Source: a virus
Virus record (IMG/VR): IMGVR_UViG_3300033552_000035
Coordinates: 1 to 35,332 of that record
Reading direction: 5' to 3' (one strand)
DNA: 35,332 nt
Part shown: in pieces, positions 1-35,332 of the stretch
How the letters are laid out: the number at the start of each line of letters is the position of its first letter
How positions within the stretch are numbered: the first letter of the stretch is position 1
Program-made: the position numbers and the translations under genes
Notes under the pieces: generated by a model
Databases searched by the model: none
What the model saw: the letters and a program-made list of their open reading frames with translations, nothing else
Told to the model about the DNA's origin: nothing

Positions 1-257
1 CATTTTGATAAACCTAAGCTTTATGATGGAGTTATTGAGGAATGGCGAAAACACGCTAACGGATTAAAGACTATTGTTTTTTGCGTAAACATAAAACATA
101 CTATTGCTACATACTACGCTTTTATAGATGCTGGTATTTCAGCCGAATACATTACAAGCGACACTCCAACAATAGAAAGAGAAAAGATATTAGCAGCATT
201 CAAAGCTGGTTCCTTTCAGGTTATTGTAAATTGTGGAATACTTACAACAGGTTATGA
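1..257. repeat. terminal direct repeat, copy A (imperfect)
   Basis: This stretch is the same sequence as the last 257 bases of the window. Mismatches are at positions 3, 36, 54, 59, 60, 108, 117, 126, 129 and 130; positions 131-257 are identical to 35206-35332. The helicase reading frame runs through both copies. Eight of the ten differences are at third codon positions or otherwise silent, apart from an Asn/Ser and an Ala/Ser exchange. The simplest reading is that the molecule is circular or permuted and the ends come from two closely related strains. Confidence 0.93.
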
Positions 258-831
258 TGAACCTTCTATTCAATGTGTAATCATGAATAGAGCAACAAAA
301 TCATTGACTTTATTTCTTCAATGTGCTGGTCGTGGTAGCCGTATTTATCCTAATAAAGAACATTTCGTCTTACTCGATTTTGGAATGAATCACGATAGAC
401 ATGGCATGTGGAATGAGCCTCGAACTTGGAAACTTAAAAAACCAAAAGAAAAAAAAGAATCTGTTGCTCCTGTTAAAGAATGTGTTTGTGGATGCCTTGT
501 TGCAGCATCAACAAGAACCTGCAAATATTGCGGATATATTTTTCCAGTAAAAGAAGGTCAAACCATTGGAGGTGTTATGGTTGAAGTTACTCCCAAAGTA
601 CCATCTAATTTAGAGGGGATGCGAATTGATCAACTTTCTATTGATAACCTTTTAGAGCTTGAAAAAAGCAAGAAATATAAATCTTCTTTCATTTGGAGGG
701 TTGTTCGCTCAATGGGCGAAGATGCTGTAAATACCTATGCTTCAATTAAAGGCTATAAATCAGGATGGATTAATCGTCAAGTTAATGATTTAGATAACTG
801 CCAATTTACTAACTACCTATTAAGAAATTAA
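1..831 (+). CDS. SF2 DEAD/DEAH-type helicase, C-terminal part (cut by window start)
   Basis: The frame is open from base 1, so this is the 3' part of the helicase whose 5' part lies at 34470-35332. It holds the second RecA-like domain: the TSDTPT segment, an ILTTGYD motif V region, and motif VI read as QCAGRGSR near 319-345, followed by LLDFG. A small zinc-ribbon follows, with Cys-x-Cys and CKYC pairs near 481-535, then a C-terminal tail of about 95 residues without a recognised domain. Phage helicases of this kind act in replication or recombination. The next gene, a primase-helicase, starts 3 bases after its stop, so they are probably cotranscribed. The ATG at 283 is internal, not the start. 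Confidence 0.9.
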   Translation, partial: HFDKPKLYDGVIEEWRKHANGLKTIVFCVNIKHTIATYYAFIDAGISAEYITSDTPTIEREKILAAFKAGSFQVIVNCGILTTGYDEPSIQCVIMNRATKSLTLFLQCAGRGSRIYPNKEHFVLLDFGMNHDRHGMWNEPRTWKLKKPKEKKESVAPVKECVCGCLVAASTRTCKYCGYIFPVKEGQTIGGVMVEVTPKVPSNLEGMRIDQLSIDNLLELEKSKKYKSSFIWRVVRSMGEDAVNTYASIKGYKSGWINRQVNDLDNCQFTNYLLRN

Positions 832-834
832 AAT

Positions 835-3021
835 ATGAATATTTCTCTATTTAACTCTCTACCCGCTAAAGGTCAACCTCATAAATCTGATGAAATAATT
901 ACTATCAATGATTTTCTTAATAATATCAAATATGGTAAATGGAAAAATAAAATAGAACTGATAAGAGTTGAACCCGAAAAGTCTAAAAGGGATGCGCTTA
1001 AAAGAAGCTTACCAGCCGTAACCATTGCAGGAACTTTTGTTGAAAGAACAGAAGAAAACTTAATTCAACATTCTGGTTTTTCTGCTATTGACATTGATTA
1101 TTTTACAGATAAAAATCAACTAATTACAGACCCTTACACTTACGCTATTTTTAAAAGCGCTTCTGGTGCAGGGCTTGCAATCATAATTCGTGTTAATCCT
1201 GATAAGCATAAAGAATCTTATAAATGGATTCAAAACTATTATTATCAGTCTTTTGGAATTATTGTTGATGCAGCTCCAAAAAACCCTGCTTCACTTCGTT
1301 TTGTATCTTACGATCCTGAAATATTTATTAATGAAAAATCTAAAATATCAAAACACTTAGTTGATAAGCCTAAGAAAAACTATTCTTTACCTGTTGTTTT
1401 AGCTGGCGATGTAGTTGGTGAAATGATTAACGAATGTGTATCTCTAAGACACGATATTGCTCAAGACTATGAATCATATTACAAACTTGCTTTTGCTATA
1501 TCTGATGGATTTAATGAAAGCGGAAGGCAATGGTTTCATGCTCTTTGTTCTGTATCTGATAAGTATGACAGCCGACATGCTGATAAGCAATATGATATTG
1601 CTTTAAAAGGAAATAAGCAAGGTATCACAGCCGGAACGCTTTACTACATGCTTAAACAGGTTGGCATCCATGCGCCACAAAATCAAAAAGAAAATAAATC
1701 TACTCAAATTGCAGCAATGGCAAAAAAATCAGGTCGCACACCTGAGGCTGTTGTAAGGCAATTAACAGAGTTAAACGGACTTGATGAAAGTCAAGCTAAG
1801 AGATTAGTAGAAGAGGTTTACTCACGTAATGATATTGATTTAAAAGCTTCAACAAGCGATACAGAACAGTTAATTCAGGCTTTTTTTGAGTGGATGAACC
1901 AAAATCACCCGATGGAACGGAACTCAATCACTCGAATGATTGAAGAAAAAAGCAAGGAAATTAGAACTGAACAAATAAACTCTATCTACTTGCGGGCTAG
2001 AATGTTCTTCAATACTAAGGAGGTTACTAAAGACCTTTGTGAATCTTTTATTTTTTCCGATTTCCTTTCAGAATATAACCCTATCCAAAGGTATATTGAG
2101 AAAAACCTTTACCGTAAAAGTCCAGGAAACATCTCACTTCTTTGTAAATCTATCCGCTCTAATTCTACAATGAAAGAATTATTTATCCGTAAATGGTTAA
2201 TTTCTTTAATTGCTGCTTATAATGGTTATCCTGTTCGTTCTGTACTTGCATTAGTAGGTGGTCAAAATTCTGGTAAAACTGAATGGTTTAGAAGATTACT
2301 TCCAAATGAATTAAGAAAATATTACGCTGAATCTAAACTTGATGCTGGTAAAGATGATGATATTTTAATGTGCCAAAAGCTAATTGTTATGGATGATGAA
2401 ATGGGTGGCAAGTCTAAACAGGATGATAAACGTTTTAAAGAATTAACATCAAAGTCTGTTTTCTCTTTGAGAGCTCCATACGCTCGATATAACGAAGACT
2501 TTAAGCGTTTGGCTGTACTTTGTGGCACAAGCAACGAAAGAGACGTAATAAACGACCCTACTGGCAATACAAGGATATTACCGATTGAAGTTTTATCAAT
2601 AGATCATGAGCTTTATAATTCAATTAATAAAGATGAATTATTTATGGAAGCTTACAGGGCATACGAAGCTGGCGAAGATTGGCAATTAAACAAAGATGAA
2701 ATGAGCCTTTTAGAAAGCACTTCTACTAACTTTGAATCTACTCCTTTTGAACGTGAATTGATATTAAAGTTTTTCACTCAGCCGGATAATGGTGGTTATA
2801 AAGAATTTTTAACAGCAACAGAGATAAAAGATATAATAGAATTGAACTCAAAACAGAAAATTATGTCAATGAAAAAGTTAGGAATTGAATTAAGAAGGCT
2901 TTTTGGTGAGCCAATAAGTAAAAAAATAAACGGAAATCCGCTGTATAGATACGGGGTAGTTCGTTTTAATAATACTACCGATAGCGCACAGAGTCTTGAA
3001 TATGAGACATTTAGCTATTAA
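835..3021 (+). CDS. VirE-like primase-helicase (BT4734-like N-terminus, P-loop ATPase)
   Basis: A 728-residue replication protein. The N-terminal part resembles the BT4734/VirE N-terminal domain: a LPAVTIAGTF segment, then HSGFSAIDIDYF with the acidic DID pair, and SGAGLAIIIRV. The middle region (about residues 195-280) resembles PriCT-type linkers. The C-terminal half is a virulence-associated-E type ATPase: Walker A GGQNSGKT near residue 475, Walker B KLIVMDDEM, then LAVLCGTSNE with a following NTRILPIEV arginine region, as in SF3-like phage helicases. It probably combines priming and unwinding at the phage origin. It lies directly downstream of the SF2 helicase and directly upstream of the iteron-like region at 3022-3255. 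Primase activity is inferred from the family only. Confidence 0.83.
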   Translation: MNISLFNSLPAKGQPHKSDEIITINDFLNNIKYGKWKNKIELIRVEPEKSKRDALKRSLPAVTIAGTFVERTEENLIQHSGFSAIDIDYFTDKNQLITDPYTYAIFKSASGAGLAIIIRVNPDKHKESYKWIQNYYYQSFGIIVDAAPKNPASLRFVSYDPEIFINEKSKISKHLVDKPKKNYSLPVVLAGDVVGEMINECVSLRHDIAQDYESYYKLAFAISDGFNESGRQWFHALCSVSDKYDSRHADKQYDIALKGNKQGITAGTLYYMLKQVGIHAPQNQKENKSTQIAAMAKKSGRTPEAVVRQLTELNGLDESQAKRLVEEVYSRNDIDLKASTSDTEQLIQAFFEWMNQNHPMERNSITRMIEEKSKEIRTEQINSIYLRARMFFNTKEVTKDLCESFIFSDFLSEYNPIQRYIEKNLYRKSPGNISLLCKSIRSNSTMKELFIRKWLISLIAAYNGYPVRSVLALVGGQNSGKTEWFRRLLPNELRKYYAESKLDAGKDDDILMCQKLIVMDDEMGGKSKQDDKRFKELTSKSVFSLRAPYARYNEDFKRLAVLCGTSNERDVINDPTGNTRILPIEVLSIDHELYNSINKDELFMEAYRAYEAGEDWQLNKDEMSLLESTSTNFESTPFERELILKFFTQPDNGGYKEFLTATEIKDIIELNSKQKIMSMKKLGIELRRLFGEPISKKINGNPLYRYGVVRFNNTTDSAQSLEYETFSY

Positions 3022-3255
3022 AGTAGTTGGGTAGTAGTAAAAGTTTGATTTTTCACTTAGATGTATTACACAATAAATAAAATAATATATGATGTATGTA
3101 TGTATGATATTATATAATAATAAAAAATATTTTACTTACTACCTTACTACTTTACCATAAAAAATGCAGTCAGTTATAATTTAAATAAGGTTTTTTAGGT
3201 AGTGTATAAACGAGTTTTTTACCTACTACATACCTACTACTTTACTACTAATAGA
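3022..3255 (+). other. iteron-like, AT-rich intergenic region; candidate replication origin
   Basis: No gene fits here. The region holds repeated CTACT/AGTAG blocks around a very AT-rich centre. GTAGTTGGGTAGTAG is at 3023-3037. Two CTTACTAC units sit in tandem at 3135-3150. TAGGTAGT is at 3196-3203. Three 11-bp units (TACCTACTACA, TACCTACTACT, TTACTACTAAT) run from 3220 to 3252. Between 3061 and 3133 the sequence is almost only A and T with a GTATGTATGTATG run. Tandem short repeats beside an AT-rich stretch, next to a primase-helicase gene, are typical of phage origins. An operator for the following gene is the main alternative. Confidence 0.45.
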
Positions 3256-3630
3256 ATGGAAAAAAGAGAACAAAACGAAGTAGCAACACAATCAAAGGCA
3301 TATTTGGAGGTTTACAATAATCATCCAGAGTTAAGAGGACGCATTTTTGCAATTAATAATAACAGCGAAAACAGTATTAAAGGAGCTTTGAATAAAGCAA
3401 TGGGTGTCTATTCAGGTGTATCTGATATGTGTTTCATTCTTTCGGGTGGACGTGTTGCATGGATTGAATGGAAAACAGAGTTTGGAACTCAAAGCAAGCA
3501 GCAAACAGATTGGCAAAGTTTAATTGAATCTTGCGAGCATCAATATTTTATTGTTAGATCAAAAGAGCAGTTCCTTTCGCTTATAAACACCCTTAAAAAC
3601 CAAATAGAAAATTTAAATAAAGAATTATGA
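3256..3630 (+). CDS. VRR-NUC domain nuclease
   Basis: A 124-residue protein. The ATG at 3256 is chosen because the upstream GTG extension (from 3202) reads through the repeat region and gives an unconvincing N-terminus. The pattern GVSDMCFIL followed by WIEWKTEFGTQSKQQTDW matches the PD-(D/E)xK core of VRR-NUC proteins: the Asp of SDM, then the Glu-x-Lys of IEWK, with the conserved Q near the end. Single-domain phage VRR-NUC proteins are thought to cut branched or replicating DNA. The position between replication genes and the MazG-like gene fits a role in DNA processing. The stop overlaps the next start (ATGA). Confidence 0.82.
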   Translation: MEKREQNEVATQSKAYLEVYNNHPELRGRIFAINNNSENSIKGALNKAMGVYSGVSDMCFILSGGRVAWIEWKTEFGTQSKQQTDWQSLIESCEHQYFIVRSKEQFLSLINTLKNQIENLNKEL

Positions 3631-3779
3631 AAAGTAAACCAAAATTTAGAGTGCTAGCTTCTGAAAGAGGCTGGTCTTTTTACTCTGATAATTTTAACTA
3701 TGAAGGAACTATTTTTTACAATCGTTCTAAATCATCATCTTGTAAGACATTTTTAAAACATACCCCTCAATTAAAATAA
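3627..3779 (+). CDS. small hypothetical protein, 50 aa
   Basis: The ATG overlaps the stop of the nuclease gene in an ATGA arrangement, which favours coupled translation. The product is basic (MKSKPKFRVL start) and rich in aromatic and serine residues, with GWSFYSDNF in the middle. No domain is recognised. It ends one base before the MazG-like gene. The coupled spacing on both sides supports a real gene. Confidence 0.55.
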   Translation: MKSKPKFRVLASERGWSFYSDNFNYEGTIFYNRSKSSSCKTFLKHTPQLK

Positions 3780-3780
3780 C

Positions 3781-4089
3781 ATGAAAAACGAAGAACTACA
3801 AGAGCAGGTTTTGCAATGGGCAAATGACAAAGGAATTTTAAAACCAGAAAACGCTTTAAAACAATTCGCAAAGTTTATAAGCGAAGCAGGTGAGTTAGGT
3901 GATGCTATTATCAAGTATGATATGAATGAAACTGTAGATGCCATAGGTGATGTTCAAGTAACATTAATTATACTTTGTAACCAATTAGGCTTTGATTATA
4001 ATCATTGCTTAGAAACGGCTTATAACGTGATTAAGCACAGGCAAGGAAAAACCGTTAACGGAACATTTATTAAGGATGCCAGAGCTTAA
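3781..4089 (+). CDS. MazG-like nucleotide pyrophosphohydrolase
   Basis: A 102-residue, mostly helical protein. FISEAGELGDAIIKYD followed by DAIGDVQVTLIILC looks like the ExxE...ExxD/DxxD metal-binding pattern of the MazG / all-alpha NTP pyrophosphatase superfamily, which hydrolyse (d)NTPs to monophosphates. Phages often carry such proteins to shape the nucleotide pool or to blunt starvation signalling. It sits at the end of the replication module. The next gene starts 14 bases before its stop. The family assignment is fairly firm; the substrate cannot be told from sequence. Confidence 0.72.
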   Translation: MKNEELQEQVLQWANDKGILKPENALKQFAKFISEAGELGDAIIKYDMNETVDAIGDVQVTLIILCNQLGFDYNHCLETAYNVIKHRQGKTVNGTFIKDARA

Positions 4090-4285
4090 CCCAATAGATA
4101 AAACATGGGTGTACTTAGATAAGTTACCTAAACATAAATGGATCAGCTTAGATGAACTTAACCTGAATGACCGGGCCAAGTTCATCGAGCTTGTTAAACA
4201 TTGCATTGACTTACATTATCAATGTTACTTCAATGATGACTACACCTCAATAAAAATATTAGATAAATTTCCCGTTTTTAAATAA
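4076..4285 (+). CDS. hypothetical protein, 69 aa
   Basis: The gene starts inside the 3' end of the MazG-like gene in another frame and ends before the promoter region of the packaging genes. The product carries many Asp, Leu and Tyr residues (DKTWVYLDKLPKHKW near the start) and no recognised motif. Position and clean overlap suggest it is the last gene of the replication operon. Confidence 0.55.
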   Translation: MPELNPIDKTWVYLDKLPKHKWISLDELNLNDRAKFIELVKHCIDLHYQCYFNDDYTSIKILDKFPVFK

Positions 4286-4301
4286 GTTTACTTTATATTT
4301 G
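4268..4301 (+). promoter_or_regulatory. repeated intergenic element, copy a, with -7 box TATATTTG
   Basis: The sequence reads TTTCCCGTTTTTAAATAA, then GTTTACT, then TATATTTG at 4294-4301, which fits the Bacteroidota -7 consensus TAnnTTTG. The CCC block lies where the -33 box would be. The first packaging gene starts 39 bases downstream, so this is the likely promoter of the terminase/tail operon. It is the most diverged of the eight copies in its CACATTT part. Confidence 0.6.
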
Positions 4302-4339
4302 TTTTATACTGAATAAATACTAAAGTAGAATTATGTAGC

Positions 4340-4609
4340 ATGGCAGCGCCCAAGGGTCAAGAAAAAAAAGGTGGTCGAGTAAAAGGTACTCCAAATAAAG
4401 AAACTCAATCAATAAGAGATTCTTTTAAGTTGTTGGTAGAGAATAATTTACAAACACTACAAGAGGATTTTGATAAATTAAACGAGGCTGAAAGAATAAA
4501 ATATACTATTGAATTAGCTAAGTTTTGCTTACCTACTTTAAAAGCTATTGAAATGAGTGGAGAAATTAACACAACTCAAAGACAACCTATTGTATTTATT
4601 GAAAAGTAA
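4340..4609 (+). CDS. probable terminase small subunit
   Basis: An 89-residue protein directly upstream of the large terminase, its stop overlapping that gene's ATG by one base. The N-terminus (KGQEKKGGRVKGTPNKET) is the Gly/Lys/Arg-rich opening often seen in small terminase subunits of Bacteroidota phages, followed by two predicted helices and a C-terminal QPIVFIEK. Small subunits recognise the packaging site and regulate the large subunit. No clear HTH is seen, and the call rests mostly on position and the N-terminal pattern. Confidence 0.65.
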   Translation: MAAPKGQEKKGGRVKGTPNKETQSIRDSFKLLVENNLQTLQEDFDKLNEAERIKYTIELAKFCLPTLKAIEMSGEINTTQRQPIVFIEK

Positions 4610-5877
4610 TGCCAGAGTTTTCTAATAAATATTTACCATTATTTAAGTTATTAAACGGAGCTCATCCAAAAGTAGATACTGTTCTTATTTCGGGTGGACG
4701 TGATTCAGGTAAAACATTTGCAGTAACTTCTTTTGTGCCAATAGCAGCAGCAGATTTTAATCACAGAATATTATTTACAAGGCAAACAATGTCGAGTACC
4801 GACAGATCAATAACATTAGCTTTGGATAATAGAATGGAATTATTAGGATTAGAGCAAGATTTTGAGTTCGCTAATAATGATTATAAGACTAAACATAATA
4901 AAGGTTTAATTTCTATTACAGGGCAGAAGACAAGCGTAGGAACTCAAACGGCAAAGCTTAAATCATTAGAAGATTATTCAATGTTTATAACCGAAGAGGG
5001 CGAAGAGCTAACTGGTTATGAAGATTGGAAAAAAGTAAAGCGCTCAATAAGAGCACAAGATGTTCAAGCAATTTCTATAATCGTTTTCAACCCTCCTACT
5101 AAAGCTCATTGGATGTATGAGCAATGGTATAAATCTATACCAGATGGTTTTAATGGCGTTGTAGACAAGATCATGTACATTCACACTAACTACTTAGATA
5201 ATGGCAAAGCTAATATGTCGCCATCTAATTGGGATGATTACGAAAGTCTAAGGCTATTGCATGAAGATTATTTAAATACTCCAAAAGATTTAAGGTTAGA
5301 CCTTCCGAAAAAAATAATCAAAGGTTATAAAGAATATAAAAATATTGTTTTAGGAGCCTTTAGAGATACGGCCGAGGGAGTTGTATTTGATTATGAAATA
5401 GGTGAGTTTATATCAAATGAATACGAAGATGTGTTTGGGATGGATGTTGGATATAATGACAGCACAGCGGTTGTTAAGGTGTCCGTGGATAAGAAGCAAA
5501 AGAAAATATACTTAGATGAAGTCTTTTATAAGTCAAATCAAATCCCTGATACTATTGTTGAAGCGATTAAGCCAATAGTAGGCACTAAGCGTATCTGGTG
5601 CGATAACCAGGCTAAGATGTTTATAAAGGATTTGCAGAATAAAGGATTGAATATAAAGCCTTGCGAAAAGCCAAAGATTACGGATTCTATTCTTACGATT
5701 TTGAACTATGAAATAATAGTTACACCAACATCAAAGAATTTAATATTTGAATTGAATAATTATAAATGGGCTGATGGTAAAAAAGATGAGCCTATTGATG
5801 CTTTTAATCACGCAATAGATGCGTTTAGATACGCTGCAATAATTAAGATAGGTAGAAAAACACCAATGCCATTATGA
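4609..5877 (+). CDS. terL: terminase large subunit (ATPase and nuclease)
   Basis: A 422-residue packaging motor of the Terminase_3/PBSX type. Walker A is GGRDSGKT (residues 29-36). Walker B is MFITEE (125-130) with the catalytic Glu. IIVFNPP (156-162) fits the coupling motif. The C-terminal RNase H-like nuclease shows Asp278 in GMDVGYND, Asp331 in WCDNQ and Asp403 in HAIDAFRYA. Length and motif order are normal for the family, so the protein looks intact. It cuts concatemers and drives DNA into proheads. The next gene starts in an ATGA overlap. Whether packaging is headful or cos cannot be decided here. Confidence 0.95.
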   Translation: MPEFSNKYLPLFKLLNGAHPKVDTVLISGGRDSGKTFAVTSFVPIAAADFNHRILFTRQTMSSTDRSITLALDNRMELLGLEQDFEFANNDYKTKHNKGLISITGQKTSVGTQTAKLKSLEDYSMFITEEGEELTGYEDWKKVKRSIRAQDVQAISIIVFNPPTKAHWMYEQWYKSIPDGFNGVVDKIMYIHTNYLDNGKANMSPSNWDDYESLRLLHEDYLNTPKDLRLDLPKKIIKGYKEYKNIVLGAFRDTAEGVVFDYEIGEFISNEYEDVFGMDVGYNDSTAVVKVSVDKKQKKIYLDEVFYKSNQIPDTIVEAIKPIVGTKRIWCDNQAKMFIKDLQNKGLNIKPCEKPKITDSILTILNYEIIVTPTSKNLIFELNNYKWADGKKDEPIDAFNHAIDAFRYAAIIKIGRKTPMPL

Positions 5878-6083
5878 GTAAGACAAAAATAAAATTAGGG
5901 GATAGTTTCCAAAAAGAAACAAATCGCATTCATTTAAAAAGGTTATTTCCTTTTTTAAGTCAAGAGTTTAGGAAACTGGATAAGAAAGATTTAAACAAAT
6001 TAGAGGTTTTGCATGAGCTATTCGGAAACAAGGAAACAGATTTGGAAAAGCTTAAAGTTCTATTTAACTATCAGTCTATTTAA
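5874..6083 (+). CDS. hypothetical protein, 69 aa, after terL
   Basis: Translationally coupled to terL by an ATGA overlap. The product is basic and helical, rich in Lys and Leu (LDKKDLNKLEVLHELFG in the middle). No domain is recognised. The next gene, in the +1 frame, begins 71 bases before this stop, an unusually long overlap here. The two could be separate genes or one product made by frameshifting near ATTTAAG at 6078-6084. Confidence 0.55.
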   Translation: MSKTKIKLGDSFQKETNRIHLKRLFPFLSQEFRKLDKKDLNKLEVLHELFGNKETDLEKLKVLFNYQSI

Positions 6084-6507
6084 GATTGATGTTAGCTTTA
6101 AAACGGCTGGGCGGTTTATAGATTTAGAAACATACATTCAAGAACAAGATGATGAAGCGTTTATAAAAGCAACTGTTAAACCTCGAATATTTTGGGTTAA
6201 AGTTCCTGAAAAGGTTAAAGCTTATGCAATAGCTTTATACATGATTGAAGCTAATGAGATTAAAGAAGATGAAACTTTTACATGGATATATAACCCGCCT
6301 CAATTTGTTAATACCGGTAAGGTAACGCAGGGTAGCATCGAACGTGAAGCATTTGCTAAGACATACGGTGGTTATGTGGAAATGGTTTATTTGTGCTGTA
6401 ATCAAGACCCAACTAAGTGGGAGGAGATTTTTAACTGGGAAACAAAGAAGTTTCTTTTTTTATCATCCTATTTATTGCGGAAAAAAATAGTAGAAGGACT
6501 AGATTAA
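6013..6507 (+). CDS. hypothetical phage structural protein, 164 aa
   Basis: The first ATG of the frame is used, which overlaps the previous gene by 71 bases. Residues 1-25 (MSYSETRKQIWKSLKFYL) look less protein-like than the part after residue 26, so the true product may begin later or arise by a shift from the upstream frame. The later part is acidic, with VKVPEKVKAYAIALYMIEAN and a hydrophobic end. No family is recognised. Its place between terminase and tail genes suggests a virion or assembly role. Confidence 0.6.
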   Translation: MSYSETRKQIWKSLKFYLTISLFKIDVSFKTAGRFIDLETYIQEQDDEAFIKATVKPRIFWVKVPEKVKAYAIALYMIEANEIKEDETFTWIYNPPQFVNTGKVTQGSIEREAFAKTYGGYVEMVYLCCNQDPTKWEEIFNWETKKFLFLSSYLLRKKIVEGLD

Positions 6508-6512
6508 ATATT

Positions 6513-6734
6513 ATGAAAAAATTAAAATTCGCTTTTAAGATATTCTTTGCTATAATCTTTGAAAGACCTCATTTTGCAACTGATATGAAAACCTTTAATC
6601 ATGCAGATATGACTGTTAATAAAGCTCAAAGCCTAATCAACACTTTAAAACAAATGATTGATGACACTATTGAGCCTATCAACTTAATGAAAGAAGTTGA
6701 TAGTATATTGAGTGAACCACCTAAATTTAATTAG
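6513..6734 (+). CDS. hypothetical protein, 73 aa
   Basis: A small protein with a hydrophobic N-terminal stretch (FAFKIFFAIIF, about residues 6-16) followed by a polar helical part with QSLINTLKQMID. It may be membrane-associated or a small assembly factor. The gene starts 5 bases after the previous stop and the next gene follows after one base. No known family is seen. Confidence 0.55.
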   Translation: MKKLKFAFKIFFAIIFERPHFATDMKTFNHADMTVNKAQSLINTLKQMIDDTIEPINLMKEVDSILSEPPKFN

Positions 6735-6735
6735 C

Positions 6736-7188
6736 ATGAATGAGTTATCAAAATTAACTAACTTTTTAATAGATCAGTTTGAAGCTGATGATTTAGTCAA
6801 TACCATTACTATGGTGCCGACTAAGCATATTGATAATAATAAAGAAAACATCTATCAATTAGTTAATATTGACTACCTACAAAGCGAAGTTTTAGAGGAC
6901 GCAATAGTTGCAAGGTATTTAATCACAGCCGTTCAGCAACGAGATATTAAGCCTAAAAAGTTAGATAGTAAATTAAGACTAGATATTAATTTAATTGATA
7001 ATTGGAACGAAACTCATTCAGTTATTCAAAGGTTTTTAAATCAGTTTAAGTCAAATCACTTTAAAGATAATATTGATTTAGAAAGTGCAACAACAACAAC
7101 TGTTTTACAAGATTGGAATAAAAACGGATTAGATGGGCACCAAATTACTATTGAATTATCTATTCCAAATTTAGGTAGCGGATGTTAG
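6736..7188 (+). CDS. possible tail completion / terminator protein
   Basis: A 150-residue protein. The ATG at 6736 directly follows the preceding stop and is preferred over an upstream GTG at 6712. The sequence alternates helix and strand: LTNFLIDQFEADDLVNTITM, KENIYQLVNIDYLQ, then VIQRFLNQF and a beta-rich end. The layout (N-terminal helix, strands, small size, next to gp10-like genes) resembles tail-terminator or completion proteins of siphoviruses, but no signature residue proves it. The next gene starts 7 bases before the stop. Confidence 0.5.
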   Translation: MNELSKLTNFLIDQFEADDLVNTITMVPTKHIDNNKENIYQLVNIDYLQSEVLEDAIVARYLITAVQQRDIKPKKLDSKLRLDINLIDNWNETHSVIQRFLNQFKSNHFKDNIDLESATTTTVLQDWNKNGLDGHQITIELSIPNLGSGC

Positions 7189-7571
7189 AAACTAAAGAAA
7201 TACGAGCAATAGCGCAAAAGGTAGTTGATATATCCAAGTCAAGTGCCAGACGTGATACAGGCTTTTTAAAGCGTTCTATTTCTTATACCGTTGAAAGCAA
7301 CGTGTACATTTTTGTTGAAGTCTTTTATGGTCAATTTGGAACTAACTCAAAGTTAGAACAGAATGCAAAAAGGATGATGCCGAGCGGTGTTAAGTGGAGA
7401 ATGAGATACACCGATATTAACAGGTCGGTTTTACAAGATGGTTCTATTCAAACTGGTAGAAACTCATTAGGTAAGATATTCAATAATTTAAGACAAAGCA
7501 CAACTGCAGTTACAAACTTAATTAATAGAATTAGAAGAAGTGGCGAAAAGGCGAACAAGGCAACAAATTGA
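7182..7571 (+). CDS. HK97 gp10-like neck/tail protein, paralogue 1
   Basis: A 129-residue protein with the pattern DTGFLKRSISYTVE followed by IFVEVFYGQFGTNS. This is the Thr-Gly-x-Leu-Arg-x-Ser then beta-strand arrangement of HK97 gp10-type head-tail connector proteins. The following gene shows the same arrangement (AGGTLRDSVNF ... LVQVNYGAF), so the two look like tandem duplicates. The C-terminus is basic (LINRIRRSGEKANK) and overlaps the start of paralogue 2. Members of this family close the head-tail interface or shape the tail end. Confidence 0.55.
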   Translation: MLETKEIRAIAQKVVDISKSSARRDTGFLKRSISYTVESNVYIFVEVFYGQFGTNSKLEQNAKRMMPSGVKWRMRYTDINRSVLQDGSIQTGRNSLGKIFNNLRQSTTAVTNLINRIRRSGEKANKATN

Positions 7572-7905
7572 TGCTGATAAAATAATCAGAGGTCAGTTAA
7601 TGGATTTAGGTGAAAAGGTTTACGAGCAAGCTAAAGAACAATCGAGGGTTGCAAAAGACTTATATTATCTTACTGATAGAGTTGGTCCAAAAGGAAGTTT
7701 AAGAAAGGCGGGCGGAACGTTAAGAGATTCAGTAAACTTTAAGCCGATAAGCGATACGGTTCTTTTATTAGTTCAAGTTAATTACGGAGCTTTTCAACAA
7801 CCTAATGAATTGATAGAGGCTATTGATGATCATATTGATGAAACGACAAACTTTATAGTAAGTGAAATAATGGAACAAATGACAGCAGATTATGGTAGTA
7901 AGTAA
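7540..7905 (+). CDS. HK97 gp10-like neck/tail protein, paralogue 2
   Basis: A 121-residue protein from a GTG start inside the previous gene; an ATG at 7600 is the alternative and would remove 20 residues. GGTLRDSVNFKP then VLLLVQVNYGAFQQP parallels paralogue 1. The C-terminal helix carries DHIDETTNFIVSEIMEQM. The gene stop overlaps the next start by 14 bases. The tandem pair probably arose by duplication and divergence; one may act on the head side, the other on the tail side. Confidence 0.55.
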   Translation: MAKRRTRQQIDADKIIRGQLMDLGEKVYEQAKEQSRVAKDLYYLTDRVGPKGSLRKAGGTLRDSVNFKPISDTVLLLVQVNYGAFQQPNELIEAIDDHIDETTNFIVSEIMEQMTADYGSK

Positions 7906-9388
7906 GATAGTAATATTGCACACCGATAACATCCTTGCAAGGGATGGTTATATCATTGCTTATACCGATAAGGTTACAGGAATTAGCGGTTCAATCGGTG
8001 TTGATAACGGAGATTCTAATTTATCTTCTTTTGATTGGTGTCCTTTTTTTGTAACCAATGCGGTTTATTCTAATGCTTTATTTTCGGCAAGTAAAGACGG
8101 CTCAGGGAATAGCTTTTATTTCCAAGCATTAAATCCTAACATCGTATTCACAGATTATTACGGAATAAGACAGGGAGCTTTTGGCATTCCAATAATTATA
8201 ACAACTGGATTCATAAAAACAATATCAACAGTAACCGTGCCCGATGTAGCTCCAATACCTGCAGGTTTACCCATAATTAATAGAACGCCAATTGATGCTC
8301 AAACCAAAATTAAGTTTTGCAACAGCCCATTGTTTTTAAGGCATACCATTTCTGGATTAGAAACTTCAATAACAGTAAGTTTATTTATTTGGAACGGTAT
8401 AATTAAAAAGCCTTTATCATTAGCTAATATTACTTTAAAGAAATCCAAAGTAAGTAACTCTGATAATTACATTTCGATTGAAATAAGCGACTTAATACGT
8501 CCTTATATTAACCCTAACTTTGCATACAACAGAGCAGCAAAGCCAGCGATAACAACGCAGGGCGTATTTTTACAAGCGGTTATTGAAACTAATTTAGGGG
8601 TTAAAACCTTTACGAATACTAATTTTGTAACGCTCGGTTATAGATGGAACTATGAGCAAAATATAATCGGTGATAACGGTGTTCAAAATTACGGAGCAAG
8701 TGGATTTATAGTTCCGGTTGAAAAATGGTACAACCCTAAAATACATAATTACTTCTTTCAGGACTTTGATTTTACAAAAACAGTTGACAATGCAACAACT
8801 GAAAACATCATTAAATACAATGCAATTACACCAACTAAATTAAGATGTACTCAAGACCCTAGCTTAATTGTTTTTATAAATAAATTAGGACTTTGGGAAA
8901 CGTTCACACCTCACGGCAAATTTACGGCATCAAGTAGGATAACAAGGCAAGATACAAACGTGAGCCACAGAGATCCTTCTCAAGTTGACAATAGTTTCAT
9001 TCACTCCAGAGTTAACAACGCCTTAGACGTAAAGCAAAGCTATGTAATTAATACAGGTAGCTTAGAAGAAAACATGACCTCAATTATTGAAGAGTTGATT
9101 TATTCTCCAAAGGTTTATTTGATAAGGTTTAAAGGAGATTTTGAATTAGTTACAACGGTTGGGATTACGATTGATAGCACATTAGTTACAATTGATAGTA
9201 CATTAATTACAATCGACAGTCAAACGATTACAGCAGAGTATTTAGGGAGCTTCAAAACACACCAACAAATACCAGTTGTGATTACGGATGAAGATTATAC
9301 CCGCAAAACAAGGTTGAATGATAAGATAGCTATTGATTACAACCTAAAGTTTGAAGAGACTAATTCAAAAATAAATTCTATCAGATGA
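7892..9388 (+). CDS. large tail/baseplate-like structural protein, 498 aa
   Basis: A beta-rich 498-residue protein between the gp10-like pair and another large tail protein, upstream of the tape measure gene. The N-terminal half has Gly/Ser-rich strands; the C-terminus ends in a charged region with DEDYTRKTRLNDKIAIDYNL. Residues 425-445 form three tandem 7-residue units, (I/V)TIDS(T/Q)(L/T), encoded by three 21-base units at 9163-9225. Position and composition point to a tail-tip or baseplate component. No enzymatic motif is seen and the exact family is not recognised. Confidence 0.6.
   Translation: MVVSKIVILHTDNILARDGYIIAYTDKVTGISGSIGVDNGDSNLSSFDWCPFFVTNAVYSNALFSASKDGSGNSFYFQALNPNIVFTDYYGIRQGAFGIPIIITTGFIKTISTVTVPDVAPIPAGLPIINRTPIDAQTKIKFCNSPLFLRHTISGLETSITVSLFIWNGIIKKPLSLANITLKKSKVSNSDNYISIEISDLIRPYINPNFAYNRAAKPAITTQGVFLQAVIETNLGVKTFTNTNFVTLGYRWNYEQNIIGDNGVQNYGASGFIVPVEKWYNPKIHNYFFQDFDFTKTVDNATTENIIKYNAITPTKLRCTQDPSLIVFINKLGLWETFTPHGKFTASSRITRQDTNVSHRDPSQVDNSFIHSRVNNALDVKQSYVINTGSLEENMTSIIEELIYSPKVYLIRFKGDFELVTTVGITIDSTLVTIDSTLITIDSQTITAEYLGSFKTHQQIPVVITDEDYTRKTRLNDKIAIDYNLKFEETNSKINSIR
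9163..9225 (+). repeat. three tandem 21-bp units inside a tail gene
   Basis: Units at 9163-9183, 9184-9204 and 9205-9225 each code for seven residues of the form ITIDSTL. The third unit differs most and changes Ser-Thr-Leu to Ser-Gln-Thr. Copy number could vary between strains by slippage, changing the length of a surface strand or linker. Confidence 0.8.
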
Positions 9389-11535
9389 TAACAGAGGTAT
9401 TTGTTTCTTTAGATGGCTTAAATTATGAGCGTTTAGACTTAGAAAATGAAGAAAGTATCCCTATGCGATACACTTTAAAGGATACTCAGGACATTTCAAA
9501 GATATTTAGCCCTTATTCTTTGGACTTTTCGTTCGAAGCAAGTCCAAAAAACTTGATTAATTTAGGTTTTTTCGGCAATACAGAAGTGATAAAGCTCGAA
9601 GATTACCGTAAATTAAGGTGTAAAATCTACGTAAACAGCCTATTAAATCAAAACGGACTGCTAAAATTAGAGAATATAACCTACAAATTTGGCAAGCCTA
9701 GTGTAATAAGTGCAAGTTTCACTACCAATATGAACTCTTTACGTGATAGAATAGGGGATGATACACTAGATTTATTAGGAAATAAGATTGTTGGGTGGAT
9801 GCCTGTTGACGTTAAGAACTCTTTGCAAGCAATAACCAATACAGATATTGAAGGAGTGCCTTTGAAATACTTTACACCTTTAGCAAGTTTAAACAGGGTT
9901 TGGAATTACAATCAAAATGTATCTGTTTTAGATAATATCGCTTATGATCCAACTAAATTACCTAACTCTAACAACGTAATTAAAGGATCGGAGCTTAGAC
10001 CTGCTATCAGCCTATCTACAATCATAGAACTGATTAAAAAGAAATATCAATTATTAATTACATCGCCTTTAGAGAATTTAAGCGAATACAAAGACGCTTA
10101 TGTTTGGTGCATGAATGATAAGATAGTTGGGTTAAATACAATATCTACTTTTGATTTAATAAGAAATTTATCAGTTCTTAAAGTAAGAAATGAAATAAGG
10201 GTTGAAGATATTCCACAGCCTAATAAGTATAGTGTAGCATCCAACACCTCAAACAACTCATTTAAAATCACAAGGTTTAACAATGACAGACCTTACGACA
10301 CTTTTGTTACCATAACATTGGTTTTTGAAAACGTGGTTATTATGGATTCGCAAACCTCACCATCAGTTAACATTTCATTGAACCGATTAGGTAGTGATGA
10401 AATATTTATAAGTGAAAGTTTTGAGATAATAAACGGTTCGGCAATTTGTCAAATTCAAATACCAGATTTATATTTAGTTTCAGATCAATTAGAATTTCAA
10501 GTTAAAGCAAAATTTAACACCTCTGCTATTTGGACTAATTCTAAAGTAGAATTTAGTTATCGTTATTATACAATCACAGGTCTATTTAATCGCAGAACGC
10601 AAGCGACTTTCTTTTACGATTCTAATGTAAATAATAACAACCTATCAATGGGCGGTGCTACCATTAATTTAATAAAAGCATTACCATCTATCAAAGTGAT
10701 TGACTTTTTAACATCTTATTTCAAAGCTTTTAATATTGCTGTTTTAGATGTTACTCCCGACGATGATAGTTTATACTGGTACACACCACAAGATATTTTA
10801 GCGAATAAAAAAGAGGGTACTTATGTAGCTGATATTGAAGAAGTACAAAAAACAGTACAAGACGATTTCAATTATTATATTTTCAAACATGCTGATAGTA
10901 ATTTCAAATCAAATGTAGATTATAAAACAGGTGCCGGGGTTGATTACGCTCAAACGAGTTTTCCAGAATTAAAGCCAAAAGAAGCAAAGGAGTTTAAGGT
11001 AGAAACTAATTTCACTTTAATACCTCCAGTTGGTTTATCAGGATTAAACGATGTAAAAACTATGTACGGTTTTCAAAGCGGCCAGCCCGAAATATTAGAG
11101 ACAGGCGAAGCTAGATACAACCCTAATTTTGGCGAACTTGTTTTGTTTTACTCACATGGCAATCAATCAATCAATGGCTCTTTAGGTGTTCAAAGCTCTT
11201 TACTTTCAGGAGCCTTATCAAATGAGCCAATATCATCTTATATTAAAGTAATGCCTTTTACTTTAGATAATAAAAGCTTTGCGTTTTCGGTATTGGTAAA
11301 TGATAACGTGGCTTATCGAGATAATTTATTTAGTAGGTATTATTCTGAAATCATCAAGAGATACATTGAGCAGAACGTTATGAAACACGAGTTTAAGCTG
11401 ATTTTAAACGCACAACAAATCAGAGATTTTAGATTAGAAAATGATATTGTTATTGGAGAAAATAAATTCAGCATCATCGATTCTACTATTGATATAACCA
11501 CAGGAAAAACAAATTTAACCCTACTTAATTACTAA
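9385..11535 (+). CDS. large tail-tip / baseplate protein, 716 aa
   Basis: Starts 4 bases before the previous stop. The N-terminal region (ISKIFSPYSLDFSFEASPKN, then LINLGFFGN) followed by KLRCKIYVNSLLNQNGLLKLE resembles proteins found beside tape measure genes in Bacteroidota phages and prophages, where they are taken as tail-tip or baseplate parts. The rest is mixed beta, with a later YNPNFGELVLFYSHGNQ segment and a C-terminus GENKFSIIDSTIDITTGKTN like tail-associated beta domains. No lysozyme or protease motif is seen. The tape measure gene starts one base after its stop. Confidence 0.6.
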   Translation: MITEVFVSLDGLNYERLDLENEESIPMRYTLKDTQDISKIFSPYSLDFSFEASPKNLINLGFFGNTEVIKLEDYRKLRCKIYVNSLLNQNGLLKLENITYKFGKPSVISASFTTNMNSLRDRIGDDTLDLLGNKIVGWMPVDVKNSLQAITNTDIEGVPLKYFTPLASLNRVWNYNQNVSVLDNIAYDPTKLPNSNNVIKGSELRPAISLSTIIELIKKKYQLLITSPLENLSEYKDAYVWCMNDKIVGLNTISTFDLIRNLSVLKVRNEIRVEDIPQPNKYSVASNTSNNSFKITRFNNDRPYDTFVTITLVFENVVIMDSQTSPSVNISLNRLGSDEIFISESFEIINGSAICQIQIPDLYLVSDQLEFQVKAKFNTSAIWTNSKVEFSYRYYTITGLFNRRTQATFFYDSNVNNNNLSMGGATINLIKALPSIKVIDFLTSYFKAFNIAVLDVTPDDDSLYWYTPQDILANKKEGTYVADIEEVQKTVQDDFNYYIFKHADSNFKSNVDYKTGAGVDYAQTSFPELKPKEAKEFKVETNFTLIPPVGLSGLNDVKTMYGFQSGQPEILETGEARYNPNFGELVLFYSHGNQSINGSLGVQSSLLSGALSNEPISSYIKVMPFTLDNKSFAFSVLVNDNVAYRDNLFSRYYSEIIKRYIEQNVMKHEFKLILNAQQIRDFRLENDIVIGENKFSIIDSTIDITTGKTNLTLLNY

Positions 11536-11536
11536 G

Positions 11537-13219
11537 ATGGAAGATAAAGAACAACGGATTAAAATTCAGTTTGATACCAATGCTGATGAAACCTCTAAAA
11601 AAGTAGATGGGTTAAGTGGTAAACTTGGTAATAATACCAAAGAAACTGATAAGGTATCGGAATCCCAAAAGAAAGCAGCTAAATCAACTAAAGATTTAGG
11701 AGGTAGTATTGACGATTTGGGCGGCCCAATAGGTCAAGCTATTTCGGGTTTTAAGGGAATGATTAAGCAGGCGTGGCTTTTAGTTGCAAATCCTATTGTA
11801 GCCACATTTGTTGCAATCGCTGGTGCTTTAGCCTTGGTGTTTAAAGCATTTACAAGTACAAATGATGGTGCTGATAAATTAGATCAGATACTTTCAGGAT
11901 TAAGTGCCGTTGTTGATGTTTTGCGTGATAGGTTTTTAAAACTTATCTCATTAGATTTTAAAGGTGCATTTTCGGGCGTAGGTGATGAAATAGAAAAGGA
12001 GTTTAAAAGCGCATCTAAATTAGCTAAGGCGATACAAGATGTAGAAGATGCAACTAGAAATTTAGGTGTATCAAGGGCGAAATTAAATAGAGATTTAGCA
12101 GCTTCAAAAGAAATAATCACAGACGAGACCGCAAGTTATGCCGACAAAAAGAAAGCAATTGATGCCGTTAGAATAGCAGAGGGAAAACAAACTGAATCGG
12201 AATTAGCAAACGCTAAAAAGAAGTTAAAATATATATTAGATCAAAATGCTTTATCAGACACAAGCGATGAAGATTTACAAAAAGAAGCGGATGCAAGGAG
12301 TGCTTTATATTCTTTAGAGCAGCAACAATCCGACAATAAAAGGGCTTTAAATAAATTAGATAAAAAAGCCGATAATGAAGAAAATTCGAGACTAAAAGAA
12401 ATTACAGCGACTAAAATAGCAGCTAATAAACAAAGAATAGCTGATGAAAAAATAGCTGATGAAAAGGCAAAAGCAGATAAAAAGAAATCAGATGAAGAGT
12501 ATTTTGCTAAAGTAATTGCCGATGCGACAAAAGCTCAATTAGAATTAAACGATATTAAACAAATAGGATTAGATGCTGATAAACTAATAGCCGATGAAAA
12601 GGAAAAATTAAGAGTTGAAGAAGTAGATGCAGAGGTTAGAAAGGGTCAACTATTAGCGGAACAAGTTCAACGGCAAGCTGATATAGACAAAGCGGCATTA
12701 GAACAAAAGCAAAAAAACAAAGATGATATAATTGCAACAGGCGATGCTTTAATTGCAGGATTCAACCTTTTAGCTGGTAAAAATAAGAAGATGCAAAAGG
12801 CGGCTATTATTGCAGAGTCGGCCGTTTCATTAGGCAAGGTTGGAATGAATATAGCAACAGGTATTTCTGCTGATTCAAAAGCGGGAGCTATTCTATCTAT
12901 ACCGCAAATTGCTAAAACAGTAGCAACGGGCGTGTTTGCCGCAGGTTCAATTATTAAGAATACTTCAACCGCTTTAAAAGCTTTGGGTGGTGGAAGTGCT
13001 CCAAGTGATGCAGGCGGTTCGCAAGTGCAAGGCGGTGGCGGTGGTGGAAGTTCACCAACTCCGCAAGTTTCATTTCAAGCATCGAGAGAAAATCAAATTG
13101 CAACTAGCGTATCTAAAAACAACGCAAATCAACCGCCCATACAAGCTTTTGTGGTAGGCAAGCAAGTAACAACCCAACAAAGTTTAGATAATAATAAGAT
13201 TAAATCAAATTCTATATAA
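11537..13219 (+). CDS. tape measure protein (short)
   Basis: A 560-residue protein, mostly helical. The N-terminus has IKIQFDTNADE typical of tape measure openings. A hydrophobic stretch follows (about residues 80-105, LLVANPIVATFVAIAGALAL). Long Lys/Glu/Ala/Asp-rich coiled coil covers about 145-400. A second hydrophobic region (about 420-480) leads to a Gly/Ser-rich tail with a GGGGG run. At about 1.5 angstrom per residue it would set a tail of roughly 80 nm, short for a siphovirus. The 3' end overlaps the next start by one base. Confidence 0.75.
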   Translation: MEDKEQRIKIQFDTNADETSKKVDGLSGKLGNNTKETDKVSESQKKAAKSTKDLGGSIDDLGGPIGQAISGFKGMIKQAWLLVANPIVATFVAIAGALALVFKAFTSTNDGADKLDQILSGLSAVVDVLRDRFLKLISLDFKGAFSGVGDEIEKEFKSASKLAKAIQDVEDATRNLGVSRAKLNRDLAASKEIITDETASYADKKKAIDAVRIAEGKQTESELANAKKKLKYILDQNALSDTSDEDLQKEADARSALYSLEQQQSDNKRALNKLDKKADNEENSRLKEITATKIAANKQRIADEKIADEKAKADKKKSDEEYFAKVIADATKAQLELNDIKQIGLDADKLIADEKEKLRVEEVDAEVRKGQLLAEQVQRQADIDKAALEQKQKNKDDIIATGDALIAGFNLLAGKNKKMQKAAIIAESAVSLGKVGMNIATGISADSKAGAILSIPQIAKTVATGVFAAGSIIKNTSTALKALGGGSAPSDAGGSQVQGGGGGGSSPTPQVSFQASRENQIATSVSKNNANQPPIQAFVVGKQVTTQQSLDNNKIKSNSI

Positions 13220-13359
13220 TGGCAAAAGAAAATCGATTGCTTTGTTATCCTAAAATGTGGATAGTTTTAAAATTAAGAAACGAGGCAAAGAAAAAGGAAT
13301 GCTCTATGAGCGAGATAATTAGCGAAGCTTTGTTTCAATATTTTAACAAAAAGGCTTAA
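13219..13359 (+). CDS. small ribbon-helix-helix-like protein, 46 aa
   Basis: Starts on the last base of the tape measure stop (TAATG). The product has a short beta-like start (MWIVLKLRNEAKKK) and then MSEIISEALFQYFNKK, the helix-turn-helix spacing of Arc/CopG-type RHH DNA-binding proteins. It is the last gene before the bidirectional terminator. A DNA-binding protein at the end of a late operon could be a late regulator; this is inference. Confidence 0.55.
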   Translation: MAKENRLLCYPKMWIVLKLRNEAKKKECSMSEIISEALFQYFNKKA

Positions 13360-13366
13360 TCAAAAT

Positions 13367-13396
13367 AAAGCTACTTGTTATGGTAGCTTTTTTTGT
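13367..13396. terminator. bidirectional terminator between convergent operons
   Basis: Stem AAAGCTAC (13367-13374) pairs with GTAGCTTT (13383-13390) across an 8-base loop, followed on the plus strand by a T run. In the other direction the stem is followed by TTTATTTT. It ends the plus tail operon, and the minus HTH gene ends inside it (TAG at 13371-13373). Confidence 0.85.
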
Positions 13397-13646
13397 TTTC
13401 AAGTGCCTTTAAAACTTCGCTTAGGTTATACCTAATTAACCCCCCTATTTGCAGGTAAGGAACTTTGCCTTTTGCCTTCCATCTAATTAAAGTTACGATT
13501 GTTATTCCTAACTTCTTACAAAGTTCTTTACCATCAATAATATTAATCTCGCTATTGATTTCAACTTTCTTTTCATCAACTAATTTAGATAAAAGCAACT
13601 CGATCCGTTCAAGGCGATTATCTATTTCTTGAAATGGGTTATTCAT
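13371..13646 (-). CDS. helix-turn-helix (excisionase/HTH_17-type) DNA-binding protein
   Basis: A 91-residue protein with a coiled N-terminal part (EIDNRLERIELLLSKLVDE) and a C-terminal winged HTH: GKELCKKLGITIVTLIRWK followed by KVPYLQIGGLIRYNLSEVLKAL. This matches the HTH_17 / excisionase family common in Bacteroidota mobile elements, where members act as excisionases or repressors. Here it lies far from the integrase, at the end of a minus-strand operon, so a regulatory role for this cassette is as likely as excision. Its stop lies within the shared terminator. Confidence 0.8.
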   Translation of the reverse strand: MNNPFQEIDNRLERIELLLSKLVDEKKVEINSEINIIDGKELCKKLGITIVTLIRWKAKGKVPYLQIGGLIRYNLSEVLKALENKKSYHNK

Positions 13647-13651
13647 AGCGT

Positions 13652-13873
13652 TTATAATTTAAGTATTGCGGTTAAAAACCCATGTAATACGGTTGCGCTG
13701 TCTTTTGATAATTGAACTCCTCTGTCGTATTCCTGCATTGGTATAAGTGATAAGTATGAAAAACTTAGATAAAAACCCTCATCTTCAATATTTTCAAATG
13801 TAATGCCTAATCCCCTAATACCTTCTTCATTAAGGAATTCTTCTCTTATTTCTGTTTTTAATTGTAGTTCCAT
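13652..13873 (-). CDS. hypothetical protein, 73 aa
   Basis: Second to last gene of the minus-strand operon, 5 bases upstream of the HTH gene. The product is acidic, with GLGITFENIEDEGFYLSFSY in the first half and a helical end (SATVLHGFLTAILKL). No family is recognised. Gene spacing supports cotranscription with its neighbours. Confidence 0.55.
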   Translation of the reverse strand: MELQLKTEIREEFLNEEGIRGLGITFENIEDEGFYLSFSYLSLIPMQEYDRGVQLSKDSATVLHGFLTAILKL

Positions 13874-13878
13874 GATGT

Positions 13879-14130
13879 TTATGTTTCGGGATTAGTGATT
13901 TCTATTTCTCTTAATTTTATTGATTGACTACCAATTATAAATTCTGTTCTTGCCCTATGGATTTCTATCTCTAAAGACTTTTGCATTTTACTAGCAATAT
14001 TTACAAGCCTATCTGCTTTCTCTAAAGGTATTTCATCATTTAATACTGATGCAAATAAAGCTGATAATGAATGATAAAGTGCTTTATTATTTGGTGGTGC
14101 TAATTGTTTTTTGCTTTCTTGATTTTCCAT
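13879..14130 (-). CDS. hypothetical helical protein, 83 aa
   Basis: Starts 44 bases inside the end of the zinc-finger gene. The product is mainly helical: SLSALFASVLNDEIPLEKADRL then IASKMQKSLEIEIHRA. Short proteins of this shape occur in phage early and accessory regions, but no function can be read. The operon order suggests it is made with the zinc-finger protein and the HTH protein. Confidence 0.55.
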   Translation of the reverse strand: MENQESKKQLAPPNNKALYHSLSALFASVLNDEIPLEKADRLVNIASKMQKSLEIEIHRARTEFIIGSQSIKLREIEITNPET

Positions 14131-14581
14131 GTTCTTTTTTAATTCTTTTAATTAATAATACGTTTCTTTTTAAATCTATTAACTCTCTATTTATTTGGTT
14201 TTTATAAAAACCATCACATTTTAACTTCTCTATAATGTATTTATCAGTAAGATTTTTAATTGCTTTTTTACTGTTAATTTTAACAGCTTTTTTTATTTTA
14301 TTTAGATTTTCTAAATAATATTTTTTATTGTAAGAATTTTGATATTCTGGATTTTCTGTAAAAAAATTTTTACTCCATTTTGTATATCTATCTTTATTAT
14401 ACTTGTAATGATTTTTTTGCAAATCTTTGTATTTAAGATTATTTTCTAATCTCCACTTCTCTGATACTAGGTTCTTGCATTTTTTACATCTTGAATCTAT
14501 ACCGTGTTTATAACCCTTAGATTTATAAAAATCAGAATAATGCTTTATTTCTAAACACTTACTACAAACCTTAGATTCCAT
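14087..14581 (-). CDS. zinc-finger, HNH-like (homing endonuclease type) protein lacking a clear HNH core
   Basis: A 164-residue, very Lys/Asn/Tyr-rich protein. The N-terminus CSKCLEIKHYSDFYKSKGYK followed by CKKCKNL is the four-cysteine zinc-binding module common at the start of phage HNH and homing-type endonucleases. The repeated KYNKDRYTKW / YNKKYYLENL middle is typical as well. No His-Asn-His catalytic core is visible, so the protein may be a degenerate or divergent nuclease, or only DNA-binding. It is the first gene of its operon and its ATG lies 6 bases after the T run of the structured leader at 14587-14673. Confidence 0.6.
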   Translation of the reverse strand: MESKVCSKCLEIKHYSDFYKSKGYKHGIDSRCKKCKNLVSEKWRLENNLKYKDLQKNHYKYNKDRYTKWSKNFFTENPEYQNSYNKKYYLENLNKIKKAVKINSKKAIKNLTDKYIIEKLKCDGFYKNQINRELIDLKRNVLLIKRIKKEHGKSRKQKTISTTK

Positions 14582-14586
14582 AAAAC

Positions 14587-14673
14587 AAAAAATCCTTAGT
14601 CGAGGTCAGAACTGGCATTCATCACCCGAATAAGGATTCTTTAAGTTTCTTTTTAGATGTGCCAGCATCATTT
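14587..14673 (-). ncRNA. structured leader or small RNA, copy 2
   Basis: Predicted RNA of about 85 nt read on the minus strand. The 5' part has GCTGGCA (complement of 14660-14666). Stem AATCCTTA (complement of 14631-14638) pairs with TAAGGATT (complement of 14591-14598), followed by a run of T. The loop holds TGCCAG, complementary to the 5' CTGGCA, so a pseudoknot or switch is possible. Just after it comes TCTGACC, as in the plus-strand copy at 34358. It ends right before the ATG of the zinc-finger gene, so it may control that gene by attenuation or be a separate RNA. Confidence 0.5.
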
Positions 14674-14690
14674 ACAATTCAAATGTAAAT
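14670..14690 (-). promoter_or_regulatory. minus-strand -7 box inside an inverted repeat
   Basis: TACATTTG on the minus strand (14680-14687) fits TAnnTTTG. It lies in an inverted repeat with arms ATTTACA (14670-14676) and TGTAAAT (14684-14690) separated by 7 bases, a good shape for a repressor operator covering the promoter. Transcription would start near 14673 and run through the structured leader into the minus operon. Confidence 0.5.
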
Positions 14691-14695
14691 AATAA

Positions 14696-14722
14696 TTACC
14701 ACATATAAACAACTTTACTTAA
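14696..14722 (+). promoter_or_regulatory. repeated intergenic element, copy b
   Basis: The sequence reads TTACCACATATAAACAAC followed by TTTACTTA, matching the shared element except for a lost first C and TATAAAC in place of TTTAAAT. It covers the -33 position of the minus-strand promoter at 14680-14687. No plus-strand gene follows it. Confidence 0.55.
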
Positions 14723-14728
14723 AAATTT

Positions 14729-15052
14729 TTATCTATAATATTTAGGATCGTATTCTCGCATACTTAAAGCGACTGAATAAGCTTCTTCATAACTTTGATA
14801 TTCTTGAACAGAAAAGTTATAATACTTATGGCTTTTCATATCCCAGTAATCATATTGAATAGATAATATAATCTTATCTATTTTTTCTGTTATCATTATT
14901 TCGCAAGTATGATGTTTTCTTATATCATTAGTTGCAAGCCAAATGCAATCAAACCTTTTTAACTCTTCTAAATACTCTAATAAAGAATCTACACTATCAA
15001 ATTTAAACCTTTGAACATCGCCATCGTAAATCCCTAGATATAATGTTATCAT
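14729..15052 (-). CDS. hypothetical protein, 107 aa
   Basis: Last gene of a three-gene minus-strand set (secreted protein, small membrane protein, this one), coupled to the preceding gene by a TAATG overlap. The product has alternating strands and helices, FDSVDSLLEYLEELKRFD near the start and EYQSYEEAYSVALSMREYD near the end, many Tyr and Asp residues and no signal peptide, so probably cytoplasmic. No domain is recognised. Confidence 0.6.
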   Translation of the reverse strand: MITLYLGIYDGDVQRFKFDSVDSLLEYLEELKRFDCIWLATNDIRKHHTCEIMITEKIDKIILSIQYDYWDMKSHKYYNFSVQEYQSYEEAYSVALSMREYDPKYYR

Positions 15053-15165
15053 TAGCGGGCGTTTTCTAAATTGATAGTTTTGATTCGCTTATAAGAATCT
15101 ATTGAAACGAATATTAGAGCAACCGTTAAAAGGAAATAAATTAAGTAGGCTATTCTGAATTTCAT
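15052..15165 (-). CDS. small single-pass membrane protein, 37 aa
   Basis: The ATG at 15163-15165 overlaps the stop of the secreted-protein gene, and its stop overlaps the next start. The product is MKFRIAYLIYFLLTVALIFV followed by a short polar tail with SYKRIKTINLEN: one membrane span and a basic cytoplasmic or periplasmic end. Tight coupling on both sides is good evidence for a real gene. It could work with the secreted neighbour at the envelope. Confidence 0.6.
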   Translation of the reverse strand: MKFRIAYLIYFLLTVALIFVSIDSYKRIKTINLENAR

Positions 15166-15629
15166 TATTTTAAAGTATCACTACCAAAGTCAATCTTTGA
15201 TAAATTATCAATAAGCTTTTTCACAAGTGGTTTGCCTAGTATTGTATAACCAGTAACGCCTTTAACTGAATTAATGTATAGATTTGAGCTAAAGTCATAA
15301 AGCACTAAACTGTATTCTGTTCTTTTAAAACTAAAATCAACCTTTTCATCTAAAAGAATTTGCTCATAAATTTTATTTAAGTCTTTGGTAAAGGCTTCTA
15401 GTTCATTTTTATCAACAAAGGATATAGCCTTTATATCGGGTATAGTATATTTTGCATTTTGAAATATTAAGCTGCAGAAATAATAAGTTTCGTTTTTATT
15501 TAAATCAACATTCTTAGAGTAGGATAAATTTATTGCACCTATCTTTTCTTCTAAAATCTTAGTTTTCTTAGTTTGAGAATAAGCAGAAAATGAGATTAAT
15601 AAACATAGGGTAAATAATAATTTTTTCAT
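15165..15629 (-). CDS. secreted protein of unknown function, 154 aa
   Basis: The N-terminus MKKLLFTLCLLISFSAYSQ is a clear signal peptide with the SxSQ-type cleavage region common in Bacteroidota. The mature part is beta/alpha mixed, with no cysteine at the cleavage site, so it is not an obvious lipoprotein. It is expressed from the minus strand between tail and head genes, which is typical of cargo expressed in the lysogen. Exported prophage cargo is sometimes linked to superinfection exclusion or host fitness; that link is only a suggestion here. A hairpin with a T run lies in its leader. Confidence 0.65.
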   Translation of the reverse strand: MKKLLFTLCLLISFSAYSQTKKTKILEEKIGAINLSYSKNVDLNKNETYYFCSLIFQNAKYTIPDIKAISFVDKNELEAFTKDLNKIYEQILLDEKVDFSFKRTEYSLVLYDFSSNLYINSVKGVTGYTILGKPLVKKLIDNLSKIDFGSDTLK

Positions 15630-15658
15630 GAGATAAATGTAGTTAATTATTATGCCAT

Positions 15659-15691
15659 AAAAAAACCCTGTTATCTTGGGAGGACACAGGG
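15659..15691 (-). terminator. hairpin with T run in the leader of the secreted-protein gene
   Basis: On the minus strand CCCTGT (15686-15691) pairs with ACAGGG (15666-15671) and is followed by seven T. It stands about 30 bases before the ATG at 15629 and after a -7-like box at 15730-15737, so it may act as an attenuator. The loop carries TCCTCCCAAGAT. Confidence 0.55.
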
Positions 15692-15729
15692 CTTTAAATC
15701 AATCATAAAACCAATTATAAACTAGAACT

Positions 15730-15774
15730 CAAATATAAACAAAAATCCCATATATAAATAACTTTACCTTTTGT
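15730..15774. promoter_or_regulatory. repeated intergenic element, copy c, in a divergent promoter region
   Basis: The element is ATCCCATATATAAATAAC followed by TTTACC at 15745-15768. On the minus strand TATATTTG (15730-15737) lies nine bases beyond its GGG and would drive the secreted-protein gene. On the plus strand TTTTG follows the element, and the head operon starts at 15822. The element thus sits between two promoters that face away from each other. Confidence 0.55.
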
Positions 15775-15821
15775 GACTCACATTGTAATAATATATTTTA
15801 TTAGTTAAGATATTTGTTATA

Positions 15822-16715
15822 ATGAAAAGATACAAAGCTAAATTAAAGAAAGGTACTGAGGTTGATTCGTTTTCACTTGTTTTAGGTGCGGCCGTTGAAA
15901 CTAAGCTTTCTAAGTTTGCAGAAGAAGCCGAAAAGCCTGTATTTTTCGCCAATGATGAAAAGCGTATTATCTATTCTGTTGCAATGCGCCCAGATAAAGA
16001 TATTTACCGTAAAAATGTTAATGGTGAACCCGCTTTAGTTTATTTCGATTCAGAGGAAATAGAAAAAATCCAACAGTCATACTTTAGAAACAACAACGCT
16101 GGCAAGGTTAAAATGAATATTAACCATGCGGATGATAAAGTAGATGGTGTTTATCCTATTGAAAGCTGGATAGTTAATGACCCTGAATTAGACAAATCTA
16201 AAACCTTAATGATGGAGGACGTTCAAAAAGGTGATTTGATTATCGGTTACAAGATTGAAAACGATCATGTTTGGGAAAACTTTGTAAAGACAGGCGAAGT
16301 AGATGGCTTGAGTGTAGAGGCTTTTTTAGATTACGAAATTAATGAACAAATAAATATGAATACAGAAGAAGAAAAAAAATCTTTATTCGCTCAATTTAAG
16401 GCATGGTTTGCAGAAGAAGTTTCGCCAATGGCAATTATAGACGCTGAAGAACAAAAGCTAGACCTTGCAAAAGAGTGGGAGGATAAGTACAATCTTTTAT
16501 TGTCTGAAAATGCTGACTTAAAAGAAAAGTTAGCTGGATTGCAAGGCGAAAAAGTAGTTGCAGAAACCGAATTAGAAACCATGAAATCACAAAAAGCGCA
16601 AGTTGAAACTGATTTAGCACATTTCAAAGCGGAAAAAGTAGCGGTTGTTGATTTGCCAAAAGAAAAATCATTTGAGCAAATGACATCATTAGAAAAATTT
16701 AGAGCATCAAAATAA
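15822..16715 (+). CDS. prohead protease (XkdF-like) fused to a scaffold domain
   Basis: A 297-residue protein. Residues 1-175 resemble XkdF-type phage serine proteases: YSVAMRPDKDIYRKN near 51-65, a candidate catalytic His102 in NINHADD, and Ser164 in GEVDGLSVEAF. The C-terminal half (about 175-297) is a charged coiled coil (LLLSENADLKEKLAGLQ and similar), as in scaffold proteins. One gene thus appears to provide both scaffold and maturation protease, the usual solution when no separate scaffold gene precedes the capsid gene. The major capsid gene starts 12 bases after the stop. Confidence 0.8.
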   Translation: MKRYKAKLKKGTEVDSFSLVLGAAVETKLSKFAEEAEKPVFFANDEKRIIYSVAMRPDKDIYRKNVNGEPALVYFDSEEIEKIQQSYFRNNNAGKVKMNINHADDKVDGVYPIESWIVNDPELDKSKTLMMEDVQKGDLIIGYKIENDHVWENFVKTGEVDGLSVEAFLDYEINEQINMNTEEEKKSLFAQFKAWFAEEVSPMAIIDAEEQKLDLAKEWEDKYNLLLSENADLKEKLAGLQGEKVVAETELETMKSQKAQVETDLAHFKAEKVAVVDLPKEKSFEQMTSLEKFRASK

Positions 16716-16727
16716 AAATAAAAAGAC

Positions 16728-17750
16728 ATGGCAATAGCTTATAACAAAGTTGACATTAGAGGCGTAGCAGCCGAGCCGGTTATCGAAGAGATATTGTTCG
16801 AAAACCAAACAATCGCTAAAGGCTTAGTAACATTTGAAACAGATGTTAAAGCTGAAACAATATTTACTGAAGCAAGTGCAACCGCAACGCTTCAAGAGTT
16901 TGTTTGTGGACTTCCAACAAGTGCAGGAGAGTTAAGCGCATTTGATTCAGTAGTAACGCCAAAGAAAGCAATGTTCTACCAAGAATTTTGCCCGGACAAT
17001 TTGCGTTTCTCACGTTTCAAAAGAGACATGGCAGCAGGTGCATGGAATATGATGAGTTCAGAATTTGAGCGTGTTGTTATCGGTGGGATTTATGCTAAGA
17101 AAATGGCATTAGCTTTAGAAAAAGAATTTTGGATTGGAGCGACAGCAGCAACACAGACTGCAGTAGCAGCATTAGTTGCAGGAGCTGGTCAAGGTGCGAT
17201 TGGAGCAGCTGAAAAAACAGCAGTAGCAGCTTTAACACCATCTCAAATTGATGGTATTTTTACCAAAATGTTATACAACGATTCTAACGTTACAAGAACA
17301 TTAGGATTAGGAACACGCATAAAAGTTGCTGGAGTACCGCTTACATCATTGAATTTAAAAGCTGAATTTGATAAAATTTATTCTGCAATACCGGCGGAAG
17401 TTTTAGCGGGTAATGAGCAACCTATCATTTATGCTCCGATGAATCTTAAGCAATTAATCGTAACCGCTAACAATGTTGTTTCAGACTTCAATAAACCATT
17501 TACCGTAAACGATGCAAACACAGAGTTTAGGTTCAACGGTATATTGATTGAGTTTGTTCCGATTCCGAACAACTCTGTAATTGTTGCTTTAAAATCTCAT
17601 TTATTTTGGGTTACTGATTTAGTGAGCGATAACAACTTCCTGAAAATTGAGCCGCTTGGACCAAACAGAGAAGACATGTTTATCAAATCTGTTTTATCAA
17701 TAGGCGCTCACGTAGCCAATCAAAAGTTTAACGTTTTATACGTAGGCTAG
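16728..17750 (+). CDS. major capsid protein
   Basis: A 340-residue protein directly after the protease-scaffold gene, followed by a hairpin. It has the layout of an HK97-fold capsid protein: an N-terminal arm, CPDNLRFSRFKRDMAAGAWN, an Ala-rich region (about 140-170), a conserved APMNLKQLIVTANN strand-helix near 230, and FVPIPNNSVIVALKSHLFW with RED near the end (PLGPNREDMF). Compared with its neighbours it is rich in GC and uses more common codons, as expected for the most abundant virion protein. Its exact family was not searched. Confidence 0.82.
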   Translation: MAIAYNKVDIRGVAAEPVIEEILFENQTIAKGLVTFETDVKAETIFTEASATATLQEFVCGLPTSAGELSAFDSVVTPKKAMFYQEFCPDNLRFSRFKRDMAAGAWNMMSSEFERVVIGGIYAKKMALALEKEFWIGATAATQTAVAALVAGAGQGAIGAAEKTAVAALTPSQIDGIFTKMLYNDSNVTRTLGLGTRIKVAGVPLTSLNLKAEFDKIYSAIPAEVLAGNEQPIIYAPMNLKQLIVTANNVVSDFNKPFTVNDANTEFRFNGILIEFVPIPNNSVIVALKSHLFWVTDLVSDNNFLKIEPLGPNREDMFIKSVLSIGAHVANQKFNVLYVG

Positions 17751-17758
17751 TCATTAAC

Positions 17759-17780
17759 AGGGAGGTTAACGCCTCCCTTT
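17759..17780 (+). terminator. hairpin after the major capsid gene
   Basis: AGGGAGG (17759-17765) pairs with CCTCCCT (17772-17778) across six bases, followed by only three T. It probably acts as a weak terminator or mRNA-stabilising 3' structure that raises capsid protein output over the downstream genes. Confidence 0.7.
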
Positions 17781-17794
17781 AACTAAAATAAATT

Positions 17795-18346
17795 ATGGGA
17801 TGTGTAACATTATCAGGCTCTAGAAAATTAGCTTGTATATCAGGTGAAGCCGGGATATTAGCTATATCTGTTGGAGATTACGATTCTTTGAATAGAATAG
17901 CAAAGACAGCGACTGGAGTTATAACTATTTTGCCTACGTATGGATTGACTTCCTTAGCTCGATTTGAAGTAAAATCAACTACTGCAAACTACGTAGAAAA
18001 CGGAGTAAGCGGAGGCGATAATAGAAGCAAAGGAGTAACTGGAAATTTACCAGTAATATTTAATGTGCCTAAAGGAGATGCTGTAAAAACAGTAACTAAA
18101 ATTAAGGAGCTATTAAATGGCGAGGTGGTTTTATTTATCGAAAGAAAAGACGGAACGATTACCGTTGCAGGTTCTCAAAACGGAGCAATGGCAATCACAG
18201 TTGACGACCAAACAGGCGGAACTATTGGAGACTTAAACGGTTTTACCGTAACTTTTCAAACTATGGAGCCAGATTATTCAAGAGAATATTTGCTTACGTC
18301 AACAGCTTTAACGCAATATGCAGCAGCTTTAAAAGTGGTTGATTAA
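17795..18346 (+). CDS. probable major tail tube protein
   Basis: A 183-residue protein. The opening MGCVTLSGSRKLACISGEAG, then FEVKSTTANYVEN, a GDNRSKGVTGNLPVIFN stretch, VVLFIERKDGTITVAGSQNG and a GDLNGFTVTFQTMEPD end match the layout of tail tube proteins of Bacteroidota phages: short beta strands, an NYxE motif and a DG...G..NG turn. Its place between two terminator-like hairpins, after the capsid gene, also suits an abundant structural protein. A head decoration protein is the main alternative. Confidence 0.5.
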   Translation: MGCVTLSGSRKLACISGEAGILAISVGDYDSLNRIAKTATGVITILPTYGLTSLARFEVKSTTANYVENGVSGGDNRSKGVTGNLPVIFNVPKGDAVKTVTKIKELLNGEVVLFIERKDGTITVAGSQNGAMAITVDDQTGGTIGDLNGFTVTFQTMEPDYSREYLLTSTALTQYAAALKVVD

Positions 18347-18364
18347 TTTGATTAAATTCTAATG

Positions 18365-18396
18365 AAAAGCCATGCAAATAGTATGGCTTTTTTTAT
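18365..18396 (+). terminator. intrinsic terminator after the tail tube gene
   Basis: AAAAGCCAT (18365-18373) pairs with ATGGCTTTT (18383-18391) across nine bases, followed by a T run. A clear rho-independent terminator that separates the abundant head and tube genes from the portal group. Confidence 0.88.
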
Positions 18397-18408
18397 ATTT
18401 TTTTTAAA

Positions 18409-18732
18409 ATGAAGGTACTTTTTTTATATAATCCATTAAAAATTTCATTAATACCTAGAAAATATCCATTAGCAAACGATGTTTTGACCTTAACGCTACG
18501 TAAGGAAATGGATGATACCATCTTAACACCTGCTTTTACTTTTATTGTTGGTCAAAAGTTAGAGTTAACGATCACAACTCAACCTGTACAATTTAAAGTT
18601 TTAGACAAATTTGATTTTGAGTTAAAGAATGGCAGCGAGGTTATTTATTTAGGTAAAATACAAATTCTAAAAAACGGTACTAACACACAAAATTTTGAAT
18701 ATGGCAGCCAAAATCAAAGATTCCAATATTAA
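18409..18732 (+). CDS. hypothetical virion-associated protein, 107 aa
   Basis: Starts 13 bases after the terminator and overlaps the portal gene by 32 bases. It is beta-rich: LTLTLRKEMDDTILTPAF, FIVGQKLELTITTQ and a C-terminal FEYGSQNQRF. Small beta-rich proteins in this slot are common in Bacteroidota phages. No defined role is known to me. Confidence 0.55.
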   Translation: MKVLFLYNPLKISLIPRKYPLANDVLTLTLRKEMDDTILTPAFTFIVGQKLELTITTQPVQFKVLDKFDFELKNGSEVIYLGKIQILKNGTNTQNFEYGSQNQRFQY

Positions 18733-19837
18733 AGGTTTGCAAACTTTTGCGTTTGAGGGTAGTCCCGAAAAGTTTTCGGCTTATCAACCTATTGATATTA
18801 AACCTAGAAGCGGCATTAATTGGATTTTAAACGGTGTTAATAATATCAATTTTAAGACTTACAGAGACGCTTATGATGACAGCCCTAGTAATAGCTCAAT
18901 TATTAACGATTACGTAGCCTACATATACGGAGAGGGATTAATTGATAGTGTAGCAGGCGGCAACTTAAAGCAGATCATATCGAATGAAGACGCTTACTTG
19001 ATTTGCCAAGACCTTTATATTTACGGAGGTGTAAGCGTTCAGGTTATTTGGAATGAAGAAACTAAAAAGCCTATTTTAATTAAGCACCTTCCTATTTACA
19101 AATTAGGTGTAAGATATAATCAGCAAGATGTTAAAGTAGAGGGATATTGGTATTGTTACGATTGGAATGATCGCTATAAATACAAACCTCAATTTTACCC
19201 ATCGTTTACAGGGATTTACAAAGAAGGTCAAAACTTAGAAGTTCTATTTATTAGAATGCCGACTCCCGAACCATTTTTTCCGGTACCATCTTATTTATCT
19301 GGTATTCCGTGGGCAAGGGTTGAAGGTGAGTTAGGCAATACAGCTATAAACCATTTTAAAAATGGGCTATCTGATATTACTGTAATTAATTACAACCAGG
19401 GAAGACAGGAAACTCCAGAAGCTGCAAAAGCAGAAGCTGATAAGGTGCGAAGAATGGCAACAGGTTCTAGTAATGCTAGTAACGTAGTTGTATCTTTTAA
19501 TGATAGCATTGATGAGGCGGTTACGGTTGACAGGATAAGCCCGCCAGACTTAAACCAACAAAATGTTTTTTATGCTGAAGAGGCTGAAAGAAAATTACAA
19601 ATAGCTCACGGCATGCCTAGCATTTTATTTTCAAATAGCCAAAGTGGAAGCGGTTTTTCTAATAATGCCGAGGAATATTCAATGGCTTTAAAGATTTTAT
19701 ACAGAAAGAAAATAAATCCTATTCGGATGATTTTAACAAGTGGTTTAAAAAAGGTTACTGATATTATTAACCCACAAATTATGCCTTGGTTTAAAGATTT
19801 TGAAGCAGAGAACACTTTAGATAATACTGAACAATGA
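18701..19837 (+). CDS. portal protein
   Basis: A 378-residue protein; the ATG at 18701 is preferred to a TTG six bases upstream. Features of portal proteins are visible: an N-terminal region with YVAYIYGEG, a beta core with YLICQDLYIYGGVSVQVIWN, LPIYKLGVRYN, and a helical stem region ending in MPSILFSNSQSGSG, as in the clip and crown of phage portals. It forms the dodecameric DNA channel at the capsid vertex. Here it lies after the capsid and tail tube genes, not between terminase and protease as in most siphoviruses. Confidence 0.75.
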   Translation: MAAKIKDSNIKGLQTFAFEGSPEKFSAYQPIDIKPRSGINWILNGVNNINFKTYRDAYDDSPSNSSIINDYVAYIYGEGLIDSVAGGNLKQIISNEDAYLICQDLYIYGGVSVQVIWNEETKKPILIKHLPIYKLGVRYNQQDVKVEGYWYCYDWNDRYKYKPQFYPSFTGIYKEGQNLEVLFIRMPTPEPFFPVPSYLSGIPWARVEGELGNTAINHFKNGLSDITVINYNQGRQETPEAAKAEADKVRRMATGSSNASNVVVSFNDSIDEAVTVDRISPPDLNQQNVFYAEEAERKLQIAHGMPSILFSNSQSGSGFSNNAEEYSMALKILYRKKINPIRMILTSGLKKVTDIINPQIMPWFKDFEAENTLDNTEQ

Positions 19838-20295
19838 TTAAATCTTGGTTAAAAGAGAATGATATACCTGCTTTGACTTCATTTGCTGGTAATATTGATA
19901 GTGATAGTTTGAAGCCTTTTATTTTTATATCTCAAACAACGGATTTAAAGAGGGTTTTAGGTTTGAAATTATATGATAAAATCAATGCTGATTACATTGC
20001 CGGAACTTTAGCTGGTGAATACTTAATCATTTTTGATAATTACATCATTGACATGCTTGTTTATTTCAGTTGCTCACATTATATCGCTATGAATAGCAGT
20101 AAGGTAAGCAATAACGGCATCGTAAAACCCGAACAATCAACTGATTTAAAGGAAATTGACAGGCTATCTGCAAGATATAATAGCCTTGCAAATAATGTGA
20201 TGCTAAGTTTTCAAGAATACATGAAAACAATTAGCATTCCAGAATACAAAGATTGTGAAGGTAAAGCAAAAACTAACATTATAGGCTGGTACTAA
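19834..20295 (+). CDS. head-tail connector-like protein, 153 aa
   Basis: Starts four bases before the portal stop. The product, mainly helical, has FIFISQTTDLKRVLGLKLYD then GEYLIIFDNYIIDMLVYF, a pattern shared by connector or head-completion proteins (DUF6712-like, as far as I recall) that follow portal genes in Bacteroidota phages. A conserved-looking GW at the C-terminus (IIGWY) is also visible. The connector role is inferred from neighbours and shape. Confidence 0.6.
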   Translation: MIKSWLKENDIPALTSFAGNIDSDSLKPFIFISQTTDLKRVLGLKLYDKINADYIAGTLAGEYLIIFDNYIIDMLVYFSCSHYIAMNSSKVSNNGIVKPEQSTDLKEIDRLSARYNSLANNVMLSFQEYMKTISIPEYKDCEGKAKTNIIGWY

Positions 20296-20864
20296 TGGCA
20301 CAGGAAAACTTAAACACCTCGACACCTAATGATGGATTAGGAGATTTTCTTAGAAGTGCATTTATCAAAGTTCAAAACATGTTTACCGAACTTTATTCGA
20401 CAAAAGTTGATAAAGTAGCTGGTAAAGATTTAAGTAAAAACGATTTTACGGACGTTTTAAAAACCAAGTTAGATAATGTTGAAGCTTTTGCACAAGTAAA
20501 TATTCAATCAGATTTTGCGCAAATTGATAATACAAAAAAAGACTTCATAAAAAACAAACCTACGATTCCAGTATTAGCAAACTATGTTTTAAACGGTGGC
20601 TATGTAGGTACAGCGCAAGACATAGTCAATTTAATTAAACCGGGGATAACAACTTCAACCTTCACACAATTAAATCTAGTGGCAATGGGTAACGGTTCTT
20701 TTAAGTTGCCTTTAGTATTAGCAGCAGGCCAGGCGGTTTTAGCTATTAAGGTTGCAATTACATCCGGAAGCACTTACCAAATGCCAGCATCAGAATGGTC
20801 TAACAACGAGATAATAAATTTTGATTCAAACGTAGCTCAAACCATAACAGTAATAACATCATGA
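20295..20864 (+). CDS. tail fibre / structural protein, 189 aa
   Basis: Overlaps the previous stop by one base. Residues 40-85 hold VDKVAGKDLSKNDFTDVLKT, then AQVNIQSDFAQID and DFIKNKPTIP, a repeat-like signature very common in fibre proteins of Bacteroidota phages (the KNKP collar). The C-terminal part is beta-rich. It probably forms the stalk or attachment part of the fibre made with the large protein next door. Confidence 0.65.
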   Translation: MAQENLNTSTPNDGLGDFLRSAFIKVQNMFTELYSTKVDKVAGKDLSKNDFTDVLKTKLDNVEAFAQVNIQSDFAQIDNTKKDFIKNKPTIPVLANYVLNGGYVGTAQDIVNLIKPGITTSTFTQLNLVAMGNGSFKLPLVLAAGQAVLAIKVAITSGSTYQMPASEWSNNEIINFDSNVAQTITVITS

Positions 20865-23620
20865 AAAAATTAATACTACTTGCGCTCATTTGCGCATCAT
20901 TTACAGGATTTGCACAAACTTATAAAACGGTTACAATGGCTTTAGATACGCCAACTAATGTGGCTGTTTTAAGGGTGGGTTTACAATCATATAACTTAAC
21001 AAATAGTTTTGGATTAAAAGCAAACTTAAATGGTGGTAATAATATTAGTGGATTAAATATTTTTACTAATGGTTTAAACAGATTCGGGTCTATAAATAAA
21101 GGGGGCAGAATACAATTTGCTAGAGCTTTAGATGGTAATTATTCTGGATTAGTTGGGTTCGATTCGGACACCGAAAGCTTTAATTTTAAAATTTTTAATA
21201 GTGGGGGCGGGTCTCTTTTAAGTTTTGGAACTAATGGATTAGAGAGGGGTAGGTTTGAAAATAATGGTTTTTTTAAAATAAACACTCTCGGTTTAGATAC
21301 AACAAGTCGTTTTCAGATGCTCGGTAATGCCAATGTTAATGGAAATGTATATTCAAATAATTACTCAAATTTATTAAATAAAAAATGGATAGCCTTTGGA
21401 GATTCATTTTCTAATGATCCTGCTAGTGACTATGTAGGCAGAGTTGCAAGTAACTTAGGGTTAATTTTAACAACTAGAGCAGTTAGCGGACAAGGAATCA
21501 ATCAACAATTAGCAGCTTTAAAAACGTCTTTTACAACAGATTCAACATTTCTATTGGCTTATGATATTGTTACGCTACATATAGGAGTAAATGATTTTGC
21601 TAACGGGAGTATTCCATTAGGAAACATAAACTCACCTTTAGATAATGGCTCTTATGCGGGAGATTTAAAAAAGTTTATTGAATTATGCAATAGAAGCAAT
21701 CCAAAAATAAAAATATTTATAATTACACCGCCAGAGGCAAATGGTGCGGGTGTTCCATATAAAGGGATAAATCCTTTAGGCTGGAGCTTGTCAGACTTAT
21801 CAGTAACAATTAGTCAAGTAAGTAATTTTTATGCTATTCAATGCATAGATTTATATGCTATTAGTGGTATAAATTTAAAAACAATACCCACTTTTTTAGG
21901 TGATGGATTACACCCTTCTTTTCCTATTGGAACAAATTATATGGGAGATATTGTTTCAAAAGCTTTTTTGTCAAACTCTAATTTAGGAAAAAATGCGGAT
22001 TACTATTCAGTAACGAGTGGTTATATTCCAAGATTAGGCACTGGTTCTAAATTTGTAAATAGCACAATATTTCAAAGTGGAAGTAATTTAGGAATAGGAA
22101 CTACTACACCAACTACCCCATTTGAAGTGAATGGATTTTCTAAATTTACGGATGTAGGTATTTCAGGAACTACTTACTTGTTGACTAATGGTTTTGGTTT
22201 AGATGGTAGAAATGCTGCTAATTCAGGCTATTATCATTTGATTGGAACGGATGCGTCAAATAGGGTTAGAATAGCATCGGGAGGCAATGAATCTTTATTT
22301 GGAGGCAACATATCGGCTTTAGGGGGATTGTTTACGGCAGCCACTACGGCATCTTCAGCTTCTTTGAATATTACTTCAAATGATGTTTCATTAAGAATGA
22401 AAGCAACGGGTTCTGTAACAACTGATAAAAATACTTACGAAATTAGAAATGTAGGTGTAGCTGCTAACGAATATCTACAATTTAGAACTATTAACGATGC
22501 CCAAACTGTTTTCACAAATAGAATGGCTTTGTGGAATAGTGGAAGTCTTTATTTAGGAACATCGCCTGTTGATAACGGACAAGGAAGTTTAACCCTTACA
22601 GGAAGAATGCACTTAACACCAGCCACAGTATCAATAAGCTCATACAGAATGCCAACAGGTGTAGCACCAACAACGCCCGTAACTGGTGACTGGTGGTCAT
22701 TAGGATTAAGAACACAAACTTTTGACGGAACGCAAACTAAAGATGTATTGTTTGACAAAACGAATGCAGCATTTGCAGATGGACTTGTTGGTGTGGCGTT
22801 AATTGATGGTGCTGGTAATATTGCTAAAGGCGTACAAGCCGACAGAACAACCGCCAACACACAAACTAAAACAGCTAGTTATACAGTTGTTTTAAGCGAT
22901 TTTGGAGCTAATGGAATACTATATGTCAGAGCAGATGCAACCTCAGGCAACATGACTATTACTTTACCAACTGCAGCTATTATGGCAGGGTTAACAGTTA
23001 CGGTAAAGAAAATTGATGCAACATCTAATGCAGTTACAATTAGCGGATCATCAATTGATGGTGTTACTACTAAAGTTTTATCAGGATTAAATGTCTTTAC
23101 CTCAATCGTTTCAAATAGTACAGTATTTAGTATTGTTGGAGATAAAGCCACAGGAACAGGTTGGGCTTCTTATTCAGACGGTCTTTACACTCCTGCAAGC
23201 CCTTTAAGTATCGCGACAGGAACAACAGTAACTTTAACAAATAACGCTGCTACTTCAATAAAAAGTCAATTACCAGTAGGCGTTACTGATTTTTACAATA
23301 GCGCAACATCTAAGATAACACCCGGTTCAGTTGGCGATGGATACGGAATTTCAATAAGGTTTAAAGCTAAGTCAACAAGTTCATCTGATTTCTTCGATTT
23401 TGGTATAGACATAGGTGGCACACAAGGCGTTATTTTTAAACAAACAAGAACATTTATTAAAGGAGCTAATACAGAGGTGGGTTTTGATATTAGCATAAAT
23501 GCATTTTCTTTAGCAACGTTTATAGCTAATGGTGGCTTAGTTAAAATAACAGCAGGTAACGGCACTATGAGTGTTTACAGCATAGTATATGATATTTTTA
23601 GAACACATAAATCTTTATAA
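20861..23620 (+). CDS. tail fibre/spike with SGNH (GDSL) hydrolase domain and signal peptide
   Basis: A 919-residue protein. Residues 1-19 (MKKLILLALICASFTGFAQ) look like a signal peptide, odd for a virion protein. About residues 175-365 form an SGNH/GDSL esterase: FGDSF with Ser182, the block III GVNDF near 241-245, and the DGLHPS catalytic pair Asp348 and His351. The remainder is beta-rich with TVVLSDFGANGILYVRADAT repeat-like segments, as in fibres and spikes. It probably de-acylates surface polysaccharide during adsorption. The domain may also have been captured from a secreted host enzyme. Confidence 0.7.
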   Translation: MKKLILLALICASFTGFAQTYKTVTMALDTPTNVAVLRVGLQSYNLTNSFGLKANLNGGNNISGLNIFTNGLNRFGSINKGGRIQFARALDGNYSGLVGFDSDTESFNFKIFNSGGGSLLSFGTNGLERGRFENNGFFKINTLGLDTTSRFQMLGNANVNGNVYSNNYSNLLNKKWIAFGDSFSNDPASDYVGRVASNLGLILTTRAVSGQGINQQLAALKTSFTTDSTFLLAYDIVTLHIGVNDFANGSIPLGNINSPLDNGSYAGDLKKFIELCNRSNPKIKIFIITPPEANGAGVPYKGINPLGWSLSDLSVTISQVSNFYAIQCIDLYAISGINLKTIPTFLGDGLHPSFPIGTNYMGDIVSKAFLSNSNLGKNADYYSVTSGYIPRLGTGSKFVNSTIFQSGSNLGIGTTTPTTPFEVNGFSKFTDVGISGTTYLLTNGFGLDGRNAANSGYYHLIGTDASNRVRIASGGNESLFGGNISALGGLFTAATTASSASLNITSNDVSLRMKATGSVTTDKNTYEIRNVGVAANEYLQFRTINDAQTVFTNRMALWNSGSLYLGTSPVDNGQGSLTLTGRMHLTPATVSISSYRMPTGVAPTTPVTGDWWSLGLRTQTFDGTQTKDVLFDKTNAAFADGLVGVALIDGAGNIAKGVQADRTTANTQTKTASYTVVLSDFGANGILYVRADATSGNMTITLPTAAIMAGLTVTVKKIDATSNAVTISGSSIDGVTTKVLSGLNVFTSIVSNSTVFSIVGDKATGTGWASYSDGLYTPASPLSIATGTTVTLTNNAATSIKSQLPVGVTDFYNSATSKITPGSVGDGYGISIRFKAKSTSSSDFFDFGIDIGGTQGVIFKQTRTFIKGANTEVGFDISINAFSLATFIANGGLVKITAGNGTMSVYSIVYDIFRTHKSL

Positions 23621-23621
23621 A

Positions 23622-24500
23622 ATGAAAAGAATATTAATCATTTGGGCTTTATTAATCGGAACTGTTTACGCTCAATCTAAAGCGGGTTTTTACGTAGTAG
23701 GTGGTAAAGTTATCACCGTACAAGATACAAGCAGCCGAAACTATTTAAAGGCTATTGAGAATGCAGGTGTAGTGCCAAGCGTATTGCAAAACGCAGCTTC
23801 TAACTATTTGGTAACTTCTGAAAAAGCTATTGGTAGTTATAGTTTAATGAAAGCTCAATATCCTTTTATCGGAGGAACAGCAGCAACTCATAAGTTTAAT
23901 TTAAACAACCCTGTTGATACGGATGCAGGATTTAGGTTGACTTATGGCGGTACAATTACACATTCTGCAAATGGAATGCAAGGAGATGGAAGCACAGGTT
24001 TTGCGCACACTTTTATAAACCCTAGCATAAGCCTTAGCAACACATCATCTAATCTTTCTTTTTTTAGTAATGCCGTATCTACACAAGGCGTGGGAGTTGA
24101 TATTGGAACAACTTCTAGTATATCAACGGCAGCTAATATCTTAGAGACTGCATCTGCCACAACTTTTAATCAATTTGCAATAGGGAATAATTCAACTATT
24201 GATTTTATTAGGTCAAACTCTAATAAAAAAGGATTTATAAACTCTAAAATAAGCGGCACTACAATATCAGTTACAATAAATGGTGCAGAAACTTTTAGCA
24301 AAATTGGTGCTATTAGCTTAATAAACACCACATCCCCATTAACTATTGCAGGGCGTAACTCACCTACTGGATTAGCTTCGGGATTGTTTTCAAATAGACC
24401 TTATCAATATGTAGGTATTGGTTCTGCTCTAACAAATGCCACAATGGAATTACAACAATCAAGAATAGTAACATTTTTTAACTCAATGCAAAATAGGTAA
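23622..24500 (+). CDS. secreted-type fibre or surface protein, 292 aa
   Basis: The ATG at 23622 follows the previous stop by one base and gives a signal peptide (MKRILIIWALLIGTVYAQ), better than an upstream start. The mature part is beta-rich with LamG-like alternation: GFRLTYGGTITHSANG, then NQFAIGNNSTIDF and VTINGAETF, and ends in a helix. This resembles concanavalin-like sugar-binding domains. It is the second protein in this cluster with a signal peptide, placed between the fibre gene and the lysis genes. Confidence 0.5.
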   Translation: MKRILIIWALLIGTVYAQSKAGFYVVGGKVITVQDTSSRNYLKAIENAGVVPSVLQNAASNYLVTSEKAIGSYSLMKAQYPFIGGTAATHKFNLNNPVDTDAGFRLTYGGTITHSANGMQGDGSTGFAHTFINPSISLSNTSSNLSFFSNAVSTQGVGVDIGTTSSISTAANILETASATTFNQFAIGNNSTIDFIRSNSNKKGFINSKISGTTISVTINGAETFSKIGAISLINTTSPLTIAGRNSPTGLASGLFSNRPYQYVGIGSALTNATMELQQSRIVTFFNSMQNR

Positions 24501-24505
24501 CAACA

Positions 24506-24754
24506 ATGGAAAAATTAATGCAAAACTTCAAACCAATAGTAGGATTTCTGATAATATTAATGGCGTTTATGTACTACTTCACGATTCTGTTAATTGAAAA
24601 GCAGGCTAATCAGCAGGTTTTAATAGCTATTGTTGGTGTCGTTGGTACGGTAACAGGTTACTATTTTGGAAGTTCCACAACTGGAAATAAGAAAATTAAT
24701 ACAGGCGAAACAACGGCTGAAATAACCGCAGTAATTACAAAATCAGAAGAATAA
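24506..24754 (+). CDS. holin-like membrane protein
   Basis: An 82-residue protein with two predicted membrane spans (about 11-31, VGFLIILMAFMYYFTILLI, and about 38-55, VLIAIVGVVGTVTGYYFG) and a polar C-terminus. Size, topology and its place before an M15 peptidase suit a class II-type holin. Its stop overlaps the next start by one base. Confidence 0.6.
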   Translation: MEKLMQNFKPIVGFLIILMAFMYYFTILLIEKQANQQVLIAIVGVVGTVTGYYFGSSTTGNKKINTGETTAEITAVITKSEE

Positions 24755-25053
24755 TGGAAGCACTTAATATAAAACTTAAAGATATAATTCAGTTTGCGCT
24801 TTACTTAGTGATGTTTGTTGGCTTTCTTATCACTATGGATAATAAGATTGATAAGCTTGCTGAAAACCTCCACGATTTAAAAACCGAAAAGAAAGAGGTT
24901 AGCGCAGAGCAAAGACAGGATTTTCAAATTGTAGAAACCAAATTAGAAAATTTAGGGGTGACTGCCGAGCTTAACAAGCAAAATATTGAATTAAACAAGG
25001 CTGATATTGACCTTATAAATATAAAACTGGATAGAATTTTAAATAAAGACTAA
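24754..25053 (+). CDS. membrane protein with coiled coil, lysis module
   Basis: A 99-residue protein with one N-terminal membrane span (about 12-29, FALYLVMFVGFLITMDN) and a long coiled coil (VETKLENLGVTAELNKQNIE). This shape resembles XhlA-type or spanin-like helper proteins. It overlaps both neighbours by one base. The function is inferred from the lysis cassette. Confidence 0.55.
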   Translation: MEALNIKLKDIIQFALYLVMFVGFLITMDNKIDKLAENLHDLKTEKKEVSAEQRQDFQIVETKLENLGVTAELNKQNIELNKADIDLINIKLDRILNKD

Positions 25054-25436
25054 TGACAAGATTACAACTAACAAAAAGTTTTACAGTTGAGGAATTTGAT
25101 TGTAATGATGGAACGCAAGTACCATGTGAATTTATTAAAAACGTTACTAAAGTAGCTGAAAACCTACAAGTATTAAGGGATTATTTAGGTGAATCTGTTA
25201 TGATAACAGGAAGTGGTTACAGAACTAAAAAGCATAACGATAGTGTTGGCGGTGCAGAAGAAAGTCAGCATCTAAAAGCCAATGGTGCAGATATTAATTC
25301 TAAAAATAAAACTCCAAAAGAATTAGCTAAAGTGATTGAAAAGCTTATTAGTTTGGGAAAAATGGAGCAGGGCGGTATCGGAATTTACAAAGGCTTTGTT
25401 CATTATGATCGTAGGGGAACTAAAGCTAGATGGTAA
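25053..25436 (+). CDS. endolysin, M15 family D-Ala-D-Ala carboxypeptidase-like
   Basis: A 127-residue protein with the M15_3 zinc signature: SQHLKANGADI carries the first His and Asp, and FVHYDRRG near the C-terminus carries the last His. GSGYRTKKHN matches the conserved G-x-R element before the first motif. Enzymes of this family cut peptidoglycan peptide bonds. The size equals a single catalytic domain with no cell-wall-binding part. Next to holin-like genes it is the likely lysis enzyme. Confidence 0.87.
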   Translation: MTRLQLTKSFTVEEFDCNDGTQVPCEFIKNVTKVAENLQVLRDYLGESVMITGSGYRTKKHNDSVGGAEESQHLKANGADINSKNKTPKELAKVIEKLISLGKMEQGGIGIYKGFVHYDRRGTKARW

Positions 25437-25439
25437 ATT

Positions 25440-25538
25440 ATGAGCACAGCATTATTCAACCCGCCCACTCCAAAGAATTGGATTTACATTATAATCATAA
25501 CAATGTGCTTGCTAATTATAACCATTTTAAATAGTTAA
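25440..25538 (+). CDS. very small membrane protein, 32 aa
   Basis: Starts three bases after the endolysin stop. The product begins MSTALFNPPTPKNW and then has one span (IYIIIITMCLLIITIL). Proline-rich starts before a span are common in tiny lysis-module proteins of Bacteroidota phages. It could be a spanin- or antiholin-like partner. The main evidence is close spacing on both sides. Confidence 0.5.
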   Translation: MSTALFNPPTPKNWIYIIIITMCLLIITILNS

Positions 25539-25543
25539 AAATT

Positions 25544-25879
25544 ATGAAAATATTAAAATTTATCATTAGTCTATTCACCAAATCAATGCCTGAAAAGGAT
25601 AAAAAAGCTATTGGCATCTTTATTAAGATAGCTGACAATATTAATGATTTTGTTCAAAGTCCATTTTCAGATGTAATTGTAAAGATTATACCTGGCAATA
25701 CGGATGATATTGTTTTACGGTGGTTAAAGTTAAACCTACCTAAATATTTAAGTAAAGCTAATGAGCTAACAGGCGGTGAAAAAGCTTTATTAGTTGGAAA
25801 TCTTACCAAAGATTATTTCAATACCACACTAAATGATGCGTTGATTAACTCGCAGGTTATTTACAGAACATTTAAATAA
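25544..25879 (+). CDS. hypothetical protein, 111 aa, end of lysis operon
   Basis: A basic N-terminus with a short hydrophobic start (MKILKFIISLFTKSM) and then amphipathic helices (IFIKIADNINDFVQSPFSDV, LPKYLSKANELTGGEKALL). No lysis motif is recognised. It closes the operon; two hairpins, one a strong terminator, follow immediately. Confidence 0.55.
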   Translation: MKILKFIISLFTKSMPEKDKKAIGIFIKIADNINDFVQSPFSDVIVKIIPGNTDDIVLRWLKLNLPKYLSKANELTGGEKALLVGNLTKDYFNTTLNDALINSQVIYRTFK

Positions 25880-25884
25880 TAGGC

Positions 25885-25909
25885 AACCGTTCGGAATTTC
25901 CGAACGGTT
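25885..25909 (+). terminator. long inverted repeat after the lysis operon
   Basis: AACCGTTCGG (25885-25894) pairs perfectly with CCGAACGGTT (25900-25909), the arms extending inwards through AA/TT. No T run follows, so it is a 3' stabilising hairpin or a protein site rather than a terminator by itself. Confidence 0.6.
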
Positions 25910-25922
25910 CAATAGAACGCAG

Positions 25923-25954
25923 AGCCGATTATTAATTTAATTGGCTTTTTTTTT
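25923..25954 (+). terminator. strong intrinsic terminator of the late operon
   Basis: AGCCGATTA (25923-25931) pairs with TAATTGGCT (25938-25946), including one G-T pair, and is followed by nine T in a row. It ends plus-strand late transcription before the convergent minus gene at 25967. Confidence 0.88.
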
Positions 25955-25966
25955 ATTAATCTTTAA

Positions 25967-26191
25967 TTAATTTGCCGATAGTGTAGTGTGCATTTTCGCT
26001 TCTGTTTTAAATAAAGGATTGTTTTCATATCTAACAAAACTTGCACCAGTTAATATTAATCCTTTTGGTTTATATGTATCAATGGCCTCAAATCCTATGT
26101 TCTTTTTATTAGTATAAATACTAACCGTTAATGTAATAGCGTAAGTTCCGTATTCCTTTAAATGCTTAATTGTTTTAGGTTCAAAATCCAT
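25967..26191 (-). CDS. hypothetical protein, 74 aa
   Basis: The ATG at 26191 (MDFEPKTIKHLK) is used; an upstream start at 26218 would read through the repeated promoter element. The protein is beta-rich (YAITLTVSIYTNKK, GLILTGASFVRYE) and has no membrane span or known motif. It has its own promoter region on the minus strand, with TATATTTA at 26195-26202, directly before the start codon. Convergent to the lysis operon, it may be lysogen-expressed cargo. Confidence 0.5.
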   Translation of the reverse strand: MDFEPKTIKHLKEYGTYAITLTVSIYTNKKNIGFEAIDTYKPKGLILTGASFVRYENNPLFKTEAKMHTTLSAN

Positions 26192-26194
26192 GCT

Positions 26195-26241
26195 TAAATA
26201 TAAGTAAAATTCCCACATTTAAATAAAATGAAATATATTTT
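26195..26241. promoter_or_regulatory. repeated intergenic element, copy d, in a divergent region
   Basis: TTCCCACATTTAAATAA is at 26210-26226. On the minus strand TATATTTA (26195-26202) is nine bases beyond the GGG, the same spacing as in copy c. On the plus strand TATATTTT follows at 26234-26241, nineteen bases after CCC, as at copy h. The element could therefore serve both directions. Confidence 0.55.
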
Positions 26242-26272
26242 AAATATTACCTACAATTAATTAAAAATAGTG

Positions 26273-26280
26273 TATATTTG
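26273..26280 (+). promoter_or_regulatory. plus-strand -7 box TATATTTG
   Basis: A perfect TAnnTTTG box without a clear TTTG at -33. Transcription from here would start near 26287 and lead to a leader of about 150 nt before the ATG at 26438. Confidence 0.45.
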
Positions 26281-26437
26281 TATGAGCGCCATGTTGGGAA
26301 TGCGGGCGATAACTAAATTCTGGTTCCCTATTGGTATTTACTTGACTTTCCCAGAGTTCAAAGCAAACTGGGTTTATTTGTTCAACAAAAATATAGAAAT
26401 TTTGGAAAAAATTAAATCCATTTCGGAGGCATATAGT

Positions 26438-26656
26438 ATGCAGCCAAACAAATTGACCACAATTAGTCAATCAAATTATGAACAATATTATGATAAGCCA
26501 AGTGCTTGCAAAGAAATAAAACTTGAAACGATCGTAATTGGTAACGTCTCAGTTGGAAATGCTTTTATGGCTTATGTTGGCTATAACTTTGACGGTAAAA
26601 AGATTTTTCAATTTAAATCCGATTCAGTAAATGTTGAATATGGAGAGCCTTTTTAA
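26438..26656 (+). CDS. hypothetical protein, 72 aa
   Basis: The ATG at 26438 has GGAGG at 26425-26429 in front and gives MQPNKLTTISQSNYEQYYDK. The frame is open further upstream (ATG at 26291 or 26300), but the -7 box at 26273 would then leave almost no leader and the extension lacks protein-like composition. The protein has a beta-rich end (IVIGNVSVGNAFMAYVGYNF). No family is recognised. The next gene follows after six bases. Confidence 0.5.
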   Translation: MQPNKLTTISQSNYEQYYDKPSACKEIKLETIVIGNVSVGNAFMAYVGYNFDGKKIFQFKSDSVNVEYGEPF

Positions 26657-26662
26657 CTTATC

Positions 26663-26851
26663 ATGAGAAAAAACAAACTAACAGGGGCAATACCGAACGC
26701 TGGGAGAAAGAAAGGCAATGAAGATAAAGTTACTGTTCATTTAACCATTACTAAGAAGGCTAAAATGATACTTGACCAAAAGCTAAGAATGGATAAAGGT
26801 AACTTTGTGAGTGGATTGATTGAAGGGAGTGAAGAAAATAAATTAGATTAG
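26663..26851 (+). CDS. ribbon-helix-helix-like DNA-binding protein, 62 aa
   Basis: A basic N-terminus (MRKNKLTGAIPNAGRKKG) leads to VTVHLTITKKAKMILDQKL and GNFVSGLIEG: a beta strand followed by two helices, as in CopG/Arc-type RHH proteins and in phage KorB/plasmid partition regulators. It probably binds DNA as a dimer. The location beside attP and integrase suits a control role in lysogeny or a host-like accessory regulator. Confidence 0.6.
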   Translation: MRKNKLTGAIPNAGRKKGNEDKVTVHLTITKKAKMILDQKLRMDKGNFVSGLIEGSEENKLD

Positions 26852-26861
26852 AATTAGGATT

Positions 26862-27065
26862 ATGAAAACAACAGAAATATTAGAATACAAAAAAATCAAC
26901 GACATTCAATTTGCTGGAATAGATCATAAAGATTCTCCAGATTATTGTGATGCTCACATTGTTAGTGCTGAATATGATGGCAAAGAAATGACAGAAGAAA
27001 CTCTTGAACAATTAAATGATGATAGTGATTTAGTTTATTCACTACTAATGGATTACCTACACTAA
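26862..27065 (+). CDS. hypothetical acidic protein, 67 aa
   Basis: A very acidic small protein, with DHKDSPDYCDAHIVSAEYDG in the middle and EETLEQLNDDSDLVYSLLMD at the end. Small acidic phage proteins sometimes mimic DNA to block host nucleases, but nothing specific is seen here. Its stop overlaps the stop of the convergent integrase gene by three bases, with no terminator between. Confidence 0.55.
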   Translation: MKTTEILEYKKINDIQFAGIDHKDSPDYCDAHIVSAEYDGKEMTEETLEQLNDDSDLVYSLLMDYLH

Positions 27066-28255
27066 AAAACAATAGTATTACCAGTCATTTTAGAATCAAT
27101 GTTGCCAGTTAAATCCCTTTTATATTTATCATAAGATGCAGTATCTCGATGCCCGGTTAATTGCATCACTTCAATATCTTTATACCCGGCATTGAGTAAA
27201 TGGACTACTCTGGTGTGCTTAAAACCGTACAAGGTAAAGGAATCATCTAATTTTAAATCTTTTCTTAATCCCCGAAATACTCTAGAAAAATAGTTTTCGG
27301 AATGTTGATAGCTTGCAACTAATCCATTACCTCCAATTACATAATCGCTTAAGGAATGATTTTGCAAGTCTAATTCGTTTAGCATTTCAAATAATTCATT
27401 ACAAATTGGAACCGACCTAAAACCTGTTTTGCCAATTATCCTAATTACTCTACTTTGCAAATCAATATTTTCAATCTTTAAATTACGGATTTCGTCTGGC
27501 CGCATACATGAATAATAAATAAACTTAGCGTAAAATAGGAGTGATGGAGTTTTTTCCATTTCCTTTTTAACTATCTCAAAAATGTTATTCGTGAAATATT
27601 TATGCTTTAAAATCTTTGAGGTTTTCTTTTCAAGTTCCGTATCGTTACCGAAATTGAATGAGTTAAAGTTAACCCAGCTTCGCGGCTTCGCTTCAAACCA
27701 TTTTAATAAGGTTACTAAAAATCTAATATGATTATTATAAGTTGTGGCTCCAATCTCATAATTACCTTCAATATATTTCATCAACGCAATTATAAAATCA
27801 TCATTTAGATTTGATACCAATATATCAGCTTGTTGTGATTCTATTAAGTAAGATTCTATTTTACTAATATATGATAGGTAGGATTGAATTGTTGATTTAG
27901 ATCGTTCTTTACTTTCCTTCTGCTTTATAAAATCTGATAAGGCGGTTGTTAGCTTGGGAGTATTGTTTTTATTTGATTGTGAAATTTCTTCATCAGTATA
28001 TTTTTTAACAACCAAATGAGAAAATGGATTAAACCCAGCTTCTAATTGTTCCTTAACATCTTTTAGCAACTGATTTGCAAACTTTTCTTTTTCTTCGCCC
28101 TTAAGATAATTTAATCCTTCATAAACTTTAAACCTGACAAACTCTTTTGATTCGTACAGTTCCCATAATTCAGGTGGAACCCTAAAATAGTATTGGACAA
28201 ACCATTTATCAGAGTAGCGTTTAATTTGTAGGTTTTTATAGTTTATTTTAGACAT
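27062..28255 (-). CDS. int: tyrosine integrase
   Basis: A 397-residue site-specific recombinase. The ATG at 28253-28255 is chosen; a longer frame from 28381 would translate the putative attP and its repeats. The N-terminal arm-binding and SAM-like core-binding domains precede the catalytic domain with Arg in SCMRPDEIRNL, Lys in IIGKTGFRS, the His-x-x-Arg box in YGFKHTRVVHLL, His in LTGHRD and the nucleophile Tyr in TASYDKYKRDL. All six catalytic residues are present, so it should be active. It integrates the phage at the putative attP 75 bases upstream (28331-28350). Its promoter is not clear, and the gene lies downstream of the repressor gene on the same strand. Confidence 0.95.
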   Translation of the reverse strand: MSKINYKNLQIKRYSDKWFVQYYFRVPPELWELYESKEFVRFKVYEGLNYLKGEEKEKFANQLLKDVKEQLEAGFNPFSHLVVKKYTDEEISQSNKNNTPKLTTALSDFIKQKESKERSKSTIQSYLSYISKIESYLIESQQADILVSNLNDDFIIALMKYIEGNYEIGATTYNNHIRFLVTLLKWFEAKPRSWVNFNSFNFGNDTELEKKTSKILKHKYFTNNIFEIVKKEMEKTPSLLFYAKFIYYSCMRPDEIRNLKIENIDLQSRVIRIIGKTGFRSVPICNELFEMLNELDLQNHSLSDYVIGGNGLVASYQHSENYFSRVFRGLRKDLKLDDSFTLYGFKHTRVVHLLNAGYKDIEVMQLTGHRDTASYDKYKRDLTGNIDSKMTGNTIVF

Positions 28256-28262
28256 TCTGAAA

Positions 28263-28291
28263 GTCCCTTTTTTGTCCCTTTTTTGTCCCTT
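28263..28291 (+). repeat. integrase arm-type repeats, left group (three units)
   Basis: GTCCCTTTTTT occurs at 28263, 28274 and 28285, exactly 11 bp apart, all in the same direction; the third unit ends GTCCCTTA. With the matching group at 28420 it frames the tRNA-like core, as expected for integrase arm sites. The 11-bp period puts the units on one face of the DNA. Confidence 0.65.
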
Positions 28292-28297
28292 AACTAA

Positions 28298-28322
28298 AAA
28301 ACCGCCCTTGCGAGGCGGTTTT
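28298..28322. terminator. terminator beside attP
   Basis: AAAACCGCC (28298-28306) pairs with GGCGGTTTT (28314-28322) around a seven-base loop, and on the minus strand a run of six T follows. Read from the attP core on the minus strand it lies immediately behind the tRNA 3' end, so after integration it would end transcription of the host tRNA gene and shield the integrase. Confidence 0.75.
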
Positions 28323-28330
28323 AAAGGTTC

Positions 28331-28350
28331 TGCGGAGAGTGGGGGATTCG
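28331..28350 (-). other. attP core, identical in form to a tRNA-Ser 3' end
   Basis: The plus strand reads TGCGGAGAGTGGGGGATTCG. Read on the minus strand this is CGAAT (T-loop end), CCCCC (T-stem), ACTCTCC (acceptor strand), G (discriminator), then CA. This fits a serine tRNA: the acceptor would be GGAGAGT, and G is the usual discriminator. The 5' half of a tRNA is absent, so it is a fragment. Integration here would restore the host tRNA-Ser gene. Confidence 0.72.
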
Positions 28351-28417
28351 GGTTTATTCCTTTAAACGGCTTTTTTAGCATTATGAAAGCGTTTTTACTT
28401 CTGGTTTAAGCTTGTTT

Positions 28418-28450
28418 TTGTCCCTTTTTTGTCCCTATTCTGTCCCTTTA
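28418..28450 (+). repeat. integrase arm-type repeats, right group (three units)
   Basis: GTCCC occurs at 28420, 28431 and 28442, again 11 bp apart and in the same direction as the left group. The group overlaps the end of the repressor gene, so the coding sequence and the binding sites share bases. Confidence 0.62.
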
Positions 28451-28845
28451 TTGATTGCTTTTTTTACAAATCGTTCTCCAAAGTTTGATTTGTTTTCAGC
28501 TATGTTTATGAACATTCTGGTTAAATACTTAACCTGGTTTTCTAAAACTTCAATCCTGATTTTAGTTTCCGTTGTATCGGTTATTAAACTTTTCGGATCA
28601 GGATTTCTTTTCTCGGATTCTTGGCCGGTTAAAATCCAGTTTAGGTTGTAGCCTAATTTATACATGAATGCTAAATACTCATTATTCATGACCGTTAATC
28701 CTTCAACCTCGTAACGCTGCAGACTTGAAACGGATAAACCTGTTCTTTCAGCAAGTTCTTCCAAGGTTAATTTCTCTTTTTTTCTTAAGTACCTCAACCT
28801 TCCATTGATGCTACTTAAATTTTCTTTAATAGATTTTCTTTTCAT
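28435..28845 (-). CDS. XRE-family HTH repressor
   Basis: A 136-residue protein. The N-terminal HTH is LRYLRKKEKLTLEELAERTG followed by LSVSSLQRYE, a complete XRE-type motif at about residues 17-50. The C-terminus is a coiled coil (IRIEVLENQVKYLTRMF) probably used for dimerisation; there is no S24 peptidase domain, so control is not by RecA-driven self-cleavage. It is a good candidate for the lysogeny repressor. The gene lies on the same strand as the integrase, and its last codons overlap the right arm sites. Confidence 0.8.
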   Translation of the reverse strand: MKRKSIKENLSSINGRLRYLRKKEKLTLEELAERTGLSVSSLQRYEVEGLTVMNNEYLAFMYKLGYNLNWILTGQESEKRNPDPKSLITDTTETKIRIEVLENQVKYLTRMFINIAENKSNFGERFVKKAINKGTE

Positions 28846-28929
28846 AATGCTTTTGATGTTATCTGTTATTTTCTTTAATGTAGTTTTGACATTTATTTTC
28901 TTTACCTTGTAAATGGATAGTTACGCACT

Positions 28930-29271
28930 TTAGCCTACCTCTCTGGTATTTGGTTTAACCGCTTCGTAATGATTTAATTTTTCTTCTAACTTTTGGATCT
29001 TATCTGTTAATGCGCTTAAAATGATTTGGTAATTCTGATCTTTCATGATGTTAGTTTTTTGAGGTTGTATATTAGGTTGGTTTGGTTCTTTGTTATTTGT
29101 AAACTGTAAAGGAAACTTTTCTTTTAATAACCTATAAAAGCCATTTGAAATAAAATCTTTTCTTAAATGATTACTTAGATTTTGCTTACTCATTTGCAAG
29201 CATTCCGCAACGTCTTGCATCGGAACATCCATCGCCCTTATTATTCTTTTTGCTTCTAATCCTGTTAACAT
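28930..29271 (-). CDS. HTH regulator (Cro/CII-like)
   Basis: A 113-residue protein. The HTH region is EAKRIIRAMDVPMQDVAECL then QMSKQNLSNHLRKDF, as in phage Cro- or XRE-like regulators. The C-terminal half holds a short coiled coil (SALTDKIQKLEEKLNHYE). It is read leftwards from the face-to-face promoter region at 29319-29396. Which of the two HTH proteins holds the lysogen state cannot be told from sequence alone. Confidence 0.65.
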   Translation of the reverse strand: MLTGLEAKRIIRAMDVPMQDVAECLQMSKQNLSNHLRKDFISNGFYRLLKEKFPLQFTNNKEPNQPNIQPQKTNIMKDQNYQIILSALTDKIQKLEEKLNHYEAVKPNTREVG

Positions 29272-29318
29272 CTTTAATAATGTTGATAATTTATTTTTAA
29301 ACTTATTAGTAAATTTAT

Positions 29319-29349
29319 TTTGTACTTATAAACTTTTTGTTTACTTTTG
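29319..29349 (+). promoter_or_regulatory. Bacteroidota-type promoter of the early operon
   Basis: TTTG (29319-29322), a spacer of exactly 19 bases, and TACTTTTG (29342-29349) match the TTTG-N19-TAnnTTTG consensus perfectly. The start point would be near 29356 and the first gene begins at 29390. It drives the early operon to the right. Confidence 0.8.
29329..29343. promoter_or_regulatory. probable operator (inverted repeat in the promoter spacer)
   Basis: TAAAC (29329-29333) and GTTTA (29339-29343) form an inverted repeat separated by five T. It lies between the -33 and -7 boxes of the early promoter and just behind the minus promoter start, a position where a bound repressor would block the early operon. 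Confidence 0.5.
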
Positions 29350-29363
29350 AAAACAATATAAAT

Positions 29364-29396
29364 CAAATATATATATTAATAAACAGAATATGCAAA
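29364..29396 (-). promoter_or_regulatory. minus-strand promoter facing the early promoter
   Basis: On the minus strand TATATTTG (29364-29371) with TTTG (29393-29396) 21 bases upstream. Its start point, near 29357, almost meets that of the plus promoter, so the two promoters point into each other. It drives the HTH gene at 29271. Confidence 0.6.
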
Positions 29397-29638
29397 TAAA
29401 TCTTAATTTAAGTATCTCGCAAAATTTAAACATGATGAGCGTGTTTGAAGAAATCTCGCCTCCTGATAATAAGATTCAATCTTATCGCTCGACTATTACT
29501 AGGCTTAATAACGAACCATGTAATCTAAAGCAGTTCACAGTTAGAAATGGAAAAGTAATCAGACTAAACGATTTATCAGATGACGCTAAAGCTCGCCTAC
29601 TTAAACAAAAAGAAACCAATAGAAAAAAGCAAATATGA
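29390..29638 (+). CDS. early hypothetical protein, 82 aa
   Basis: First gene after the early promoter. The second half (FTVRNGKVIRLNDLSDDAKA then RLLKQKETNRKKQI) is basic and helical at the end. No HTH is convincing, but its position opposite the repressor promoter is that of cro or an antirepressor. The following gene starts inside it in another frame. Confidence 0.55.
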   Translation: MQINLNLSISQNLNMMSVFEEISPPDNKIQSYRSTITRLNNEPCNLKQFTVRNGKVIRLNDLSDDAKARLLKQKETNRKKQI

Positions 29639-29768
29639 ACCGAATTATAAACAAGAAGCAAAATTGGCTTGGGAAAAGCACAAAGCGGAAACAGAACCCG
29701 AAAACAGAGTAGATGAAGAAAAGTATCGGGCGGTTTACGAAAAGCATCTAAGAAAATTTTACGAATAA
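29580..29768 (+). CDS. early hypothetical protein, 62 aa
   Basis: Overlaps the preceding gene by 59 bases in a different frame. The product is charged and helical: YEPNYKQEAKLAWEKHKAET then RVDEEKYRAVYEKHLRKFYE. A protein-like composition after residue 17 supports it. The true start may be further on. Confidence 0.45.
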   Translation: MTLKLAYLNKKKPIEKSKYEPNYKQEAKLAWEKHKAETEPENRVDEEKYRAVYEKHLRKFYE

Positions 29769-29771
29769 AAA

Positions 29772-29791
29772 AGCCTTGCGGAAACAAGGCT
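29772..29791. terminator. hairpin between early genes
   Basis: AGCCTTG (29772-29778) pairs with CAAGGCT (29785-29791). On the plus strand no T run follows, but on the minus strand six T do, so it would stop leftward rather than rightward transcription. Confidence 0.55.
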
Positions 29792-29824
29792 CTAAAACTT
29801 AAAGAAAATTAAATTTTACAAAAC

Positions 29825-30184
29825 ATGGCAAAAGTACAGAAAAACATCGAACAGTTAAGAAGCATAATATTTAGAGCTGATTACAACGCTAAGAATATCC
29901 TAAATGATGGATTAGAATTTAGATCACCTTTTGATTCAGTTATTGAATTACTGGTTTTCTTACCAGAAGATGACGATTCAATAGCCTTTGAAATTTGCAG
30001 ATACGACTTAGAAAAAATCTGCATGACAAATGGCATGGATGAAATGGACACGGTAAAACATACTGATGATTTATTTGAGTTTTTAATTTATCAGGCTACC
30101 AGATTTGAAATTGAAAACATCAAAAAAGAGTGTATTGAATTTATGGTTAATGAAGTTTTAAAGCTGGAGGTTGTAAATGGATAA
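29825..30184 (+). CDS. early hypothetical protein, 119 aa
   Basis: An acidic helical protein with VIELLVFLPEDDDSIAFEIC and DDLFEFLIYQATRFEIENI. No known motif. Its end carries a GGAGG box at 30166-30170 used by the next, overlapping gene. Confidence 0.55.
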   Translation: MAKVQKNIEQLRSIIFRADYNAKNILNDGLEFRSPFDSVIELLVFLPEDDDSIAFEICRYDLEKICMTNGMDEMDTVKHTDDLFEFLIYQATRFEIENIKKECIEFMVNEVLKLEVVNG

Positions 30185-30344
30185 GTTTATTAAAGAACTT
30201 AATGAGCGCATTGATCATTTAGAAAAAATGGTAAAAGAATATCCTAAGTCATTTTATTATGATGGGTGTTTATGCGAGGCAAAGTATTTAAAAGATGCGC
30301 TTTATATGAATTTGCCTAAAGAAAGTGAGGTTGAACATGCTTAG
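30177..30344 (+). CDS. small hypothetical protein, 55 aa
   Basis: The ATG lies eight bases before the previous stop, behind GGAGGTTGTAA. The product is a charged helix (MDKFIKELNERIDHLEKMVK) followed by YYDGCLCEAKYLKDA. It ends in an overlap with the YopX gene. The ribosome site and overlaps on both sides support a real gene. Confidence 0.55.
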   Translation: MDKFIKELNERIDHLEKMVKEYPKSFYYDGCLCEAKYLKDALYMNLPKESEVEHA

Positions 30345-30801
30345 GGAGATAAAATTTAGATGTTTTGAAGATGGCAAAATGTTTTATTCAGACAGTCAAG
30401 AAGATGCTAAAATATTAGGTGCAAAATTAGGCAGTAGTTTAATGTCAACTTTTTTTAATCAATTTTTTTGTCATAATAATCTTATGCAATTCACAGGCTT
30501 AAAGGATAATAAGCGTACAAAAGAGTTTCCAAATGGTCAAGATATTTATGAAGGGGATGTTGTAAAAAGATTAACTGATGATTGGGAGGCTACTAATTTA
30601 CAAACGTTGGCTGGTGAAGATTTGAAAATATTAACAAAAGAAGAAGTTTCTCATATAGTTTATAGACACAATGGGTTTGACGTTGAAAGCGAAAGTTTTG
30701 GATGGGAAGGCGAAGACCTTTGGGATTGGGATAAAATCGAAATAATCGGAAACATTCACGATAACCCTGAACTATTAAGCAAGGAGGTGCCAAATGCTTA
30801 G
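30337..30801 (+). CDS. YopX family protein
   Basis: A 154-residue protein; the ATG at 30337 is chosen over a GTG at 30325. MLREIKFRCFEDGKMFYSD at the start, LMQFTGLKDNKRTKEFPNGQ with DIYEGDVVKR in the middle, and KIEIIGNIHDNPELL at the end are the hallmark segments of YopX proteins, which are found in many phages and prophages, mostly in early regions. Their biochemical role is unknown. Confidence 0.87.
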   Translation: MLREIKFRCFEDGKMFYSDSQEDAKILGAKLGSSLMSTFFNQFFCHNNLMQFTGLKDNKRTKEFPNGQDIYEGDVVKRLTDDWEATNLQTLAGEDLKILTKEEVSHIVYRHNGFDVESESFGWEGEDLWDWDKIEIIGNIHDNPELLSKEVPNA

Positions 30802-30982
30802 GGAAATTTTCCAAAACTTAAAAGGTGATTTAATCCCAAAGGGAGTTAAAACCTGCTACCCAGAATTTCAAATCTCATTAGATGATGTTTTCCTTAACGC
30901 TAAATCTCAATTAATGGTTGAAGTTCCGGAGCATAGGAAATCAAATAAGTTTCATTTAAACACTTTAAGAAAAGTATCATGA
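30794..30982 (+). CDS. early hypothetical protein, 62 aa
   Basis: Starts eight bases before the YopX stop, with AGGAGGTG at 30781-30788. It begins MLREIFQNLK, echoing the YopX start (ATGCTTAGGGA in both genes). The rest has KGVKTCYPEFQISLDDVFLN. No family is recognised. Confidence 0.5.
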   Translation: MLREIFQNLKGDLIPKGVKTCYPEFQISLDDVFLNAKSQLMVEVPEHRKSNKFHLNTLRKVS

Positions 30983-31200
30983 AAATAACAGGAAACGAAC
31001 CGGCAAACTCTATTGTTTTAGAAAACGGAGATTTTGAAACAGGATTAACAATTAGACAGCAATTTGCAATAGAAGCCATGCAGGGCTTATTAAGTGAAGG
31101 AGTTGACGCATTAGATTATAAAATTTACACAAACAGGTCTGTAAATATTGCTGATTATCTAATTCAGTCTTTAAACGAAAAGCCAAACCCAAACTTGTAA
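30979..31200 (+). CDS. early hypothetical protein with conserved TIRQQFA motif, 73 aa
   Basis: Overlaps the previous stop by four bases. The segment FETGLTIRQQFAIEAMQGLL is a recurring motif in small proteins of phage early regions in several phyla. The function is unknown. Confidence 0.62.
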   Translation: MKITGNEPANSIVLENGDFETGLTIRQQFAIEAMQGLLSEGVDALDYKIYTNRSVNIADYLIQSLNEKPNPNL

Positions 31201-31202
31201 TC

Positions 31203-31349
31203 ATGAAAGTACACAACCACATCGACAACGAGTTTCAAAGCAAAACTCCACAGCAAATAGAAGATAGTTTCAGGTGGGCTAAGTATTGCCTAATTGCCTT
31301 AACTATTTTAAGTTTCGGTTTATTTATTAATTATTTAATTCAATTATAA
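31203..31349 (+). CDS. small single-pass membrane protein, 48 aa
   Basis: Two bases after the previous stop. The polar N-terminus (MKVHNHIDNEFQSKTPQQIE) is followed by one membrane span (CLIALTILSFGLFINYLI). Early-expressed tiny membrane proteins in phages may affect the envelope or block other phages. Nothing specific can be read. Confidence 0.55.
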   Translation: MKVHNHIDNEFQSKTPQQIEDSFRWAKYCLIALTILSFGLFINYLIQL

Positions 31350-31353
31350 AATC

Positions 31354-32037
31354 ATGGAAAATAATCAATTATCAACAATCAAAGTAATGCCAGTAAATGA
31401 CATTATGATTATGGCTAAGACATTTGCAGAAAGCGGAATGTTTACGGATGCCAAACAAATGGGGCAAGCCTTTGTAAAAATACAAGCTGGTCAAGAAATT
31501 GGCATCCCTCCATTTGCTGCAATGTCAGGCATTCATATTATACAAGGCAAGCCAACAATAGGAGCCGGGTTAATTGCATCAACCGTTAAAGGTTCCGGCA
31601 AGTACGATTACAAAGTTATCAAGTTAGATGACAAAATATGTTCTTTAGATTTCTATCAAGGCAAAGAAAACATAGGTAATTCTACATTTACTATTGACGA
31701 TGCTAAAAAAGCACTCACTAAAAATATAGAAAAGTTTCCTAAAAACATGCTATTTGCCAGAGCAATTAGCAATGGTGTTAAATGGTTTTGTCCTGATGTA
31801 TTTGCTGGGCCTATTTACACTCCAGAAGAAATGCCAGAAGAAACAACTGAAGATGTTCCACACGTAGAAGTAACTACAAATGAAATCAACTATGAAGCTG
31901 CTTTAAATTCTTGTAATAGTTTAGATGAATTAGCTGAATGTTTTAAGGCTATGCCAAAAGCAAAACAAAAAGAATTTGCTGAATACGCTAAGCAACTGAA
32001 AGCAACTTTTTTAGAAATGGAGGTTGAAAATGTCTAA
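31354..32037 (+). CDS. RecT-like single-strand annealing protein
   Basis: A 227-residue protein. MAKTFAESGMFTDAKQMGQA and IQAGQEIGIPPFAAMSGIHI with GKPTIGAGLIAST form the N-terminal signature of the RecT-related proteins of phages, and KNMLFARAISNGVKWFCPDV lies in the core, where RecT proteins have the conserved helix. It lies upstream of an SSB-like gene, as annealing proteins often do. No companion RecE-type exonuclease is visible next to it; the VRR-NUC or SF2 helicase products may substitute. Confidence 0.75.
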   Translation: MENNQLSTIKVMPVNDIMIMAKTFAESGMFTDAKQMGQAFVKIQAGQEIGIPPFAAMSGIHIIQGKPTIGAGLIASTVKGSGKYDYKVIKLDDKICSLDFYQGKENIGNSTFTIDDAKKALTKNIEKFPKNMLFARAISNGVKWFCPDVFAGPIYTPEEMPEETTEDVPHVEVTTNEINYEAALNSCNSLDELAECFKAMPKAKQKEFAEYAKQLKATFLEMEVENV

Positions 32038-32479
32038 GGAGCTATTTTTTGAATTTCGGGCAGAAGAAATCGCCTACATGTATGATGAGAATTTCAGTAA
32101 AAAACAAGCTATCCAAACCGGGATAGCTTTAGCAAACAAGGTTTTAGACGATGGATTAATTGATCCTTTTAAAGTATTCTCAAATGTTTGCCGATTAAAG
32201 GAAGTGATAACAGCGGCGGATAAAGAGTTCAGAGATAAGCTGTCATTAACAGAGATTCAATCTGCTAATGGTGTTCAGTTTTCTCCAAAGGCAGGCTCAC
32301 AATCTTTGATCTATGAAGATGATGCTATTTATAGAGATTTAGCAAGGCATCTTAAAGCAAGGGAGGTTTTATTAAAAGAAGCTTTTCACTCAAAAACAGA
32401 CGTACCAGACCTTAACGGCGAAGTGGTACCAAAAGTAAAATCTAAATTCAGTAAATCATCAATAACAATTAATTTTTAA
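32030..32479 (+). CDS. hypothetical recombination-module protein, 149 aa
   Basis: The ATG at 32030 lies in the end of the RecT-like gene behind GGAGGTTGAAA. The product is helical and charged (AYMYDENFSKKQAIQTGIAL, EVITAADKEFRDKLSLTEI) with a basic C-terminus (KVKSKFSKSS). It sits between RecT-like and SSB-like genes. A partner in DNA recombination is likely; no motif defines it. Confidence 0.55.
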   Translation: MSKELFFEFRAEEIAYMYDENFSKKQAIQTGIALANKVLDDGLIDPFKVFSNVCRLKEVITAADKEFRDKLSLTEIQSANGVQFSPKAGSQSLIYEDDAIYRDLARHLKAREVLLKEAFHSKTDVPDLNGEVVPKVKSKFSKSSITINF

Positions 32480-32483
32480 AACA

Positions 32484-32792
32484 ATGGCAATTTTATTAAA
32501 TGGTTCAATCTGTTTATCAGATTTGATAGCACAAGCTAAATTACAACACTCCGCTTTTTCTAAAGCAAAAAACGGTAAGGTTTATTTCAACTTTACACAA
32601 TGGGTTAATGATGAACCTAATGATTACGGGCATCATTCTAGCGTTCAATTAAATTCATCTTCAGATGAAAACAGAGTAAAAGAAGGTAAAATATATATTG
32701 GAAACGCTAAAAAATCAGAAGCTAAAGCACCTGAACCAATTAGCGCAACTGATATAAGTGAATTACCAGAAGATGACGATTTACCTTTTTAA
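32484..32792 (+). CDS. small SSB-like protein with acidic DDDLPF tip
   Basis: A 102-residue protein. The first 75 residues are beta-rich (ILLNGSICLSDL, GKVYFNFTQWVND, YGHHSSVQLNSSS), compatible with a small OB fold. The C-terminus is a flexible linker and ELPEDDDLPF, matching the acidic tip of bacterial SSB used to recruit partner proteins. With the RecT-like gene nearby, it is probably the phage single-strand DNA-binding protein. The fold call needs structure comparison. Confidence 0.68.
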   Translation: MAILLNGSICLSDLIAQAKLQHSAFSKAKNGKVYFNFTQWVNDEPNDYGHHSSVQLNSSSDENRVKEGKIYIGNAKKSEAKAPEPISATDISELPEDDDLPF

Positions 32793-32803
32793 TCCCCTCA
32801 CCG

Positions 32804-32831
32804 CCCTGATTAAGTTCGGGGCTTTATTTTA
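32804..32831 (+). terminator. intrinsic terminator after the SSB-like gene
   Basis: GCCCTGA (32804-32810) pairs with TCGGGGC (32817-32823), including one G-T pair, with a six-base loop, and is followed by TTTATTTT. It would separate the recombination genes from the last part of the early region. Confidence 0.75.
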
Positions 32832-32844
32832 AATTATAACAAAC

Positions 32845-33105
32845 ATGGCTAGCATAGATATAGATATTGAAGATTATTTAGATGAAGTTTCTACACGTTT
32901 TTTAGAAAAAGAACTTGAAAGAAGAACTGATAAAAGTACGATAACTCAAAAAAGATTAGAGTTGCCTGAATATTTCAAAATGAAAGAAATAATGGCAGAA
33001 TTAGGAATAGATAATATGCCTGATGTTTGCAAATTTGAGCATTTTATAAAAAAGTTTAAAGATATTCCAGAAGTAGCTATTGATAATTTCTTAAACCAAT
33101 ATTAA
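32845..33105 (+). CDS. hypothetical protein, 86 aa
   Basis: An acidic helical protein with MASIDIDIEDYLDEVSTRFL and a LPEYFKMKEIMAELGI stretch. Starts 14 bases after the terminator tail. No recognised domain. Confidence 0.5.
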   Translation: MASIDIDIEDYLDEVSTRFLEKELERRTDKSTITQKRLELPEYFKMKEIMAELGIDNMPDVCKFEHFIKKFKDIPEVAIDNFLNQY

Positions 33106-33108
33106 ATT

Positions 33109-33462
33109 ATGAACCTTAAAATAAACCACGAGCAAGGCATATTATTTAAAGAAGCTCATGCTGTTAACAATTTGAGATTAGTTTCTGAAAAGTTGGGCAT
33201 AAGCTATAAAACAGCTTTCAATTTTGTAAGGCGTAAAAGGTATATAATAAAAACAAGTTATAAGAAAATTAAAGCCTCAAAGCCTTATAATATGCAAATG
33301 CAAGCCAATTTAATTGAAGATTTTTTAACAGGAAATTATACGCTAAATGAACTAGGTTTAAAATACAATACTTATGCAACCAGAATAAGCTACATTATCT
33401 CTAAATATTTTCCTTACAAAGGTTATGATGGTGTTTGCATCACTTTAGGCTCGAAGGTATAA
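33109..33462 (+). CDS. HTH-like DNA-binding protein, 117 aa
   Basis: A basic protein with NLRLVSEKLGISYKTAFNFV (helix-turn-helix shape, about residues 20-40) and a second similar unit, DFLTGNYTLNELGLKYNTYA. Two HTH-like units in series recall DNA-binding parts of homing endonucleases or transposition proteins. There is no nuclease motif. Followed by copy e of the repeated element. Confidence 0.5.
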   Translation: MNLKINHEQGILFKEAHAVNNLRLVSEKLGISYKTAFNFVRRKRYIIKTSYKKIKASKPYNMQMQANLIEDFLTGNYTLNELGLKYNTYATRISYIISKYFPYKGYDGVCITLGSKV

Positions 33463-33468
33463 CATTAA

Positions 33469-33495
33469 TTTCCCACATTTAAATAACTTTGATTA
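33469..33495 (+). promoter_or_regulatory. repeated intergenic element, copy e
   Basis: TTTCCCACATTTAAATAAC followed by TTTGATTA, two bases before the ATG at 33498. One of the two best-matched pairs of the family. With copy f at 34261 it flanks the PP-loop gene in direct orientation. Confidence 0.6.
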
Positions 33496-33497
33496 GA

Positions 33498-34259
33498 ATG
33501 AAAAGATTTATAAGTTTTTCGGGAGGTGTTGAATCAACTACTATGTGTTTATTATATGGTAAAGGAGCGAATGCAATTTGGTGTGATACAGGAGCAGAAC
33601 ATGATTTAATGTATCAAAGAATTGATTTGGTAGAAGAAAAACTAAAGGAAATACATAAAGGAGATTTTAATTTAATTAGGGTTAAAAATGAAAAACATAT
33701 TGGTTTAGAAGATTACGCTATAAAATCAAAATATATGCCTTCTGGTCAATCGAGATATTGCACACGACTTTTTAAAATTGAGCCTATTGATAGCTATTTA
33801 GGAAAACAAGGAGATTGCGAGTTAATGATTGGGTTCAATGCTGATGAAGAAGGTAGAACTGGAAATTTAGAACTAAAGTCAAATGTTAATTATACCTATC
33901 CGTTAATTGAAAACGGATTAACAAGAGATGATTGCGAAGATATTTTAAGGATTAACGGATTGCATCCAGAGCTACCAGTTTATATGTTAAGAGGTGGGTG
34001 TAGAATGTGTTTTTATAAATCAGAAAAAGAATATAAAGCATTGTTTCACTTGAATAAAAATGAATTTTTAGAAGTATTGAATTTTGAAAATAACATACAA
34101 GATCAAAGAATGAAGTTTTATTCAATTATGGGAAATGGTAAATCATTAAATCAATTAATGAAAGAGTGTGAAAGTGAGAAAATGTTATTTCCAGAAATCG
34201 AAAGCCTTTATAAATCACTTAAAAAAGAAACATCATGCGGTGCTTTCTGTCATAGGTAA
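33498..34259 (+). CDS. PP-loop ATPase / PAPS reductase-like protein
   Basis: A 253-residue protein; the ATG at 33498 is chosen over a TTG at 33489 that lies in the repeated element. The PP-loop FSFSGGVEST form (SFSGGVESTT, residues 6-15) differs from the usual SGGxDS by Glu for Asp. DTGAEHDLMYQRID and RYCTRLFKIEPID are family features. GGCRMCFYK and CGAFC are two cysteine pairs, as in PAPS reductase-like enzymes of phages and the DndC/QueC-type enzymes. The fold activates a substrate with ATP, and the cysteines may bind metal. Gene context (direct repeats at both ends, no operon partner) suggests a movable cargo gene. Its substrate is unknown. Confidence 0.7.
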   Translation: MKRFISFSGGVESTTMCLLYGKGANAIWCDTGAEHDLMYQRIDLVEEKLKEIHKGDFNLIRVKNEKHIGLEDYAIKSKYMPSGQSRYCTRLFKIEPIDSYLGKQGDCELMIGFNADEEGRTGNLELKSNVNYTYPLIENGLTRDDCEDILRINGLHPELPVYMLRGGCRMCFYKSEKEYKALFHLNKNEFLEVLNFENNIQDQRMKFYSIMGNGKSLNQLMKECESEKMLFPEIESLYKSLKKETSCGAFCHR

Positions 34260-34286
34260 ATCCCACATTTAAATAACAATACATTA
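34260..34286 (+). promoter_or_regulatory. repeated intergenic element, copy f
   Basis: ATCCCACATTTAAATAAC followed by AATACATTA, starting at the stop of the PP-loop gene. Almost identical to copy e over the first 18 bases. No gene starts directly downstream; copy h lies 60 bases further. Confidence 0.6.
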
Positions 34287-34320
34287 GTGAGCATCAACCC
34301 AAGACAAAAGTTCAATATAA

Positions 34321-34352
34321 TTCCCTAATATGAATAACTTTACTTATATTTA
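34321..34352 (+). promoter_or_regulatory. repeated intergenic element, copy h, with -7 box TATATTTA
   Basis: TTCCCTAATATGAATAAC, then TTTACT, then TATATTTA at 34345-34352. CCC precedes the -7 box by 19 bases. Transcription would start near 34358, at the beginning of the structured RNA. Confidence 0.6.
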
Positions 34353-34357
34353 AAGCG

Positions 34358-34440
34358 CCGAGTAGTAGCGGTTTCAAAACACTTTAATTAATCTCGACTG
34401 GGAGGAGCACTACTACCTCTGACCAGATCGGGATTTTTAT
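34358..34440 (+). ncRNA. candidate small RNA or leader, copy 1
   Basis: Between promoter element h and element g. The 5' end carries GTAGTAG (34362-34368). The hairpin stem is ATCTCGA (34391-34397), CTGG and GAGG, paired with CCTC (34416-34419), CCAG and TCGGGAT (34428-34434), with a T run after it. CTACTAC in the loop (34410-34416) can pair with the 5' GTAGTAG, giving a pseudoknot or a switch. TCTGACC follows the loop, as in the minus-strand copy. Because a new promoter element starts at 34441, right behind the T run, this may be an independent RNA of about 83 nt. Confidence 0.55.
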
Positions 34441-34467
34441 TTTCCCACATTTAAACGACTTTACATA
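34441..34467 (+). promoter_or_regulatory. repeated intergenic element, copy g
   Basis: TTTCCCACATTTAAACGAC followed by TTTACATAA, ending two bases before the helicase ATG at 34470. It would start transcription of the helicase-primase operon behind the terminator-like hairpin of the small RNA, or regulate it. Confidence 0.58.
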
Positions 34468-34469
34468 AG

Positions 34470-35332
34470 ATGATAAATTTAAGACCTTATCAATCAGAAT
34501 CTATTGCTATTCTTAGAAATGGTTTCAGAAACGGAGAAAAACGGCAAGTTTTATGCCTACCTACTGGAGCCGGAAAGACTGTTGTTTTTTCTGAAATGGC
34601 AAGAATGGCAGCCGAAAAAGGAACGGTTACAATGGTTTTAACTGATAGAACTGAATTATTTAAACAAACCTTAAAATCTATTAATAATGTTGGTGTTGCA
34701 GTAGAAGAAATTTCAAGGTGGAAAAAAGACATCTATTTAAACGCTACCATTTACCTTGCAATGGTTGAAACTATTAAAAGAAGACCCCAATTAACTAGTT
34801 TCTTACGCCCATCATTAATTATTTTAGATGAAGCGCACAAAGGAAACTTTAACCGTATTCTTGACCTTTTTCCTGATGCTAAAGTTATTGGTGCAACAGC
34901 CACTCCAGAAGGAAAGCACTTCTTTAAATATTATCAATCAATAGTTCAAAACATAGACATTCCTGATTTAGTTGAACAGGGTTTTTTATGTGATTGCAAA
35001 GCTTATCAGATGCAGGATGATTTTTCAGATTTAGAAGTTAAAGCTGGTGAATACACGGATGCAAGCCTGTTAACGCACTTTGATAAACCTAAGCTTTATG
35101 ATGGAGTTATAGAGGAATGGCGAAAACATGCTAGTGGATTAAAGACTATTGTTTTTTGCGTAAACATAAAACATACTATTGCGACATACTATGCTTTTAT
35201 TGACTCTGGTATTTCAGCCGAATACATTACAAGCGACACTCCAACAATAGAAAGAGAAAAGATATTAGCAGCATTCAAAGCTGGTTCCTTTCAGGTTATT
35301 GTAAATTGTGGAATACTTACAACAGGTTATGA
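34470..35332 (+). CDS. SF2 DEAD/DEAH-type helicase, N-terminal part (cut by window end)
   Basis: First 287 codons of the helicase that continues, in frame, at position 256 of the window, giving 478 codons in total. MINLRPYQSESIAILRNGF is the Q-motif-like start. PTGAGKT (residues 31-37) is Walker A, LDEAH (119-123) is motif II, and GATAT (141-145) is motif III. The reading frame stays open through the duplicated 257 bases. It is probably the first gene of the replication operon, with the primase-helicase behind it. Phage SF2 helicases of this size act in replication restart or recombination. Confidence 0.92.
   Translation, partial: MINLRPYQSESIAILRNGFRNGEKRQVLCLPTGAGKTVVFSEMARMAAEKGTVTMVLTDRTELFKQTLKSINNVGVAVEEISRWKKDIYLNATIYLAMVETIKRRPQLTSFLRPSLIILDEAHKGNFNRILDLFPDAKVIGATATPEGKHFFKYYQSIVQNIDIPDLVEQGFLCDCKAYQMQDDFSDLEVKAGEYTDASLLTHFDKPKLYDGVIEEWRKHASGLKTIVFCVNIKHTIATYYAFIDSGISAEYITSDTPTIEREKILAAFKAGSFQVIVNCGILTTGY
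35076..35332. repeat. terminal direct repeat, copy B (imperfect)
   Basis: Second copy of the terminal repeat, 96 percent identical to positions 1-257. The final 127 bases match exactly, which is a common largest k-mer length of de Bruijn assemblers, so the exact part may be assembly overlap. Removing one copy leaves about 35,075 bp and joins the helicase gene in frame. Confidence 0.93.

Follow-up and report, generated by a model that had tools for sequence, protein, structure and literature searches.

In P4 immunity, premature termination in a replication-operon leader gives rise to a short RNA, CI. The putRNA of phage HK022 is found at the early promoters, in two copies per genome, and is described as an RNA of ∼70 nt with two hairpins, non-canonical pairs and an RNA triplex (PMC9378689). 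In the pT181-type antisense attenuators, formation of a leader hairpin followed by a T-run hinges on a loop–loop contact, and many orthogonal loop specificities are possible (PMC4878617, PMC3753616). A further structured RNA motif, Flavo-1 (RF01705), belongs to the Flavobacteriaceae, and its matches in a Flavobacterium chromosome are located on either strand of transcripts (PMC9723704).

The element reported here is a kissing-loop RNA of ∼80 nt, found twice in the window, which denotes the whole 35 332-nt stretch of virus DNA that was analysed (IMG/VR record IMGVR_UViG_3300033552_000035). It resembles the P4 CI RNA in being a short leader RNA of replication genes with a potential for premature termination; unlike P4, several of the phages that carry it, FCV-1 and FCL-2 among them, are presumably lytic. 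We know of no antisense gene for this leader. The pT181-type attenuators, which it resembles in leader hairpin, T-run and diversity of loops, are plasmid-borne and kiss in trans (PMC4878617, PMC3753616), whereas in the phage element the partner is the neighbouring hairpin of its own RNA. The combination that defines HK022 put, two consecutive hairpins of ∼70 nt directly behind an early promoter, was also found, ‘early’ being judged here from the downstream genes. A kissing loop and a terminator are, unlike in the phage element, not described for putL and putR in the available portion of the source (PMC9378689).

The earlier note on this DNA had allowed for membership in Flavo-1, and this was not borne out. 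There was no match at the gathering score in Rfam 15 among 15 member loci; at relaxed thresholds (cmscan, E ≤ 5 for the window and E ≤ 10 for nine member loci) nothing overlapped either window copy or the elements of the nine loci, and Flavo-1 was not listed. Searches of a library of open-access papers brought up no such element. We class the kissing-loop leader as a new family among RNAs of the attenuator-leader type. Three other identities were rejected: a kink turn of the box C/D type, suggested by TGATGA ... CTGA of the minus copy, where the internal loop is symmetric, lacks a 3-nt bulge and is absent in the locus L003; HDV-like, twister and other ribozyme topologies, for which neither a matching core nor an Rfam match was found; and a conserved leader peptide, the minus-copy RNA containing a 21-codon ORF but L002 and L005 containing none. 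A sub-threshold match to the histone 3′ UTR stem-loop at 14192–14238 (+; E 0.011, 24 bits against a threshold of 34) lies inside a coding region of the opposite strand and is probably due to chance.

Structure of the two copies in the window

The window encodes an integrase, a VapE primase, a RecT-like protein, a terminase and a portal protein and probably derives from a temperate, Bacteroidota-type phage. Both copies were recovered with the sequence and pairings given in the earlier note, the start of the plus copy moving by one base from 34358 to 34357. The plus-strand leader RNA (34357..34438) opens with HP1 (34358..34371), which in the MFE fold has the stem CCG/CGG and the loop AGTAGTAG, with GTAGTAG (34362–34368) as the kissing strand. 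The A/U-rich linker TTTCAAAACACTTTAATT (34372..34389) leads to HP2 (34390..34435), made up of AATCTCGA+CTGG / CCAG+TCGGGATT and GGAG/CTCT. Here AATCTCGA (34390–34397) is paired with TCGGGATT (34428–34435), a tandem G.A is formed by 34402–34403 with 34421–34422, and CTACTAC in the HP2 loop (34410–34416) is complementary to GTAGTAG in HP1. A terminator-like T-run (34434..34438) follows. The minus-strand leader RNA (14587..14675) has the same build, with HP1 (14656..14669; GATG/CATC, loop CTGGCA) and HP2 (14591..14638; AATCCTTA / TAAGGATT, TCGGG/CTCGA, tandem G.A, GAA/TTC), in which AATCCTTA (14638–14631) is paired with TAAGGATT (14598–14591) and TGCCAG in the loop (14617–14612) is complementary to CTGGCA (14665–14660); its T-run (14587..14592) ends 5 nt ahead of an ATG. 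The general plan is therefore that of HP1 with a short stem and a loop of 6–8 nt, an A/U-rich linker, HP2 with a long stem and an apical loop, and a T-run, the two loops being complementary over 6–7 nt. MFE folds consist of HP1 and HP2 only, and the kissing contact is the sole candidate switch.

These structures alter part of the original description. Both copies had been placed directly behind a −7 box; the plus copy lies right behind TATATTTA (34345..34352, +; 7/8 match to TAnnTTTG), and the minus copy shortly behind TACATTTG (14680..14687, −), a box assigned from its sequence. The T-run ascribed to the end of both is present. A 5′ block complementary to the hairpin loop had been correctly recognised, but it forms the loop of a small hairpin of its own (stems CCG/CGG; GATG/CATC), and the RNA has two hairpins with kissing loops rather than one long stem. 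Of the suggested pseudoknot or switch the loop interaction stands, while the simple pseudoknot gives way to the kissing pair. TCTGACC is no conserved free loop and forms the 3′ side of a short stem and the tandem G.A (GAG/TGA, TGAT/TGAC).

Folded singly, the copies were more stable than their shuffles (z −3.3 and −4.4). The minus copy reached a kissing-loop scan score of 66.0 against a maximum of 64.5 across 60 window shuffles, and the plus-copy score of 59.1 was attained ∼0.1 times per shuffled window. Chance matches thus reach the score of the plus copy and the case depends on homologues, which were regarded as decisive. A search of GenBank phages for close DNA relatives of the two window loci returned none.

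A family of leader RNAs with compensated changes

Phage loci fetched via protein searches, together with cultured phages, were scanned with a descriptor consisting of the HP1 stem, complementary loops, the HP2 stem and the T-run; the −7 box and the ORF were not part of it. This descriptor superseded a simple pseudoknot filter that had proved too noisy. The best score in 2.1 Mb of shuffled window was 64.5, and several dozen matches exceeded it in 1.3 Mb of real loci. The structure search of ∼2.5 Mb of Bacteroidota-type phage DNA gave ∼49 distinct members, among which 47 different kissing sequences occur; FCV-1, FCL-2, snusmum and hattifnatt, all cultured Flavobacterium phages, are among the carriers. 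Many phages have two members, the loops of which are not alike. Of 51 non-redundant candidates listed with a T-run and an ORF, L207:5597 is a chance match and L155:15209 is doubtful; pattern matches in L056 and L059 were rejected as chance matches in coding sequence, and the 17 kb scanned of a Parabacteroides phage contained no element. The median energy of loop pairing was −9.4 kcal/mol for cognate compared with −1.4 kcal/mol for non-cognate loops. Linkers are 81% A+T, with AAA in 43 of 50, and the linker and the tandem G.A region are the better conserved parts, the tandem G.A being absent from L003 and L073. A stacked-rod model, in which the linker lengthens with the helix, gave a negative correlation (Spearman −0.31), from which no conclusion is drawn as P2 trimming partly shifts bases.

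Helicase homologues in viral contigs offered a view of the same position. L002, L003 and L006 have an element of different sequence 5′ of the gene, and in L005 and L008 a small gene intervenes between RNA and helicase. In a set of 52 non-redundant regions lying 5′ of genes of one helicase family and chosen without regard to structure, the element was present in 10, none of which was equalled by any of its 100 shuffles; the other 42 regions did not pass the strict descriptor, and some of these (L073, L082, L088 and L137) contain looser versions by eye.

The scan itself requires complementary loops, so that covariation is best supported by homologues whose discovery or alignment did not depend on it. 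BLAST relatives in Flavobacterium phage records numbered 79 for the FCV-1 element, 65 for the second FCV-1 element, 46 for the snusmum element and 34 for the snusmum endonuclease leader. The hattifnatt and snusmum RNAs are ∼93% alike, and their loops, GTGAGACG/CGTCTCAC and GTGGAACG/CGTTCCAC, differ by two exactly compensated kissing pairs. L179 and L183 are closely related to the window phage; their main HP2 stems are identical in every letter, and the loops CTACTAC/GTAGTAG and CCATCAC/GTGATGG differ by three compensated kissing pairs. Between L233 and L234, the HP1 stem, the kissing helix and HP2 each contain a single compensated pair. Among five sequences of the plus-copy type 95% of cells pair and both sides have changed in 14 of 25 pairs, a count that none of 500 shuffles and no slid register came near. 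In FCOV-S2, which came from a BLAST search, 7 of 8 loop pairs are retained. FCL-2 and FCV-1 have the upstream gene and the promoter in common and wholly different element sequences of equal architecture. The proposal that the helices of the two window copies differ in sequence yet still pair, as in a structured RNA family, is upheld by the ∼49 members and by these changes in sister phages; the further copies with compensating changes that had been suggested as a check were found among Bacteroidota-type phages. These data show that the kissing-loop RNA of Bacteroidota phages is a real RNA family and, by position, a cis leader.

Sister-phage similarity ends at the leader-RNA borders in L150 (35780–36020) compared with L156, and past the T-run in L148 compared with L149; either the element was exchanged behind one promoter, or the gene was exchanged soon after the element. 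The sequences look as if promoter–leader units may serve as recombination joints.

Promoters, T-runs and downstream genes

The Flavobacterium promoter box TAnnTTTG sits at −12 to −5 (PMC9723704), and transcription is therefore predicted to start at 34357 and 14675, at or a few bases 5′ of the foot of HP1. A strict TAnnTTTG was located within 24 nt 5′ of 28 of the 41 non-redundant hits scoring at least 64, compared with 1 of 84 weak hits; the spacing from box to HP1 was mostly 3–6 nt. From the 3′ end of the members to the ATG there are 5–50 nt, mostly 9–28, and an ATG-started ORF begins within 30 nt past the HP2 stem in 38 of 43 members, compared with 14 of 84 ordinary terminators in the same phages. 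An ATG this close behind HP2 leaves little room for a promoter, so transcription of the gene must pass through the element. The term ‘small RNA’ was thus half right; the element is a leader before an ATG, from which a short RNA may possibly be released too.

A terminator-like stem and U-tract were found between promoter and start codon. TTTT was still present at the end of HP2 in 36 of 44 cases when the T-run was omitted from the selection. By the published U-tract score, 49 of 50 members lie above the customary cut-off for terminators, compared with 34% of random sites, a comparison in which the selection of members partly favours T after HP2; after HP1 only 13 of 50 sites exceed it.

Downstream of the plus copy is a DEAD/ResIII helicase gene (34470..35332, +; Pfam PF04851, 1.3e-22) with its ATG at 34470, which continues past the edge of the window. 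Behind the minus copy, 5 nt from its last stem, the ATG at 14581 begins a gene for an endonuclease VII/HNH-like protein of 164 aa (14087..14581, −; PHROG 2340, 1.1e-10; PHROG 1035, 1.1e-08); a Pfam search with it gave no match and a scan of viral contigs yielded no relatives. Immediately 5′ of the plus copy is a gene with a PAPS-reductase domain (33489–34259), and the annotation of phage FCV-1 likewise includes a phosphoadenosine phosphosulfate reductase gene.

Across the family, the downstream genes encode DEAD helicases, DnaB, VapE and DUF3987 primases, a cytosine methylase, a phage replication-type HTH protein, small unknown proteins, and NUMOD4/HNH, HNH_3, T5orf172 and endonuclease VII-like endonucleases. 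Genes of homing-type endonucleases, whose expression often has to be tightly controlled, lie behind a good share of the elements (L101:11808, L134:6026, L148:13662, L150:40365, L139:5126, L183:3881 and window 14669). In hattifnatt and snusmum the RNA is kept, and the sequence diverges soon past the T-run and leads into unlike genes; the RNA therefore functions with more than one gene.

Other arrangements were observed upstream of helicases. In many homologues of the same helicase (L010–L055, e.g. L013, L026, L030 and L034) iteron-like repeats stand in place of the RNA, ∼220 nt 5′ of the helicase ATG, in a fixed layout flanking an AT-rich stretch; the units vary by phage (TGTAGTAGG, GTTACACCCG, CCTTATCA, GTAACAG, GGAACAG) and change in concert within a phage. 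L009 (1306–1400) has a longer H-type pseudoknot before the helicase, CCGAAGATC/GATCTTCGG, with a 12-bp second stem and no evident HP1 stem, in a phage with a sigma70-like promoter; it may be a remote variant that belongs to a different group of hosts. L155 (OP947161), deposited as a ‘Rhodobacteraceae phage’, encodes a helicase 81% identical to that of the Bacteroidota-type L057 and has a possible element 5′ of a NUMOD4 gene; its host label may be wrong.

Proposed attenuation and competing readings

A hairpin resembling an intrinsic terminator between promoter and ATG implies attenuation, or else a terminator that polymerase routinely reads through. The element is most likely a cis-acting 5′ leader RNA that functions as a transcription attenuator, to which we assign a probability of about 0.5. 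Transcription would begin at the foot of HP1, which would form first and display its 7-nt loop; synthesis would then proceed through the linker, the 5′ arm of HP2, the loop strand, the 3′ arm and the T-run. As the loop strand emerges before the closing strand of HP2, kissing would be possible before or during HP2 closure, and the meeting of HP1 with the loop strand before closure may be the natural control point. HP2 and the T-run are predicted to act as an intrinsic terminator, with which the kissing loop would compete or cooperate; joint formation of the two structures would set the efficiency of termination, and with it, in a direction that may be either, the share of polymerases reaching the gene. 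Early and DNA-metabolism genes could thereby be held at a low or tunable level, possibly with a phage or host factor acting on the element. Against attenuation, no alternative antiterminator fold was visible and the stability of HP2 is very high in almost every member, and the short or displaced T-runs of some (GGGTTTTGTC, GGGGCTTAACTTTTT) would terminate weakly. The exchange of genes behind a nearly unchanged RNA argues against gene-specific feedback.

The start of HP1 at the predicted transcription start and the rather fixed distance from HP2 to the ATG (9–28 nt) would also suit a 5′ protector or translation element of the mRNA, a compact fold by which nucleases would be kept off and the U-rich stretch ahead of the ATG left accessible to ribosomes. 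This is unlikely; it leaves the GC-rich stem base with its immediate T-run unexplained, and related helicase genes that lack the element have A-rich leaders.

By analogy with HK022, the nascent two-hairpin RNA might bind RNA polymerase, so that pauses and terminators, including its own T-run, are ignored. The size of ∼80 nt, the two hairpins, the tandem G.A, the position directly at promoters and the frequent occurrence of two per phage all recall putRNA in the available portion of its description, in which no terminator is mentioned (PMC9378689), whereas the T-run is nearly universal here. The loops and stems are moreover all variable, with no conserved nucleotides fit for a fixed polymerase contact, and such an antiterminator seems distinctly improbable.

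The kissing sequences are extremely diverse and mutually orthogonal, those of two-member phages differ, and sister phages differ in specificity. An analogous system acting in trans could account for this, in which the terminated ∼80-nt RNA would be released and would kiss nascent leaders that share its specificity, with self-limitation, or immunity to related phages, as the outcome. However, the two loops of each RNA can pair with one another in cis, FCV-1 and FCL-2 are taken to be lytic, and equal diversity arises by neutral compensatory drift, which makes a trans-acting RNA highly doubtful. The weakest reading, a riboswitch aptamer or a leader binding a phage or host protein, is very improbable, for the better conserved linker and tandem G.A region are countered by the lack of an invariant core (L003 and L073 do without the tandem G.A) and of a metabolic theme common to the downstream genes.

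At long odds, the element may be a portable, sequence-diversified RNA module in which released leader RNAs and leaders recognise each other through kissing loops; each promoter and each phage would then have an RNA ‘address’, by which early genes would be self-limited and phages of the same address excluded. As for the attenuator reading, the ∼47 natural loop–loop pairs tied to a terminator-like hairpin represent a ready set of orthogonal attenuator parts. Bacteroidota are among the most abundant bacterial phyla of freshwater and, to our knowledge, almost nothing is known of gene regulation in their phages. The family constitutes a common, unannotated structured RNA 5′ of replication, recombination and mobile-endonuclease genes, and its carriers include cultured, sequenced phages, so that its function is directly testable.
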